NCBI RefSeq assembly: GCF_001685415.1
Contig: NZ_CP014989.1
Coordinates: 2,046,001-2,110,000, forward strand
Direction of reading: 5' to 3'
Origin: Serinicoccus hydrothermalis
GTDB lineage: Bacteria; Actinomycetota; Actinomycetes; Actinomycetales; Dermatophilaceae
Length of the DNA stretch: 64,000 nt
Every line of letters starts with the position of its first letter. Position 1 is the stretch's first letter. Below are positions 1 to 64,000 of the stretch, piece by piece. Position numbers and translations under genes: made by a program. The notes beneath the pieces are model-generated. The model saw only the letters and a program-made list of their open reading frames with translations. It did no database searches and had not been told where the DNA came from.

Positions 1-241
1 AGCCTGGCTGGCCGACCGTCGTGGGACGGACGCTGAGGAGATCGCCGACCTGGCAGCCCAGCACCTCGCAGATCGCGGTGAGGGTGGAGAAGCGGATGGC
101 CTTGGCGCGGTCGTTCTTCAGCACCGAGATGTTGACCGGGGTCACCCCCACCGCCTCGGCGAGCGCGGACACCGTCATCCCCCGCGCGGCGAGCAGCTCG
201 TCCAGGTGGCAGGACACCCGGTGCCCGTCCTCGGCCGGCAT
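1..241 (-). CDS. XRE-family helix-turn-helix regulator (YozG-like), 3' end cut by window edge
   Basis: The reading frame is open from an ATG at 241 to the left edge, giving 80 visible residues. It has the layout of a compact Cro/C1-type HTH: LDELLAARGMTVSALAEAVG, then a recognition helix around VTPVNISVLKNDRAKAIR, then a C-terminal VLGCQVGDLL segment typical of small YozG-like regulators. Its ATG shares one base with the TGA stop of the DUF2975 gene (TGATG), so the two are translationally coupled. DUF2975 membrane protein plus YozG-like regulator is a common pair in Gram-positive bacteria; the regulator probably binds the inverted repeat upstream of the pair, which is inference. Family reads are usually only 65-90 residues, so little is missing. 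Confidence 0.85.
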   Translation of the reverse strand, partial: MPAEDGHRVSCHLDELLAARGMTVSALAEAVGVTPVNISVLKNDRAKAIRFSTLTAICEVLGCQVGDLLSVRPTTVGQPG

Positions 242-846
242 CAGACCAGACCGTCGACGTCAGCGCGCAGCTTCGTGCCGTTGGCGAAGGCCTGGGCGAT
301 CGCTGCGAGCAGCAACCCCCCGACCATCCATCCGAACGAGAACTCGAAAGCGAAGGCGCGCACATCTCTGGCCATGAGGATCTTCGCAGTGGCGACCGCT
401 GTGACGAAGTCGGCCACGATCGGCACCACCACCAGCAGCAGAGCCATCACTCTCAACCGCCACACATTGATCCGGGTGAAGGGCTCTCCACGGCCCATGT
501 CCCGCAGCAGACGCGTCACCAGGACGGCACCCCAGACCATCGCGGCCAGGGACAGCACCTGAGGGGCCATCAGCAGGGCGAAGTGGCCCGCCGACACGCC
601 GTCGACCAGCACCTGTGCATCCGGCATCCCCACCACACGCCCCGTGCCTGCGGCACCCGCGTCGACCTCGAGCGGGACGCCCACGAGGGTGACCTGCCGG
701 CGCAGCATCCAGTCCAGGCTGATGAAGAGCCCGTATGCCGCCGACACACCGACGGCCAGCCAGAGCACCGCCGTCGTCGCGATCTTGTCGGCGCGGTCGA
801 AACGAGCCCAGTCCTTGCGGTCACGTCGGTCCTCGGATGCACGCAT
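241..846 (-). CDS. DUF2975 family four-helix membrane protein
   Basis: A 201-residue protein. After a charged N-terminus (RASEDRRDRKDW) there are four hydrophobic segments: about 24-46 (IATTAVLWLAVGVSAAYGLF), about 95-120 (LLMAPQVLSLAAMVWGAVLV), about 135-155 (VMALLLVVVPIVADF) and about 170-192 (FGWMVGGLLLAAIAQAF). The extracytoplasmic loop between helices 1 and 2 and the motif RGEPFTRINVWRLR before helix 3 are typical of DUF2975. The start at 846 has AGGGAGGA upstream; the frame stays open further up but would run through tRNA-Ala, so the shorter start is chosen. The function of the family is unknown. It is coupled to the HTH gene that follows, and is probably autoregulated by that protein. 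Confidence 0.88.
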   Translation of the reverse strand: MRASEDRRDRKDWARFDRADKIATTAVLWLAVGVSAAYGLFISLDWMLRRQVTLVGVPLEVDAGAAGTGRVVGMPDAQVLVDGVSAGHFALLMAPQVLSLAAMVWGAVLVTRLLRDMGRGEPFTRINVWRLRVMALLLVVVPIVADFVTAVATAKILMARDVRAFAFEFSFGWMVGGLLLAAIAQAFANGTKLRADVDGLV

Positions 847-882
847 GGTGTCCTCCCTCACTCCGATGCCCGGGATGGGCTT

Positions 883-911
883 ATCGTTCTTCGATGCTAT
901 CGAGAAACGAT
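883..911. promoter_or_regulatory. Inverted-repeat operator upstream of DUF2975/HTH pair
   Basis: ATCGTTCTTCGAT (883-895), a 3-base spacer, then ATCGAGAAACGAT (899-911) form a 13-bp inverted repeat with a single mismatch. It lies about 36 bp upstream of the DUF2975 start, where a promoter is expected. Binding by the coupled HTH protein is an inference from position. Confidence 0.6.
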
Positions 912-933
912 ATGTCATGCAAGCGGGTATGCG

Positions 934-967
934 AGAGGCCCTCCCCGGATCTCCGGGAAGGGCCTCT
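934..967 (-). terminator. Stem-loop downstream of tRNA-Ala
   Basis: AGAGGCCCT (934-942) pairs with AGGGCCTCT (959-967), with more GC pairing inside. It begins 12 bp past the 3' end of tRNA-Ala and has no long T run, as is usual for terminators in high-GC actinobacteria. It probably separates the tRNA transcript from the DUF2975 promoter. Confidence 0.65.
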
Positions 968-979
968 GTCGTCACTCGG

Positions 980-1052
980 TGGAGGCGACCGGACTCGAAC
1001 CGACAACCCTCTGCTTGCAAAGCAGATGCGCTACCAATTGCGCCACGCCCCC
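980..1052 (-). tRNA. tRNA-Ala (anticodon TGC)
   Basis: The minus strand gives a complete cloverleaf of 73 bases: acceptor GGGGGCG pairs with CGCCTCC (one G-U), discriminator A, anticodon loop CTTTGCAAGC region with TGC, and T-loop GGTTCGAGTCC. No CCA is encoded; the next bases read CCG. It lies in the conserved actinobacterial tRNA-Ile/tRNA-Ala pair behind gyrA. Confidence 0.97.
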
Positions 1053-1107
1053 GAGGGGTATGCAGTTGTGCGCCCGTCACCGGGCGCGGGACGGACCGGG
1101 TCCGGGG

Positions 1108-1239
1108 TTACTGACCCGGCTGGTTGGGGACGTCGTCCGTGGCCTCGGCCCACAGGTCGCGCTCGGCCTGCTGGTCCTGCATCCGCTTGAGGGCGACCAG
1201 GCCGGCCGCGGCGGCGGCCACCATGAGCAGTCGCTTCAT
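1108..1239 (-). CDS. DLW-39 family small protein
   Basis: A 43-residue peptide starting MKRLLMVAAAAAGLVALKRM and ending in TDDVPNQPGQ. It has a short hydrophobic N-terminal helix (residues 4-17), a charged stretch (KRMQDQQAERD) and the DLW tripeptide at 28-30 that names the family. DLW-39 peptides are found next to gyrA and the Ile/Ala tRNAs in many actinobacteria. The function is unknown; it looks like a single-pass membrane micropeptide. Here it lies between tRNA-Ile and tRNA-Ala, within what is probably one transcript. Confidence 0.85.
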   Translation of the reverse strand: MKRLLMVAAAAAGLVALKRMQDQQAERDLWAEATDDVPNQPGQ

Positions 1240-1285
1240 GTCTGCATCAACTCCTGCCTCCGGGTCGGCTGCTGCCGACGGGTGG

Positions 1286-1359
1286 TGGGCCTAACTGGAC
1301 TTGAACCAGTGACCTCTGTCTTATCAGGACAGCGCTCTAACCGACTGAGCTATAGGCCC
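1286..1359 (-). tRNA. tRNA-Ile (anticodon GAT)
   Basis: The minus strand folds into a 74-base cloverleaf: acceptor GGGCCTA with TAGGCCC, discriminator A, anticodon stem CTGTC/GACAG around CTGATAA (anticodon GAT), and T-loop GGTTCAAGTCC. No CCA is encoded. It reads in the same direction as gyrA and tRNA-Ala. Confidence 0.97.
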
Positions 1360-1451
1360 GGGCACGTGCGTGCACGCGAGGATCGAGGTTACCTCACGCC
1401 CGAGAGCGCCACCAAAACCGCGCCGGGAGCGGACCAGGGGTGTCACGGACC

Positions 1452-1481
1452 TTGCACGATTTGTAGCAGACCTACTACATT
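1452..1481 (+). promoter_or_regulatory. Promoter with overlapping palindromic operator for the ABC exporter
   Basis: A -35-like TTGCAC (1452-1457) and -10-like TACATT (1476-1481) are 18 bp apart. Six bases separate the -10 box from the ATG at 1488, so transcription should start at or next to the start codon (leaderless mRNA). The imperfect palindrome TGTAGCAGACCTACTACA (1462-1479) fills the spacer and the -10 box, a position expected for a repressor site. The minus-strand arm TGTAGTAG recurs at the usp promoter. Confidence 0.6.
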
Positions 1482-1487
1482 CCGTGC

Positions 1488-2414
1488 ATGGAGAACGAAC
1501 CCGTGATCGAGTGCCGTGCGCTCGTCATGGCCTACGGCGACCACGTCGTGCTGGACGGCGTGGACCTCACCGTCACCCGCGGCCAGGTGGTGGCCCTGCT
1601 CGGTCCGAACGGCGCCGGCAAGACGACGACCGTCGAGATCCTCGAGGGATTCCGCCACCCCTCGCGCGGACAGGTACGCGTGCTGGGGGCGGACCCCGCG
1701 TCGGCACCGGAGTCGTGGCGCTCACGGGTGGGGGTCGTGCTGCAGAGCTGGCGCGACCACGGCACCTGGAAGGTCCGTGACCTGGTCGACGTCATCGGCG
1801 CCTACTACGCCCCTTACGGCACTGCGCGGACTCCCCGCCCCTGGCCCTCCGAGGACCTCCTCGCCCGGGTGGGTCTGGCCGACCACGCCGGCAGGCGTAT
1901 CGACAAGCTCTCCGGAGGGCAGCGTCGCCGGCTGGACGTCGCCATCGGACTGGTGGGCCGCCCCGAGCTGCTCTTTCTCGACGAGCCGAGCACCGGCCTC
2001 GACCCCGCCGGGCGGCGGGACGTGCACGACCTGGTGGCGGATCTGGCCGACCTCGACACGACCGTCCTCGTCACGACGCACGACCTGGCGGAGGCGGAGA
2101 AGATCGCCGACCGGCTGCTCATCCTGGCCGGGGGCCGGATCGTCGCCGACGGGACACCGGACGACCTGCGCCTCGAGCTCTCCCGCTCCAGCGAGGTGCG
2201 GCTGCGCGACCGGGCCACCGGGGAGGTCAGCGTTCACGCCGAACCGGACCCCACGGCATACCTGACCCAGGTGCTGAGCTGCCGACCCGGCGAGGTGGAG
2301 GTGCTCGAGGTCCGTGCCGCCTCGCTCGAGGACGTCTACCTCGACATCGTGCGGCGCAGCGAGACCCCCGACCCGGATCCGTCCCCCTCGCCCACGATGG
2401 AGGCCCTCCCGTGA
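1488..2414 (+). CDS. ABC-2 type transporter ATP-binding protein
   Basis: A 308-residue ABC ATPase of the DrrA/CcmA class. Visible motifs are Walker A GPNGAGKTT (39-47), the Q-loop in VVLQSW, signature LSGGQ (141-145), Walker B LLFLDEPSTG (161-170) and the switch His in VTTHD (198). A C-terminal extension of about 90 residues follows, as in exporters for drugs or lipids. It energises the permease encoded by the next gene, whose GTG overlaps its TGA. The substrate cannot be told. The ATG at 1488 is placed for a leaderless transcript; a GTG at 1503 is the alternative start. The gene is divergent from tRNA-Ile and lies in an insert not found at this place in most relatives. Confidence 0.92.
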   Translation: MENEPVIECRALVMAYGDHVVLDGVDLTVTRGQVVALLGPNGAGKTTTVEILEGFRHPSRGQVRVLGADPASAPESWRSRVGVVLQSWRDHGTWKVRDLVDVIGAYYAPYGTARTPRPWPSEDLLARVGLADHAGRRIDKLSGGQRRRLDVAIGLVGRPELLFLDEPSTGLDPAGRRDVHDLVADLADLDTTVLVTTHDLAEAEKIADRLLILAGGRIVADGTPDDLRLELSRSSEVRLRDRATGEVSVHAEPDPTAYLTQVLSCRPGEVEVLEVRAASLEDVYLDIVRRSETPDPDPSPSPTMEALP

Positions 2415-3265
2415 GCACCGCCCTCCCGTCCGCGGTGCTCGGGGCCGCGGCCCACCAGGCCCGGATCACCCTGGTCCGCAAGTACACCTCCGCCGCCGGC
2501 GTCAGCACGGTCGTCGTCTCGCTCGCCGTCCTCGTGCTGCTCTGGTTCGTGCGCGACGTCCAGCTGGGGGCCGCGCAGGTGGGCGCGGGCGGCTACATCT
2601 TCAGCGGCTTCCTCGCCTTCGGCGTCATCGCCGCCGCGGTCCTCGGCGTCGCCGGAGAGCTGCAGGCCGAGCGCGAGGACGGCACCCTGCTGCGCGCCAA
2701 GGCCGTCCCCCACGGGATGACCGGCCACCTGGTCGCCAAGCTGCTCGCCGCCCCGGTCGACGCCCTGGTGCCCGTGCTCCCCGCGCTCGTGGGCGCCGCG
2801 CTGCTGCTGCCCGACTCCATGCCGCAGGACGTGGCGTCGTGGGTCCTGCTCGTCCTCGTCTTCGGCCTCGGCGTGCTGACCATGCTCCCCTGGGGTGCGG
2901 TGCTGGGGTCGGTCTTCCGCACGATGATCGGGCTCGCCTGGGCGATGATGTCGATGTATGCCCTCGCCGCGCTCTCCGGCGTCTTCTACCCGGTCGGCGG
3001 CTGGCCGGCGCCGCTGCAGTGGGTCGCGCAGCTCAGCCCGCTCTACTGGATCGGTGTGGCGGTGCGCAGCGTCCTGCTCCCGGAGGGCGCTGCGGCGGCG
3101 GAGATCGGTGGCGAGTTCCGGCTCGAGCTGGCGCTGGTCGTCCTCCTCGCCTGGGCGGTCGCGGGCCTCTTCATCGCTCCGGTGCTGCTGCGACGGATGG
3201 CGAGGCGCCAGTCGGGCAGCGCCGTCCAGGCGGCGCGCGAGCGCGTCCTCGCGAAGGGCTACTGA
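2411..3265 (+). CDS. ABC-2 type transporter permease
   Basis: A 284-residue membrane protein with about six hydrophobic segments: for example VSTVVVSLAVLVLLWFV near residue 35, YIFSGFLAFGVIAAAVLGV near 65, a paired stretch around 115-160, LSGVFYPVGGWPAPLQWVAQLSPLYW, and a last helix ALVVLLAWAVAGLFIAPVLL. The YPxxxxPxxxQWxxxLxPLYW pattern before the final helix is characteristic of ABC-2 permeases. It starts with GTG overlapping the ATPase stop and must form the membrane half of the exporter. The HTH gene begins 4 bp downstream, so all three are one operon. Confidence 0.9.
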   Translation: MSTALPSAVLGAAAHQARITLVRKYTSAAGVSTVVVSLAVLVLLWFVRDVQLGAAQVGAGGYIFSGFLAFGVIAAAVLGVAGELQAEREDGTLLRAKAVPHGMTGHLVAKLLAAPVDALVPVLPALVGAALLLPDSMPQDVASWVLLVLVFGLGVLTMLPWGAVLGSVFRTMIGLAWAMMSMYALAALSGVFYPVGGWPAPLQWVAQLSPLYWIGVAVRSVLLPEGAAAAEIGGEFRLELALVVLLAWAVAGLFIAPVLLRRMARRQSGSAVQAARERVLAKGY

Positions 3266-3269
3266 GCCC

Positions 3270-3506
3270 GTGCCGGGGGAGTCCTCCGCGCTGCACAACC
3301 GGATCGCCGTGCTCCGGGTGGAGCGGCGGATCAGCCGCCGCGAGCTGGCGCGGGCGCTCGGCGTCCACTACCAGACCGTGGGCTACCTCGAGCGCGGGGA
3401 GTACAGCCCGTCCCTCGTCCTCGCGCTGCAGATCGCCGAGTTCTTCGGGCTCCCGGTCGAGGCGGTCTTCAGCCGTGAACCCTTCCCACCCATCGGTCTC
3501 GACTGA
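3270..3506 (+). CDS. Small XRE-family HTH regulator of the ABC operon
   Basis: A 78-residue protein starting at GTG 3270, four bases after the permease stop. It is nearly all HTH: HNRIAVLRVERRISRRELARALGVHYQTVGYLERGEYSPSLVLALQIAEFFGLPVEAVF, the pattern of stand-alone Cro-like regulators. The family is often co-encoded with ABC-2 exporters and represses its own operon. Candidate sites are the TGTAG...CTACA palindrome at 1462-1479 and the TACTAC/GTAGTA repeat at 3532-3548; this link is inferred from shared sequence. Downstream comes the usp gene with its own promoter. Confidence 0.85.
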   Translation: MPGESSALHNRIAVLRVERRISRRELARALGVHYQTVGYLERGEYSPSLVLALQIAEFFGLPVEAVFSREPFPPIGLD

Positions 3507-3529
3507 CACGGTGGAACCCTCTGGAGTGA

Positions 3530-3550
3530 TATACTACTTTTTGTAGTAGT
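3530..3550 (+). promoter_or_regulatory. usp promoter -10 region overlapped by TACTAC-T5-GTAGTA inverted repeat
   Basis: TATACT (3530-3535) is a near-consensus -10 box. It is overlapped by the inverted repeat TACTAC (3532-3537), five T, GTAGTA (3543-3548). The arm TGTAGTAG (3542-3549) is the same octamer as in the operator of the upstream ABC operon. No good -35 box is seen at the right distance, which suggests activation or dependence on another sigma factor. The hairpin could also act in the leader RNA. Confidence 0.55.
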
Positions 3551-3580
3551 TACCGACGATGCACGAAGGAGTGGTGGATC

Positions 3581-4477
3581 ATGGTGGAGCAGGTTCAGTC
3601 GACGGGACGGCCCCTGGTGGTGGGCTTCGACGGATCGGACAGCGCCGAGCAGGCGGTGCGCTGGGCGGCACAGGCTGCCGCCCGCGCCGGCCAGCCCCTC
3701 GTCGTCCTGCACGCGGCCGACCGGATCGTCTATGCGCAGGACGAGGTCGCAGGCATCTGGGACCCCGCGCAGATGCAGGAGGTCTCGCTCCGCGCGGCGG
3801 AGGCAGGTGCGCGGATCGCGCGGGAGCAGGAGCCGGGGCTGACGGCCACCGCCCAGTCCTCGCTGCTCAGCCCGCGGCAGGCCCTCGACGAGGCGTCCGC
3901 GCAGGCGGCCGGCGTGGTCGTGGGGACCCGCGGCCTCGGTCGGGTCCGCAAGGCCCTGGTCGGCACCACGGCCTACGGGGTGTCCGGGCACTCGCGCTGC
4001 CCGGTCACCGTGGTCCCCCACGACGCGCCCGTCCCGGGCCCCGGGGCGCCGGTCGTCGTCGGGATCGACGGCTCGGTCAGCGGCGAGCGTGCCCTGGCGG
4101 TCGCCGCACGTGAGGCCGAGATGTGGGGCGCCGAGCTGCACATCGTCTGCAGCTGGGAGCGGCCGCACGAGGACCCCTGGGGTCTGCCCCCGGTCGGCTT
4201 CAGCACGGTGCAGGAGGCGGCCGATGCGGCCCAGGAGGGCGCCGAGGAGATCCTGCGGGAGGCCGCCGAGCGGCTCCAGCGCGAGCACGAGGGCCTGGTG
4301 GTGAGCACGAAGGCCCCGTCCGGGCGCACCGAGGAGAGCCTGCTCGAGGCCACCGAGGGAGCCGGGCTGCTCGTGCTCGGCAACCGCGGTCACGGCCGGC
4401 TGTCGGTGATGCTGCTGGGGTCCACGACCTCGCACATGCTGCACCTGAGCAGGATCGCCGTCCAGGTCGTGCCCTGA
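3581..4477 (+). CDS. Universal stress protein with two UspA domains
   Basis: A 298-residue tandem Usp protein. Domain 1 (about 11-145) begins PLVVGFDGSDSAEQAVRWA and ends with the ATP-binding pattern GTRGLGRVRKALVGTTAYGV. Domain 2 (about 157-298) begins PVVVGIDGSVSGERALAVA and ends GNRGHGRLSVMLLGSTTSHM. Both carry the G-2x-G-9x-G(S/T) motif of ATP-binding Usp proteins. Such proteins act in the cytoplasm in stress and dormancy responses. The RBS is GAAGGAG about 10 bp upstream. The gene follows the XRE gene and shares its TGTAGTAG element, and ends 13 bp from the convergent DUF3566 gene. Confidence 0.93.
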   Translation: MVEQVQSTGRPLVVGFDGSDSAEQAVRWAAQAAARAGQPLVVLHAADRIVYAQDEVAGIWDPAQMQEVSLRAAEAGARIAREQEPGLTATAQSSLLSPRQALDEASAQAAGVVVGTRGLGRVRKALVGTTAYGVSGHSRCPVTVVPHDAPVPGPGAPVVVGIDGSVSGERALAVAAREAEMWGAELHIVCSWERPHEDPWGLPPVGFSTVQEAADAAQEGAEEILREAAERLQREHEGLVVSTKAPSGRTEESLLEATEGAGLLVLGNRGHGRLSVMLLGSTTSHMLHLSRIAVQVVP

Positions 4478-4490
4478 CCGGGCACTGCGC

Positions 4491-5246
4491 TCACTCGTCG
4501 GAGAGCGTCACCTGGGCGCCTCCGACGAGGGCGGCGCAGATGTTGTAGAGGAATGCCGACAGGGTCGCGAGCGCGGTGAGCAGGAAGACGTTGAGCACGC
4601 CCAGCACCGCGGCCAGCGACAGCACCCGGCTGAACCCGAGGTAGTCGGTGAGGTCGATCGTCGGCCCACCGGCCTCACCGCTGGTGATCTGGGTGAGGAA
4701 GTCGTTGATGGTGGAGAAGACGTTCATCCCGGACAGCACGGTCCACAGCACCGCGACCATGACCACCCCGGAGATCCCCAGGGCCACCGAGACCAGGAAG
4801 CTGATCTTGAGCACCGACCAGGGGTCGATGCGCTGAGCGGTGAGCCGGACCCGGCGCGGGCCGCCACGACGCGGGGCGGGTCTGGAGGGCACCCGGTTGC
4901 CCGAGGTCCGTGCCGTGCTGGCCGGCGAGCCGCCACGGGGGCCGGTGCCGCGGGGAGGTCCTCCCCGTCCGGCGCTCGCCCCGGCGGCCGACCCGGAGGC
5001 CAGCCCGGCGGTGGCACCGCGCAGCGCCCGCGCCTTCCGGGTCGCGAGGTCGCGTCCCTGGGCGGTGCGGGCCAGGGCACCGTCCTTCATCTTGGCGGCG
5101 GCGGAGCGGGAGTCGCCCGAGGACTCCTCACCGGACTCCGGCGTCGATCCGGACTCCGGCTCCTCCTCGGGGCTCGCCTTCTCGTGCACCTGCGTCTCGT
5201 CGGTGGAGGACGCAGCCTGCCCGGACGGGCCAGACGTGCTGCTCAT
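4491..5246 (-). CDS. DUF3566 membrane protein downstream of gyrA
   Basis: A 251-residue protein. Residues 1-130 are low-complexity and charged (acidic Glu/Ser-rich first, then Gly/Arg/Pro-rich), probably disordered and cytoplasmic. The DUF3566 domain follows: [41 protein letters not shown] with a first helix, an extracytoplasmic loop, and a second helix [23 protein letters not shown]. The position right after gyrA, before tRNA-Ile/Ala, is the hallmark of the family (Rv0007 in M. tuberculosis). Its ATG overlaps the gyrA TGA. Rv0007-type proteins are linked to cell envelope and division, but no activity is established. Confidence 0.92.
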
Positions 5247-7945
5247 GCCCCATCTCCCTCGGTGCTCTCGGGGTCGGCCTCGGTGGTCGACGCGGAGTCA
5301 TCGGCCTGACCCGACGTTACGCCATCGACCGCCCCGTCCGGTGCATCCGCGCCGGGCACCGGCTCGGCCCCGGCCTCGACGAGCTCCTCCTCGGCGGCAG
5401 CCTCGGCGTTGCGCGCCACCGCGACGATGGCGTCGCCCTTGCCCGGTCGGGCGAAGATGACCCCGCTGGTGTCGCGCCCGGTCACCCGGACGCCGTTCTC
5501 GCCGCCGACGCGCGAGCGCACGACGTTTCCGCGCTCGGTGAGCACCAGCACCTCGTCGGTCTCGTCGACGAGCAGCGCGCCGACGACCTCGCCGGCCTTC
5601 TCGGTGGCCCGGGCGACCTTGATGCCCAGGCCGCCGCGGCCCTGGAGCCGGTACTGCGAGACCGGGGTGCGCTTGGCCATCCCCGACTCGAAGACGACGA
5701 AGACGAACGGGTCGGTGCCGGCGGCGACCACCTGCATGGCGAGCAGGTGGTCCTCCCCGCGGAACTTCATCCCGGTCACCCCGGAGGTCGCGCGCCCCAT
5801 CGGCCGCAGCGTGTCGTCGGCCGCCGGGAAGCGCACCGACTGACCCCCGCCGGAGACGAGGAGCACGTCGTCCTCCCCGTGCGCCAGGGCGGCGCCGACC
5901 AGCTCGTCACCCTCCCGCAGGTTGACGGCGATGAGCCCGCCGGAGCGCGCGGAGTCGTAGTCCGGCAGCCGCGACTTCTTGACCAGCCCGTTCCTCGTCG
6001 CGAGCAGCAGGTAGGGCGCCTGCTCGTAGTCCCGCAGCGGCAGCACCGAGCGGATCGTCTCGTCCGGCTGGAAGGCCATGAGGTTGGCGACGTGCTGCCC
6101 CTTGCCAGTGGGCCCGGCCTCGGGGAACTCGTAGGCCTTGGACCGGTAGACCCGGCCCTGGTCGGTGAAGAAGAGCATCCAGTGGTGCGTGCTGGTGACG
6201 AAGAAGTGCTGCACCACGTCGTCGGCCCGCAGCGCAGCGCCGCGCTTGCCCTTGCCACCACGGTTCTGCGCGCGGTACTCACGCACCGGGGTCCGCTTGA
6301 CGTAGCCCCCGCGGGTGATCGTGACGACCACGTCCTCCTCGGGGATGAGGTCCTCCATCGACATGTCGCCGTCGAAGAGGTCGATCTTGGTCCGCCGGTC
6401 GTCGCCGAACTTGTCGACGATCTCGGCCAGCTCGGTGGAGATGATCTCGCGCTGCCGCTCCGGGCTGGCGAGGATGGCCTCGAACTCCTGGATCTGCGCC
6501 TCGAGCGCGTCGTGCCGCTCCTGGATCTCCTGCCGCTCCAGGGCCGCGAGCCGGCGCAGCTGCAGGTCCAGGATGGCACGCGCCTGGTCGTCGTCGATGT
6601 CGAGCAGCGCCTTGAGGCCCTCGCGCGCCTCGTCCGCCGACGGGCTGCGCCGGATGAGGGCGATGACCTCGTCCAGCTGGTCCAGCGCCTTGAGGTAGCC
6701 GCGGTAGACGTGGATCTGCTTCTCCGCCTCGCGCAGCCGGTAGGAGGTGCGTCGGACGATGACCTCGACCTGGTGCTCCACCCAGTGCCGGATGAAGGCG
6801 GAGATCGGCAGCGTCCGCGGCACCCCGTCGACGAGCGCCAGCATGTTGGCGCCGAAGGACTGCTGCAGCTGGGTGTGCTTGTAGAGGTTGTTGAGGACGA
6901 CCTTGGCGACGGCGTCGCGCTTGAGCACGATGACGAGCCGCTGCCCGGTCCGACCGGAGGTCTCGTCGCGCAGGTCGGCGATGCCGTTGACCTTGCCGTC
7001 CTTGACCAGCTCGGCGATCTTCTTGGCCAGGCTGTCCGGGTTGACCTGGTAGGGCAGCTCGGTCGCGACCAGGCAGGTGCGGCCCTGGATCTCCTCGACC
7101 TCGACCACGGCCCGCATGATGATCGAGCCCCGGCCGGTGCGGTATGCCTCCTCGATCCCCTTCTTGCCCATGATGAGCGCGCCGGTCGGGAAGTCCGGGC
7201 CGGGGATGATCTCGAGCAGCGCCTCCAGGAGCTCCTCGCGGGAGGCCTCCGGGTGGTCCAGCAGCCACTGGGCGCCGGCGGCGACCTCGCGCAGGTTGTG
7301 CGGCGGGATCTGGGTCGCCATGCCCACCGCGATGCCGGCCGACCCGTTGACCAGCAGGTTCGGGAAGCGCGCCGGGAGGACGGCCGGCTCCCTGGTCTTG
7401 CCGTCGTAGTTGTCGACCATGTCGACGGTGTCTTCGCGGATGTCGCGCACCATCTCCATGGCCAGCGGGTGCATACGGCACTCGGTGTAGCGCGGCGCGG
7501 CCGCCGGGTCGTCGCCGGGCGTGCCGAAGTTGCCCTGGCCCTGCACGAGCGGGTGGCGCATCGACCAGTCCTGCACCAGCCGGACGAGGGCGTCGTAGAT
7601 CGCGCCGTCACCGTGCGGGTGGTAGTGGCCCATGACGTCGCCGACGACGCGGGCGCACTTGTTGAAGCCGCGGTCCGGGCGGTAGCCGCCGTCGTACATC
7701 GCGTACAGGACCCGGCGGTGCACCGGCTTGAGCCCGTCACGCACGTCCGGCAGCGCCCGGGAGACGATGACGCTCATCGCGTACTCGATGTAGCTGCGCT
7801 GCATCTCCGCGTTGAGGTCGATCGGCTCGATCCGGTCACCACCCTCGGCGGCCACGGCCGCCTCGAGCGCCGCGTCGGCGCGCTGCGCGGCGCCGGCGGC
7901 ATCCGGGATCTCGGGAAGGTCGGGGGTCTGGTCGTCGTCAGCCAT
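5243..7945 (-). CDS. gyrA: DNA gyrase subunit A
   Basis: A 900-residue breakage-reunion subunit of DNA gyrase. The N-terminal arm is about 30 residues longer than in E. coli. The quinolone-pocket sequence is [15 protein letters not shown], with Gly114 at the E. coli Ser83 position and Asp118 at Asp87. The catalytic tyrosine is Y153 in PRYTECRM. The long coiled tower follows, then the six-bladed C-terminal domain opened by a GyrA box variant ([10 protein letters not shown] near residue 560). The last 55 residues are acidic and Ala/Ser-rich, a variable tail. The RBS is GAGGAAC. gyrB lies upstream, separated by a strong hairpin; DUF3566 overlaps the stop. Confidence 0.98.
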
Positions 7946-8002
7946 CAGTTCCTCGGTATGCGGTCACGCAGGTCTTCGCACTGCTCCGGTGGTCGGGGGG
8001 TC

Positions 8003-8025
8003 GGCGGGGGGCGCAGCCCCCCGCC
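8003..8025 (-). terminator. GC-rich hairpin between gyrB and gyrA
   Basis: GGCGGGGGGC (8003-8012) and GCCCCCCGCC (8016-8025) form a perfect 10-bp stem with a 3-base loop, 3 bp after the gyrB stop. There is no T tract. It probably terminates or attenuates gyrB mRNA, or protects its 3' end, so that gyrA needs its own promoter or read-through. Confidence 0.7.
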
Positions 8026-8028
8026 TGA

Positions 8029-10356
<2,328 letters not shown>

Positions 10357-10433
10357 TCAGGGATCCCCCCACGCGAGCGGCGGCCGGATCCTCTCGCAGC
10401 CCGTATGCCGTCGCGGGGTCTCCGCGTCCGGGC

Positions 10434-10994
10434 TCAGCCGTAGGTGTCCCGCGGCCCGCGCCCACCCGAGGAGAGCGGACCCTTGCGCCAGTGCGGGCCG
10501 GCCGGGCCCTGCACGACGATCTCGTCGACCACGTCCTCGCCGATGAGCTCCTCGATCCGGCCCAGGACGGTGGAGGTGAGCAGTCGCATCTGCGTGGCCC
10601 AGGCGGTCGAGCGCGCCCGGACCGTGAGGGTGCGGCCCTCGAAGGCCACGACCTCGACGTTCGCCGCGACCTGGTCGCCGACGATGCTGCGCCACCGGCC
10701 GACGACACCACCGACCTGCACCTCCTCGGCCCACCCCCGACCGGCGACCAGCCGGTCCACCTCGGCCCCCAGCAGCTGCGGGTCACGGCGGCCGTCCGCG
10801 CCCGGCTCCGTGGTGGCCGGACCGCCGCGGCGACGGGACCGCCCCGCGGCCCCGGGGCGCAGACCCTTGTCCCGCGCGGTCCGTCGCGCCCGCGTCAGCG
10901 CCTCCCGTGCCGCATCCATCGGCTCCACGGGGGCGGGAGGCGACGTGGCGGCATCGTCCTGACCCTCCGGCGGGGACTCCGGACGGCCCGTCAC
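10434..10994 (-). CDS. DUF721 / DciA-like protein
   Basis: A 186-residue protein. The first 80 residues are basic and low-complexity ([22 protein letters not shown]). The C-terminal DUF721 domain spans about 85-170: [65 protein letters not shown]. DciA proteins are the replicative-helicase loaders or operators used by most bacteria without DnaC/DnaI. The N-terminal ATG overlaps the recF TGA, so it is coupled to recF, as at the dnaN-recF-DUF721-gyrB locus of other actinobacteria (Rv0004). Confidence 0.9.
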
Positions 10995-12235
10995 GGCAAG
11001 GCCTCCGGGGTGCCGGCTCGCGCGACGACGGAGCCGAGCGTCACGTCGAAGACGCGGGCTCCCTCCCCGAGGAGACGATCCGGGACGTCGTCGGCCACCG
11101 CGGCCGTGACGAGCACCTGCTCGCAGTCCACCACCAGGTCGGCGAGCCGTTCCCGCCGTCCCGAGTCCAGCTCGGCGAAGACGTCGTCCAGCACCAGCAC
11201 CGGGTCGGTGCCCAGGTCGTGGCGCAGCAGGTGGAATCCCGCTAGACGCAGGGACAGGGCGAGGCTCCAGGACTCGCCGTGGCTGGCATACCCCTTGGCC
11301 TGGAGCGCACCGAGGCTCAGCAGCAGGTCGTCCCGGTGCGGCCCGACGAGGCAGACCCCGCGCTCCTGCTCCTGGGCGCGGACCCCCTCCATCGACTCCA
11401 GCAGCGCGGCGACCAGCTCGTCCTGCTCCGGCACCTCACCGGCCGCGACGCGGCGGGCGACGTCGGAGTCCTCGGCGAGGCTGCTCCGGTAGACCGCTCG
11501 GGCAGGGGTGTCGCTGTCGCTGATCGTGCGGTATGCCTCGTCCAGGTAGGGCTGCAGGTCCCGCAGGAGCCGGAGCCGGGCGTAGAGCAGAGCACCGCCG
11601 ATCTGGGCCAGCTGGTCGTCGAAGACGGCCAGCGTGGCCAGCGCGGAGGAGCGGGCGTCCTGGAGGCTCTCGCCCGGGGCGAGGCGCGGTCCGCCGGACC
11701 GGCGCGAGGGCGCCCGCCAGAGGTGGGCGGCCTGCTTGAGCAGGGCACCGCGCTGCCGGACGGTCCGGTCGTAGTCGCCCCGCACCGCGGCCCATCTGGG
11801 CTGGCGGGCCACGAGCAGGTCGTCCAGGAAGCGCCGGCGCTCACCGGGATCACCCTTGACCAGCGCCAGGTCCTCCGGGGCGAAGAGCACGCTGCGCAGG
11901 GTCCCCAGCACGTCCCGCTGCCGCGCGACGGGGGAGCGGTTGAGCCGGGCCCGGTTGGCGCGGCCCGGGACGATCTCCAGCTCGACCAGGGACTCCCGCC
12001 CGTCACGGACGACCGTGGCGCGGATGATCGCCGGCCCGCCTGCGTCGGCACGGACCAGCGGCGCGTCCTGCGCGACGCGGTGGCTGCTCAGCGAGGCGAC
12101 GTAGCCGGCCGCCTCGACGAGGTTGGTCTTGCCCTGGCCGTTGCGCCCGAGCAGCACGCTCACGCCGGGTCCCAGCTCGACCTCGGCCCGGGGGTAGCTC
12201 CGGAAGTCGGCGACGCCGAGATGGCTCAGGTGCAC
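10991..12235 (-). CDS. recF: DNA replication and repair protein RecF
   Basis: A 414-residue SMC-like ATPase that loads RecA at single-strand gaps. Start GTG 12235 gives [21 protein letters not shown], the standard family N-terminus; the frame stays open upstream without homology. Walker A is GRNGQGKT (30-37), the signature region is [11 protein letters not shown], and Walker B/D-loop is [12 protein letters not shown]. The segment [25 protein letters not shown] is diagnostic of RecF. It lies between gnd and dciA and overlaps the latter by 4 bp. Confidence 0.96.
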
Positions 12236-12279
12236 GCTCGTCGGGGCAGGTCGGGGTGGGTTCGCCGGCGGGGCCGGCC

Positions 12280-13260
12280 TCAGGACCCGTCGCCGGGGCG
12301 GGACTCGCCCGGGTCGGGACGCTGGGCCTCGGCTCCCTGGTGCACCTCGACCTGCTCGGGGTCGCGGCTGCTCTCGTCGTCGAGCATCTTCACCGCGTGC
12401 CCGCCGAACTGGCCGCGCAGCGCGGCGACGGCCTGCATGGCGGGGGAGTTCTCCTGCCGGGAGGCGAAACGGGCGAAGAGGGCGGCGCTGATGACCGGCA
12501 TCGGCACGGCGTTCTCGATCGCCTCCTCGACGGTCCAGCGGCCCTCGCCGGAGTCGGTCGTGTACTCGTCGATGCCCTTGAGCTCGGGGGTGTCGTCGAG
12601 CGCGGTGACGAGCAGGTCCAGCAGCCAGGAGCGGACGACGGTGCCGCGGCTCCAGGCCTGGAAGCAGCCCTTGACGTCCTTGACGATGTCCTTGGCGAGC
12701 AGGAGCTCGAAGCCCTCGGCGTAGGCGTGCATGAGGCCGTACTCGATGCCGTTGTGCACCATCTTGGCGTAGTGGCCCGCCCCGACCTCGCCGGCGTGCA
12801 CGAAGCCCTCCTCGCGGGGCCCCTCGGGCCGCAGCGCGTCGAAGACGGGCATGGCCCGCTCGACGTCGGCGTCGCGGCCGCCGCACATGAGGCCGTAGCC
12901 GTTGTCCAGGCCCCAGATGCCGCCGGACACGCCGCAGTCGACGTAGCCGATGCCCTTGGGCTCCATGATCGCGTCCAGCTCGCGGTCCTCGGTGTACTTG
13001 GAGTTGCCGCCCTCGATGATGAGGTCACCCTCCTGCAGCAGCTCGCCGAGTTTCTCCACGGTGGACCGGGTGGGGTCGCCGTGCGGCACCATCACCCAGA
13101 CGATCTTGGGGCTCTCGAGCTGCTCGACCATCTCCTCGATGCTGTCCGCGTCGCGCAGGTTCTCGTCCAGGTCGTAGCCCACGACCTCGATGCCCGAGCG
13201 TCGCAGCCGCTCGCGCATGTTGCTGCCCATCTTGCCCAGCCCGATCATGCCGATCTTCAT
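12280..13260 (-). CDS. gnd: 6-phosphogluconate dehydrogenase, short (YqeC/GndZ) type
   Basis: A 326-residue decarboxylating dehydrogenase making ribulose-5-phosphate in the pentose phosphate pathway. The N-terminal Rossmann motif is GLGKMGSNM (7-15). Substrate and catalytic motifs are [19 protein letters not shown] and [13 protein letters not shown] with the general-base Lys. The length of about 300 residues marks the short bacterial class rather than the 470-residue E. coli type. The last 30 residues are acidic and variable. The RBS is AAGGAGGAG. Its place between dnaN and recF is common in actinobacteria, with no obvious functional tie to replication. Confidence 0.94.
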
Positions 13261-13306
13261 GTGCTCCTCCTTGGTCGAATCCGGACAGGCGTGCGGCGGA
13301 GAACCC

Positions 13307-14440
13307 TCAGCCGGCGAAGCGCACGGGCATGAGGACGTAGCGGTAGCTGTCGTCGGCCTCGCCCTCCAGCTCGGCCTGGCCGGAGATGACCGCCGGCCGG
13401 GAGGGCTGGGTGAAGGACAGCCGGGTGAAGGGCTGACCGAGGACGTTCAGCCCGTCGAGCAGGAACTGCGGGTTGAAGGCGATCTCGATCTCCGGCCCCT
13501 CGAGCGTGGACTCGACCGCCTCGCTGCCCTGGGCATCGTCCCCGGTGCCCGCCTCGATCGCGAGCTGGCCGTCGGAGAAGCGCAACCGCACCGGGGTGTT
13601 GCGCTCGGCGACGAGCGCGACACGGCGCACCGCCTCGATGAAGGCCTGGGTGTCGACGACGGCGACGGAGTCCACCGACGAGGGGAAGATCGAGGTGACC
13701 TTGGGGTACTCGCCGTCGAGCAGGCGGGTGGTCGTGCGTCGCTGGCCGGCCTCGAACCCGACCAGCCCGTCACCGCGGCCGGCCTCGCCCAGGGAGAGGT
13801 CCACCGACGCGCTTGCGCCGAGGGACTTCGCGGTCTCGGAGAGGGTGCGGGCCGGGATGAGGCACACGTGGTCGGCATCGGTCATGCCCGGGGACCAGGT
13901 GAGCTCGCGCTGGGCGAGCCGGTAGCGGTCGGTGGCGAGCATGGTGATCTTCTCGCCGGCGATCTCGACCCGCACGCCGGTGAGGATCGGCAGGGTGTCA
14001 CCGCGGTCCGCCGCGATGGAGACCTGGTTGACGGCCTGGGTGAAGGAGTCCCCCGGTACCGAGCCGCTGGCCTCGGCCTGGCCCGGCAGCTGCGGGTAGT
14101 CCGCGACCGGCATCTGGATGAGCGAGAACCGGCTCGAGCCACAGGTGAGGGAGACCTTGCTCCCGTCCGTGGACACCTCGACCGGCTTCGCCGGCAGGTT
14201 GCGGGCGATGTCCGCGAGCAGCCGGCCGAGGACGAGCACCTGTCCCCCCTCGGAGACCTCGGCCTCGACGGTGACGGTCGCCGACACCTCGTAGTCGTAG
14301 GCGGAGAACGTCAACGTGCCCTCCGGGTCGGCGGTGAGCAGCACACCGGCCAGCACCGGGACGGGCGGGCGGTTGGACAGGCCGCGGACGACCCACGCCA
14401 CCGCCTCGGAGAGCACATCGCGCTCGACACGGAACTTCAC
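13307..14440 (-). CDS. dnaN: DNA polymerase III sliding clamp (beta subunit)
   Basis: A 377-residue clamp starting at GTG 14440 with MKFRVERDVLSEAVAWVVRGL. Three tandem clamp folds span about 1-120, 130-250 and 255-377. Typical stretches are RPPVPVLAGVLL in the first fold, PILTGVRVE in the second, and the C-terminal YVLMPVRFAG tail that forms the peptide-binding pocket. It dimerises into a ring that tethers polymerase III. Spacing to gnd is 46 bp. The upstream gap carries DnaA boxes and is the best oriC candidate. Confidence 0.98.
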   Translation of the reverse strand: MKFRVERDVLSEAVAWVVRGLSNRPPVPVLAGVLLTADPEGTLTFSAYDYEVSATVTVEAEVSEGGQVLVLGRLLADIARNLPAKPVEVSTDGSKVSLTCGSSRFSLIQMPVADYPQLPGQAEASGSVPGDSFTQAVNQVSIAADRGDTLPILTGVRVEIAGEKITMLATDRYRLAQRELTWSPGMTDADHVCLIPARTLSETAKSLGASASVDLSLGEAGRGDGLVGFEAGQRRTTTRLLDGEYPKVTSIFPSSVDSVAVVDTQAFIEAVRRVALVAERNTPVRLRFSDGQLAIEAGTGDDAQGSEAVESTLEGPEIEIAFNPQFLLDGLNVLGQPFTRLSFTQPSRPAVISGQAELEGEADDSYRYVLMPVRFAG

Positions 14441-14913
14441 GACACCTCGAACCTTCCGGACATGTTGGTCTTCGGGGCAACTCTGCCACGTCCGCCGTCA
14501 CCGCGCTGCAGCACGTCCCCAGGGACGGAGGAGGATCACCCGGGATGACCAGGAACTCGTCATCGTCATCGGGCCTGTGGATCCTGTGGACAACAGGGCC
14601 ATGGAGGGATGTCATGGCTGGTCGGCGTGCCGATCCGGGCGCGTTCGGACTGTGTATGCCCGGTGGACACCCTGGGAGACGCGGCTCCCCGTCTGGGGAC
14701 GGACGCCGGCGGTCCCCACGGGTTCCGTCGCCGTGCACCACTCATCCCCAGCCTGACCTGCGACGATCCGCACGTCGTCCACACCCCCTGCACAGGCCGC
14801 AGCGAGGCGGGGAGGCGTCGAGGGAGCCCGGTCGTCGGGACGGGTGTGACGAAGGTGAACGCTGAGCCACAACGCACAGGGTTGTCCACAGCTGTGGACA
14901 ACGTGGGGTCGGC
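14441..14913. other. Putative oriC in the dnaA-dnaN intergenic region
   Basis: This 473-bp gap has no gene. Exact DnaA boxes (TTGTCCACA or its complement) are at 14585-14593, 14882-14890 and 14893-14901. Near matches are at 14576-14584 (TGTGGATCC) and 14775-14783 (TCGTCCACA). The position between dnaA and dnaN is where actinobacterial origins have been mapped. There are fewer boxes than in Streptomyces and no obvious AT-rich unwinding stretch, so the origin may also use the boxes upstream of dnaA at 16469-16501. Confidence 0.65.
14881..14902. repeat. Perfect 22-bp palindrome made of two inverted DnaA boxes
   Basis: GTTGTCCACAG meets its exact reverse complement with no spacer. Each arm is one DnaA box, and the palindrome ends 11 bp from the dnaA stop codon. 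It can bind two DnaA molecules head to head, and as RNA it would form a hairpin at the end of dnaA mRNA. Confidence 0.85.
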
Positions 14914-16419
14914 TCAGCGCTGGGAGGCGCGGCGGATGCTGCCGGTGAGCTCGGCGATCTGGTCGTAGAGCGCGCGACGCTCACCGATCTGAGCCCGGAT
15001 CTTGCGCTCGGCGTGCATGACGGTGGTGTGGTCCCGGCCGCCGAACTCCTGCCCGATCTTCGGCAGCGAGAGGTCGGTCAGCTCCCGGCACAGGTACATC
15101 GCCACCTGGCGGGCGTTGACCAGGGTGCGTGACCGGGAGGTGCCGCAGAGCTCGTCGATCGTGATCTGGAAGTACTCGGAGACCTCGCGGATGATCGTCG
15201 AGACGGTGATCTGGGCGGTGTCGCTGCCCGGCACGATGTCCTTGAGGACGTGCGCCGCCAGGTCGGCGTCCGCGCGCTGCGAGGACAGCGAGGCGAAGGC
15301 CGTGACCCGGATGAGGGCACCCTCCAGCTCGCGGATGTTGGTCGAGATGCGGCTGGCGATGTGCTCCAGGACCTCGTCCGGCAGCTGCATACCCTCCTGC
15401 GCCGCCTTCTTGCGCAGGATGGCGATGCGGGTCTCCAGGTCAGGGGGCTGCACATCGGTGAGTAGACCCCACTCGAACCGGCTCCGCATCCGCTCGGCGA
15501 AGCCGGAGAGCCGCTTGGGCGGCTGGTCGGAGGTGATGACGACCTGCTTCTCGCTGTTGTGCAGCGTGTTGAAGGTGTGGAAGAACTCCTCGACCGTCTG
15601 CTCCTTGCCCTGCAGGAACTGGATGTCGTCGACGAGGAGGAAGTCCACGTTGCGGTAGCGCCGCTGGAACGCCCCGGCCTTGTCGTCGCGGATCGAGTTG
15701 ATGAAGTCGTTGGTGAACTCCTCGGAGTTCACGTAGCGCACCCGCACCCCCGGGTACAGCTTGCGGGCGTAGTGCCCGATGGCGTGCAGCAGGTGGGTCT
15801 TGCCCAGACCGGACTCGCCGTAGATGAACAGCGGGTTGTAGGCGCGCGCCGGGGACTCGGCGACCGCCAGCGACGCGGCGTGCGCGAACCGGTTGGAGGG
15901 GCCGGACACGAAGGTGTCGAAGGTGTACTTCGGGTTGAGCCGGGCCTCGTCGGCCGCCCCGGTCACGGCCGGACCGGCCGGGGTGGCCGGCCGGGGTATG
16001 CCGTTGGTCGCCCTGGACCGGGCGTCGTCGGGGGCAGGGTCGGCGGAGGTGCTGGAGCTGGGTGCCGAGGCTGGCCTGGTGAGGGACTCGCGGGTGGTGG
16101 CGCCGCCCGACGTGTCGTCGGCCTCGTCGTCCGCCTCCTCCTCGACCCGCTCGCGCAGGGCGTCGTCGACGGTGATGGCCACCCGGATCTCGAGGTCGAG
16201 CTCGCGCGACAGGCCGTCCTCGATCGGCTGGCGCAGGCTGGTCTCGAGCATCTCCTTGGTGTGCGGGTACGGCACCGCAAGCAGCACGGTCGTGTCGATG
16301 ACCCCCACCATCCGGGTGAGCTGCAGGAAGGCACGCTCCCGGGCGTTGATACCCGCGGTCTCCAGCTGGTCGACCACCCGGGCCCAGACGTCCTCGGAGG
16401 TGGTCGTGGGCTGGGACAT
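14914..16419 (-). CDS. dnaA: Chromosomal replication initiator DnaA
   Basis: A 501-residue initiator. Domain I is about 1-90 ([13 protein letters not shown]...). Domain II, about 90-160, is a disordered linker rich in Glu, Ser, Thr and Pro. The AAA+ domain carries Walker A GESGLGKT (201-208), Walker [12 protein letters not shown] and sensor motifs. Domain IV has the box-binding HTH with the signature [15 protein letters not shown]. The start ATG 16419 gives [12 protein letters not shown]; the frame is open further up but without homology. It is divergent from rpmH, with DnaA boxes at 16469-16501 in the gap, consistent with autoregulation. Confidence 0.98.
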
Positions 16420-16824
16420 GGGTGGGCTCAGCCCCTCTCGGAAACGGACCGGACGTCGACAAGAACAGTTGTCCACAAAGTTGTCCACAGGGTGTGGACG
16501 AAGCGGTGGAGATCTGCCGGAAGCGCCGACGCTAACAAGCGTGACCGCGGCCCCGCAAGTGACCGGTTCGACCGGATCCGTGCCTCCTCGGCGTGTCGCC
16601 GCCGAACCTGCTGATCGGGTCGGTGAGGATGCCCGGTTCGGGTGTCTCGGCCGCTGGACGCTCGCGCGTTTGACCGGTGTGGACCCGCTCCCGTACCGTG
16701 GAGCAGGCCGTTTTTCGGCCGCTTTCGCCTGCCCGTGCAGCGTCCTCGTTGACGATGACGGGCTTCCGTTGGCGGCCGAGCCGGCATCACCGACCCGTCC
16801 GTCACCACCCCGACCGGAGCACCG
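16420..16824. promoter_or_regulatory. dnaA-rpmH divergent promoter region with DnaA boxes
   Basis: This 405-bp gap carries no gene. Exact DnaA boxes lie at 16469-16477 and 16481-16489 and a near match TGTGGACGA at 16493-16501, 50-80 bp upstream of the dnaA start. They are placed to autoregulate dnaA or to be part of the origin. The rpmH promoter lies further right. The stretch 16506-16665 shows no other feature. Confidence 0.75.
16670..16699 (+). promoter_or_regulatory. rpmH-operon promoter
   Basis: TTGACC (16670-16675) and TACCGT (16694-16699) are 18 bp apart, a good housekeeping promoter. The predicted start is near 16706, where GGCCG-TTTTT-CGGCC (16706-16720) would form a small hairpin at the 5' end of the leader. 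Confidence 0.65.
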
Positions 16825-16962
16825 ATGAGCAAGCGCACCTTCCAGCCGAACAACCGCCGTCGCGCCAAGAAGCACGGCTTCCGTCTGCGGATGCGGACCC
16901 GCGCGGGCCGCGGCATCCTCGCCGCGCGTCGTCGCAAGGGCCGTTCCGCCCTCTCGGCCTGA
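16825..16962 (+). CDS. rpmH: 50S ribosomal protein L34
   Basis: A 45-residue, very basic protein beginning [20 protein letters not shown] and containing [19 protein letters not shown], the complete L34 signature at normal length. It heads the plus-strand operon rpmH-rnpA-yidD-yidC-jag-rsmG, the conserved order to the right of the origin. It is a component of the large ribosomal subunit. Confidence 0.98.
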
Positions 16963-16989
16963 GCGCGACCGAGCGGTCCTCCGGCTGCG

Positions 16990-17373
16990 ATGCTGCCACG
17001 CCGGCACCGGTTGACCTCGAGCCAGGACTTCAGGTCCGTGCTGCGGGGCAGCCGTGACGGGCGGCGGCGACGTCGGGCCGGCACCCCTTTCCTCGTCGTG
17101 CACGTCTCCGTCCCCGCGGTCAGCGCCACCGACGACGCGTCGTCCCCGTGCCCACGCGTCGGCCTCGTCGTGTCCCGTGCCGTCGGCAACGCCGTGGTGC
17201 GCAACCGGACCAGCCGGCGCCTCCGCTCCCTCGTGCGGGAGCGGCTGAAGGACCTTCCGGACGGCACGGACCTGGTCGTGCGAGCCCTGCCACCGGCGGC
17301 AGCGGCGAGCACGCAGCAGCTCGCCGGAGCGCTCGACGAGGGCCTGGCACGGGTCATGGAGCGGGTCGCATGA
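16990..17373 (+). CDS. rnpA: Ribonuclease P protein component
   Basis: A 127-residue basic protein that assists the catalytic RNA in maturing tRNA 5' ends. It starts [21 protein letters not shown]. The RNA-binding RNR motif region is [28 protein letters not shown] (about 57-84), and the last conserved part is [12 protein letters not shown] short insertion ([14 protein letters not shown]) widens the loop before VGLVVS. It sits 27 bp after rpmH and overlaps yidD by 4 bp (ATGA). Confidence 0.95.
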
Positions 17374-17744
17374 GCGGGCAGCTGCGCGACGTGCATCGTG
17401 GTGGCGTCGCTCGTGGGGAACCCCGCAGCGTGCTCACTCGTCCTCTCGTGTGGTTGATCAGGCTCTACCAGTTCACCATCTCGCCCCTGCTCGGCCCGGT
17501 CTGTCGCTACTACCCGTCCTGCTCCGCCTACGGGGTGACGGCCCTCGAGCGGCACGGCCTGCTGCGGGGCGGCTGGTTGACCGTGCGCCGCGTGCTGCGC
17601 TGCCACCCGTGGGCGGCCGGTGGGGTCGACCACGTGCCACCGCCTCCCGGTGCGGCTGCCCGCGCCCGACCTGAGACGATCCGGGAGCAGCACGCTCCGA
17701 CGACCACCCCGGGCGGCGAGCCCCTCGCCCCCCGCCGAGACTGA
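17370..17744 (+). CDS. yidD: Membrane protein insertion efficiency factor YidD
   Basis: A 124-residue protein starting at ATG 17370 that overlaps the rnpA stop. The core is [68 protein letters not shown], the complete YidD signature with its conserved Cys residues. An N-terminal extension of about 30 residues and a C-terminal tail of about 35 flank it. YidD is a small membrane-associated helper of YidC, whose gene follows 7 bp downstream. Confidence 0.95.
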
Positions 17745-17751
17745 GGACTCC

Positions 17752-18726
17752 ATGGGATTCTTCGACACCATCCTGTTCCCCTTCATCTGGTTCGACTCCG
17801 CGATCCTCGTCGGCCTGGAGTGGCTGCTCACCCGGCTGGGGCTCCCGGACACCAGCGGGTGGACCTGGGTGCTCGCCATCGTCGGCCTGGTCGTCACGCT
17901 GCGCGCGCTGCTGACGCCCCTGATGATCCGGCAGATCAAGAGCCAGCGCCGGCTGCAGATCGTGCAGCCGGAGCTCATGAAGATCCAGGCGAAGTACAAG
18001 GGCAAGAAGGACCAGGCGAGCCAGAAGGCCTTCCAGGAGGAGACCTTCGGGCTCTACCGGGAGGCGGGGGCGAACCCGTTCGGTGCGTGCCTGCCGATCC
18101 TGGTCCAGATGCCGTTCTTCTTCGCGCTCTTCCGGTTGCTCAACACCGCGGAGACGGTCAGCGTCGGAGAGATCGAGCCGCTGGGTCTGTTCACCCGCGA
18201 GCTGGCGGCCAAGATGGCGGGCTCGGAGATCTTCGGGGCGGGCCTGACGTCCACCTTCCTGCACGACCAGGACCTGTCCGCCAAGATCCTCTCCCTGGTG
18301 CTCATCATCGTGATGTCGGGCACGCAGTTCATCACCAGCCACCAGCTGATGCGGCAGAACATGTCGCCGGAGGCGCTGAACAGCCCGATGGCGCGGCAGC
18401 AGCAGATTCTCATCTACGTGCTGCCGGTCGTCTTCGCCGTCACCGGCGTCAACTTCCCGGTCGCCCTGCTGGTCTACTGGACGGTCAGCAACTTCTGGAC
18501 GATGGGCCAGCAGTTCTTCGTCATCCGGAACATGCCGGCCCCGAACACCCCGGCCGAGGAGAAGTACAAGGCCCGCATGGCCCGCAAGGGCAGGGCCGCC
18601 ACCGGGGTCCAGCTGAAGAACCCCAACTTCATGGCCGAGCGGGAGGCCGCGCAGGCGGAGGTCCGGGCGCGGACCTCGGGCCAGCGGACCCAGCCGAAGA
18701 GCAAGAAGCGCACGAAGAAGCGTTGA
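17752..18726 (+). CDS. yidC: Membrane protein insertase YidC
   Basis: A 324-residue Oxa1/YidC insertase without the large periplasmic domain of Gram-negative YidC. The first helix is near residues 10-28, a second at 37-57 (WTWVLAIVGLVVTLRALLTPL), then the hydrophilic hairpin RQIKSQRRLQIVQPELMKIQAKYKGKK that contacts ribosome or substrate, then three more helices including FGACLPILVQMPFFFALFRLL. The C-terminus is Lys/Arg-rich (KSKKRTKKR), typical of ribosome binding. The start ATG 17752 is chosen for the family-typical N-terminus MGFFDTILFPFIW. Confidence 0.97.
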   Translation: MGFFDTILFPFIWFDSAILVGLEWLLTRLGLPDTSGWTWVLAIVGLVVTLRALLTPLMIRQIKSQRRLQIVQPELMKIQAKYKGKKDQASQKAFQEETFGLYREAGANPFGACLPILVQMPFFFALFRLLNTAETVSVGEIEPLGLFTRELAAKMAGSEIFGAGLTSTFLHDQDLSAKILSLVLIIVMSGTQFITSHQLMRQNMSPEALNSPMARQQQILIYVLPVVFAVTGVNFPVALLVYWTVSNFWTMGQQFFVIRNMPAPNTPAEEKYKARMARKGRAATGVQLKNPNFMAEREAAQAEVRARTSGQRTQPKSKKRTKKR

Positions 18727-18784
18727 GGCGGTGCCGTCGCACCGGCCCGCCCCCAGCCATACCCCACCTGACGTAGGAGAGCGC

Positions 18785-20114
<1,330 letters not shown>

Positions 20115-20140
20115 CCCATCCTTCGCGGTGTCGCGATGGG
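20115..20140. terminator. Candidate hairpin between convergent rsmG and parB
   Basis: CCCATC (20115-20120) and GATGGG (20135-20140) pair, with a CGCG/CGCG inner stem separated by a small bulge. It fills the only gap between the two convergent genes. It lacks a T tract, so it is a modest bidirectional terminator candidate. Confidence 0.45.
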
Positions 20141-20145
20141 CGCTC

Positions 20146-21258
20146 TCAGTCTGCTGAAGCGCTCTGCTCCAGCAGGTCCAGGATGCGGTCCAGGTCGTCC
20201 TTGCCGGCGAACTCGATGACCATCTTGCCCTTGCGCCGACCCATCGAGACCTGCACGCGGGTGTCGAGGCGTCCGGACCAGGTGTCGGCCACCTCGGCCA
20301 GGTCGGGCGCGGGGACGGCGGCGCCACGCCGGCGGCGGGGCGGCGCGTCGTCCGAGCCGAGGGTGATGATCTCCTCGACCGAGCGCACGGACAGCCCTTC
20401 GGCGACGATGCGCTGGGCCATCCGCTCCATGGCCGCCCCGTCGGGCAGCCCGAGCAGTGCGCGGGCGTGGCCGGCGCTGAGCACGCCGGAGGCCACGCGG
20501 CGCTGCACCATCGGCGGCAGCTTCAGCAGCCGGATGGTGTTGCTGATCTGCGGGCGGGACCGGCCGATGCGTCCGGCGAGCTCGTCGTGGGTGCACCCGA
20601 AGTCCTCGAGCAGCTGCTGGTAGGCCGCTGCCTCCTCCAAGGGGTTCAGCTGCGCTCGGTGGAGGTTCTCCAGCAGCGCGTCCCGGAGCATGTGCTCGTC
20701 CTCGGTGGCGCGCAGGATGGCGGGGATCGTCGCCTGGTCGGCGGCCTGCGAGGCACGTAGCCGTCGCTCGCCCATGACCAGCTCGTAGGCGGGCGCTCCC
20801 TCCTCCACCTCCTGCGGCGGGGTCCTGCGGACGACGACCGGCTGGAGGACCCCCAGCTCCCGGATGCTGGCCACCAGCTCGGCGAGCTCGTCCTCGTCGA
20901 AGACCTCGCGAGGCTGCCGCGGGTTGGGACGGATGTGGTCCACGGGGATCTCCACGAAGACCGCACCCGGGACCGGGGCGAGCGAGGAGTCGTCCTGCTC
21001 GATGTTTCCCGTGGAACCAGAGGTGACCGTGCTACCGGTGGGGCTGGTGGTGTCGTTGGCGTCCGGAACGTGAGCGGTGTCCGTCTTCCCCACGGCCTCC
21101 GGGAGACCAGTGTTTCCCGTGGAACGTCCTTCCTCTGTCGGCGTCTCCTGCGCGGCACGCGAGAAGAACACGTCCCGGGGACGCTCCCGCTCACTCTCGG
21201 CCGCCGGAGGGATCAGGGCTCCGAGGCCTCGTCCCAGACCTCGACGTCGTTCGCTCAT
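20146..21258 (-). CDS. parB: Chromosome partitioning protein ParB
   Basis: A 370-residue ParB CTPase clamp. It starts [16 protein letters not shown], the ParA-stimulating N-terminal motif. Residues 20-98 are a disordered linker containing two copies of STGN (46-49, 82-85), each encoded by a parS-like sequence. The CTP-binding domain includes [12 protein letters not shown] and [17 protein letters not shown], followed by the [23 protein letters not shown] and a C-terminal dimerisation domain. RBS AAGGAG. Its ATG overlaps the parA stop. It acts in origin segregation together with ParA. Confidence 0.96.
21003..21018. other. parS-like ParB-binding site 1 (inside parB)
   Basis: TGTTTCCCGTGGAACC differs from the consensus TGTTTCACGTGAAACA at a few positions, one in the centre and one in the right arm. 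On the minus strand it encodes part of the ParB linker around STGN (82-85). Confidence 0.6.
21111..21126. other. parS-like ParB-binding site 2 (inside parB)
   Basis: TGTTTCCCGTGGAACG has the same 14-base core as site 1, 108 bp away, so the frame is kept and STGN is encoded again (46-49). Confidence 0.6.
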
Positions 21259-22298
21259 GCCGACTCCTTGGTCGTGCGCATCTCGGCGGCGGCCTCGGCA
21301 TAGGAGAGGGCGCCGCTACTGGCCGGATCGTAGGTGATGACGGTCTCCCCGTGGCTGGGCGCCTCGCTGATGCGGACGGACCGGGGGATGGCGGTGCGGA
21401 GCACGCGGTCCCCGAAGTGCTCCCGGACCTGCTCGGCCACGTCGGAGGCCAGCCTCGTGCGTCCGTCGAACATCGTCAGCAGGATGGTGGACACCTGCAG
21501 GTCGGAGTTGAGGTGCTGCTGGATGAGCTCGACGTTCTTCAGCAGCTGGCTCAACCCTTCGAGCGCGTAGTACTCGCACTGGATGGGGATGAGCAGCTCG
21601 CGCGCGGCGACCAGGGCGTTGACCGTCAGCAGTCCCAGGCTCGGCGGGCAGTCGATGACGACGAGGTCGACCTCCTGCGCCTGCCCCTCGAGGTAGGTGG
21701 CGAGTGCGCGCCGTAGACGGTTCTCCCGGGCGACGAGCGGGACCAGCTCGATCTCCGCGCCGGCGAGGTCGATGGTGGCGGGCGCGCACGAGAGCCCGAG
21801 GACCTGCGGACAGGGCTGCACGACGTCGGCCAGCGGAACTCCCTCGATGAGGACGTCGTAGATGCCGGCCGTCCCGCTGGAGTGCGGGATGGACAGGGCG
21901 GTGCTGGCATTGCCCTGCGGGTCCATGTCGATGACGAGCACCCGTAGGCCGCTCTCCGCCATCGCAGCCGCCAGGTTCACGGCGGACGTGGTCTTGCCGA
22001 CGCCGCCCTTCTGGTTGGAGACGGTGATGATGCGGGTCCCGGTCCATGGTCGCCGTGCGGGCACGTCGTCGAGCTGGGCGATCGTGGTCGTTTCCCGTGA
22101 AACATCGTCGGCAGACCCAGGTGCCTCGGCCGACAGATTGTTCACCCGCTCCGTTGTTTCCCGTGAAACGTGACTGTCGCGCGCCTCCGCTCGCCTGCCG
22201 GCGGGCCAGCCCACCGGGGAGGACGGGTGGTCCTGCCAGGTGACGGGCGGGACCGAGGACGAGAGGGGCCATCCCAGGGGCTGAGCATCCGATGTCAT
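21255..22298 (-). CDS. parA: Chromosome partitioning ATPase ParA (Soj)
   Basis: A 347-residue Walker-type ATPase that drives origin segregation on the nucleoid. The deviant Walker A is KGGVGKTT (97-104), with the DMDPQGNAS motif (Walker A') and [11 protein letters not shown] (Walker B). The first 85 residues are a non-conserved extension with two VSRET copies encoded by parS sites. The start at ATG 22298 is preferred to the upstream GTG-type extension, but the RBS is weak and the true start could lie further inside. It is coupled to parB by an ATGA overlap. No cwlM gene lies between it and trxA. Confidence 0.93.
22089..22104. other. parS site 3 (inside parA)
   Basis: CGTTTCCCGTGAAACA has a 14-base core GTTTCCCGTGAAAC with one mismatch to the consensus GTTTCACGTGAAAC. 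On the coding strand it encodes VSRET (ParA 66-70). Confidence 0.8.
22155..22170. other. parS site 4 (inside parA)
   Basis: TGTTTCCCGTGAAACG carries the same one-mismatch core as site 3, exactly 66 bp (22 codons) away. It encodes the second VSRET (ParA 44-48). Confidence 0.8.
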
Positions 22299-22356
22299 GA
22301 GGGGTCCATCATCGCTGATCCAGGCCGACCGGACCAAGCCCGACGCACCACGCAAA

Positions 22357-22399
22357 CAGCCGTCCACAGGGTTGTGGACAAACCCCGTGGACGGCTGTG
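22357..22399 (-). terminator. Long hairpin with embedded DnaA boxes between trxA and parA
   Basis: ACAGCCGTCCAC (22357-22368) and GTGGACGGCTGT (22388-22399) form a perfect 12-bp stem. GGGTT and AACCC extend it inside with one mismatched pair between. Exact DnaA boxes (TGTGGACAA) lie in the loop at 22373-22381 and across the right arm at 22396-22404. It begins 28 bp past the trxA stop, a fitting place for a terminator; DnaA binding is a second possible role. Confidence 0.65.
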
Positions 22400-22426
22400 G
22401 ACAACCGCTGACGCTGTCGCTGAGTG

Positions 22427-22750
22427 TCAGGCGGTGTACGGCTCCAGCTCGGAGGCGAGCTTCTTCTTCGGCAGCGCCCCGACGATGGTCTTGACGACCT
22501 CACCACCTGAGTAGACGTGCATCGTCGGGATCCCGGTGATGCCGTAGCTCCCGGTGGTCTCGGGGTTCTCGTCGGTGTTGAGCTTGACCACCTTGAGCTT
22601 GTCGCCCCACTCCTCGGAGAGCTCCTCGAGGATGGGTGCGATCATCTTGCACGGCCCGCACCAGGGGGCCCAGAAGTCCACCAGGACGGGCCCGTCGTGC
22701 TGCAGCACGTCCTCGGTGAAGGTCGCGTCTGTCGTATTGGTGATGCTCAT
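22427..22750 (-). CDS. trxA: Thioredoxin
   Basis: A 107-residue thioredoxin with the active site [10 protein letters not shown] (Cys31, Cys34), the cis-proline in [11 protein letters not shown], and a normal length. It reduces disulfides in cytoplasmic proteins and is itself reduced by TrxB, encoded just upstream with an ATGA overlap. This is the sigM-trxB-trxA arrangement of actinobacteria (trxC in M. tuberculosis). Confidence 0.97.
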
Positions 22751-23793
22751 GAATCTCCTTCTCTCGCAACGGATGTCGTGACAAGCTGTGGTTCGTCCAG
22801 GGTGTCGTCGAGGGCGGCCAGGTAGCGCTCGGCGTCGAGGGCCGCGGCGCACCCGGTGCCGGCTGCGGTGATGGCCTGCCGGTAGGTGTGGTCGACCAGG
22901 TCACCGCACGCGAAGACGCCGGGGACGTCGGTGGCCGTGCCGCGACCCTGGACGACGACGTAACCCTCGGGGTCGAGCTCGACCTGGCCACGGACGAGCT
23001 CGTTGCGCGGGTCGTGGCCGATCGCGATGAACAGGCCGGTCGCCTCGACCTCCCGGGTCTCCCCGGTGCGGGTGTCGCTCAGCGTCACCGTGCTCAGCTT
23101 GGGCGTGCCGTGCAGCTCGGCGACCGCGGAGTTCCACGCGAAACCGATCTTCGCGTCGGACCGGGCCCGCTCGGCCATGATGCTGCTCGCCCGCAGCTCG
23201 TCGCGGCGGTGCACCACGGTGACGGACCGGGCGAACCGGCTGAGGAAGGTGGCCTCCTCCATCGCGGAGTCACCGCCCCCGACGACCAGGATGTCCTGGT
23301 CGCGGAAGAAGGCACCGTCGCAGGTCGCGCACCACGAGACACCGTGGCCGGAGAGCTCCTGCTCGCGCGGGATCCCCAGCTCGCGGTAGGCCGAGCCCAT
23401 CGCCAGGATCACCGCGCGGGCCTCGTGGACCGTGCCGTCGGCGTCCGTCACGCGCTTGACCGGGCCGGTCAGGTCGACCTCGACGACGTCGTCCCGGACC
23501 AGCTCGGCACCGAAGCGCTCGGCCTGCTCGCGCATGTCCATCATGAGCTGGGGGCCGAGGATCCCCTCGGGGAACCCGGGGAAGTTCTCGACCTCGGTCG
23601 TGTTCATGAGCGCCCCGCCGGCGGTGACCGACCCCTCGAAGACGAGGGGTGCGAGATTGGCCCTCGCGGCGTAGACCGCAGCCGTGTAGCCCGCTGGACC
23701 GGACCCGATGACGATGACCTCCCGCAGCGCAGGGGTCGCGTCGTCGCCGCCGGGGGCGGGACCGCCGATGCCGGAGATCAGGTCGATGCTCAT
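22747..23793 (-). CDS. trxB: Thioredoxin-disulfide reductase
   Basis: A 348-residue FAD/NADPH flavoenzyme. The FAD motif is [18 protein letters not shown] (about 26-43), the redox-active motif is SWCATCDG, the NADPH motif is [13 protein letters not shown], and the C-terminal FAD motif is [27 protein letters not shown]. The start ATG 23793 has GGAAGG upstream. It is probably part of the SigM-linked oxidative/envelope stress group; a 126-bp gap with possible promoter separates it from the anti-sigma gene. Confidence 0.97.
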
Positions 23794-23919
23794 GGGGGCC
23801 TTCCTGGAGGGGTCGAGATGTTGTGGACGGCGACATGGGGTCAACCGATCCTAGGACGTCGTTGTTCCACCCCGCCGAGAGGCACCGCCCACCACCATCC
23901 GGGCGCGAGAAGGTGCAGA

Positions 23920-24828
23920 TCAGGGGGCTGTGACCCGCTCACCGGCCGGGTCCAGCGGTGCCACTCCGGCACTGGTCATGCAGTCGGCCGGGACGGCCCA
24001 GGCACGACCCCGGTCACCCTCGAGCCCGAGGAGCAGGACGACCTCCTCGGTGCTGCCACCCTCGCCGACGAGGGTGGCCGTCGCCGCGAAGCGGTCCGAC
24101 CACGGCGCGTCGGCCTCCAGCTGCTCCACCTCGCCCCAGCACTGGAGCGCCGCGGCGTGGGTGAGCTCGCCCGCGGCGCCCTGGGACGCGGCGTCGGGCT
24201 CGGAGGCGACGCGCTCGCTCGCCTCGTGCACCACCAGGGCGTAGTCCTCGGTGGGGACCTCGCCCAGCGGTGCGAGCAGCGTGGGGGTCGTCACATCGGT
24301 GACCAACGTGTCGGCGCCCGCCATGCTCGTGGCGTCGGGGCGGTCGAGCGCCGAGGAGTCCTCCTGGGACTCCTCCTGCGACCCCGCGCCCGGGCCCCCG
24401 TCGGCACCGTCGCCGCCCTGATCGGCGGCCCCGGCGTCGTCGGCACCGGCCTCGGCCCGCGAGGGGTACTGCGCCACGGCACCGTGGTCGACGCCGCCGC
24501 CACCCCCGAAGACCTGGGTGAAGGCGACCGTCGTGACGGCCAGCCCCGCCGCGGCGGCGGTGAGGATGCCGAGGGTCCGTGCAGGACGGCGACGACCACG
24601 CTCCGCCGCGAGGTCGACGACGTGGTCGGCCGAGGCGGCGAGGGGGTGGTCCGCACTGTCGCGGTGCTCCCGCTCGACCTCCAGTCGTGCGGTGATCCGG
24701 TCGACGAGGTGGGCGGGCATGGGTCCGGGGTCGGGCAGCCCGGCGAGGAGGGCCCGGACACCGGTCGGGTCGTGCTCCTCCGCAGGGTGCGGATCGCCAG
24801 CCTCAGGGTGTGGCGGGTGCGGCGGCAT
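23920..24828 (-). CDS. Putative anti-sigma factor / membrane protein linked to SigM
   Basis: A 302-residue protein with no strong family match by eye. Residues 1-80 are cytoplasmic and include a small helical region (VRALLAGLPDPGPMPAHLVDRITARLEVERE), the layout seen in actinobacterial SigM-associated regulators. A single helix spans about 85-107 (RTLGILTAAAAGLAVTTVAFTQVF). The extracytoplasmic part starts with a Gly/Asp/Ser-rich linker and ends in a small folded domain with two Cys (ALQCWGEVEQLE, VPADCMTSAG). No zinc anti-sigma motif (HxxxCxxC) is visible. The start has AAGGAGGA upstream. Position after the sigma gene supports anti-sigma function (compare Rv3912). Confidence 0.75.
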   Translation of the reverse strand: MPPHPPHPEAGDPHPAEEHDPTGVRALLAGLPDPGPMPAHLVDRITARLEVEREHRDSADHPLAASADHVVDLAAERGRRRPARTLGILTAAAAGLAVTTVAFTQVFGGGGGVDHGAVAQYPSRAEAGADDAGAADQGGDGADGGPGAGSQEESQEDSSALDRPDATSMAGADTLVTDVTTPTLLAPLGEVPTEDYALVVHEASERVASEPDAASQGAAGELTHAAALQCWGEVEQLEADAPWSDRFAATATLVGEGGSTEEVVLLLGLEGDRGRAWAVPADCMTSAGVAPLDPAGERVTAP

Positions 24829-24978
24829 ACCGGGTCCTCCTTCCTCGTGTCGTCGGGACGGTGTCCGACGGGGCCGGGCGCGCCCAGCGCGGCCCACGGG
24901 GGTACGACGAGCAGGACGCCGGACGGGTTCCCCAGGTGGTTCGACCACGGGGGCCGGCGCCACGGACGAGCGCGGGCC

Positions 24979-25542
24979 TCATGCGTCCTCCCCCAGCTGC
25001 AGGATCCTCGCCATGGCCTCACGCCCACGCGAGCACCGTGACTTGACCGTGCCCTCGGCCACCTCCAGCACCTGAGCCGCCTCGGCGACGCTCAGGCCGT
25101 GCATGTCGACGAGCACGAGGGCGAGGCGCTGGCCCTCGGGGAGCTGGTCCAGGGCGTCACGGACGTCCAGCCGCACCTCGACCGAGCGGTGGCGGTCGCG
25201 CGGGTCGACGGGTTCGTGGTCCTCGAGGTCCGCCGTGGGGCGCTGGCGTCGCAGCCGGTCCAGGCAGGCGTTGACGGTGATGCGGTGCAGCCAGGTGGTG
25301 ACCTGTGCGTCCCCGCGGAAGGAGTGCGCTCTCCGGAAGGCGTTGAGGAAGGCGTCCTGGACCGCGTCGGCGGCGACCTCGGGATCGCGGGCCGTGCGCA
25401 GCGCCACCGCCCACATGCGGTCCCGGTGCCGTCGAAAGATCTCCCCGAAGGCGTCGGCGTCCCCGTCCTGGTGCCGGCGCAGCAGGGCCAGGTCGTCCAG
25501 CTCCGCGAGCTCGGTCCCCGTCACGATCCCCGCCGAGCTCAC
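24979..25542 (-). CDS. sigM: ECF RNA polymerase sigma factor, SigM type
   Basis: A 187-residue sigma-70 group 4 factor. Region 2 covers LLRRHQDGDADAFGEIFRRHRDRMWAVALRTARDPEVAADAVQDAFLNAFRRAHSFRGDAQVTTWLHRITVNACLDRLRR. Region 4 covers LPEGQRLALVLVDMHGLSVAEAAQVLEVAEGTVKSRCSRGRE. The start GTG 25542 overlaps the TGA of the murJ fusion gene, so it is coupled to it; a second GTG a few codons inside is possible. Location between murJ and trxB matches M. tuberculosis sigM. It is expected to direct an envelope-stress regulon. Confidence 0.93.
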   Translation of the reverse strand: MSSAGIVTGTELAELDDLALLRRHQDGDADAFGEIFRRHRDRMWAVALRTARDPEVAADAVQDAFLNAFRRAHSFRGDAQVTTWLHRITVNACLDRLRRQRPTADLEDHEPVDPRDRHRSVEVRLDVRDALDQLPEGQRLALVLVDMHGLSVAEAAQVLEVAEGTVKSRCSRGREAMARILQLGEDA

Positions 25543-28500
25543 CGCACGGTGATCTCGGCCACCCGCACGATCTCGCCCTCGGGCGCGGTGTAGGCCCGGG
25601 TGAACCACAGGATGAGGTAGCGACCGGTGGCGGGCTCGTCCGGGGACACCGTCCAGGTGCCCTCCGCGGCGTCGTCGCTGCCCAGCTCGGTGGCGTCCTC
25701 GAGGGAGGGGCTGTCGGAGAGGTAGAGCGTCGCACCCATGTCACCCTCGCCGAGGACCACCTCCACCTCGCTGACGGTGGCGTCCTCCCCGAGGTCGAGG
25801 ATGAGGCCGGTGCCGTTCTTCAGCGATCCCCACCCGGGCGAGAGGTAGGTGTGCGAGGTCCACTCGGTCCCCTCGTCGCCGTCGACGGCCAGCGGCGCCA
25901 GGTCGTTGCGCTCGTCCCCGTCCCCCTCGGGGTCGAAGGAGGTGATCCCCTCGACGGCGACCGCCGCGGCAGGCTCCGGGGCCTGCTCGGTGCTGCCCTC
26001 CTCCGTCGGGGTCTCGCCCGTCGCCGTGGAGGCGTCCTCGTCGGCAGCCGGCTCGCTGGCGCTGGGAGGGCTGGTCGCCCCGGCGCCGGCCGGGTCCTCG
26101 TCGCCGCCCCCGAGGCCGCGCAGCACGCTCCAGCCCAGGAAGAGGGCGATCGCCAGCAGGGCCAGGATGATGACGACGACCATGGCCGTCTGCGCGCCGG
26201 TGCCGCGCTCCTCGCGCAGCCCGTCGTCGTCCTCGGGCCGCTGCGTGGCGAGAGCGGTGGCGCCCGCGGCAGCCTGCGCCCGGTCGGCCCTCTCCTGGCG
26301 TGCCTCACCGCCGCGCAGGAGACCGCCCATCGTGTCGTCGGTCCGGTTCCCGGGTCGCTCGGGCACCGCCTGCGCGCCCGACCCCGAGCCCGCGGCAGAG
26401 CGACCCTGCGTCCGGTAGTAGGGCTGGGGCACCTCGTCGGTCGGTTCCCCGGAGGCCTGGGGGCTGTCGTCGGCGTGGCTCGGGCGTGCGGCGGTCGCGG
26501 CGGCGGAGGCCCCGGCGGTGCCCCGCAGGGCGTCCTCGGCGCGGTGGTCCTCGCCCCGCGTGCCCCGCGGCGGCTGCAGCTCGTCGGGCCGCGCGGCCCG
26601 CACGATCTCCGAGGCCCAGGGCGAGAGCTGGTGCGCCAGCTCACCCGGGGTGTGCGGGGCCGACTGGAGGTCGGCCTCCGACCCGTGCGCGAGCCGGCAC
26701 AGGGCGTCCAGGTCGCCGGGGACGCCGGAGACCAGCTCCGAGGGTGCGGGCAGCGTGCCGTCCGCCAGCCGGCGGGCGGGTCGCACCCCGGCCAGGTCCT
26801 CGCCCGGCCACCGGCCGGTGAGCGCGGTGTAGAGCAGCGAGACGAGGTCGGCCGCATCGATGAGGGAGGCCTCGTCGGCGGTGACGTCGTCGGTGCCCTC
26901 GAGCGCGGAGGCGACCCCGACCCCGGACACCTTGACCGTCCCGTCCGTCGTGCGCAGGACCGAGTGGGGGTTGAGGTAGAGGTGGTGCAGGCCGCGTCGC
27001 CGCGCCGACTCCAGGGCAGCGGCGCTCTCGCCGACGATGCGCCGGGCCTCCTCCGCGGGGACCGGGTGCTGCTCGACCAGCGAGGCCAGCGACTCGGCCT
27101 CGGACAACCCCTCCTCGACGATCCAGCACAGGCCGTCCCGCTCACCGACGTCGAGCACGCGGACCAGCCGGGGGTCGTCGACGGAGGCCACCCGACGGGC
27201 ACCGTCCAGGACGGCCTCGGCGATCTCCGCGGACTCGCCCTGCGAGGGCAGCACCGTCACCGCCACCAGGCGACCCAGGGTGGCGTCGCGGGCCGACCAG
27301 TACTCCAGCCCGCCGCCCTCGCGCTCGGCCAGCAGCTCGTCGAGGACGTAGCGGTCACCCAGCCGGGTGCCGACCTCGAGCCGATCCATGCTGCTGTCCT
27401 CTCCTGGCCTGCGGTGATCGCGGTCCCACCCTAGTGTGCCGGGAGCAGCGTCCTCGTCCGACGTCGCCGCGCCGGTGGGGGGTGCCGCACCGCCCGGGTC
27501 CACCGGCGGGCCCGCCGCGGCGGCCGCCGCCGGCTCCTCGACGTCCACCAGCGGCACCCCGCCCGCGGGGGCGAGGCGTCGCAGCCCCGGGATGCGGCGC
27601 AGGACCGGCGCGGCGACGTCGGTGACCTCGCGGACGCCGAAGCGGTGCGCGAGCAGGGCATACACGGCCAGGTAGACCAGCCCCGCCACCGTCAAAGTCA
27701 GGGCCGCGCTGAGGAAGGCGCTGACCCCCTGCGGATCCATGGAGGACGGGTCCGGGGGGGCACCCCGGTCCAGCACCCGGACGACGACCCAGGCGGGCAC
27801 CAGGGCGATGAGCGCGGCGCCCGCGGCCCGCAGGTAGGTCGCGCCCGTCCGGCGCAGACCCAGCTCCGGCAGGCGGCGCCGGGCCGCACGGAGGCCGAGG
27901 ACCGCCGCGGTGCCCTGGCCGAGCGCCTGCCCGAGGCCCAGCAGGACGGCGACCCTGGCCGGTGGGGCGAAGGCCGCCACCAGGCACACGAGCAGCAGGA
28001 CGGAGGTGATGGACACCTGGAAGAGGAAGGGGGTGCGGGCGTCCTCGAAGGAGTAGAACACGCGCGAGCACAGGAGGTAGACGCCGTAGGGGACGAGCCC
28101 GACGACCATGGCCAGCACGATCGCGGCGACCGCACGGTGCTCGGCGGGGCTGCTGCCGAAGTAGACGACCCGCACGAGCAGCGGGGTCAGCAGCATCATG
28201 CCCAGGGCGATGGGCACCATGGCCGCACCCAGCAGGCGCAGCCCACGGCTGGTGTGGTCGGCCATGGAGCTCAGGTCGTCCGCCGCGGCGTCCTTGGAGA
28301 GCACCGGGTAGATCGCGGTGAGGAGGGAGAGCGCGATCAGCGAGTGCGGCAGGACGAAGAGGGAGAAGGCATAGGTGTAGGTGATCTTGCCGGGTGCGTC
28401 CGGGACCTCGTCGATGACGTTGCTCAGCAGGTTGGTGACGACGAGCATGCCGCCCTGGGAGACGGCCATGTCGGCGATCGCCCACCCGGCCATGACGGCG

Positions 28501-29267
28501 GCCGTCCCCAGGCCGACGCCGCGGAACCCCCACCGCGGCTGCCACCGGAAGCCCGTCGCGCGGACCGCGGGGAAGAGGACCAGCGCCTGGACGACGATCC
28601 CGAGCGTGGCCGAGCCGGCGAGCAGCCCGATCATGCCCCCGGTCCAGTCCTGCAGCGGCAGGGTGCCGGCATCGGGGTAGCGACGCATGAAGATCGCGAT
28701 GCCGACGATGGCGATGACGTTCGCCAGCGCCGGGCTCCAGGTGAAGGCGGCGAAGCGGTGGTGGGCCGCCAGGATCTGACCGAGGATCGTGTGCAGGCCG
28801 TAGAAGAGCATCTGCGGGATGCACAGGTAGGCGAAGAGGACCGCCAGCTGGAGCTTGGGGTCGTCCCAGGCCCAGGAGAGGGCATACACCTTCGTGACCA
28901 GCGGTGCCGCCGCGACGAAGACGACGGTCGCGACGACGAGGATGGACACCGAGACGGTGATGAGCCGGTCGCTGTACTCCTGCCCCTCGCGGCCCCGGGT
29001 CATGGCCCGGGTGAGCTGGGGGAGCAGCAGGACGTTGAAGACCCCCGCGGCCAGGAGCAGGTAGATCGTGTTGGGGATGGTGTTGGCGGTGTCCCAGACG
29101 CTGCCGGCCGGGGTGAGCACACCGATCGCGATGCCCAGCAGCGCCATGCGGGCCATGCCGAGCAGCCGCGAGGCCAGGGTTCCCCCGGCCATGACGGCGC
29201 TGGAGCGCGCCAGGGAGGAGCTCGACCCGGCGGTCGACCGGGTCGGTGAGGTCTGCCGCTCGCTCAT
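25539..29267 (-). CDS. murJ: MurJ lipid II flippase fused to pseudokinase and discoidin-like domain (MviN type)
   Basis: One uninterrupted 1242-residue frame. Residues 1 to about 560 are the MurJ/MviN flippase with about 14 helices and RLLGMARMALLGIAIG at the start. Then a Pro/Ala/Asp linker. Residues 627-900 resemble a Ser/Thr kinase, but the ATP-site Lys is Thr (VAVTVL, 668-673) and the HRD and DFG sites read HLYLNPHSVL and VSGVG, so it is a pseudokinase. A transmembrane helix follows near 1028-1048 (AMVVVIILALLAIALFLGW), then an outside F5/8-type domain (about 1105-1242). This is the M. tuberculosis MviN (Rv3910) architecture, where the phosphorylated pseudokinase recruits FhaA. An ATG at 27389 with AGGAGAGG upstream could also start a separate 616-residue protein. 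RBS GAGGAGGG. Confidence 0.88.
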   Translation of the reverse strand: MSERQTSPTRSTAGSSSSLARSSAVMAGGTLASRLLGMARMALLGIAIGVLTPAGSVWDTANTIPNTIYLLLAAGVFNVLLLPQLTRAMTRGREGQEYSDRLITVSVSILVVATVVFVAAAPLVTKVYALSWAWDDPKLQLAVLFAYLCIPQMLFYGLHTILGQILAAHHRFAAFTWSPALANVIAIVGIAIFMRRYPDAGTLPLQDWTGGMIGLLAGSATLGIVVQALVLFPAVRATGFRWQPRWGFRGVGLGTAAVMAGWAIADMAVSQGGMLVVTNLLSNVIDEVPDAPGKITYTYAFSLFVLPHSLIALSLLTAIYPVLSKDAAADDLSSMADHTSRGLRLLGAAMVPIALGMMLLTPLLVRVVYFGSSPAEHRAVAAIVLAMVVGLVPYGVYLLCSRVFYSFEDARTPFLFQVSITSVLLLVCLVAAFAPPARVAVLLGLGQALGQGTAAVLGLRAARRRLPELGLRRTGATYLRAAGAALIALVPAWVVVRVLDRGAPPDPSSMDPQGVSAFLSAALTLTVAGLVYLAVYALLAHRFGVREVTDVAAPVLRRIPGLRRLAPAGGVPLVDVEEPAAAAAAGPPVDPGGAAPPTGAATSDEDAAPGTLGWDRDHRRPGEDSSMDRLEVGTRLGDRYVLDELLAEREGGGLEYWSARDATLGRLVAVTVLPSQGESAEIAEAVLDGARRVASVDDPRLVRVLDVGERDGLCWIVEEGLSEAESLASLVEQHPVPAEEARRIVGESAAALESARRRGLHHLYLNPHSVLRTTDGTVKVSGVGVASALEGTDDVTADEASLIDAADLVSLLYTALTGRWPGEDLAGVRPARRLADGTLPAPSELVSGVPGDLDALCRLAHGSEADLQSAPHTPGELAHQLSPWASEIVRAARPDELQPPRGTRGEDHRAEDALRGTAGASAAATAARPSHADDSPQASGEPTDEVPQPYYRTQGRSAAGSGSGAQAVPERPGNRTDDTMGGLLRGGEARQERADRAQAAAGATALATQRPEDDDGLREERGTGAQTAMVVVIILALLAIALFLGWSVLRGLGGGDEDPAGAGATSPPSASEPAADEDASTATGETPTEEGSTEQAPEPAAAVAVEGITSFDPEGDGDERNDLAPLAVDGDEGTEWTSHTYLSPGWGSLKNGTGLILDLGEDATVSEVEVVLGEGDMGATLYLSDSPSLEDATELGSDDAAEGTWTVSPDEPATGRYLILWFTRAYTAPEGEIVRVAEITVR

Positions 29268-31690
29268 CGACCCTCCTCGTCCGCCGACCCACCGGTCGGG
29301 GCGGCTGCCGGTGCCGACACCCGCGGTCCCTGCCGGACGGCGCGTGCCAGGCCGAGCACGAGCACCAGCCCGGCCAGACCCCCGAGCACCCAGTAGACCC
29401 AGATGCCGGTGGGCTGCACCCGCACGTCGATCGGCACGGGCTCGCCCAGGGTGGTCCCTCCCGGCGTGCTCAGCGTCGCGGTCAGCTCGGTCTCGCCCCG
29501 GGTGATGGACCGCGCCTCGAAGGACACCGAGGCACGGCTGTCCGCGCCGATGCTGACCGGATCGGGCTGGCGGATGACCTGCAGCCGCCCGTTGGACGCG
29601 ACCACCTCGAGGACGAGGTCGTCGAGGGCCACGCCGAGCTCGTTGACCACGGTGATGTTGATCTCCCCCTGGTCGGTGAGGAAGTTGACGGTGCTGGGAC
29701 GCACGGCGACGCCCTCGCGGGTCGAGCCGACGTCCTCGCGCAGCACCGACCGGGCGGTGGTCCACCCCGTCTCCTCCGACCGCCAGCGGCCCGACCACAA
29801 CGCGCTGAGCACCGACCTCCAGGACTGCGTGGCGGTCGTGTCGCGGAGCACGCCCTCGAGGTCGTCCAGCTCCTGCGCCGTGGTGCCCAGCGCGGCGGCG
29901 CGCTCGTCGGTGAGCGGGGACTGCCCCGGCCCGAGGAGGTCCACGAGATCACCCAGCACCGCCTCCTGGGGCGCCTCGCCGGTGAGCCGCAGCGCCTCGC
30001 TGCCCTGGGCCCCTTCCACCAGGTCCTGCGCGCTCACCGGTCGCAGCCACGGCGCGGCCCGCCAGCCCTCGCTGAGCTGACCGAGCACCTCGGGCGGCGC
30101 GGGGGATGGGCGAGGGGGTGCGACGACCAGCTCCCGCGGGTCGCCGGGTGCCTCGAGGTAGGTGCCGAGGGTGTGGGCCAGGAGCTGCTGGGCCGCGGCC
30201 CCCGAGCCGCGCAGCTCGGCCACGTCCTGGCTCTGCGCCACCAGCGCGGAGGTCCAGGAGTCGACACCGAGGGCGGTCACCCCGTCGGCCTCCTGCAGCG
30301 GGATGGCACCTCGCCGTGGCATGGCCGCGCTGTCCGCGGTGAAGCTCTCCCGGGGGAGGATCACCACACCCAGGTCCTCGCCGGTCCCGTCCTGCTCCCG
30401 AGCGGAGTCGACGAGCTCGACCATCCGCGTCATGAGGTCGCCGCTCGGCGACGGGGCGAGCGGCCAGGCCACGTCGTGCCGGCCCGTGCCGAGCAGAGGT
30501 GCCAGGGTGTCCGTGGCGCCCACCGGTGAGGTGGCCAGGAGTCCGCCCGCCTGCGCCGGCGGCACCGCGTGGCGGGTCAGCTGCACCAGGTCGGGGTCGT
30601 TGCTCGGCAGCCACCACACCTGGTCGTCCGGCAGGCCGGCCAACCGGGTGCGCAGCGTCCCCAGCGCCTGCTCCACGTCCGCGGCGGTCGCCGGGGTCGT
30701 CGGCTCGTCCTCGGTCGGTTCCGGCGTCGCCGACTGGGTGCTCGCGTCGTCGTCGGGGACGGGGGCCGGGACCGTCCCGGTCGCGCTCCCGGCATCCGCC
30801 GGAGCGCTCGGTGTGGCCGTCGTCCCCTCCGGGGCCGGCGTCGGTGCCGGGTCGCCCTCCGTGGGGTCGGTGTCCTGCGCCGCCTCCGGGGTGAAGAGCG
30901 GCGGTGCGGGGCGCAGCCCCACCAGCGCGGCCGGGTCGACGACATAGGTGACGCCCGGGAGGAGCAGGTCGTCCAGCCAGCCGGTGACGGCGGAGTCCTC
31001 GCCGATCGCCGAGAGCCACGCGGCGGCGTGCACCTCCTCCACCGGGCTGAGGAGGTCGGGGTCCGGCGGCAGCGTCAGCGGCACGACCCAGGAGGTGTCG
31101 AGCGGGGTCTGGATCTCCTCGGTCCCCGCACTGACCAGGGTGGTCCGCAGCCGGACCGGGCCGGCACCCTCCTGCGCCTCGCCGTCCTCCCCGGCGCTGA
31201 TGACGAGGGGCAGCACCTGGGCGGCGGACGGCAGGTCCTCGGTCACCTCCGGGGGCACCTCGACCTGGAAGGGGACCGCCTGGGACGGGGCCACCACGGG
31301 GCCCACGTCGTCGTCGCCCAGTGCGAGCACGGGACCGTCGAGGTCCCGTCCGTCGTCGAGCCACTGCGAGACCTGGCGGCGGGAGGTCAGCCCCGTGGAC
31401 GACACGCTGGCGCCCAGACTGGTGACCCGGTGCGACGTCTCACCGCGGTTGATGAGCCGCCCGGTGAGCGTGACCGCCTCCCCCGGCGTCACGACGACGG
31501 GGTCGACGTCGTCCAGCACCACGGCGACGTCGTCGGCGGCACTGGTCGCGACCGGACCCTGCCGCAGGTCGGCGGCTGAAGCCGACGGTCCGGGCTGCAG
31601 GGACGACGCGGTCAGGGCGGCGAGGAGGGCGAGCACGGGCAGGGTCCGGGAGCGGACCGCCCCCGGGGCGCGGGCAGGGACTCTGGTCAC
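29264..31690 (-). CDS. DUF6049 family secreted/membrane-anchored protein
   Basis: An 808-residue protein starting at GTG 31690. A signal peptide (residues 1 to about 39: basic start, SRTLPVLALLAALTASSL, then ASA) exports it. Beta-rich repeats follow, with a Pro/Thr/Ala-rich linker near 250-310 and an Ig-like stretch near the end (INITVVNELGVALDDLVLEV). One helix near 767-789 (GIWVYWVLGGLAGLVLVLGLA) anchors it, leaving a short cytoplasmic tail. It corresponds to Rv3909, always next to MurJ in actinobacteria; function unknown, probably an external partner in cell-wall assembly. Its stop overlaps the murJ ATG. Confidence 0.9.
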   Translation of the reverse strand: MTRVPARAPGAVRSRTLPVLALLAALTASSLQPGPSASAADLRQGPVATSAADDVAVVLDDVDPVVVTPGEAVTLTGRLINRGETSHRVTSLGASVSSTGLTSRRQVSQWLDDGRDLDGPVLALGDDDVGPVVAPSQAVPFQVEVPPEVTEDLPSAAQVLPLVISAGEDGEAQEGAGPVRLRTTLVSAGTEEIQTPLDTSWVVPLTLPPDPDLLSPVEEVHAAAWLSAIGEDSAVTGWLDDLLLPGVTYVVDPAALVGLRPAPPLFTPEAAQDTDPTEGDPAPTPAPEGTTATPSAPADAGSATGTVPAPVPDDDASTQSATPEPTEDEPTTPATAADVEQALGTLRTRLAGLPDDQVWWLPSNDPDLVQLTRHAVPPAQAGGLLATSPVGATDTLAPLLGTGRHDVAWPLAPSPSGDLMTRMVELVDSAREQDGTGEDLGVVILPRESFTADSAAMPRRGAIPLQEADGVTALGVDSWTSALVAQSQDVAELRGSGAAAQQLLAHTLGTYLEAPGDPRELVVAPPRPSPAPPEVLGQLSEGWRAAPWLRPVSAQDLVEGAQGSEALRLTGEAPQEAVLGDLVDLLGPGQSPLTDERAAALGTTAQELDDLEGVLRDTTATQSWRSVLSALWSGRWRSEETGWTTARSVLREDVGSTREGVAVRPSTVNFLTDQGEINITVVNELGVALDDLVLEVVASNGRLQVIRQPDPVSIGADSRASVSFEARSITRGETELTATLSTPGGTTLGEPVPIDVRVQPTGIWVYWVLGGLAGLVLVLGLARAVRQGPRVSAPAAAPTGGSADEEGR

Positions 31691-31697
31691 GGACGTC

Positions 31698-32183
31698 TCA
31701 GGCGCTCCGGGTGAGGCGGTACCACGCCTCGCGGGCGATCCGGCGCTCGTTGGGGAAGGTGAGCTTGCGGTGCACCTCGTCCAGCGGCGCCCAGACCGCG
31801 TCGATCGCCTCGTGGTCGGGGTCGTTGTCGATGGTGAGGTGGCCACCGGTCGCCTCGAGCAGGTAGTGGTGGACCATCTTGTGGATCCGGTGGGACGGGG
31901 TGGTGAACCAGTACTCGATCGTGCCGAGGGTGATGAGCACCCGGCCCTCGATGCCGGTCTCCTCGGCCACCTCGCGCTCGGCGGTCTGCACCAGCGTCTC
32001 GCCCGGCTCGACATGGCCCTTGGGAAGGCACCACTCGACCCGTCCGGAGCGGTTGCGCCGGGCGATGATGGCGATCCGGGCCCGTCCCTCCACGACGTCG
32101 ATGACGACCCCGCCGGCCGAGGTCTCGTTGACCGACGGCAACCGACGCGTCCCCAGGTGCTGGCGGGGAGGCGTGGTGGTCAT
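31698..32183 (-). CDS. Nudix hydrolase, MutT4-like
   Basis: A 161-residue Nudix protein. The Nudix box GHVEPGETLVQTAEREVAEETG (56-77) matches GX5EX7REUXEEXGU fully. The N-terminus is SAGGVVIDVVEGRARIAII and the substrate side shows WCLPKGHVEP. It is the equivalent of M. tuberculosis MutT4 (Rv3908), which hydrolyses nucleoside diphosphate derivatives; the exact substrate cannot be read from sequence. A -10 box TACAGT ends six bases before the ATG, so the transcript is probably leaderless. It heads the minus-strand operon Nudix-DUF6049-murJ-sigM. Confidence 0.92.
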   Translation of the reverse strand: MTTTPPRQHLGTRRLPSVNETSAGGVVIDVVEGRARIAIIARRNRSGRVEWCLPKGHVEPGETLVQTAEREVAEETGIEGRVLITLGTIEYWFTTPSHRIHKMVHHYLLEATGGHLTIDNDPDHEAIDAVWAPLDEVHRKLTFPNERRIAREAWYRLTRSA

Positions 32184-32264
32184 CTCCCCACTGTAACGAG
32201 TGGGCCCGGCCCGGATCGGGAGCGACGGCACGCCCGCACGGGCAGGCCGACTACCCTGGATCTG
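32184..32264. promoter_or_regulatory. Divergent leaderless promoters between nudix and cca
   Basis: The 81-bp gap has a minus-strand -10 TACAGT (32190-32195) six bases from the nudix ATG and a plus-strand -10 TACCCT (32252-32257) seven bases from the cca ATG. Both distances put the transcription start at the start codon. No Shine-Dalgarno is seen for cca. Confidence 0.6.
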
Positions 32265-33740
32265 ATGTCCGCCACCGAGATCACGAGCGACGGCGCGCTG
32301 CTCCTGCGCGCCCTGCGCGAGCTGACCCCGTCGATGGAGCTGCTGACCGAGGTCGGCGAGCTCTTCGCCGCGGCCGGCCACGACGTGGCGCTCGTGGGCG
32401 GTCCGGTCCGGGACGCCTTCCTGGGCAGGACCTCGACGGATCTCGACTTCACCACCTCCGCCGGCCCCGACGAGATCGAGCGGACGCTGGCCGGCTGGGC
32501 CGACACCACCTGGGACGTCGGGCGGGCCTTCGGCACGATCGGTGCGCGGCGCGGGGACATGACCCTGGAGTTCACCACCTACCGCGCGGACGCCTACGAC
32601 GGCACGACCCGCAAGCCGGTCGTCGCCTTCGGCGACTCGTTGGAGGAGGACCTCGTCCGCCGGGACTTCCGGGTCAACGCCATGGCGCTGCGGCTGCCCG
32701 ACCTCACCTTCGTCGACCCGCACGGGGGTCTGGAGGACCTGGCGGCCCGGCGGCTGCGCACCCCGCACCGCCCCGAGGTGTCCTTCAGCGACGACCCGCT
32801 GCGCATGATGCGGGCCGCCCGGTTCACCGCCCAGCTCGGCTTCGTCCCCGACGACGAGGTGCGGGCGGCGACGACCGACATGGCGCAACGCCTGCAGATC
32901 GTCTCGGCCGAGCGGGTCCGTGACGAGCTGGTCAAGCTCGTGCTGGCGGCCGACCCCCGCGCCGGGCTCGAGGTCATGGTCTCCACCGGTCTGGCCGAGC
33001 AGGTGCTCCCCGAGCTCCCCGCCCTCCAGCTCGAGGTCGACGAGCACCACCGGCACAAGGACGTCTACGAGCACAGCCTCACCGTGCTGCAGCAGGCGAT
33101 CGACCTCGAGGACGCGCCGGACGCCGAGGGAGAGGACGTGGTGCCCGGACCGGACCTCGTGCTGCGGCTCGCGGCATTGCTGCACGACATCGGCAAGCCG
33201 GCCACCCGGCGCTTCGAGCCGGGCGGCGGGGTGAGCTTCCACCACCACGAGGTCGTCGGGGCCAAGATGACCCGGTCCCGGCTCCGGGCGCTGCGCTTCG
33301 ACAAGGACACGGTGAAGGCCGTCACCCGCCTCGTCGAGCTGCACCTGCGCTTCCACGGCTACGGCACCGGCGAATGGAGCGACTCGGCCGTCCGCCGCTA
33401 CGTCACGGACGCCGGGCCGCTCCTGGGCCGGCTGCACAAGCTCACCCGGTCGGACTGCACCACCCGCAACCGGCGCAAGGCGGCGCGCCTGGCCGCGAGC
33501 TACGACCACCTCGAGGAGCGGATCGACCGGCTCCGCGAGGAGGAGGAGCTGGCCGCCGTGCGCCCCGAGCTGGACGGCCACCAGATCGGCGAGGCCCTGG
33601 GGATCCCGCCGGGGCCGGAGCTGGGCCGCGCCTACCAGCACCTGCTGGCCGTCCGGCTGGACCAGGGCCTGCTGGGAGAGGACGGCGCCCGCGCCGAGCT
33701 CCTGAGGTGGTGGGCGGAGCAGGAGCGCAGCGGTGGGTAG
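32265..33740 (+). CDS. cca: CCA tRNA nucleotidyltransferase
   Basis: A 491-residue class II nucleotidyltransferase that adds or repairs the 3'-CCA of tRNAs; the tRNAs of this window lack encoded CCA. The polymerase-beta-like head has VALVGGPVRDAFLGRTSTDLDF with the metal-binding Asp59 and Asp61. The neck includes VRRDFRVNAMALRL and DDPLRMMRAARF. A C-terminal HD domain has HSLTVLQQA, LAALLHDIGKPATR and FHHHEVVGAKM, as in the M. tuberculosis protein annotated PcnA (Rv3907c). The start ATG 32265 fits both the family and the leaderless promoter. The next gene overlaps its stop. Confidence 0.95.
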   Translation: MSATEITSDGALLLRALRELTPSMELLTEVGELFAAAGHDVALVGGPVRDAFLGRTSTDLDFTTSAGPDEIERTLAGWADTTWDVGRAFGTIGARRGDMTLEFTTYRADAYDGTTRKPVVAFGDSLEEDLVRRDFRVNAMALRLPDLTFVDPHGGLEDLAARRLRTPHRPEVSFSDDPLRMMRAARFTAQLGFVPDDEVRAATTDMAQRLQIVSAERVRDELVKLVLAADPRAGLEVMVSTGLAEQVLPELPALQLEVDEHHRHKDVYEHSLTVLQQAIDLEDAPDAEGEDVVPGPDLVLRLAALLHDIGKPATRRFEPGGGVSFHHHEVVGAKMTRSRLRALRFDKDTVKAVTRLVELHLRFHGYGTGEWSDSAVRRYVTDAGPLLGRLHKLTRSDCTTRNRRKAARLAASYDHLEERIDRLREEEELAAVRPELDGHQIGEALGIPPGPELGRAYQHLLAVRLDQGLLGEDGARAELLRWWAEQERSGG

Positions 33741-34329
33741 GCACCGCTCCGCCCGGCACGGCGAGCGACCCGCGAGCACCCACGCGCTCCTGCTGACCGG
33801 CATACCGTGGGTCACCCTCGTCCTGGTGCTGACGCTCGTGCTCGGGGGCTGGCAGCTGCTGCGTCCGCAGACGTATGCCGCGCAGGCCACCGTCACCGCC
33901 ACCGAGGAGCGCGCCGCCGACCGGACCTCGGTGCGTCTCACCGAGCCCGGGCTCGCCCGGGAGGTGGAGGCGGCCGTCGAGCTGGGCGATGACCTGCGCG
34001 GCAGCGTGGACCTGTCCGTGCGGCACGAGCAGGCGGACCTGCGGGTCCACGTCCTCGCGCAGGCGCCCGACCCGCGGCTCGCCGTCCTGGCCGCGGACAC
34101 GGCGGCGGCGCTCACCGTCGCGGACAGCCCGGACGAGCTGGAGCTGGTCGAGGCGGCCGAGGTGCCCACGGAGCCGGTGGACCGGGGAGGACCCGGCTGG
34201 CTCGTGCTGGCCGCGCTGGGGCTGGTCGTGGCGCTCTGGGCCGAGGGCGTGCACCGGACGTGGTCGCGGGGCGGCGACTCTGACTCCGGTGCCGACACCG
34301 GGGCGGGGCAGCCGGCGAGGGTCTCGTGA
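33733..34329 (+). CDS. Wzz/chain-length-determinant-like two-helix membrane protein
   Basis: A 198-residue protein with GTG start inside the cca stop region. A helix at about 19-43 (ALLLTGIPWVTLVLVLTLVLGGWQLL) and one at about 158-177 (GWLVLAALGLVVALWAEGV) frame an extracytoplasmic domain with YAAQATVTATEERAADRTSVRLTEP, LAREVEAAVELGDDLRGSVDLSV and VLAADTAAALTVADSP. That topology and the mixed helix/beta loop are those of Wzz-type polysaccharide co-polymerases, although it is short and has no kinase part. It overlaps the acyltransferase by 4 bp, which supports a role in surface glycans. The call is by topology only. Confidence 0.6.
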   Translation: MGRHRSARHGERPASTHALLLTGIPWVTLVLVLTLVLGGWQLLRPQTYAAQATVTATEERAADRTSVRLTEPGLAREVEAAVELGDDLRGSVDLSVRHEQADLRVHVLAQAPDPRLAVLAADTAAALTVADSPDELELVEAAEVPTEPVDRGGPGWLVLAALGLVVALWAEGVHRTWSRGGDSDSGADTGAGQPARVS

Positions 34330-36629
34330 CCTCCGCGCAGGCACCGCTCACCCGGAGCCGGGCCAGGGCGCTGCACGCGGCCCGGCACGCGCTGCGGGTG
34401 CCGCCGGTCCCCCGTGACTTCCGCGCCGACATCGAGGGGATGCGCGCGGTCGCGGTGCTGGGCGTCATGCTCTGGCACGCGGGCGTGACGCTGCTGCCCG
34501 GCGGCTTCACCGGTGTCGACGTCTTCTTCGTCGTGAGCGGCTTCCTCATGACCTCGCTGCTGCTCGAGGAGGGCCGCTCCCGGGGCCGGATCGACCTCGC
34601 CCGCTTCTACGCGCGACGCGCCCGGCGGCTGCTCCCGGCCGCGCTCGCCGCGCTGGCCGGGACCGCGCTCATGACGGTGCTCTTCCTGCCGCGCGCCCGC
34701 TGGTCCGAGGTGGGCGGCGACCTCGTCGCGTCGGCCACCTACGTCGTCAACTGGCGGATGGCGTGGCGCTCGGTGGACTACCTGGACCTGGAGCGTGCCC
34801 CCAGCCCGCTCCAGCACTACTGGTCGCTGTCCGTCGAGGAGCAGTTCTACCTCGTGTGGCCGGTGATCCTGCTCGGCATCCTCGTGTATGCCGCCGGCCG
34901 GGCCCGTGTCTTCGGTGCCCTCACCTGGACGATCACCCTGGCCCTCTTCGGGGGCTCGCTCGCGCTGTCCTGGTGGTGGACGCTGCAGGAGCCGGCGGCC
35001 TACTTCGTCACCCCGACGCGGGTGCACGAGCTGATGCTGGGCGCGATCGTGGCCCTCGGGGCGCGGGCCTGGCCACGGCTGCCCCGGTGGGTCGCCGCGG
35101 CGGTCGGCTGGGTCGGGCTCGCGCTCATCGTCCTGTCCCTGCTCGTCATCACCCGGGAGACCCCCTTCCCCGGGCTGTGGGCGCTTCTCCCCACGGGAGG
35201 CACCGCGCTCGTGCTGCTCGCCGGGCCGGCCGCCGGCCGCGGCGGGCCGGTCCTCCTGCTGCGCTGGGCGCCGCTGCAGTGGGTCGGGCGGTTGTCCTAC
35301 AGCCTCTACCTCTGGCACTGGCCCTTCGTCGCCGTGGCGGCCGAGCTCGCCCACGTGGGCCGGGGCGGCCCGTCCAGCCTGCCCGTCGGCTGGGGGCTGG
35401 TGGCGCTCCTGCTGTCCGTGGTCCCAGCCTGGTTGTCCTTCGTGCTGGTGGAGGACCCGGTGCGGCGGCACGGACGGGTGCTCGCCGCCCGCCTCACGCC
35501 GGGACAGGCGACCTGGCGGACCCTGCGGCTCGGGCTCAACTGCACCCTGGCGGGGGCGGTCCTCGGGGTCGCGGTCATGGTGGCCGCCCCACCGTCGGCA
35601 ACCGAGAGCACGGCCGCGTGGCGGACCCCGGAGGTCGTGGACGAGATGCGCTCGCCGGTCGGGGCCGACACCCTCGCGGTCGGGGTCGACGAGCCGGCAC
35701 CGGCCACGGCACCGGGCGAGCTGCCGACCCTCGCCACGAGCGCCGGCAGCGGGGTGTCCGACGCGCTCGGCGAGCCACCCGCGGTGGTCGAGGTGCCCCA
35801 GGAGGTGGGGGAGCTCGCGGTGCCCCTGGAGCAGGTGGCGGACGACATCCCGGCGCTGGAGCCGCAGGACTGCTTCGTGAGCCTGAGCGGCACCCGGGTC
35901 GGGGTCTGCGAGGGCGGGGACCCCGACGGCGCGACCACCGTCGCGCTCATCGGCGACAGCCACGCCAGCATGTGGATGACCGCCCTCGACGCGATCGGCC
36001 GGGACCGGGGCTGGAAGGTCGTCGCCATGACGAAGTCCTCCTGCCCCCCGGCGCGGGACCTCACCATCGAGCGGACCGGGCAGGCCAGTGACTACCGGCA
36101 GTGCAGCACCTGGCAGGACAACCTGGACGAGGCCCTGCGGGAGCAGGACCCGGACGTGGTGCTGCTCTCCAGCGCGTCCTACGGCGCCACCGGGGCGGAG
36201 AAGGTCGCCGCCGGGCTCGGCAGGCGGGTCGACATGCTCACGGAGGAGGGTATGCGCGCGGCCCTCGTCCGCGACGTGCCCCGGGCCCCCTTCGACGTCC
36301 CGGCCTGCCTCCTGGAGAACCGGCAGGACGTGCCGCGGTGCGCCTTCGACCGGCAGGAGGGCCTGGACACCTCCGGCACCGGCCACGAGCTGCTGGCCGA
36401 GCAGCGCCCCGAGCTGCCGGTGCTGGACTTCACCACCGCCGTCTGCCCGGGCCGCACGTGCAGCCCGATCGTCGGGGAGGTCGTGGTCTGGCGCGACAGC
36501 AACCACCTGTCGGCGACCTACGTCCGCTCGCTGCGCGACGTCGTGGAGGAGCAGGTGGCGCCGGTCGTCCTCGCCGATCAGGTCGGGGAGACCGCCCGGG
36601 CGGGCGTGGAGCTGGGCACCGGCCGCTGA
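34326..36629 (+). CDS. OafA/YrhL-type acyltransferase with C-terminal SGNH domain
   Basis: A 767-residue membrane acyltransferase. Residues about 30-420 form the acyltransferase-3 domain with ten or more helices; FRADIEGMRAVAVLGVMLWHAG carries the catalytic His, followed by GGFTGVDVFFVVSGFLM and HYWSLSVEEQFYLVWPV. Residues about 430-520 are an acidic linker. The SGNH esterase-like domain has ALIGDSHASMWM (Ser) and WRDSNHLSATY (Asp, His). Such two-domain proteins O-acetylate exported polysaccharides or peptidoglycan, taking acetyl across the membrane. Its last 52 bp overlap the convergent GT87 gene. Confidence 0.93.
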   Translation: MTSAQAPLTRSRARALHAARHALRVPPVPRDFRADIEGMRAVAVLGVMLWHAGVTLLPGGFTGVDVFFVVSGFLMTSLLLEEGRSRGRIDLARFYARRARRLLPAALAALAGTALMTVLFLPRARWSEVGGDLVASATYVVNWRMAWRSVDYLDLERAPSPLQHYWSLSVEEQFYLVWPVILLGILVYAAGRARVFGALTWTITLALFGGSLALSWWWTLQEPAAYFVTPTRVHELMLGAIVALGARAWPRLPRWVAAAVGWVGLALIVLSLLVITRETPFPGLWALLPTGGTALVLLAGPAAGRGGPVLLLRWAPLQWVGRLSYSLYLWHWPFVAVAAELAHVGRGGPSSLPVGWGLVALLLSVVPAWLSFVLVEDPVRRHGRVLAARLTPGQATWRTLRLGLNCTLAGAVLGVAVMVAAPPSATESTAAWRTPEVVDEMRSPVGADTLAVGVDEPAPATAPGELPTLATSAGSGVSDALGEPPAVVEVPQEVGELAVPLEQVADDIPALEPQDCFVSLSGTRVGVCEGGDPDGATTVALIGDSHASMWMTALDAIGRDRGWKVVAMTKSSCPPARDLTIERTGQASDYRQCSTWQDNLDEALREQDPDVVLLSSASYGATGAEKVAAGLGRRVDMLTEEGMRAALVRDVPRAPFDVPACLLENRQDVPRCAFDRQEGLDTSGTGHELLAEQRPELPVLDFTTAVCPGRTCSPIVGEVVVWRDSNHLSATYVRSLRDVVEEQVAPVVLADQVGETARAGVELGTGR

Positions 36630-37945
36630 CCCGGCGCGACCCGGGCCGGGCGGGTGCCCACCCGCCACAGGATCCAGGCCCAGGCCGCCGCCCGCAGGAC
36701 CAGCACCAGGGCATACGCGTCACCCGGCAGCCCCCGCCCCGGGTCGCTGGCGAAGGCCAGGTGCAACCAGGTGGCGAGGAAGGCGAGCCCCTCGGCGAGC
36801 GCCCAGAGCAGGTGCTCGGACCAGCGGGTCGCCCCGAGCGCCAGGAAGGGCAGCACCCACAGACCGGACTGGACCGACAACGAGGCCGCGCTGAGCGCCA
36901 CCACGAGGAGCATGAGGGCGGTGACCTGCTCGACCTCCAGCCGGCGGTGGCGCGAGGCCCGGACCCCCACGACCAGCGCGGCCACCCAGCCCGCCACGGC
37001 GACGGTCGTCGTGACCCACGAGGGGACCGTCGACCCGAGGAGCCGGGGGATCGCCTGCAGGGCGCCGTTGCCGGCGGGCTGCCCCCACCACAGCTGGGCG
37101 GACGACAGCGCCTCCGGCGCCACCGTGACCAGCGGGAGCAGGACGACCAGGGCACCCAGCGCCGTGCCCACCAGGGCCTGCAGCGCCGGCAGGACCCGAC
37201 CGCGACGGATCCCGACGAGCAGGATCGCCGCGAGCAGGAGCAGGGGGAAGGGCCGGACCAGCAGCGCCGCCCCCAGCAGCAGACCGCAGACCCAGGGCCG
37301 GTCGCGACGCCAGGCCCACAGCCCCAGCACCATGAGGGTGACCCCGAGCAGGTCGGTCGAGACGAGGGCCAGCAGCACGACGGCGGGGCTGGCCGCGAGG
37401 TGCGCCGCCTGCCAGGGCGAGCCGGGGAGGAGGCTCACCAGGGCCACGACCGCCGCGGCCAGCAGCGGCACGCAGGCGAGCGCCCACAGGGCGAAGACCC
37501 ACTGCTGGGCGGCCAGTCCCTCACCCGCGGCGGGGGACACCTGGGCGATCAGCCACATCACCAGGCCCGGGAGCGGGGCGGTGCCGGTCGCCGCGCCCTC
37601 CCCGACCCAGGGCAGCGAGCGCTCGGCGAGCGGGGAGCTGACGTGCACGACCGGGAGGTCGGAGTAGCAGGCCCGCCAGAACTGGTCCGGGGTGCTCCAG
37701 CCCTTTATGAGGCAGTGGCCCGAGCGCCACACGCCCAGCGCCAGGGCCAGGGTCCCCAGCGACACCAGGGCCGCGGCGACCCCCGCCAGACCGGAGCCAC
37801 CCACCACCGCGAGCCGGCCCAGCGGGCCGCCGATCGCCCCCGTGGCCCGGGCGACGACCGGGTCCGACCAGGAGGGCACCGCCCAGGGCGGGTCGGCCGG
37901 GCGGGCGCCCTCCCCGGGCCGCCCGGCGGGACCGCCGTCGCTCAC
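36578..37945 (-). CDS. GT87 (DUF2029)-like polyprenol-phosphate mannosyltransferase
   Basis: A 455-residue polytopic protein with about ten helices and Trp-rich loops. A first helix near 48-70 is followed by an extracytoplasmic loop (GWSTPDQFWRACYSDLPVVHVSS) and the stretch AAQQWVFALWALACVPLLAAAV. A TM-dense part includes WAWRRDRPWVCGLLLGAALLVRPFPLLLL, a pattern shared by GT-C enzymes of the GT87 family. These use polyprenyl-phosphate sugars on the outside to extend glycolipids. GTG start overlaps the stop of the penicillin-binding protein gene. Substrate unknown; assignment to GT87 is by overall pattern. Confidence 0.72.
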   Translation of the reverse strand: MSDGGPAGRPGEGARPADPPWAVPSWSDPVVARATGAIGGPLGRLAVVGGSGLAGVAAALVSLGTLALALGVWRSGHCLIKGWSTPDQFWRACYSDLPVVHVSSPLAERSLPWVGEGAATGTAPLPGLVMWLIAQVSPAAGEGLAAQQWVFALWALACVPLLAAAVVALVSLLPGSPWQAAHLAASPAVVLLALVSTDLLGVTLMVLGLWAWRRDRPWVCGLLLGAALLVRPFPLLLLAAILLVGIRRGRVLPALQALVGTALGALVVLLPLVTVAPEALSSAQLWWGQPAGNGALQAIPRLLGSTVPSWVTTTVAVAGWVAALVVGVRASRHRRLEVEQVTALMLLVVALSAASLSVQSGLWVLPFLALGATRWSEHLLWALAEGLAFLATWLHLAFASDPGRGLPGDAYALVLVLRAAAWAWILWRVGTRPARVAPGQRPVPSSTPARAVSPT

Positions 37946-40143
37946 CCGGTCGGTGAGGGGGAGGCCCCCTCGGACGGATCAGGTGACGAGGGTGCGGGCG
38001 TCGTCGGGGCCGGAGCCGGGGTGGTGGGCTCGGGCTCGGAGGGCTCGGCGCTCGTGGGCTCCGGGCTCGGCTCGGTGGTCGTCGGCTCCTCGGAGGTCTC
38101 CGTCGGCTCCTCCGAGGTCGTCTCCGCGGGCTCGGTCGGCTCCTGCGTCGTGGGCTCGGTCGTCGGCTCGGGGGCGGGAGCCGGGGTGCTCGGCGCCGGG
38201 GTCCCGGTGGGACCGCTGGTCCCGACCCGGGGCGAGAACTCCTCGACGTCCTCGCCCTCCATCGCCAGCCGCATGAACTCGCCCCACACCTGCGCGGGGA
38301 AGGTTCCGCCGGTGACCTGGTCGAGCCCGGCGACGTCCTGCATCGGCACCGTGCCGTCCCCCTTGTACATGACGACACCGGCCGCGAGCTGCGGCACGAA
38401 GCCGTCGAACCACGCCGACACGTTGCGCTCGCTGGTGCCGGACTTACCGGCGGCCGGGCGACCCAGGTCGCCGGCGGACATCCCCGAACCCTGCTGGACG
38501 ACATACGTCATGGCGTCCGTGACGTCGACCGCGGCGTCCCGGTCCACGGCCTGGGTGACCTCCGGCTCGGCCTCGTAGGTCGTGTCGCCGGTGACGGTGC
38601 CGACCCGGGCGACGAGGTAGGGCGTGGCCCGCTCGCCCTCGGCGGCCAGCGTGGCGTAGGCGTTGGTCATCTGCAGCAGCGTCGGCGAGGCGGTGCCGAG
38701 GACGTTGGTCAGGTCGGTGTCGAGACCCGGCGTGTCCTCCGGCAGACCCAGGTCGATCGCCGCCTGACGGGTGGCCTCCGGGCCGATCTGCTCGTTGAGC
38801 TGCACGTAGATGGTGTTGACCGACTCCGCGAGCGCGATGCGCAGGTCGATGACGCCGAAGCTGAGGTCGCGGAAGTTGTTGACCTCCAGGCTCCCGTCGT
38901 CGCCGAAGGTCATGGGCGTCGGGCCCGCGAAGGTCTGGAGCGTGTCGACGCCCTCCTCGACGGCCGCCAGCAGGGTCACCGGCTTGAAGAGCGACCCGGC
39001 CTGGACCTGGGCGTCGGTCGCGGCGTTGAGCTGGGTCTGCTGGTAGTCCTCGCCGCCGTACATCGCGGTGATGGCACCGTCGCCGGGGCGCACCGAGGTC
39101 AGCGCGACGGTGATGTCGTCCGTGCCCTCACCGGTGGGGCGGTAGAGCTCCACCGCCTCGAGCGCGGCCTCCTGGTGCTCCTGCACGATCGTGGTCGTCA
39201 CCCGCAGCCCGCCGCCGTCGATCTCGGCGTCGTCGACGCCGAGCACGTCCTTGAGCTCCTCCCGCGCCGCCTGCGCGACGTAGCCCTCGACGCCCTGCGC
39301 GGCGGTGGAGGGCTGCGGCTCCTGGACCTCGGGCATACCGAGACCCTCCCGCTCGGAGGCGTCCAGCCAACCCTCCTCGACCATGCCGTCCAGGACGTAG
39401 GCCACCCGCTCGGCGGCCCGCTCCTCGTTGCCCTCGGCGTAGTCCGGGTCGAACAGGGACGGGGCGTTGGTCACCCCGGTGAGGAAGGCGCCCTCCTCGA
39501 CGTCGAGCTCGGAGACGTCCTTGTCGAAGTAGGCCCGGCTGGCGGTCTGGATGCCGTAGGCGCCACGCCCGAAGTAGATCGTGTTGAGGTAGTTCTCCAG
39601 GACCTCGTCCTTGGCGAACTCGTTGTCGATCTTGATGGCGATGATGATCTCGTTGAACTTGCGCTGCAGCGTCTGGTCGGCCGTGAGGTAGTAGTTCTTG
39701 ACGTACTGCTGCGTGATGGTCGAGCCGCCCTGCAGGCCGTCGCCGGTGAGCGTGCGCCAGGCGCCGCGGGCGGTGCCGGTGATCGACACCCCCTCGTTCT
39801 CGTAGAAGGAGCGGTCCTCGGCCGAGAGCATGGCGTAGCGCACGTGCTCGGGCACCTCGGACAGCGGGACCGACTCGCGGTCGTAGCCCCCGGTGAACCG
39901 CGCCAGCTCGGTCTCGCCGTCCGCGTAGTAGAGGATCGAGCTCTGCGCCTCGGCGAAGTCGTTGGGCTCGGGGACGTCGATCCGTGCATACGCGACGGCG
40001 AAGACGCCGACCGCCAGCAGGATCGCCAGCAGCGCCAGACCGCTGACCCACAGCAGCACGCGTCGCAGCACGCTCCTGCGCCCGGTGCGGGACTTCTTCG
40101 TGTCGGACGGCGGGGAGCTGGCGGTGGTGCTGGAGCGGCTCAC
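37942..40143 (-). CDS. Class A penicillin-binding protein (transglycosylase/transpeptidase)
   Basis: A 733-residue peptidoglycan synthase. Basic cytoplasmic tail, helix 29-51 ([23 protein letters not shown]). The GT51 transglycosylase domain has catalytic Glu in [16 protein letters not shown] (109-114 EDRSFY) and [15 protein letters not shown], then [11 protein letters not shown]. The transpeptidase shows SLFK (SxxK), SVN and KSGTS motifs. The C-terminus is about 110 residues of Pro/Thr/Glu repeats, probably a wall-spanning tail. GTG 40143 is directly preceded by GGAGAG; a poor -10 (CACAAT) would make it leaderless. It is similar to PonA-type enzymes. Confidence 0.95.
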
Positions 40144-40217
40144 CTCTCCATTGTGCCCCGCACCACGCCCCGGGCCGGAATGCCGTCGCGTTCGGCGGCG
40201 TTGCACGTCGCGAGAAG

Positions 40218-40239
40218 GGGCGGCCCAGGTGGGCCGCCC
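40218..40239 (+). promoter_or_regulatory. Perfect hairpin in the 5' leader of ino1
   Basis: GGGCGGCCC (40218-40226) and GGGCCGCCC (40231-40239) form a perfect 9-bp stem with an AGGT loop, 24 bp upstream of the ino1 ATG and before its RBS (AAGGAG). It is either a terminator for an upstream transcript or a leader element that affects ino1 expression. Confidence 0.5.
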
Positions 40240-40263
40240 GTGTCGTGTCAGCAAGGAGTCTCG

Positions 40264-41331
40264 ATGTCGTCGGTGAGAGTCGCGGTCGTGGGCGTGGGCA
40301 ACTGCGCCAGCTCGCTCGTGCAGGGGGTGGAGTACTACCGGGACGCGGACCCGGCCGGCACCGTGCCCGGCCTCATGCACGTCCGGTTCGGCGACTACCA
40401 CGTCGGTGACCTGGAGTTCGTCGCCGCCTTCGACGTCGACGCCGCCAAGGTGGGCCAGGACCTGGCCAAGGCGATCCAGGCGGGGGAGAACAACACCGTC
40501 ACCTTCGCGCAGGTCCCGGACACCGGCGTCACGGTGCAGCGCGGACCGACGCTGGACGGTCTGGGCAAGTACTACTCGCTCACCGTCGAGGAGTCGCTGG
40601 AGGAGCCGGTCGACGTCGTGCAGGCGCTGCGGGACGCGCGCGCCGACGTGCTCGTGTCCTACCTCCCGGTGGGCAGCGAGGAGGCCGACAAGTTCTACGC
40701 GCAGTGCGCCCTCGACGCCGGCGTGGCCTTCGTCAACGCGCTCCCGGTCTTCATCGCCAGCGACCCCGAGTGGGCGGAGAAGTTCACCCGGGCCGGGGTG
40801 CCCATCGTCGGTGACGACATCAAGAGCCAGGTGGGGGCCACGATCACGCACCGCGTGCTCGCGCGCCTCTTCGAGGAGCGGGGCGTCGCCCTGGACCGCA
40901 CCTACCAGCTCAACGTCGGCGGCAACATGGACTTCAAGAACATGCTGGAGCGGGAGCGCCTGGAGAGCAAGAAGGTCTCCAAGACCCAGGCGGTGACCTC
41001 CAACATCTCCACCGCCCTCGCGGACCGGGACGTCCACATCGGGCCCTCCGACTACGTCCAGTGGCTGGACGACCGCAAGTGGGCCTACGTCCGGCTCGAG
41101 GGCCGGGCCTTCGGCGACGTCCCGCTCAACCTGGAGTACAAGCTCGAGGTCTGGGACAGCCCGAACTCCGCCGGCATCATCATCGACGCGATCCGGGCCG
41201 CCAAGATCGCCCTGGACCGCGGCGAGGGCGGACCGGTCGTCGGCGCCTCCGCCTACCTCATGAAGAGCCCGCCGGTGCAGCTGCCCGACGACCAGGGACG
41301 GGCCGAGGTCGAGGCGTTCATCCGCGGCTGA
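40264..41331 (+). CDS. ino1: Inositol-3-phosphate synthase
   Basis: A 355-residue NAD-dependent enzyme that turns glucose-6-phosphate into myo-inositol-3-phosphate, the first step to phosphatidylinositol and mycothiol in actinobacteria. The Rossmann motif is [20 protein letters not shown]. Active-site stretches are [45 protein letters not shown] and [28 protein letters not shown] lies 8 bp upstream. It is monocistronic or leads into the glycosyltransferase 22 bp downstream, which has its own promoter. Confidence 0.96.
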
Positions 41332-41341
41332 CCGATCTGGA

Positions 41342-41353
41342 TAGGGTCGAACC
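41342..41353 (+). promoter_or_regulatory. -10 box for leaderless glycosyltransferase mRNA
   Basis: TAGGGT (41342-41347) is followed by six bases and the GTG start at 41354. There is no Shine-Dalgarno. This matches the TANNNT-6/7-start pattern at nudix and cca. Confidence 0.5.
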
Positions 41354-43516
41354 GTGCCCGCCGAGCAGCCCGACCCCCGCCCTGCCCCGCCCGGTGCACC
41401 GACCGGCGGAGCCGGACGCCGCGTCGTCGTCGTCGCCCGGTATGCCGCGGAGCTGGACGAGATGGCCCCACGGCTGCGCACCCTCACCGAGCACGGTCAC
41501 CGGGTCGTGCTGGTGTGGGCCGAGGGGGAGCCCGGCCCGGCGCTGCGCTCCTTCGGCGGACGGGTCCGGCTGCAGGGACGGGGTCGCGGGCGCGGTGCCC
41601 GGCAGACGGTGCGCCGCGCGCTCCGGCCGCCGCCCACCGCCTGGATCCGTGACCGGGGCGTGCTCGCCCGGGGCCTGCGGCGGGACCTGCGGGCGCGGCG
41701 GACCGTGCACGGGGCGGACCTGCTGCTGCCGGTGGGCGCCGAGGCGGTCCGGCTCTTCGGGCGGCCCGGCGCGGCACCCGTGCCCGTGCTCACGCAGGAG
41801 GGGCTCGACGACGAGAGGCGCCTCGACGAGGTGTGGGCGAGCCTGCGCCGGCGGTCCCGCGCTGGCGGGCAGCACCTCGACCCCGAGATCGCGCACGAGG
41901 TGCTGGCCCACGTCGCGCGCACCGGGGGCCGGGTGCCCGCCCGGCACCAGCCGTTGCTCGTGCCCCTCGTCGAGGCGCTCCACGCCACCGGGGAGTATGC
42001 CCTCGCGCACCAGGTCGTGAGCCTGCTCCCGGACGGGACCTCGGAGCCGGCGCAGGACGCCCTGCGCCACGGCCTGCGCCAGCTGGTCGAGGTCTCCCGG
42101 ACCGGGCGGGACCAGCCAGGGACCGCCGAGGCGGTGCGTGGGCTGCTCGAGGTGGCCGACGCCGAGCTCTCCGCCGTGCCGCCGGACGTGGACACCGTGA
42201 CCCGGGCCACGACCCTCGCGCTCCAGCTGCTCTTCCACCGCGAGCTGCACGCCGACACGACCTCCTCCCCGCTGGTCACCGGTCCGGACGCCTTCCTCGC
42301 GGACTGGCGTGCCTCCCGCGTCGGCCGGCTCCTCGCCGACCCCGTGCCGCAGGCGCCGGTCCTGGAGCGGGCTGCGGGGCGCTCGGCGGCGACGCGCCCC
42401 GACCCCGACGGCCACGGGCCGCGCGTGGTCGTCGTGCCCGGCTCCTACCCGCAGTTCGCCGTCCCGGTCCGCCGCGCGCTGGCCGACCGGGCGCAGGTGC
42501 ACCTCGCCGAGCTGCGCACCCGGGACCAGCTGCGCGGGCTGGGGACCCGCCGCGAGCTGGTCGCCGCCCGGCTGGGCCTGGCCCTCGGGACACCGTGGGT
42601 GCCCGACTACGAGCTGCTGGAGGAGCTCGAGGCGGCCGACGCCCTCTTCGTCGACTGGGCGGACCGCGGGTCGCTGGCGGCGGTCATGAGCGCGCCGGCG
42701 GGGGTGCGCGTCACCCTGCGCATCCACAGCATGGATGCCTTCTCCCCGTGGATCCACCTGCTCGACTGGAGCAGGGTCGACGTGCTGGTCCTCGTGAGCG
42801 AGCACCTGCGCACGATGGTGCGGACGCTGCTCGGCGACCGCCTGGCGGGCACCGAGGTCCGGGTCGTGCCCAACCTGCTCGACCCCGGCCGCATCCCCAC
42901 CGGCAAGGTGGAGGGGCACCGTCGCCGGCTGCTCATGGTGGGGTGGGCCCAGCGGGTCAAGGACCCGCTGTGGGCCGTGGAGGTGCTGGCCCTGCTGCGC
43001 CAGGAGGACCCGGAGTGGTCCCTGACGCTGGTCGGCACCGACTTCCCGGACGGGAGCGTCGTGTCGCAGGGGGAGTATGCCCGCGCCTTCCGCGAGCGCA
43101 TCACCCAGGACGACGTGCGGGGTGCCGTCCGCTTCGTCGGCTTCACCCGCGACCTGGCACCGCACCTCGCCGCATCCGGCTTCGTCCTGTCGACGAGCCG
43201 GCGCGAGTCCTTCGGCCTGGCCCTCGTCGAGGGCGCCGCCTCCGGTGCGGTCCCGGTCGTGCGCGACTGGCCGGTCTTCGCGCCGCTGGACGGGGCCCGG
43301 GGGCTCTTCGGTGACGACTGGGTCGTCGACACCGTGGCCGGGGCCGCCGACCGGATCCGGGCGCTCGCCGAGGAACCGGGGTGGTCCGCCGCCTCGGACC
43401 GGGCCCGTGCCGTCGTCGAGCAGCGCTTCACCGCCGGGCCTGCGGGCTCCGAGCTCGTCGACCTGATCCTCGGGTCGGCGGCCGGTCAGCCGCGGGCGAT
43501 GTCGGCCAGCACCTGA
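41354..43516 (+). CDS. Two-part glycosyltransferase, GT4-type C-terminus
   Basis: A 720-residue protein. Residues 21-130 look like the front half of a GT-B fold (RRVVVVARYAAELDEMAPRLRTLTEHGHRVVLVWAEG). Residues 140-340 are helical with no clear family. A complete GT-B unit begins near 354 (GPRVVVVPGSYPQFAVPVRRAL) and ends with the GT4 donor-site pattern TSRRESFGLALVEGAASGAVPVV (EX7E) near 620. Other GT4 marks are VLVLVSEHLRTMV, VVPNLLDPGR and LLMVGWAQRVKDPLWAVEVLALL. It opens the wall-glycan locus. The 3' end overlaps the convergent gene by 31 bp. Sugar and acceptor unknown. Confidence 0.85.
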   Translation: MPAEQPDPRPAPPGAPTGGAGRRVVVVARYAAELDEMAPRLRTLTEHGHRVVLVWAEGEPGPALRSFGGRVRLQGRGRGRGARQTVRRALRPPPTAWIRDRGVLARGLRRDLRARRTVHGADLLLPVGAEAVRLFGRPGAAPVPVLTQEGLDDERRLDEVWASLRRRSRAGGQHLDPEIAHEVLAHVARTGGRVPARHQPLLVPLVEALHATGEYALAHQVVSLLPDGTSEPAQDALRHGLRQLVEVSRTGRDQPGTAEAVRGLLEVADAELSAVPPDVDTVTRATTLALQLLFHRELHADTTSSPLVTGPDAFLADWRASRVGRLLADPVPQAPVLERAAGRSAATRPDPDGHGPRVVVVPGSYPQFAVPVRRALADRAQVHLAELRTRDQLRGLGTRRELVAARLGLALGTPWVPDYELLEELEAADALFVDWADRGSLAAVMSAPAGVRVTLRIHSMDAFSPWIHLLDWSRVDVLVLVSEHLRTMVRTLLGDRLAGTEVRVVPNLLDPGRIPTGKVEGHRRRLLMVGWAQRVKDPLWAVEVLALLRQEDPEWSLTLVGTDFPDGSVVSQGEYARAFRERITQDDVRGAVRFVGFTRDLAPHLAASGFVLSTSRRESFGLALVEGAASGAVPVVRDWPVFAPLDGARGLFGDDWVVDTVAGAADRIRALAEEPGWSAASDRARAVVEQRFTAGPAGSELVDLILGSAAGQPRAMSAST

Positions 43517-44712
43517 ACCGCGGCCGAGGTGTGCTCCACCGGGGAGCGGTGCTGCAGCGGCTGGGAGTCGAGCACGGAGCCGGGCTCGACCATCCCCCAC
43601 ACCGGGGTCCCGCTGCCGCGGTAGTCGCTCCACTTGCTCGGCAGGAAGGGGTTGGTGGCCAGGAGCCCGTCGGTGACGGCATCGCTGACCAGCAGGACGT
43701 CCATCCGGGTGCACAGCGCGAGGAAGTCCAGGTAGCCGACGAACGGGGCGACGCGCACGCAGTCGCCCAGCCGTCGCCGCTCGACCTCCTGCTCCACCTC
43801 CTCGCGCCGGCCCGCGAAGACGTGCAGGCATACCTGCGCGCGGAGCCGTGCCGGGAGGGCCTCGAGCGCGGCGAGCACGCTGCCCATGCCGCGGGTGGCG
43901 TAGAAGTTGCCGAAGTAGCCGATGTGCCGGCGGCCGGGGTCCAAGGGGTAGTCGGGGTCGGCCATCGCGTAGAACGACGGGGGCAGCGTCGGGTGCGGGG
44001 AGACCTGGCTGCGCCCGCGCACCCGCTCCACCAGCTCGCCGTCCTCGACCGTCTCGAGCATGAGCTCGCGCTGGTGCTCGTTGGTGAAGACGAGGGTGTC
44101 GGCGAGGGCGAAGGCGAGGTGCTCGGCCCACCGGAAGGAGTTGCCGTCGCCCGGGGGACGGAAGCCGGCCCGCTCGATGCCCGCACCGAGCGCGTCCAGC
44201 AGCGGGCCGTCCTGGGTCGGGGCGTGCCGCACCGCCCCCGTGACGTCCCGGGACAGCGGGTCGGAGAACTCCGCGGTCCACCGAATCCCCGGCCGCAGCA
44301 GCGTCAGCCGGGCCGCGAGGACGTGGCTGGCGCTGAAGTGGGCCCGGCTGTAGAGGCGGGCATAGCCGGCGCCCTCCCGGTCCCACTCCAAGGCACGTTG
44401 CAGGCCGCGCTGGGTGAACCCGGTGATGCCGCGCCAGGCGGAGAAGCGCGTCGGTGAAGGTAACTGGTGGCGACGCACCACGAGATGGTCGGCGATCCGG
44501 GCCAGCCCCGGGTCGGTGCTGCGCTCCGAAGACATGCGGTTCTGCAGCACGTCCACCGGGCGGCCCATCTCGCGGACCCGCTTGGCCGCGACGATCGCGG
44601 AGGTGTCGACGTAGGGCGGGAAGCAGTAGGAGACGACGAGGTCCTCGGCGGGCGGCGGGGGAGCGGCGTCGCCGGGGCCGGTGACGCGGTCTGCGGGGGT
44701 CGACTCAGCCAT
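43486..44712 (-). CDS. GT-B type glycosyltransferase-like protein
   Basis: A 408-residue protein. N-terminal stretch DLVVSYCFPPYVDTSAIVAAKRV is the usual opening of GT4-like enzymes acting on membrane acceptors. Middle: AEFSDPLSRDVTG and LADTLVFTNEHQRELMLETV, a typical linker between the two Rossmann lobes. C-lobe: HIGYFGNFYATRGMGSVLAALEAL, LHVFAGRREEVEQEV, VGYLDFLALCTRMDVLLVSDAV. The classical EX7E site is not obvious; GSGTPVWGMVEPGS occupies its place. It starts 8 bp inside the end of the asparagine-synthetase-like gene, so it is the last gene of that operon. Confidence 0.8.
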   Translation of the reverse strand: MAESTPADRVTGPGDAAPPPPAEDLVVSYCFPPYVDTSAIVAAKRVREMGRPVDVLQNRMSSERSTDPGLARIADHLVVRRHQLPSPTRFSAWRGITGFTQRGLQRALEWDREGAGYARLYSRAHFSASHVLAARLTLLRPGIRWTAEFSDPLSRDVTGAVRHAPTQDGPLLDALGAGIERAGFRPPGDGNSFRWAEHLAFALADTLVFTNEHQRELMLETVEDGELVERVRGRSQVSPHPTLPPSFYAMADPDYPLDPGRRHIGYFGNFYATRGMGSVLAALEALPARLRAQVCLHVFAGRREEVEQEVERRRLGDCVRVAPFVGYLDFLALCTRMDVLLVSDAVTDGLLATNPFLPSKWSDYRGSGTPVWGMVEPGSVLDSQPLQHRSPVEHTSAAVQVLADIARG

Positions 44713-47368
44713 CGCCCCGCACCCTACTGCCGTCGTCGGGCGGGCCCGGGACGCCGCCGAGCCGGTGCAGCACCCGGTCGCTCCAGGGCAGCGCCACGCG
44801 CCGGACCCCCTGGAGGAGGTCCAGCGCCCGCGCCCCCGGCCGCCGAGGCTCCGCGCCCGGTCGCGCCCCGACCCACAGGACGGCCTCGGCCCCCACCTCC
44901 CGGTCCAGCGTGCCTGCCCAGTCGGCGCCGGGCGCGCGGGTGAGCACCCGCACGTCGCGCCGGTCCGCGAAGGCGCGGTCCGAGGCGTGGATCATCGCCA
45001 CGGTGCCGGCCTCGGTGGCCGGGTCCCAGCACGTCAGCGCTGGGATGCTGCTCGGCAGCCCCAGCTCCAGCAGGCCGGCCCTCGGCCCGGCGCACAGGAG
45101 GGCCGGCCCCCTGCGGGACAGCAGCTCGACGTGCCGCTCGCGGCGCCGGCGGGCGTCGGTGCCGAGCAGGTCGAGGTATGCCCCCAGGTCCGGCAGCGCC
45201 TCCGTCCGCCACGACCGGTCCGGCCCCCTCCTTGAGAGGACCGCGCGCCGCTCGCCCAGGGCCTCGGCCTGCTGCCCGTCGCCCGCCAGGTCCGGACGGC
45301 TCACCAGGGTGCGCCGGTCCGGGGCCAGCCAGGCGCCGCAGGCACCCACGGGGTCGGTGAGGACGAGCGAGCCGCCGGGTCCGGTGAGCAGCACCGTCCA
45401 GGCACCCCCGAGCGCCGCGGCGCGGGTGGCGGCGCGCTCGAGGGTGGGGTCCTCGAGGACGAGGCGGTGCAGGAGGGCGGCGACCGGCGCGGCCCCGTCC
45501 CGCCCGCTCGGGAGGTCGAGCGGGTCGCCCAGCACGAGCACCGAGCCGCCCCGGCCGCCCGAGACCGCCGAGGGCAGCGCGGGGTCGCGGTGCAGCTCCA
45601 GCCGGCCGGGCAGCAGGCTGCGCAGGAAGCCGTCGGGGAGACCCACCGGGGGTGCAGCGGTCGCCGGGGCGAGGGCATACCCCCGGGGCGAGGTCGGGCT
45701 GCCGGCCGGCGGGACCGACCCGGAGGGTGACGTCTGCCGCGGCCGGCGATCGGCGAGGCGCCGCAGGCGACCCACGAGGCCGGCCCGGACGAGGGCGGGT
45801 GCGCGGGCCGGTGCCGGCGTTGTCCTCGTCCCCATGGCCGTCGTCGCCACCGCCGTCGCGGGGTCGCGGACCCCCGCCTCGCGCACGAGCCGGTGGAAGA
45901 GCACCTTGTCCCGGCGCAGCGGGTACGGCAGGGACAGCATCGTCTCCAGCAGCACCCGGTCGTTGAAGGGGAGCAGCACCCGGTGGCCGAGGTCGCCGTC
46001 GCAGAACTTCTGCCACCCCCACCGGCCCATGCGCTGCTCCCAGTAGACGAGGTCGTGGTCGTCGTAGCCGAGCAGGTCGGACCCGGGCATCGGGGCCTGC
46101 TCGAGGTAGTCGCCGTAGAGCTCCTCGGCCAGGTCGTCGTGCGCCCCCGGCCCACCCCCGGCGAAGATCTGCGTGAGCCACCGGGGGTCCAGCTCGTGCG
46201 GCGGGCGCAGGACCGCCTTGGTGTAGGTCGTCGCGATCTCGGCGCCGTTGCTCTGCAGCTGGACGAGGTCGCCGGGCAGGTCGGCCCACATCGCGTAGGC
46301 GGCGCCGCGGGAGGGGACCCGCGGGGCGTAGGTGCGCCGGTGGAGGACGTCGAAGGTGCTCCCGGGCGGGGGCCGGCGCCAGCGCAGGGTCCGGTGCCGC
46401 AGCCCCAGCTGCCGGGCGACGTCCCGCGCACCCAGGACGTCCTGCACGGCCGCGGCGCTCGTGACCGCCTCGCGCGGGTTGAGGTAGGTGAACGCGAAAC
46501 CGTCGCGCTCGCGGAGCCGGGGCGCCGCGACCGCCGCCGTCACCCTGCTGTCCAGGCCGCCGGTGAGGCTGACGGTGGGGCGTCCGAGAGCGGCGAGCAG
46601 CCCGACGTGGGCGGTGAGGCGCTCGTGGACGTCGGCGTATACCGCGTCCACGTCCGGGTTCTCCACCCGGGGACGGATCGGCCAGAAGCGCTCGTAGGTG
46701 GTGCCGAGCCCGTGCCCGTCGCCGGTCACGCGGAGCAGGGTGTTGGGCAGCAGGGCCCGCACGTCCCGGTAGTCGGTCCGGACCCCGGGCAGGTAGCTCA
46801 CCCGTCCCGCCATCCTCGCCTCCAGCGCCGCCCGCAGGGTCACGGCGTCGGGGTCGACCGGCAGGCCGAGGGCGTCGGCCACGAGGACGGGCGAGCTGGC
46901 GACGGCGACCCGGTCCCCCTGCCGGCCGACGAGGACGGGCTGGCTGGCCATGGTGTCGGGGACGACGAGCAGGTCACCACCCTCGTCCCCCGCGCCGCCC
47001 CGGGCGCGGGCGACGAGGGTGAACCGCCCCCCCAGGTATGCCGCCTCCCGCACCATCGCCTGCTCGCCGGCGGCCGCCCAGGTCTCGGTGAGGCGGCGGG
47101 CGATCGCGGCGGCGTCGACCAGGCCGTGCTCGACGTCGACGGGGTGCCCGAGGAGCACGAGGTCCCCGCAGGCCGCGCGGGCCCCCGCCGCGACGGTGCG
47201 GGGATGCAGCCGGAGCACGGCGCCGGGCAGGACGTCCGCGTCGCTGCGCCACCGGGCGACGTCCGCGGGCGGCGGCACGTCCCGGTCGGCGCCGAGCAGC
47301 AGGAGGTAGCCGTGCGGGTGGGCCCCCGCGAGCACCGCGTCCTCGTCCACGTCCTCGTCGGGCCCCAC
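44705..47368 (-). CDS. Asparagine-synthetase-like protein with extra C-terminal domain
   Basis: An 887-residue protein. Residues 65-230 resemble the N-terminal Ntn domain of asparagine synthetase (YLGGRFTLVAR, LLVVPDTMASQPVLVG, VAVASSPVLVADALG), but the N-terminal nucleophile Cys is missing. The PP-loop is SLTGGLDSR (267-275), close to the SGGxDS motif for AMP-forming ligation. The synthase domain runs to about 510. The C-terminal 300 residues contain a second Ntn-like pattern (ALGGAWTVLLTGPGGSLVLTDPVGACGAWL, near 645-680). It may amidate or ligate an amino group to a sugar acid; no function is proven. GTG start directly abuts the wecB stop. Confidence 0.8.
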   Translation of the reverse strand: MGPDEDVDEDAVLAGAHPHGYLLLLGADRDVPPPADVARWRSDADVLPGAVLRLHPRTVAAGARAACGDLVLLGHPVDVEHGLVDAAAIARRLTETWAAAGEQAMVREAAYLGGRFTLVARARGGAGDEGGDLLVVPDTMASQPVLVGRQGDRVAVASSPVLVADALGLPVDPDAVTLRAALEARMAGRVSYLPGVRTDYRDVRALLPNTLLRVTGDGHGLGTTYERFWPIRPRVENPDVDAVYADVHERLTAHVGLLAALGRPTVSLTGGLDSRVTAAVAAPRLRERDGFAFTYLNPREAVTSAAAVQDVLGARDVARQLGLRHRTLRWRRPPPGSTFDVLHRRTYAPRVPSRGAAYAMWADLPGDLVQLQSNGAEIATTYTKAVLRPPHELDPRWLTQIFAGGGPGAHDDLAEELYGDYLEQAPMPGSDLLGYDDHDLVYWEQRMGRWGWQKFCDGDLGHRVLLPFNDRVLLETMLSLPYPLRRDKVLFHRLVREAGVRDPATAVATTAMGTRTTPAPARAPALVRAGLVGRLRRLADRRPRQTSPSGSVPPAGSPTSPRGYALAPATAAPPVGLPDGFLRSLLPGRLELHRDPALPSAVSGGRGGSVLVLGDPLDLPSGRDGAAPVAALLHRLVLEDPTLERAATRAAALGGAWTVLLTGPGGSLVLTDPVGACGAWLAPDRRTLVSRPDLAGDGQQAEALGERRAVLSRRGPDRSWRTEALPDLGAYLDLLGTDARRRRERHVELLSRRGPALLCAGPRAGLLELGLPSSIPALTCWDPATEAGTVAMIHASDRAFADRRDVRVLTRAPGADWAGTLDREVGAEAVLWVGARPGAEPRRPGARALDLLQGVRRVALPWSDRVLHRLGGVPGPPDDGSRVRGDG

Positions 47369-48475
47369 TCAGCCCAGCCCCAGGGAGCGGGCGAGCACGG
47401 TGGCGATGCGGGGCCCGGCCCGGCCGTCCCAGAGCGGCGGCACGGGCGTCGAGCCCGGTGCAGGGCGGCCGGCGGCCAGGGTGCCGGCCACGGCGGCGGG
47501 CAGCTGCTCGTGCGTGGTCAGCACGTTGGTGCCGTGGGTGATGGTGACCGGGCGCTCGGTGCTGGGGCGCAGGGTGAGGCAGGGGATCCCGAGGACGGTG
47601 GTCTCCTCCTGCACGCCCCCGGAGTCGGTGACGACGACCGCCGACCCCTGCACGAGGGAGAGGAAGTCGAGGTAGCCCAGGGGGTCCACGGCCACCACCT
47701 GCGGGTGGTCGGTCAGCCCGACGGCGGCCAGCTTCGGCCGGCTGCGCGGGTGCAGCGGGAGCACCACCGGGCACTGGTCGGCGACCGCGTGCAGGGAGCC
47801 GACGACGGTCCGGGCATACGCCTCCTCGTCCACGTTCCCCGGGCGGTGCAGCGTGGCGGCGACGTAGGAGCCCGCGTCCGGCAGCCCGAGCGCCGCGGTC
47901 ACCCGGGCGGGGTCCAGCCGGTGCCGGTGGCGCAGCAGGGTGTCGATCATCGGGTTGCCGACGAGGTGCACCGCCGTGGGATCGGTCCCCTCGGCGGCCA
48001 GGTTGTCGGCCGCGTCCTGGCAGGTCACGAGCAGCAGGTCGCTGATCCGGTCGGTGACCATGCGGTTGATCTCCTCCGGCATCCGCCGGTCGAAGGAGCG
48101 CAGGCCGGCCTCGACGTGGGCGACCGGGATGTGCAGCTTGCTCGCCACGAGGGCCGCGGCGACCGTGGAGTTGACGTCGCCGTAGACGACGACGAGGTCC
48201 GGGCGCCGCTGCGTCAGCACCTGCTCCAGGCCCACCATGGCGGCCGCGGTCTGGGCGCCGTGCGGGCCGGAGCCCACCCCCAGGTCGACGTCCGGGCGGG
48301 GGAGCCCGAGCTCGGTGAAGAAGACCGTGCTCATCCGGTCGTCGTAGTGCTGACCGGTGTGCACGAGCAGCTGGTCGACGTCGTGCTCACCCAGGGCCTG
48401 CAGGACCGGCGCCGCCTTGGGGAAGTTGGGCCGCGCGCCGGTGACGTGGACGACGAGCGGGCGCCGGGCGCTCAC
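47369..48475 (-). CDS. wecB: UDP-N-acetylglucosamine 2-epimerase (non-hydrolysing)
   Basis: A 368-residue GT-B-fold epimerase that makes UDP-ManNAc from UDP-GlcNAc. N-terminus VVHVTGARPNFPKAAPVLQAL (a variant of the common GTRPE). Also HTGQHYDDRMSTVFFTELGLP, VVYGDVNSTVAAALVASKLHIPVAHVEAGLRSFDRRMPEEINRMVTDRIS, ATLHRPGNVDEE, and SGGVQEETTVLGIPCLTLRPSTERPVT, all diagnostic. Start GTG 48475 overlaps the stop of the upstream gene. Together with the dehydrogenase at 50229 it can supply UDP-ManNAcA. Confidence 0.95.
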   Translation of the reverse strand: MSARRPLVVHVTGARPNFPKAAPVLQALGEHDVDQLLVHTGQHYDDRMSTVFFTELGLPRPDVDLGVGSGPHGAQTAAAMVGLEQVLTQRRPDLVVVYGDVNSTVAAALVASKLHIPVAHVEAGLRSFDRRMPEEINRMVTDRISDLLLVTCQDAADNLAAEGTDPTAVHLVGNPMIDTLLRHRHRLDPARVTAALGLPDAGSYVAATLHRPGNVDEEAYARTVVGSLHAVADQCPVVLPLHPRSRPKLAAVGLTDHPQVVAVDPLGYLDFLSLVQGSAVVVTDSGGVQEETTVLGIPCLTLRPSTERPVTITHGTNVLTTHEQLPAAVAGTLAAGRPAPGSTPVPPLWDGRAGPRIATVLARSLGLG

Positions 48476-49089
48476 GCGCGACCCCCGGCCGGCCCGACGT
48501 CCAGGTCCTCCGGCAGCCGGGCGCCGATCGCCCGCACCAGCCGCTCGTCCAACGGGTCCAGGCCGTCGGCACCGGCGCGCGCCAGGTGCCAGAGCTGGTA
48601 GTGGTCCACGAGGCCGGCCACCCGTCGCGCGACGTGCTCCTCCCAGCCGCCCGGGTCGCCGTGGCCCCCCTGCTCGAAGGCCCTGCGGGGGACGAGCAGC
48701 TCGAGCACGACGTCGTGCCGCCGCCCGGCGGCGAAGACCGGCTGGTCCAGGACGAGCACCGGCCGGAAGGACCCCAGCTCGGCCTGCAGGTCGCCGACCC
48801 GGTCGACGAGCGCCTCGGCCTGCGCCTCGTCGAGGCCGGTGGCGAGCACCCCGACCACCGGGAGCCGGGAGACGTCGGCGCCGACGACGTGCCGGCCGCC
48901 GCGCAGCGGGACGTCGACGTGGCCGGCGCCGTGCCGGGGGGCGAAGACCCGCCAGGCCAGGTCGGTCAGCGTGGGGCTGCGGCGCACCCTCGGCAGCACC
49001 TCCTCCAGCGCGAGGCGGTAGCCGGGGAGGCGACGCGCGAGGCGTGCCGCCGACTGCTGCCGGCGCCGGCCGGCCGGACCGAGGCTCAC
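48472..49089 (-). CDS. Hypothetical protein of the glycan locus
   Basis: A 205-residue protein I do not recognise. The first 20 residues are basic (RRRQQSAARLARRLPGYRLALEE). A middle Rossmann-like part reads LPVVGVLATGLDEAQAEALVDRVGDLQAELGSFRPVLVLDQPVFAAGRRHDVVLELLVPRRAFEQ. The rest is helical (EEHVARRVAGLVDHYQLWHLARAG). There is no signal peptide or membrane helix. The gene is fixed between a glycosyltransferase and wecB by GTGA overlaps on both sides, so it is surely translated. FRPVLVLDQPVF resembles half of a nucleotide-sugar-binding lobe; it may be a partial GT-like accessory protein. Confidence 0.7.
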   Translation of the reverse strand: MSLGPAGRRRQQSAARLARRLPGYRLALEEVLPRVRRSPTLTDLAWRVFAPRHGAGHVDVPLRGGRHVVGADVSRLPVVGVLATGLDEAQAEALVDRVGDLQAELGSFRPVLVLDQPVFAAGRRHDVVLELLVPRRAFEQGGHGDPGGWEEHVARRVAGLVDHYQLWHLARAGADGLDPLDERLVRAIGARLPEDLDVGPAGGRA

Positions 49090-50150
49090 GCCGCGTCCCC
49101 CACGGCGAGGATGGCCCGCGCCGCGTCCGGCGCCCCGTTGCCGGGGTCCGCGGCCTGGGCGGCCCGCGCCAGGTCGGCCCCACGGTCGAGCAGCTCCTCG
49201 ACGAGCGGAGCGGCCCGGCCACCGGTGAGGGTGGGGGCGCTCAGGGCCCAGCCGCGGCGGGCGGCCTCCCGGGCGCGGCCCTCCTGGTCGTCGAGGGAGG
49301 TGTGCGTGTTGGGCACGAGCAGCGTGGGCACCCCGAGCCGCAACGACTCGTGCACCGAGTTGTAGCCCGCGGCAGCGACGACGAGGTCGAAGGCCCGGTA
49401 GTGCTCGGAGAGCGGGAAGTGCCGCACGAGGTGCACGTCCCCGGCATACGCGTTCTCGGCGATGGCCGGAGCGGTGACGCACACCCCGATCCCCCGGTCG
49501 GTCAGCGCGGCCGCGGCGGCACCGACCTCGTCCCCGGTGTCGTTGATGTTGCCCGCGCCGAGCGAGACCAGGGCGAGCCGGCCCTGAGCGGGCAGCCCCA
49601 GCGCGGCGCGCGCCGCGGCGCGGTCCTGGAGCTGGTCGGTGTCGACGAGGGTCACCGGCGGTACCCGGACCACGTCCGTGTCCGGCACGCCGGCGGTCGC
49701 GCCACGGTCGGCCGCCGCGCACAGGTCGCCGGGCTCGAGCACCGTGTCGAACCAGGAGGCCTTGTCCAGCTGGTCGGTGTTGCGCCCCGGCCTCCACATG
49801 CCGCGGCGGGACCAGACGGCCCGGGTGCGGGGATGGGCCGCCAGCGCGGCGTCGAGCCCGGAGTAGGGGTGCGTCCCGTCGAAGACCAGCACGTCCGGGT
49901 CGACCCGGTCCAGGACCTCCGTGAGCTGGTCGGCGAAGAGCCTGCGCCACGCAGCGGGACGCAGTCCCGAGGCCCCCTGCGAGGCGAGGTACTCCCACGG
50001 CAGCCCCTCGGCCCCGACGACCGGCACCGCCTGGGACAGCGAGACGACGTGGCGGTGCACGTCGGCCGGCATCCGGCGGGCGTAGGCGAGCAGCCGCGTC
50101 AGGTGCCCCATCCCCGCCCCGTTGCTGGACAGGAGGAGCACCGACGACAT
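49086..50150 (-). CDS. MurG/GT28-like glycosyltransferase
   Basis: A 354-residue GT-B protein. The N-terminal motif LLLSSNGAGMGHLTRLLAYAR is the glycine-rich loop of MurG-like enzymes that act on membrane acceptors. The C-lobe has ALVSLGAGNINDTGDEVGAAAAAL, then VVAAAGYNSVHESLRLGVPTLLVPNTHTSLDDQEGRAR, the donor-site pattern of GT1/GT28. The sequence ends in DAARAILAVGDAA. ATG 50150 is preferred; an in-frame ATG at 50162 is possible. It is first in the minus-strand operon and divergent from the dehydrogenase, 78 bp away. Confidence 0.86.
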   Translation of the reverse strand: MSSVLLLSSNGAGMGHLTRLLAYARRMPADVHRHVVSLSQAVPVVGAEGLPWEYLASQGASGLRPAAWRRLFADQLTEVLDRVDPDVLVFDGTHPYSGLDAALAAHPRTRAVWSRRGMWRPGRNTDQLDKASWFDTVLEPGDLCAAADRGATAGVPDTDVVRVPPVTLVDTDQLQDRAAARAALGLPAQGRLALVSLGAGNINDTGDEVGAAAAALTDRGIGVCVTAPAIAENAYAGDVHLVRHFPLSEHYRAFDLVVAAAGYNSVHESLRLGVPTLLVPNTHTSLDDQEGRAREAARRGWALSAPTLTGGRAAPLVEELLDRGADLARAAQAADPGNGAPDAARAILAVGDAA

Positions 50151-50228
50151 ACCGGCGATCATGGCACAGCGCGATATGCTCGGGGCGCGCTCGCACCCCC
50201 ACCCCCGTCTCGAAGGAGTCCCGTCACC
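50151..50228. promoter_or_regulatory. Divergent promoter region of the two central glycan operons
   Basis: Only 78 bp separate the starts. Plus strand: a TATGCT-like -10 (50174-50179) and GAAGGAG RBS for the dehydrogenase. Minus strand: the -10 candidates are less clear (CATATC or CATGAT). Both operons must be driven from here. Confidence 0.5.
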
Positions 50229-51494
50229 GTGGCTGTCGACGCTGTCATCATCGGCCTGGGATACGTCGGTCTGCCGCTGGCCCAGGAAGCCACCCGGGCA
50301 GGGATGCGGGTCCTGGGCTTCGACATCCACCAGGGGGTCGTGGACGCGCTCAACGAGGGGCGCTCGCACGTCGACGACCTCGCCGACGAGGACATCGCGC
50401 AGATGCGCGAGGGCGGCTTCGAGGCCACCACCGACGAGTCCCGGATCGCGGAGGCGGCCACCGCCGTCATCTGCGTGCCGACCCCGCTCTCGGCGGACGG
50501 GGGTCCGGACCTGCGGGCCGTGGAGTCCGCCGTCGCCGCCGTGGCCCGCAACCTGCGCCCCGGCATGCTCGTGGTCCTGGAGTCCACGACCTATCCCGGG
50601 ACCACCGACGAGGTGGTCCGCCCGGCGCTGGAGGCCGGGGGCCTGGTCGCCGGGGAGGACTTCCACCTCGCCTTCTCTCCCGAGCGCATCGACCCCGGCA
50701 ACGAGCGCTTCGGCGCCAAGAACACCCCGAAGGTCGTCGGCGGCCATACGCCGGCCTGCAGCGACGCGGCGGCCGGGTTCTACGGCACCTTCGTCGACAC
50801 CGTGGTGCGCACCAAGGGCACCCGCGAGGCGGAGACCGCCAAGCTGCTGGAGAACACCTACCGCCACATCAACATCGCGCTGGTCAACGAGATGACCCGG
50901 TTCTGCCACGAGCTCGGCATCGACCTCTGGGACGTCATCGGGGCGGCCAGCTCCAAGCCCTTCGGCTTCCAGGCCTTCTACCCCGGCCCGGGCGTCGGGG
51001 GCCACTGCATCCCGATCGACCCCAACTACCTCTCGCACAACGTGCGGGCGCGCCTGGGCTACCCGTTCCGCTTCGTCGAGCTGGCCCAGGAGATCAACGC
51101 CGGGATGCCGGCCTACGTCGTCGGTCGGGCCCAGGACATCCTCAACGCCGCGGGCAAGCCGCTCAACGGCTCGACCGTGCTGCTGCTCGGGGTCACCTAC
51201 AAGCCCAACATCGCCGACCAGCGCGAGTCCCCGGCGGTGCCGCTGGCCCGGCTGCTCGCGGCCAAGGGTGCCAGCGTGGTCTTCCACGACCCGCACGTCC
51301 AGGAGTGGCACGCCGCCGGCGACTCGGTGGCCGGCCGGGTCGAGGACCCGGCGGCCGCCGCCGGCGAGGCGGACCTGACGATCCTCGTGCAGAACCACCG
51401 CGGCTACGACGTGGACGCCCTGGCCGAGGCCTCGCAGGCCTTCTTCGACACCCGCGGCGCCGCCGCCGGAGGGGAGAAGGTCGTCCGGCTGTGA
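50229..51494 (+). CDS. UDP-sugar 6-dehydrogenase (UDP-GlcNAc/UDP-ManNAc type)
   Basis: A 421-residue NAD-dependent dehydrogenase that oxidises C6 of a UDP-sugar to the uronic acid. NAD motif GLGYVGLP (9-16), ESTTYPGTTDE, FSPERIDPGNERF, KLLENTYRHINIALVNEM, and the catalytic Cys in GVGGHCIPIDPNYL (near 260). The pattern PFGFQAFYPGPGVGGHCIPIDP fits WbpA/WbpO/WecC-like enzymes, which use N-acetyl sugars, better than plain UDP-glucose dehydrogenases. With WecB in the locus, UDP-ManNAc is the likely substrate (inference). GTG 50229 has GAAGGAG upstream. It overlaps the ABC permease by 4 bp. Confidence 0.9.
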   Translation: MAVDAVIIGLGYVGLPLAQEATRAGMRVLGFDIHQGVVDALNEGRSHVDDLADEDIAQMREGGFEATTDESRIAEAATAVICVPTPLSADGGPDLRAVESAVAAVARNLRPGMLVVLESTTYPGTTDEVVRPALEAGGLVAGEDFHLAFSPERIDPGNERFGAKNTPKVVGGHTPACSDAAAGFYGTFVDTVVRTKGTREAETAKLLENTYRHINIALVNEMTRFCHELGIDLWDVIGAASSKPFGFQAFYPGPGVGGHCIPIDPNYLSHNVRARLGYPFRFVELAQEINAGMPAYVVGRAQDILNAAGKPLNGSTVLLLGVTYKPNIADQRESPAVPLARLLAAKGASVVFHDPHVQEWHAAGDSVAGRVEDPAAAAGEADLTILVQNHRGYDVDALAEASQAFFDTRGAAAGGEKVVRL

Positions 51495-52405
51495 ACGCCG
51501 ACCTCGGGCCCGAGCCGCACCACCAGCCGGCCGCCCTGGACCACGACGCCGCGGCCGACCTGGCGCGTCGCTACGGCATGCAGCAGGTCGCCACCCGGCC
51601 CTCGCTGCCCGAGTACGTGCGGGAGATCTGGCGCTACCGCCACCTCATGTGGTCGCTGGCCAAGGGCGAGGTGGTCAGCCAGCACCGGGACAACTACCTC
51701 GGCATCCTCTGGTCGGTCATCAACCCGATCATGCTCGGCGTCGCCTACTACCTCATCTTCGGCGTGCTGCTCGGCCTGAGCCGGGACGTCGACAACTTCG
51801 TGGCCTTCCTCACCATCGGGCTGTTCACCTTCACCTTCATCTCGGCCACGCTGACCTCCGGGTCGCGCGCGCTCCTGGGCAAGGTCGGGATGATGCGCTC
51901 GCTCGCCTTCCCGCGGATCCTGCTGCCGGTGGTCAGCGTCATCTCCGAGTTCGTCAGCAACATCCCGGCCTTCCTCGTGCTCGTGGCCATCGCGCTGCTC
52001 AGCGGGGAACCGATCACCTGGGAGTGGTTGCTCTTCCCGGTGGCGCTGCTCGTCGTCGTGGTCATGGGGCTGGGGTTGGCGATGCTCGTCTCCCGTCTGG
52101 TGCACGCGGTCCGGGACCTCACCAACCTCGTGCCGCTCGTGGTCCGGCTCATGCGCTACGTCTCCGGCGTCTTCTTCTCCATCGACGCGCGCTTCGGGGA
52201 CCTCGACGGCGTCCCGGACTGGGTCGGCGCCGCGCTGGCCTACCAGCCGGTCGCGGTGAGCCTCACGATGGTGCGCGAGACCCTCATGGAGGGCTTCCCG
52301 CTGCAGTGGCAGACCTGGGCCTTCGCCGGGGGATGGGCACTGCTGCTCTTCGGCGCTGGCTTCATCGTCTTCTGGCGGGGGGAGGGCACCTATGGCCGCG
52401 CCTGA
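51491..52405 (+). CDS. Polysaccharide/teichoic acid ABC exporter permease (TagG-like)
   Basis: A 304-residue ABC-2 permease. A cytoplasmic N-terminus holds the amphipathic segment LPEYVREIWRYRHLMWSLAKGEVVSQHRDNYLGILWSVINPIM, which is the signature of the TagG/Wzm/RfbA exporters. Six helices follow, for example PIMLGVAYYLIFGVLLGL and WLLFPVALLVVVVMGLGLAML, and the short motif ALAYQPVAVSLTMVRE. It exports a lipid-linked polymer with the ATPase encoded next (14-bp overlap). Confidence 0.93.
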   Translation: MNADLGPEPHHQPAALDHDAAADLARRYGMQQVATRPSLPEYVREIWRYRHLMWSLAKGEVVSQHRDNYLGILWSVINPIMLGVAYYLIFGVLLGLSRDVDNFVAFLTIGLFTFTFISATLTSGSRALLGKVGMMRSLAFPRILLPVVSVISEFVSNIPAFLVLVAIALLSGEPITWEWLLFPVALLVVVVMGLGLAMLVSRLVHAVRDLTNLVPLVVRLMRYVSGVFFSIDARFGDLDGVPDWVGAALAYQPVAVSLTMVRETLMEGFPLQWQTWAFAGGWALLLFGAGFIVFWRGEGTYGRA

Positions 52406-53327
52406 GCAGGAGCGGCCCCGGGGCGGGGCCGAGCAGGCGAAGGTCGAGGGCGAGAGGATCCCCTCGGTCGTCGTCTCCCACGTCGACATCAGGTACCGCG
52501 TCTACGGCAGCCCGAAGCGCACCGACCCGGCCGAGGAGGAGGTCGAGTCGACCTTCCGTCGCCTCGTCGGCCGCAGCACCCAGGGCCTGGGGGTCCAGGA
52601 GGTGCACGCGGTCAAGGACGTCTCCTTCGTCGCCTACCGCGGCGAGTCGATCGGCATCATCGGGCGCAACGGGTCGGGCAAGTCGACGCTCCTGCGCTCG
52701 GTCGCCGGGCTGGTGCCCCCCTCCAGCGGCACCATCTGGCTCGGCGGCAAGGCGGCGCTGCTGGGCGTCAACGCCGTGCTGCAGCGCAAGCTCAGCGGTC
52801 GCGACAACATCTGGATCGGGGCGCAGGCGCAGGGCCTCACGCCGGCCCAGGTGCGCCGCCGGATGGACGACATCATCGACTTCGCCGACATCGGCAACTT
52901 CATCGACCTGCCGATGAGCAGCTACTCCAGCGGTATGGCGGCCCGGCTGCGGTTCGCGATCTCCACCGCCGTCGTCCCCGACATCCTCATCGTCGACGAG
53001 GCCCTGGCCACCGGCGACGAGCACTGGCGGGCCCGCGCCACCGAGCGCATCGAGCGGATCCGGGAGCAGGCGGGCACCGTCTTCCTCGTCGCCCACAGCC
53101 GCCGGCGGATCAACGAGCTGTGCACCCGGGTCCTGTGGATGGACGACGGACGCCTCCTCGGGGACGGCCGGCCCTCGGTCATCAACGGGCTGTACGGCCG
53201 CAAGTACGGCAAGCACCGCCAGGTGTGGCGCGAGCGCTACGAGGAGATCAACCGGGTCATGCAGGACCAGGGGCCGGACGCCGCCCGCGACCTGCTGCGC
53301 AAGTGGGAGCCCGAGGGCAACTGGTGA
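52392..53327 (+). CDS. Polysaccharide/teichoic acid ABC exporter ATPase (TagH-like)
   Basis: A 311-residue ATPase. A long N-terminal part (PSVVVSHVDIRYRVYGS) precedes the core, as in TagH/Wzt. Walker A GRNGSGKST (91-99); signature variant YSSGMAARLRFAIS; Walker B ILIVDEALATGD; switch His in VAHSRRRI. The C-terminal extension is short (about 50 residues), so there is no separate carbohydrate-binding domain as in some Wzt. Its stop overlaps the start of the next glycosyltransferase. Confidence 0.93.
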   Translation: MAAPEQERPRGGAEQAKVEGERIPSVVVSHVDIRYRVYGSPKRTDPAEEEVESTFRRLVGRSTQGLGVQEVHAVKDVSFVAYRGESIGIIGRNGSGKSTLLRSVAGLVPPSSGTIWLGGKAALLGVNAVLQRKLSGRDNIWIGAQAQGLTPAQVRRRMDDIIDFADIGNFIDLPMSSYSSGMAARLRFAISTAVVPDILIVDEALATGDEHWRARATERIERIREQAGTVFLVAHSRRRINELCTRVLWMDDGRLLGDGRPSVINGLYGRKYGKHRQVWRERYEEINRVMQDQGPDAARDLLRKWEPEGNW

Positions 53328-54463
53328 GCCCCCGCCGGATCCTCGTCGTCACCGTGGTGCACCACCCGGAGGACGCCCGTATCCGGCACCGTCAGATCGC
53401 CAGCCTCCTGGCCGCCGGGTGGGAGGTCACCTTCGCCGCACCGTGGACCGGGCACGGGGTGGAGCCCCCCGGTGCCGGCGCCGTGCCCGGGCTCACCGCG
53501 ATCGACCTCACCCGCTCCAGCGGGCGGCGCCGGTTCGCGGCGCAGCGGGACGTGCGGCGGGTGCTGCGCGAGCAGGGGCCACGGCACGACGTGGTCCTGC
53601 TGCACGACCCCGAGCTCGTGCCGAGCACCCTGGGGATCTCGCTGCCGCTCACCGTCTGGGACGTGCACGAGGACACCCGGGCCGTCGTGGACCTGCGCTC
53701 CTGGGTCCCGGAGCGCCTGCGCGGACCCCTGCGCTCGCTGGCCGGCACGATGGAGCGGGGTGCCGAGCGACGGATGGTGCTCATCCTCGCCGACGAGGAC
53801 TACGCCCAGCGCTTCGCCCAGCAGCACCTCGTCGTGCCCAACACCACCCCGGTGCCGGTCGACCCCCCGCCGGCCGGGACCCCGGACGAGCAGGGCCGGC
53901 TCCGGGTGGTCTACCTCGGCAGCCTCACCCGGGAGCGCGGGGTGGCCGAGCTGGTGCGGGTGGGCGAGCAGCTGAGCACGGCGACGCAGGGCCGCGCGGT
54001 GCTGGAGGTCGTGGGCCCGGCGCACGGCTCGGCCACCACCGAGCAGCTGGAGGCGGCGCAGCGCGCGGGCCACCTCGAGTGGTCCGGCTTCCTCCCGGCG
54101 GACCAGGCGCTGGACCGGCTCGACGGGGCGCTCGCCGGGCTGTCGCTGCTGCACGACGTCGCGAACTTCCGCCCGAGCATGCCGACGAAGGTCGTGGAGT
54201 ACCTCGCGCACGCGATCCCGGTCATCAGCACGCCGCTGCCCCGCGCGGTGGACCTCGTCGAGCGCAGCGGTGCCGGCACGATCGTCCCCTTCCAGGACGT
54301 CGAGCGCACCGTCGAGCAGCTGCTCGCCTGGGCGCAGGACCCGGCCGCCGCGGCGGATCTCGGTCGGAGCGGGCATACCCTCGCCCGGCGCGAGCTCGAC
54401 TGGGGCGTCCACTCAGAGCAGTTCGTCACCGCCATGGAGCGGCTCGCCGACGCCCCCCGCTGA
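53324..54463 (+). CDS. GT4 family glycosyltransferase
   Basis: A 379-residue GT-B enzyme. N-lobe: RRILVVTVVHHPEDARIRHRQIASLLAAGWEVTFAAPW and LPLTVWDVHEDTRAVV. C-lobe: LRVVYLGSLTRERGVAELVRVGEQL and the donor-site stretch FRPSMPTKVVEYLAHAIPVISTPLPRAVDLVE with the usual K-x-x-E pattern. GTG start overlaps tagH by 4 bp. It ends with a 51-bp tail overlap on the convergent gene. Acceptor and sugar are unknown. Confidence 0.9.
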   Translation: MSPRRILVVTVVHHPEDARIRHRQIASLLAAGWEVTFAAPWTGHGVEPPGAGAVPGLTAIDLTRSSGRRRFAAQRDVRRVLREQGPRHDVVLLHDPELVPSTLGISLPLTVWDVHEDTRAVVDLRSWVPERLRGPLRSLAGTMERGAERRMVLILADEDYAQRFAQQHLVVPNTTPVPVDPPPAGTPDEQGRLRVVYLGSLTRERGVAELVRVGEQLSTATQGRAVLEVVGPAHGSATTEQLEAAQRAGHLEWSGFLPADQALDRLDGALAGLSLLHDVANFRPSMPTKVVEYLAHAIPVISTPLPRAVDLVERSGAGTIVPFQDVERTVEQLLAWAQDPAAAADLGRSGHTLARRELDWGVHSEQFVTAMERLADAPR

Positions 54464-57400
54464 GGTGGCCCGGGTCGCGATCGCGTAGGCCTCGTCGTAG
54501 CGCGCGGCCAGCGCCGCCCAGGTGCGGTGCTCACGAACCCACGAGCGGCCCGCCGCCGCCAGCGCGGCGCGCCGGTCGGGGTCGCCCCGCAGGTCGGCCA
54601 GCACCCCGGCCAGCGCGGCCGCGTCGCCGGGCGGGAAGGTCAGCCCGCGCTCGGCGTCGCCGACGATCTCCCGCAGGGCGGGCAGCGCGGAGACCACGAC
54701 CGGCAGCCCCATCGCCATCGCCTCGTAGGGCTTGAGCGGGGTGACGAGGCGGGCGGCGCGCTCGTCGATGCGCGGCACGACGAAGACGTCGAGCAGCGCG
54801 TAGTAGTCGCCGACCTCCTCGTGCGGCACCTGCCCGGTGAGCACGACGTGCTCCGCGACGCCCAGCTCCTGCGCCCGCCGCCGCAGGCCGTCCGCCCGGT
54901 GGCCCCCGCCGACCAGGAGGGCGGTCACGGGGTGACCCGCGCGGCGCAGCAGGGCGACGGCCTCGACGAGCACCTCCTGACCCTCCCGCGGGTGGTCCAG
55001 GTTGCTCACGTAGCCGACGACGAAGGTGTCCTCCAGGAGCAGGTGCCGGCGCAGGTCGGCACGCGGGGGGCGGGGCGCGATGGCCTCGTCGTCGACGCCG
55101 TTGGGGACCACCACGACCCCGGCCGGGTCGAGGGCCTGCGCGCCGGTCCCGGGCCGGGCGAGGATGTCCTGCCGCATCGACTCGCTGAGGGTGACGACCG
55201 CGTCGGCCAGGCCCAGGACCCTCGCCTCGAGGGCGCGGCGCAGCCGGTAGAGCTCGCTCTCGGTGGCCCGTCCCACGTCCGAGGTCCACACTCCCTCGAA
55301 CAGCCCGCGCACCTCGTAGACGACGGGCAGCCCCGCGGCGCGGCCGACGGCGAGCGCGACGAGCGCGAGCTCGTAGCCCCGGTGGCCGGAGTGGGCGTGC
55401 AGCACCGACGGACGGTGCTCCACGACCTGCTCCAGGACCCGACGGGCGAAGGCGTCGAGGTAGGCGTCCGCGCCCTCGCGGGCGGGGACCTGATCGCGGG
55501 TCAGGCGCAGGTGGGGGACGCCGTGCACGGTCTCGACGGCCGGGGCGGGCTCGTCCGGGAAGTCGAGCGCGGTGACCGCCAGGACGTCCTCGCCCCGGCG
55601 GGCCCGCTCGCGCAGCAGGTAGGCCGAGCGCACGGCATACCCGCTCGTGCGCTGGGGCAGCGACACCTTGAGCAGGTGCAGCACCCGCCCCGGCTCCCCC
55701 TCCACCGGGGTGGGCGGCAGGTCGCCGGGCAGCCAGCCCGGGGAGAACTCGCGCAGCCTCGCCTTTTGCTCCGTCACCAGGGCGCGCACGTGCGGGCGGG
55801 GGTCGATCGCGGCCCACCGCCGCAGCACCTCCAGCCGCAGCGTGGGCTCGCCGGCCCGGGTCGTGGCCAGGGCGGCCTGCTGCAGCAGCGCCGCGTCGGG
55901 CGCCGTCGCGGTCGAGCCCAGCGCCTCCCGCACGAGGGCCATGGCCTCGTCGTGCCGGCCGGACCCGCTCAGCTCGCCGATGCGGCCGAGGTCGCCGAGG
56001 ACGGCCGCCCGCAGCGCCTCCCGTGCCGGGGCCTGCGGTGCGTCCGTGCGCAGGCTCGCCAGCCCGGGCACGACCTCCACCCGGACGTCACAACCGGACC
56101 GGTCCACGCGTGCGCGGACGCGGTCGCTCGTGGCCTCGTCCTCGACGAGCAGCGCACCCCACCGTCGGGGGTCGACGAGGTCGAGCCAGGGAGCGGCGAG
56201 GTCGGCGGGCCGCACCAGCGCCACGAGGCGGCAGGAGCGGGGCAGGGCGAGCGAGGCCAGCAGCGTCCGCTGGTCCACGCCGTCGGCCAGCACGACGGCC
56301 GGGTGCTCCTGGCGCAGCGCGCGGCCGGCGCCGGGGTAGCCGGTCCAGGGCAGGCCGAGACCGGACCGCAGCCGGCCCTCGACCAGCGCGTCGGGGACGG
56401 TGGTGCCTCGCAGCGAGGAGGGCAGGTCCTGCTGGGCCGGCTGGACCACCGTGACGGCGGGGGAGAGACGCAGCACCGCCCGCAGGGCCGGGCCGGACCC
56501 CTCGGCGGGCAGGAGCAGCACCCGCACCGCCGCACCCGGGCTCTGACCGGAGTCCTCCTGCTCGCCCTCCTCCCTCCCGATCGGCGCGGACGTGGTGAGC
56601 GCGCGCCAGGTGCGGCTCGGTGACGGGTCCGGAGGGTCGTCGACGTGTCCACCGCTCGCGCCGCGCTCGGCGTGCCGCAGGCGCAGGGCCAGCGCGGCCC
56701 ACCGCGCGGCGGCCTGCGCGTCGGCGTCCAGGACGGTGTCGGCCTCGGCGAGCAGGGCGTCCGCGGCGGCGAGCAGCCGCTCCCGGTCGACGTCGGGGCG
56801 TCCCGTCGGTCTGCCCCGCTGCAGGGCCCACCCCTGCAGCACCGGGTCGTCGGGACCGAGCACCGGCTCCAGCGCGGCGAGCAGCGCGTCGCGCTGGTCG
56901 GGGTCGCGGCTCAGCCACAGGGTGGCCCGCAACCGGTGACGTACCGGTGCCTGGGTCCGGGCCGGGCCCGCCAGCGCGGGGATCGCGAGCAGCAGGCGCC
57001 GGAGGTCGCCGGTCGGCAGCTCGGGCTGCGGCTGCGAGGGGGCCCCGATCCCCGCGTGGGGCAGGACGCGCAGCGCCAGCCGGGTGCAGAGCTCCAGGGC
57101 CTCACCGGTGCCCTCGAGGACCTGCACCTGCGGGGCGAGGTCGTGCGCGGCCCGGGCGACGGCGGGCGCCCCGGGACCGAGCACCACGAGGGCGTCGCTC
57201 TGTCGCAGGCGGTCGCGGAAGCCCGGGTCGAAGCGCGCCGCCAGGCCGGCCCCGTGCCGTACCGGGAGCACGCGCTCGGCACCGGTGAGCAGGGGACGGC
57301 GCCACCGGGAGCGGGTGTGCCCGGCGCGCAGCTGCTCGCCCCGCAGCGACCGGTCACCGTCCGGGCCGACCTGCTGCACCACGACGGTGGGCACCAGGCC

Positions 57401-57511
57401 GCCCAGGGTCCGCGCGACGTCCTGCACGACCCGGTCCGTCGCCCCGGTGACCACGAGGAGGACGGCGTCGGGGCCGGCCCCCTCGCCGTCGGGGGACGTC
57501 TCAGCCGACAC
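54413..57511 (-). CDS. Large multidomain glycosyltransferase (GT4 at C-terminus)
   Basis: A 1032-residue protein from GTG 57511. Residues 15-150 look like a Rossmann lobe (VLLVVTGATDRVVQDVARTLGGLVPTVVVQQV). Residues 160-300 are helical. A second Rossmann-like part begins near 325 (VRVLLLPAEGSGPALRAVLRLSPAVTVVQP). A helical repeat region near 500-600 resembles TPRs (SGRHDEAMALVREALGS). The functional GT4 spans about 607-1015: GRVLHLLKVSLPQRTSGYAVRS, ADAVVTLSESMRQDI, VVPNGVDDEAI, and EAMAMGLPVVVSALPALREIV with the EX7E-type site. It starts 11 bp inside the GT2 gene. Confidence 0.85.
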   Translation of the reverse strand: MSAETSPDGEGAGPDAVLLVVTGATDRVVQDVARTLGGLVPTVVVQQVGPDGDRSLRGEQLRAGHTRSRWRRPLLTGAERVLPVRHGAGLAARFDPGFRDRLRQSDALVVLGPGAPAVARAAHDLAPQVQVLEGTGEALELCTRLALRVLPHAGIGAPSQPQPELPTGDLRRLLLAIPALAGPARTQAPVRHRLRATLWLSRDPDQRDALLAALEPVLGPDDPVLQGWALQRGRPTGRPDVDRERLLAAADALLAEADTVLDADAQAAARWAALALRLRHAERGASGGHVDDPPDPSPSRTWRALTTSAPIGREEGEQEDSGQSPGAAVRVLLLPAEGSGPALRAVLRLSPAVTVVQPAQQDLPSSLRGTTVPDALVEGRLRSGLGLPWTGYPGAGRALRQEHPAVVLADGVDQRTLLASLALPRSCRLVALVRPADLAAPWLDLVDPRRWGALLVEDEATSDRVRARVDRSGCDVRVEVVPGLASLRTDAPQAPAREALRAAVLGDLGRIGELSGSGRHDEAMALVREALGSTATAPDAALLQQAALATTRAGEPTLRLEVLRRWAAIDPRPHVRALVTEQKARLREFSPGWLPGDLPPTPVEGEPGRVLHLLKVSLPQRTSGYAVRSAYLLRERARRGEDVLAVTALDFPDEPAPAVETVHGVPHLRLTRDQVPAREGADAYLDAFARRVLEQVVEHRPSVLHAHSGHRGYELALVALAVGRAAGLPVVYEVRGLFEGVWTSDVGRATESELYRLRRALEARVLGLADAVVTLSESMRQDILARPGTGAQALDPAGVVVVPNGVDDEAIAPRPPRADLRRHLLLEDTFVVGYVSNLDHPREGQEVLVEAVALLRRAGHPVTALLVGGGHRADGLRRRAQELGVAEHVVLTGQVPHEEVGDYYALLDVFVVPRIDERAARLVTPLKPYEAMAMGLPVVVSALPALREIVGDAERGLTFPPGDAAALAGVLADLRGDPDRRAALAAAGRSWVREHRTWAALAARYDEAYAIATRATSAGGVGEPLHGGDELL

Positions 57512-59495
57512 CGGCGCCCTGCCCGGTCAGGGCCGGCACGACGTCGAGGCCGGGCAGGGCGCCGCGCACCAGCGTGCGCTCCGCCTCGTCCAGCCACGGC
57601 GCGGACGCCCAGCGGGGACGGACCGACCACCACGACGCCACGAGGTCCGAGGCGCCCAGGAGGTCCTCCGGCAGGCCGGAGGAACCCGGGGAGACGTCCT
57701 CCGGGGCCAGCCACACCTCGACCGTGCCGACGTCGACCCGGACCTCCTGGTCCCGCATGAGGGCGAGCACCGACGGGTCGAGGACGACCAGCCGGTCCAC
57801 GGTGACCCGGTCCAGCCGGGACAGCAGCCAGGCCTGCCGGTCGAGCAGCGGGTCGTCGAAGCCGCGGTCCAGCTCGGGCCGGCGCATCTCGGTCGTGGCG
57901 CGCAGGTCCTGGTGCCACAGGCCGACCGGCTCGCCGGGGCTCACCCCGCGCAGCTCCTGCCGCAGCCAGGCGCCCCCGCGGCTGCCGTGCGGGCGGGAGA
58001 AGGAGCCGAGGTAGGCCGTGCCCAGCCGGGTGGGCACGTGCTCCGCGGTCGGGAGGTCGCGCACCCAGGCGGCGGGGACCGGGAAGGGCAGCGCCGCCAG
58101 CTCGGCGTCCTGCACCAGCACCGGCGCCTCCTCCTCCCGGCGGCGCCGGGCCAGGCGCCGGTGCCAGACCATGAAGCTGGAGCGGAAGGCCCGCCGCTCC
58201 GGCGCGGTCCAGGAGAAGGTGAAGTCACCACGGGAGAGCGACCCCGCCCGCAGGCGGGTCACCGCCAGCGGCTCGCCGACGTCCACGATCGCCCCGTGCA
58301 GGCGGGCGACGCGCTCGGCGAACTCGGAGTCCGCGCCCTTGCGGATCGGCGCGAAGCCACCGGTGCGCGGCAGGATGCTGCGGCGCAGCAGCAGCGAGGA
58401 GGCGTTCTCCCGGACCGCACGGTAGCCGAGCCACTGGTGGGTGAGGTCGTCCTTGGCCCGCACGGCCCGGCTGCGGGTCATCGGCGTCTGCGGTCCGGCC
58501 TCCTGCAGCGCCGCCACCTGGAGCTCGATCCGGGACGGGTGGGACCAGTCGTCGGCGTCCTGGAAGGTGATGAGGCTGCCGCGCGAGGCCTCGATCGCGG
58601 CCGCCCGGCCGAGATAGGACCCGCCGTTGCGGGCCATCGGGAGCACGCGCACCCGCTCGTCCAGCGCGGCGGCCCGGGCGAAGATCTCCTCGTAGCCCGG
58701 CCCGGAGCAGTCGTCGACGACGACGATCTCGAGGTCGGCATACGTCTGCTCGCTGATGGAGCGGACGGCTGTGACGAGACCCTCGTCCGGCCTCCAGCAC
58801 GGCATGATGACGGTGACGAGCTCGCCGCCGGCGGTCCCGGGCCGTGCGCCGGGGGCGCCGAGCCGGTCGAACGGGCTGCGGGGGGCGGGTCCGTCGGCGG
58901 TCGCGTCGCGCAGGGCCGGGGCCGCCAGGCCGCGCTCGGTGAACCGCTGCGCGAGCAGGTCCTCCCAGCGCCCCGCGTCGGCGGTGCTCGTCGCCGGTCC
59001 GTGCGGGTTGGCCAGGTCCACCCGCAGGTAGTGCTCGGCGTCGGGGTGCAGCCCCTCCACGCCGGGGAGCAGCGCGGCGAGCTGCTCGTGCCGGCCGGCG
59101 AGGAAGAGGGTCTGCAGCCCGGTGAGGCGCAGCTGCGGACCGAGCCAGGTCAGCCCGTCCCCGGGCCACAGCGCCTCGAAGACCAGCGCAGAGGCCAGCA
59201 GCTCGCGCTCGGTGCGCAGCATCCCGGCCCAGGCGAAGGCGACCCCCGCCAGCGCGCGGCGTCGTGCGGGGTGCAGCGCGGCGTCCGGCGGGCCGCCGGT
59301 GGCGAGCACCTCCTCCAGCAGGGTCCCCGGCGAGTGGCGTCCCTGGGTCGCCAGGTCGGCCAGGGCGTCCAGCCCCGCGGCCGAGCGGGTGCGCAGCGTC
59401 TGGTGGAAGAGGGGGACGGGGTCGACGGCGCCCGCGCCGTGGCGCAGCTGCCAGGCGAGCCACGCCTGCGAGGGGTCGGTGCTCTGGCTGATCAC
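57501..59495 (-). CDS. GT2 family glycosyltransferase with helical N-terminus
   Basis: A 664-residue protein from GTG 59495 (start tentative, RBS weak). Residues 1-200 are helical with repeats (ALDALADLATQGRHSPGTLLEEVL, LFLAGRHEQLAALLPGVEGLHPD). The GT2 (GT-A fold) domain begins near 223: LVTVIMPCWRPDEGLVTAVRSISEQTYADLEIVVVDDCSG, with the metal-binding DxD site in FQDADDWSHPSR near 311 and GGFAPIRKGADSEFAERV. Residues 480-664 are of unknown type. It is a paralogue of the protein starting at 60016, and is divergent from that operon. Confidence 0.87.
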   Translation of the reverse strand: MISQSTDPSQAWLAWQLRHGAGAVDPVPLFHQTLRTRSAAGLDALADLATQGRHSPGTLLEEVLATGGPPDAALHPARRRALAGVAFAWAGMLRTERELLASALVFEALWPGDGLTWLGPQLRLTGLQTLFLAGRHEQLAALLPGVEGLHPDAEHYLRVDLANPHGPATSTADAGRWEDLLAQRFTERGLAAPALRDATADGPAPRSPFDRLGAPGARPGTAGGELVTVIMPCWRPDEGLVTAVRSISEQTYADLEIVVVDDCSGPGYEEIFARAAALDERVRVLPMARNGGSYLGRAAAIEASRGSLITFQDADDWSHPSRIELQVAALQEAGPQTPMTRSRAVRAKDDLTHQWLGYRAVRENASSLLLRRSILPRTGGFAPIRKGADSEFAERVARLHGAIVDVGEPLAVTRLRAGSLSRGDFTFSWTAPERRAFRSSFMVWHRRLARRRREEEAPVLVQDAELAALPFPVPAAWVRDLPTAEHVPTRLGTAYLGSFSRPHGSRGGAWLRQELRGVSPGEPVGLWHQDLRATTEMRRPELDRGFDDPLLDRQAWLLSRLDRVTVDRLVVLDPSVLALMRDQEVRVDVGTVEVWLAPEDVSPGSSGLPEDLLGASDLVASWWSVRPRWASAPWLDEAERTLVRGALPGLDVVPALTGQGAGVG

Positions 59496-59626
59496 GTGCG
59501 TCTGGAGCTCTTTCGAAGGCGGTGCGTCGTGCCGGACCTCGGCGCCCGGCCCCGGGGTACAGTGAACACCGTCTTCCTCGGTGCGGGAGCACCGACACCC
59601 CCAACCCACGCAGGAGGGTCGCCCGC
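59496..59626. promoter_or_regulatory. Divergent promoter region of the two right-hand glycan operons
   Basis: This 131-bp gap has a plus-strand -10 TACAGT (59559-59564) about 63 bp before the GTG at 59627. That gene has a strong RBS (AGGAGGG, 59611-59617). For the minus-strand gene no clear -10 or RBS is found, so its start could be elsewhere. Confidence 0.5.
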
Positions 59627-60019
59627 GTGCCCGCTCGCCTCGTCCCCCTCGCCGGCACCGCAGCCGGCCTGGTCCTGGTCCTGGTCCTCGTGCTCGGGGT
59701 GGCGCTGGAGCTGCCGGTCCTCGCGGCGCTCGCCGGTGGACTCCTGGGCGTCGGCATCCTCGCGGTGCAGCTCGACTCCTGGCGCCGGGTGCGGTCGTTG
59801 CGCAACTACCTGCGCGACGAGATCCGCCGCGTGAGCGGCACCCCCGACCAGGGGTATGCCGCGGTCCCGGCAGCCCCCGCGCCCGCGGCCCAGTCCGACC
59901 TGCTCGGCGCGGTGCAGGTGCTGCAGGCGCAGTACACCGGCCGGCTGGACCGGATGCAGGTCACGCTGGACGAGGCGCTGGACCAGCTCGCCGGACGCCC
60001 CGACCACGACCCACGGTGA
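59627..60019 (+). CDS. Small membrane protein with coiled-coil tail
   Basis: A 130-residue protein I do not recognise. Two adjacent hydrophobic helices at about 4-43 (LVPLAGTAAGLVLVLVLVLGVALELPVLAALAGGLLGVGILAVQL) are followed by basic DSWRRVRSLRNYLRDEIRRVS and an Ala/Pro linker. A final helix (LLGAVQVLQAQYTGRLDRMQVTLDEALDQLAG) has heptad-like spacing and may form a coiled coil. GTG overlaps at the end with the next gene (GTGA). It may anchor or organise the glycosyltransferases of the locus; that is a guess. Confidence 0.75.
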   Translation: MPARLVPLAGTAAGLVLVLVLVLGVALELPVLAALAGGLLGVGILAVQLDSWRRVRSLRNYLRDEIRRVSGTPDQGYAAVPAAPAPAAQSDLLGAVQVLQAQYTGRLDRMQVTLDEALDQLAGRPDHDPR

Positions 60020-62982
60020 GCCCGCACCGGTCCACCACGCAGGGGGTGGCCGCCGACCACGCGCGCATCGCGCGGCGGCGCGCGCGGGCCCTGGCCGCCA
60101 CCGCGCTGCGGACCCGGTCGGTCCACGCCCGCGAGGTGCTGGCCGAGGTGGCCTGGCCGGGGCACACCCCCGCCGACCTCGCCGCCTGGGCGGGCCGTCC
60201 GCCCGAGGCCGGCCCCCCGCCGGGCGCCGACCCCGCGGGGGTGGCCGACCACGCGCGGGTGCTCGCCGTCCAGACCGGGGACCCCGAGGACGTCGCCGTG
60301 GCCCGCGGCCTGCTGGAGCAGCTCCAGGCCTCCGGGCCGGCGACGTGGGGCGCGCTGCGCCGCGAGCACGTCGAGATGCTGGCCCAGCTGCGGGTGCTGG
60401 GCGGTGACCCGCAGGGCGCCGTCGCGCTGGTGGCCGACCGCCGGGTGCGCCCCGGCGTGGCGTCCTCGGTGCGGGCGGACGCGCTGCACCCGCGGCTCGA
60501 CCCGACCGCCGCCGGTCGCGGCGCGGAGTGGGCGCGCGCCTTCGGCGCCGCCCTGGGCAGCGGGGCCCTGGCACCCTTCCGCCCGCCCGCCGACGGTTCC
60601 GCGCCGGACCTGGACCGGCTGGAGGTGCAGGAGAGCGCGCCGGCGCGCGGCACCGGGCTCGTCACGGTGCTCATGAGCAGCTACCGGCCCGGCCCGCCGC
60701 TGCTCACCGCGGTCCGCTCCGTGCTCGCCCAGACCTGGAGCGACCTCGAGCTGCTCGTCGTCGACGACGCCTCGGGGCCGGAGCACGCGGCGCTGCTCGC
60801 GCAGGTCGAGGCCCTCGACCCCCGCGTCCGGGTCATCCGCAAGGCGGTCAACGGCGGCACCTACCGCGCCCGCAACACCGCGCTGCGGCAGGCCCGGGGG
60901 GACTTCGCGATCGTCGTCGACTCCGACGACTGGTGGCACCCGCAGACCCTGGAGACCTGCCTGCGGCCGCTGCTGGCCGACCCCCGGCTGCTCGCCACCC
61001 GCGCGCAAGGCGTGCGGGTCAGCCCGGACCTCGTGCTCACCCGGCCGGGCTACCAGCCGCGCTTCGCCTCGGCCGCCACGGTCTGCTTCCGGCTGCGGCC
61101 GGTGCTCTCCCGGATCGGCTTCTTCGACCCGACCCGCAAGGGCGCCGACACCGAGTTCGCCCGCCGACTGGAGGCCGCCGGCGGCCCGCCCGTCAAGGAC
61201 GTCGAGGAGACCACGACGATCCTGCGGGGCGGCGCCGCCACGCTGTCCGCGGAGGAGTTCGCCAACGGCTACCGCCACCCCGCCCGACAGCTCTACAAGG
61301 CGCTCTACACGCCCTGGCACGAGGCGGTCTCGGCCGGTGCGGAGCGGGCATACCTCGACCCCGAGGCGCCCCGCCGCGTCCCGGAGCCGCGTCGGTGGAG
61401 CCGTCCGACGCACCCGCTGCTGCAGCCCGGTCCCCGCCGCCTCGACCTCGTCGTCGCCGGGGACTGGCGCAAGTTCGGCGGTCCGCAGCGCTCGATGATG
61501 GAGGAGATCCGGGCCGCCCTCGACGGCGGGCTGCGGGTCGGGGTGATGCACCTGGAGGCGCTGCGCTTCATGTCGGCCCAGGACCAGCCGCTCGCCGCGC
61601 CCTTCGTCGAGCTGGTCCGGTCCGGCGCGGTGAGCTGGGTGCTGCCGGACGACGACGTCGACATCGACGTGCTGCTCGTGCGCTACCCGCCGATCCTGCA
61701 GTACCCGCCCCGCCTGGCCCGCGTCGCCCGGGTCCGCCAGGTCCTCGTCGTGGCCAACCAGGGGCCGGTCGAGCCGGACGGCAGCGACCAGCGCTACGTC
61801 GTCGCCGACGTCACCCAGCGGACCCGCGAGCTCTTCGGGGCGCCGGTGACGTGGGTGCCGCAGAGCCCGACCATCCGCCGGGTGCTGCGCGAGCAGGACC
61901 CCACGGTGCCGCTCACCGGGTGGGACAACCCCGGCCTCATCGACGCCGACGCCTGGGCCGTCCGCCCGCCGGACCGGGCCCCGGGCGCGGGGGGCACCGT
62001 CGTCGTCGGGCGTCACTCGCGGGACGACCGGATCAAGTTCCCGACCAGCTGGGCCACCCTGGAGCGGGGGTATGCCTTCGGCCCCGGCCACGAGGTGCGG
62101 ATGCTCGGCGGCGAGCAGACCGTGGCGGCGCTGCGGGCGGGCGCCGGCGACGGGGGCGTCCCGCCGGAGCAGCCCCGGGAGTGGCGGGTGCTGCCGTCCA
62201 CCACCGAGGACGTGCGGCCCTTCCTGGCGGACCTGGACTTCTACGTCTACCTGGACAACCCGGACGCGCACGAGGCCTTCGGGCGCACCCTGCTCGAGGC
62301 CGCGGCCAGCGGCGTGCTCACCATCGCCGATCCCAAGCACCGGCCCACCTTCGGCGACCTGCTGGACTACGCGGCACCGGGGGAGGCCCAGGCGCTGGTC
62401 GCGCGCTACGCCGCGGACCCGGCGGCCTACCGGGCGCGGGTGGAGCGGACGCTGGCGCTGGTGCGCGAGCGCTACGGCCGGGCGGGCTTCGCCGAGCGCA
62501 TCCGCCCGCTGCTCCAGGAACCCGACCGGACGTCCGGTATGGCGGAGCCCTCGCCGCTGCGGATCCCGCTGCGCAGCGCCGGCGACGGCACCCGTGCCGA
62601 CGCCCTGGTCGTCGAGCACGATGGCCTGCCCGCCGACGTGCTCGGCGGATGGCTGTCCGAGGCCGTGCCCGACCCGCCCGGACCCACCTGGTCGCCGGCC
62701 GAGCTGCTCCGCAGTGCACCGGCAGGCGTGCGGGACGTCCGCCTGGAGCAGGGCGGCCTCGTGCTCGAGGCACGACGCGCTCCCCCCACCGCGGACGCCG
62801 GGGCAGGCCCCGGTGCCGACGCGGTGGCCGCGCCGGTGTCAGGTGCCGCGCAGCGGGCATACCGGGCCTGGGGCGAGCCGCCGCCGGGCTGGTCCTGGGC
62901 CGCCCGACCACGCTGGTCGACCCCCCGCCAGGGCGACGAACCAGACCCCGCACCGAGACCCGTCCCGGAGGAGAGCCCATGA
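60016..62982 (+). CDS. Bifunctional GT2-GT4-like glycosyltransferase
   Basis: A 988-residue protein. Residues 1-190 are helical (HARIARRRARALAATALRTRSVHAREVLAEVA). A GT2 domain begins near 213 (LVTVLMSSYRPGPPLLTAVRSVLAQTWSDLELLVVDDASG), with DSDDWWHP near 302 as DxD site and FFDPTRKGADTEFARRL. A second GT-B-like unit begins near 473 (RLDLVVAGDWRKFGGPQRSMMEEIRAAL) and ends with PDAHEAFGRTLLEAAASGVLTI near 752. About 150 variable residues follow. So it may add two sugars in turn. It is paralogous over the GT2 part to the protein at 57501-59495 and overlaps the ATP-grasp gene by 4 bp. Confidence 0.88.
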   Translation: MSPHRSTTQGVAADHARIARRRARALAATALRTRSVHAREVLAEVAWPGHTPADLAAWAGRPPEAGPPPGADPAGVADHARVLAVQTGDPEDVAVARGLLEQLQASGPATWGALRREHVEMLAQLRVLGGDPQGAVALVADRRVRPGVASSVRADALHPRLDPTAAGRGAEWARAFGAALGSGALAPFRPPADGSAPDLDRLEVQESAPARGTGLVTVLMSSYRPGPPLLTAVRSVLAQTWSDLELLVVDDASGPEHAALLAQVEALDPRVRVIRKAVNGGTYRARNTALRQARGDFAIVVDSDDWWHPQTLETCLRPLLADPRLLATRAQGVRVSPDLVLTRPGYQPRFASAATVCFRLRPVLSRIGFFDPTRKGADTEFARRLEAAGGPPVKDVEETTTILRGGAATLSAEEFANGYRHPARQLYKALYTPWHEAVSAGAERAYLDPEAPRRVPEPRRWSRPTHPLLQPGPRRLDLVVAGDWRKFGGPQRSMMEEIRAALDGGLRVGVMHLEALRFMSAQDQPLAAPFVELVRSGAVSWVLPDDDVDIDVLLVRYPPILQYPPRLARVARVRQVLVVANQGPVEPDGSDQRYVVADVTQRTRELFGAPVTWVPQSPTIRRVLREQDPTVPLTGWDNPGLIDADAWAVRPPDRAPGAGGTVVVGRHSRDDRIKFPTSWATLERGYAFGPGHEVRMLGGEQTVAALRAGAGDGGVPPEQPREWRVLPSTTEDVRPFLADLDFYVYLDNPDAHEAFGRTLLEAAASGVLTIADPKHRPTFGDLLDYAAPGEAQALVARYAADPAAYRARVERTLALVRERYGRAGFAERIRPLLQEPDRTSGMAEPSPLRIPLRSAGDGTRADALVVEHDGLPADVLGGWLSEAVPDPPGPTWSPAELLRSAPAGVRDVRLEQGGLVLEARRAPPTADAGAGPGADAVAAPVSGAAQRAYRAWGEPPPGWSWAARPRWSTPRQGDEPDPAPRPVPEESP

Positions 62983-64000
62983 ACCTGCGCCGTGAGGTCG
63001 TCAGGCGCGTCCCGCCCCTGGCCCGGCGCGACGCCGAGCTGCGCGCCCGCAACGCCCGCATCCGGGAGCTGGAGCGCGACCGGACCCGGCTGGAGCGCGA
63101 CCGGGAGCGGCTGGAGCAGCAGCTCGTGGAGGAGCAGGCCCGGGCCGAGCAGCTCGTGGACCCGGAGGAGCTCCTGGCACGCTCCAGCTTCACCCACCAC
63201 CTCATCACCCTGCGCCGGGTGACCGAGCAGCTGCGCGAGCTGGACCCGGGACGTCATCACCCGCTGCGCCACCTGCCCTTCAAGCTGCGCAACTACCGCC
63301 TCGCCGCCAGCCACGGCATCCCGGTCCCGCGCGTGCTCGGGGTCTGGCCGGACGCCGCGCAGATCGACCTGGACGCGCTGCCCGACGACGTCGTGCTCAA
63401 GTCCGACGGCGGTGCCGGCAGCCACGGGGTGCTGCCCCTGCGCCGGGTCGCCGACGGGAGCTACGAGACGATCGACGGGGTGCGGCAGCTGACCTCGGAG
63501 GAGGTCCGCGGTCACTTCGTCGACCGGGCCGCGCGCGGCCGGATCAGCGGCCCGTTCTTCGCCGAGGAGGTGCTGCGGCAGCCCGGCGGGGGGCCGATCC
63601 CCGACGACGTGAAGATCAACGTCAGCTACGGCGAGGTGCAGCACGTCATGCTGCGCCGGGTGGCCCGGCACGGCCACCTGCGGTCGATGGGCTTCCGCTA
63701 CGTCGACGCCGAGGGGGCCGACCTCGGCGCGGTGATGATCGGGCGGGACTCCGACGAGAGCATCCCTCCCCCCGAGGACCTGGACGAGATGGTGCGCATC
63801 GCCGGCCACCTGTCCCGGGCCGTCGGGCTGCCCTTCGTGCGGGTCGACCTCTACGGCACCGAGCGCGGGGTGGTGCTCGGCGAGCTGACCCGCACGCCGG
63901 GGGGCCGGCAGCCCTTCCGCCCCCACCACGACGAGAAGATGGGCCTGGGGTGGGAGGCCGGCGCGAGCCGGCTGGAGCTGGACCTCATGGCCGGCCGACC
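62979..64000 (+). CDS. TupA-like ATP-grasp protein, 3' end cut by window edge
   Basis: 340 residues are visible from ATG 62979. Residues 18-62 form a strongly charged coiled coil with Glu/Arg repeats (RELERDRTRLERDRERLEQQLVEEQ). An ATP-grasp fold follows: LPFKLRNYRLAASHGIPVPRVLGVW, VVLKSDGGAGSHGVLPL, FFAEEVLRQPGG, DDVKINVSYGEVQHVMLRR, GLPFVRVDLYGTERGVVLGELTRTPGG. This is the layout of the TupA-like family, known from teichuronopeptide synthesis and polysaccharide loci, in which a carboxylate is joined to an amine. Good RBS (GGAGGAG). The product may attach amino acids to uronic acids of the polymer (inference). Confidence 0.85.
   Translation, partial: MNLRREVVRRVPPLARRDAELRARNARIRELERDRTRLERDRERLEQQLVEEQARAEQLVDPEELLARSSFTHHLITLRRVTEQLRELDPGRHHPLRHLPFKLRNYRLAASHGIPVPRVLGVWPDAAQIDLDALPDDVVLKSDGGAGSHGVLPLRRVADGSYETIDGVRQLTSEEVRGHFVDRAARGRISGPFFAEEVLRQPGGGPIPDDVKINVSYGEVQHVMLRRVARHGHLRSMGFRYVDAEGADLGAVMIGRDSDESIPPPEDLDEMVRIAGHLSRAVGLPFVRVDLYGTERGVVLGELTRTPGGRQPFRPHHDEKMGLGWEAGASRLELDLMAGR

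Follow-up and report, generated by a model that had tools for sequence, protein, structure and literature searches.

The parA-parB locus of Serinicoccus hydrothermalis raises the question of what form a parS site can take when it lies inside a gene. Within the window, by which we mean the whole 64,000-nucleotide stretch of DNA that was analysed, four parS-like sites fall in the 5′ coding parts of the two genes, and none of them is canonical. The genes and sites are as follows, with ParA residues counted from the ATG at 22298.

20146..21258, minus strand: parB, 370 aa, with a GLGRGL N-terminal motif and ParB_N, HTH_ParB and ParB_C domains
21255..22298, minus strand: parA, 347 aa, with a ParA/MinD-type ATPase domain (Pfam AAA_31, 1.1e-56, at residues 88-269)
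22155..22170, minus strand: parS-like site 1, in parA; coding strand CGTTTCACGGGAAACA; codons GTT TCA CGG GAA ACA, giving VSRET at ParA 44-48
22089..22104, minus strand: parS-like site 2, in parA; coding strand TGTTTCACGGGAAACG; VSRET at ParA 66-70
21111..21126, minus strand: parS-like site 3, in parB; coding strand CGTTCCACGGGAAACA; nGT TCC ACG GGA AAC, giving STGN at ParB 46-49
21003..21018, minus strand: parS-like site 4, in parB; coding strand GGTTCCACGGGAAACA; STGN at ParB 82-85, in the same frame as site 3

The adjoining genes have the makeup of a ParABS system, a ParA-type ATPase beside a ParB with ParB_N, HTH and C-terminal domains (Pfam), and the nearest named relatives, with ParB proteins 66-71% identical, are Serinicoccus and Ornithinimicrobium of the order Micrococcales. 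The context of dnaA (14914-16413; Bac_DnaA, 1.2e-73) places the sites near the probable oriC: DnaA-box-like sequences surround dnaA at 14585-14893 and 16469-16481, 4.5-7.6 kb from the sites. Two more DnaA-box-like sequences, TGTGGACAA, occur at 22373 and 22396, between trxA and parA. Separately, within 19383-23793, parA-parB has an inverted orientation with respect to the flanking genes, with rsmG (GidB) pointing toward parB and trxA/trxB in line with parA. Among the 200 comparative loci described below, 12 were counted as inverted, 10 on the evidence of both neighbours and 2 on that of rsmG only, and every one of them belongs to the window's genus; at least one neighbour indicated the usual order in 177 and 11 were left undetermined; the inversion implies at least 4 changes on the tree, and the sites lie inside the inverted genes.

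To the original prediction, which had reported four parS-like sites in the 5′ parts of parA and parB, each pair in one frame and writing VSRET twice in ParA and STGN twice in ParB, the sequence conforms: all four 14-mers are present (21004-21017, 21112-21125, 22090-22103 and 22156-22169), they read GTTYCACGGGAAAC on the coding strand, and the translations agree. More specifically, the coding strand carries GTTTCACGGGAAAC in the parA sites (22156, 22090) and GTTCCACGGGAAAC in the parB sites (21112, 21004). Each site is one mismatch from GTTYCACGTGRAAC, and the four cluster within 1.2 kb. The odd C had been assigned to position 5 of the core; it in fact occupies position 6 when the 14-mer is numbered (position 7 in the 16-mer). 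Read on the coding strand, this C6 change becomes a G at position 9 (G9; CACGGG). We call such sites, with one arm intact, one-armed. The prediction had also placed the sites in disordered N-terminal regions, and AlphaFold models agree to the extent that low pLDDT can be read as disorder: the ParA tail of about 85 residues has low values, below 50 over residues 5-81, as does the ParB linker (32-90, below 50), which contains both parB sites. The N-terminal parts of ParA and ParB that hold the sites are thus probably disordered.

These sites stand out in the whole genome. Exact matches to GTTYCMCGKGRAAC, a search pattern that also covers canonical parS, occur at four places in the 3,597,394-base genome (one contig, 3.6 Mb), as compared to 0.17 expected from base composition and 0 genome-wide for the reversed pattern. 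All four are inside parA or parB, a distribution that leaves standing the original proposal, which a similar motif density far from the origin was to count against. Canonical parS was found nowhere in the genome, and no exact canonical or one-armed match lies outside parAB. When up to two mismatches were allowed, the window gave 10 strand-wise matches (5 places, each counted on the two strands), whereas 100 shuffles averaged 0.26 and never exceeded 2. One-mismatch places elsewhere in the genome number 3, as compared to 4 for the reversed-pattern control, and are therefore taken as chance level. A near-site in trxB (23131..23144, minus strand, GTTTCGCGTGGAAC, peptide FAWN) was considered as a fifth site and rejected, since such matches are at chance level genome-wide and the TrxB peptide is common to relatives; it has counterparts in loci L010, L026, L116 and L149. 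In L102 the TrxB peptide is FTWN instead of FAWN, and its DNA, within the matched enzyme domain, is an exact canonical site. With no further recognisable parS in the genome, it is a reasonable inference from these matches that the four sites form a candidate nucleation zone for ParB.

To place the sites in a comparative setting we collected 210 parAB loci: 80 from titled sequence records, 30 from the window's genus (the genomes with a match among 31 searched, the window's included, one with a partial parB) and 100 from the order (the best 100 of 147 genomes with a ParB match, after the window's own). ParB was found in 210/210 and ParA in 209/210, and dropping 10 loci with identical ParB C-terminal 250 residues left 200 non-redundant loci. 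Only sites within one mismatch were counted; such a counted site is present in parA of 155 loci, in parB of 63 and in at least one of the two genes of 170. A site was assigned to parA if it fell in the ATPase domain's open frame, the start being unfixed; 18 canonical and 6 other sites lie inside the matched core. Frame counts leave out single mismatches besides C6 and G9 (27 in parA, 5 in parB, 57 outside, 1 upstream of parB). Sites in rsmG, jag, trxA and trxB, considered as a further test of the effect of reading frame, fell inside the matched domain in 11 cases, too small a number for that purpose, and most rsmG sites precede the matched domain, where translation is unsure.

This collection indicates that the DNA and not the peptide is the conserved element. 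Before the conserved domain, V[SP]R[EG]T peptides number 312 in the 200 loci (267 ParA, 45 ParB), and their synonymous bases are nearly invariant: base 3 is T in 308, base 12 is A in 310, base 6 is A in 281, C in 30 and G in 1, and base 9 is T in 287, G in 19, C in 4 and A in 2. Peptide copies and parS-type bases therefore co-occur almost always in related parA and parB genes. In nine window genes, parA included, GTT makes up 2.3% of Val codons and GAA 4.6% of Glu codons, so that VSRET would be written in parS-type codons with a chance of about 2e-4. The claim that the DNA site dictates the peptide thus holds well for VSRET, which hardly ever occurs without a site, uses rare codons and has its synonymous bases frozen. 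For STGN the same claim stands in part: of the 41 [FS]T[GW]N peptides from the N-terminal parts of ParB, 37 are sites, but 4 have no site within one mismatch, and the codon argument is weaker, with a chance of 0.01 in the same nine genes. The peptide moreover shifts with the frame while the DNA stays (VSRET, VPRGT, F/STGN, STWN, FHVK), and when 25 ParB sequences were aligned, the linkers could not be matched up and the sites fell at different places in them. Because the synonymous bases are frozen against codon usage, conservation of the DNA motif rather than of the peptide is well supported. In the ParB linker of locus L095 (near locus 1540), units of the form GSTGN/GSTGD recur; a one-armed parS codes for one of them and GTTCCACAGGAAAC for another, a pattern that looks like a site duplication followed by decay.

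Why, then, do the parB sites depart from the palindrome? Depending on frame, an A-type canonical palindrome reads V-S-R-E-T, F-T-stop-N or F-H-V-K. Relatives usually use GTT-TCA-CGT-GAA-AC (VSRET), in which the palindrome is harmless (parA of 152/200 loci; parB of 33 loci, outside the genus). In the frame of the window's parB, canonical GTTTCACGTGAAAC reads TTC-ACG-TGA, a stop, and at site 3 T for G at position 9 would turn the GGA codon into TGA. The original account of the deviation was therefore right that it exists but missed its cause in parB, where the commonest canonical bases make a TGA stop. Indeed, across the 200 loci parB sites in frame 0 are canonical in 51 of 53 cases (1 C6, 1 G9), as compared to 34 G9 sites (GGA), 3 canonical G-type sites (TGG, STWN) and no C6 in the TGA frame (G9 in TGA frame versus frame 0, Fisher P 4e-20; Fisher and hypergeometric P values here and below ignore shared ancestry, related species not being independent samples). 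One further parB site is in the third frame. Neither CGA nor AGA was seen in TGA-frame parB sites within one mismatch in the 200 loci; with GGA or TGG, these sites escape the stop. The upstream GLG[RK]G[LI] motif, sought by regular expression, was missing for 4/34 TGA-frame G9, 14/51 frame-0 canonical and 0/3 TGG sites.

In parA, frame 0 holds 228 canonical, 29 C6, 18 G9 and 27 other sites; the TGA frame adds 2, each with TGG, and the third frame 6. A control within the same genomes comes from the 26 loci whose parB has TGA-frame G9 sites: there, parB sites are G9 in 34/34 cases, as compared to 12 G9, 13 C6 and 22 canonical among 47 parA sites, 7 others being set aside (Fisher P 5e-13). In the window's genus, 21/30 loci have a parB site within one mismatch, in the frame nGT-TTC-ACG-TGA-AAC, and 28/28 such sites are changed to GGA. 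Similarly, outside the genus the TGA frame holds 6 G9 and 3 TGG sites in 8 loci, as compared to 1 G9 of 53 in frame 0 (P 9e-6). On a FastTree tree of ParA and ParB the TGA-frame G9 state requires at least 9 changes; when parB TGA-frame sites were compared with one-armed parA sites in independent pairs on the tree, only 4 pairs were supported, which gave the comparison no power. That TGA-frame sites never contain TGA is a tautology inside an open frame; the existence of such sites is informative, as are their use of GGA, among single changes, with no CGA or AGA in parB, and the greater freedom of parA in these genomes. Since parA sites run no risk of a stop, their deviation must have another cause, tolerance or drift. 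GC drift was rejected as the cause of one-armed parA sites, to which locus GC is unrelated (152 loci, Spearman 0.08, P 0.32); for the window's parA variants our guess is tolerance plus drift.

Whatever their cause, the changes spare one arm. The 29 loci with one-armed VSRET-type sites contain 66 such peptides, 30 with C6 and 19 with G9, and the two never occur together (0/66 versus 8.6 expected, hypergeometric P 5e-7). The double form GTTYCCCGGGRAAC is absent from the 1.73 Mb of loci, and the double-C site GTTCCCCGGGAAAC was found at least once in whole order genomes, in G054, on a contig other than that of its parB. The DNA-reading residues of the window's ParB are R235, T241, K246 and G263 (aligned to Caulobacter 173/179/184/201), or RTKG. 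In Caulobacter the RTKG variant was promiscuous and bound several different sites, and a K at either 179 or 184 was described as permissive (Jalal et al. 2020, PMC7383237). K or R occupies 184 in 57/57 loci with a one-armed site and in 132/135 canonical-only loci, and therefore allows but does not cause the one-armed change; a different reading head in one-armed loci was rejected, as the residues do not separate the two classes.

Many elements of this arrangement have precedents. The chromosomal parS consensus is TGTTNCACGTGAAACA (PMC4409726), and the window resembles known chromosomal ParABS systems in its 14-16 bp palindromes clustered near oriC and its parA and parB with the usual domains, but differs in that each of the four sites has one C6 arm (G9 on the coding strand) with no canonical copy in the genome. 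Thermus thermophilus ParBc binds parSc, TGTTTCCCGTGAAACA, specifically in EMSA (PMC4409726; the site is tabulated in a review, PMC7022226); this site shares the one-armed core and lies inside a gene, gidB, but it is single, unlike the four in the window's par genes, and the portion of that paper available to us notes no link to reading frame. Sites inside par genes are likewise known from the parA coding region of M. bovis BCG (PMC2346475) and from B. subtilis, where parS-359 is inside parB (PMC4442127). Unlike those of the window, the M. bovis BCG sites were found with the perfect palindrome, and the available text mentions neither in-gene repeats nor a frame effect (PMC2346475). In C. glutamicum, a parS is within trpCF and a single parS suffices (PMC7083940). 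PMC12207404 was set aside as a case of parS in parB, the relevant phrase in the available text concerning cloning. The C6 base also recalls the Noc binding site, NBS, which differs from parS at positions 1 and 6, with C6 read by Noc R201 (PMC7383237). However, NBS has A1 and C6 in both arms, whereas in the window every site has G1 in its two arms and A6 in one of them, and whereas Noc has Q173, K179, K184 and R201, the window's ParB is R, T, K and G, retaining R173 and G201. Mismatched parS sites are already in print as well (PMC7022226, PMC4368675). P. aeruginosa ParB favoured sites that kept one arm intact over those altered in both; the integrity of the CACGTG core matters there too, and a site with two core changes in one arm is bound less well (PMC4368675). 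The CACGGG of the window sites breaks that core, which counts against the one-armed reading. In the open-access literature we found no frame rule for parS, and no paper using VSRET as a word or joining parS with coding-frame or codon terms. Thus parS inside parA or parB and this one-armed variant in Thermus are already in print.

We consider it likely, from the placement and form of the sites, that the four are the chromosome's ParB loading sites, and that reading frame together with a permissive ParB (RTKG) gave one-armed parS, which replaced canonical parS here. The predicted parS would lie within the segments of parA and parB that code for the probably disordered N-terminal regions. Through its permissive lysine or arginine at 184, ParB would tolerate a single change in one arm, so that a one-armed site with one intact GTTYCAC half would still load ParB. 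Once ParB worked on such sites, synonymous changes in parA (CGT to CGG, TCA to TCC) would be tolerated too, and in genomes like that of Serinicoccus hydrothermalis the canonical site would then have been lost altogether. The four sites, within 1.2 kb and less than 8 kb from the DnaA-box-like sequences around dnaA, would be the whole centromere. ParB would be expected to bind the one-armed GTTTCACGGGAAAC and GTTCCACGGGAAAC close to canonical GTTTCACGTGAAAC, and the double-C site GTTTCCCGGGAAAC much more weakly.

Several other explanations have to be weighed against this one. The ParB of this clade might have switched to prefer an asymmetric site, the frame match in parB being a side effect. Sites were listed individually for 16 genus genomes (15 of the 30 others besides the window's, some of them drafts): 9 have only one-armed sites, 4 both kinds and 3 only canonical, as such a switch might produce, and the 9 suggest that ParABS there, if parS-based at all, must use one-armed sites. 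The one-armed share in parA, 25/47 in loci with TGA-frame G9 versus 22/228 in other loci, points the same way. We nevertheless regard a switch as unlikely: canonical sites persist in parA of those same loci (22/47), the reading residues are those of canonical-only loci, and loci L112, L132 and L200, from other families, have TGA-frame G9 sites beside otherwise canonical ones. The two orientations in parA (13 C6, 12 G9) further argue against a fixed polarity.

Alternatively, the sites could be decayed relics, with the real centromere elsewhere or of another sequence. None of the four is canonical and parS changes lower affinity in P. aeruginosa (PMC4368675), yet this explanation seems highly improbable, since the changes in VSRET-type sites are mainly C6 or G9 (30 and 19 of 312), with few other synonymous changes and never both, which does not resemble decay; the rest of the genome holds no exact canonical or one-armed match, and the same variant is bound in Thermus (PMC4409726). 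We give just as little credence to selection on the peptides themselves, for example as a short linear motif in the ParA and ParB tails, with the DNA likeness secondary. GTT at 308 of 312 positions despite its rarity among Val codons, peptides that vary with frame over constant DNA, and sites at differing places in the non-aligning linkers of 25 ParBs all speak against it, even though VSRET-type peptides are found repeatedly in the order's ParA tails (267 among the 200 loci) and 4 of the 41 [FS]T[GW]N peptides lack a site.

Returning to one-armed parS shaped by frame and a permissive ParB, we lean, with less assurance than for the sites themselves, toward a broader reading of these sequences as a clash between the genetic code and the centromere: the TGA frame would force a one-armed parB site, a permissive ParB would accept it, and whole genomes would lose the canonical centromere, so that the par genes would be the physical centromere and the linker peptides its by-products. 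This would give a plain rule for where in a gene parS may sit, and in what form. It would also make these genomes a natural experiment on ParB's need for a palindrome, with one intact arm and a set change in the other. Motif searches for the exact canonical site would report no centromere here, nor in 8 of the 15 relatives listed from the genus, and protein tails dictated by DNA function would be a caution on reading meaning into conserved linker peptides.
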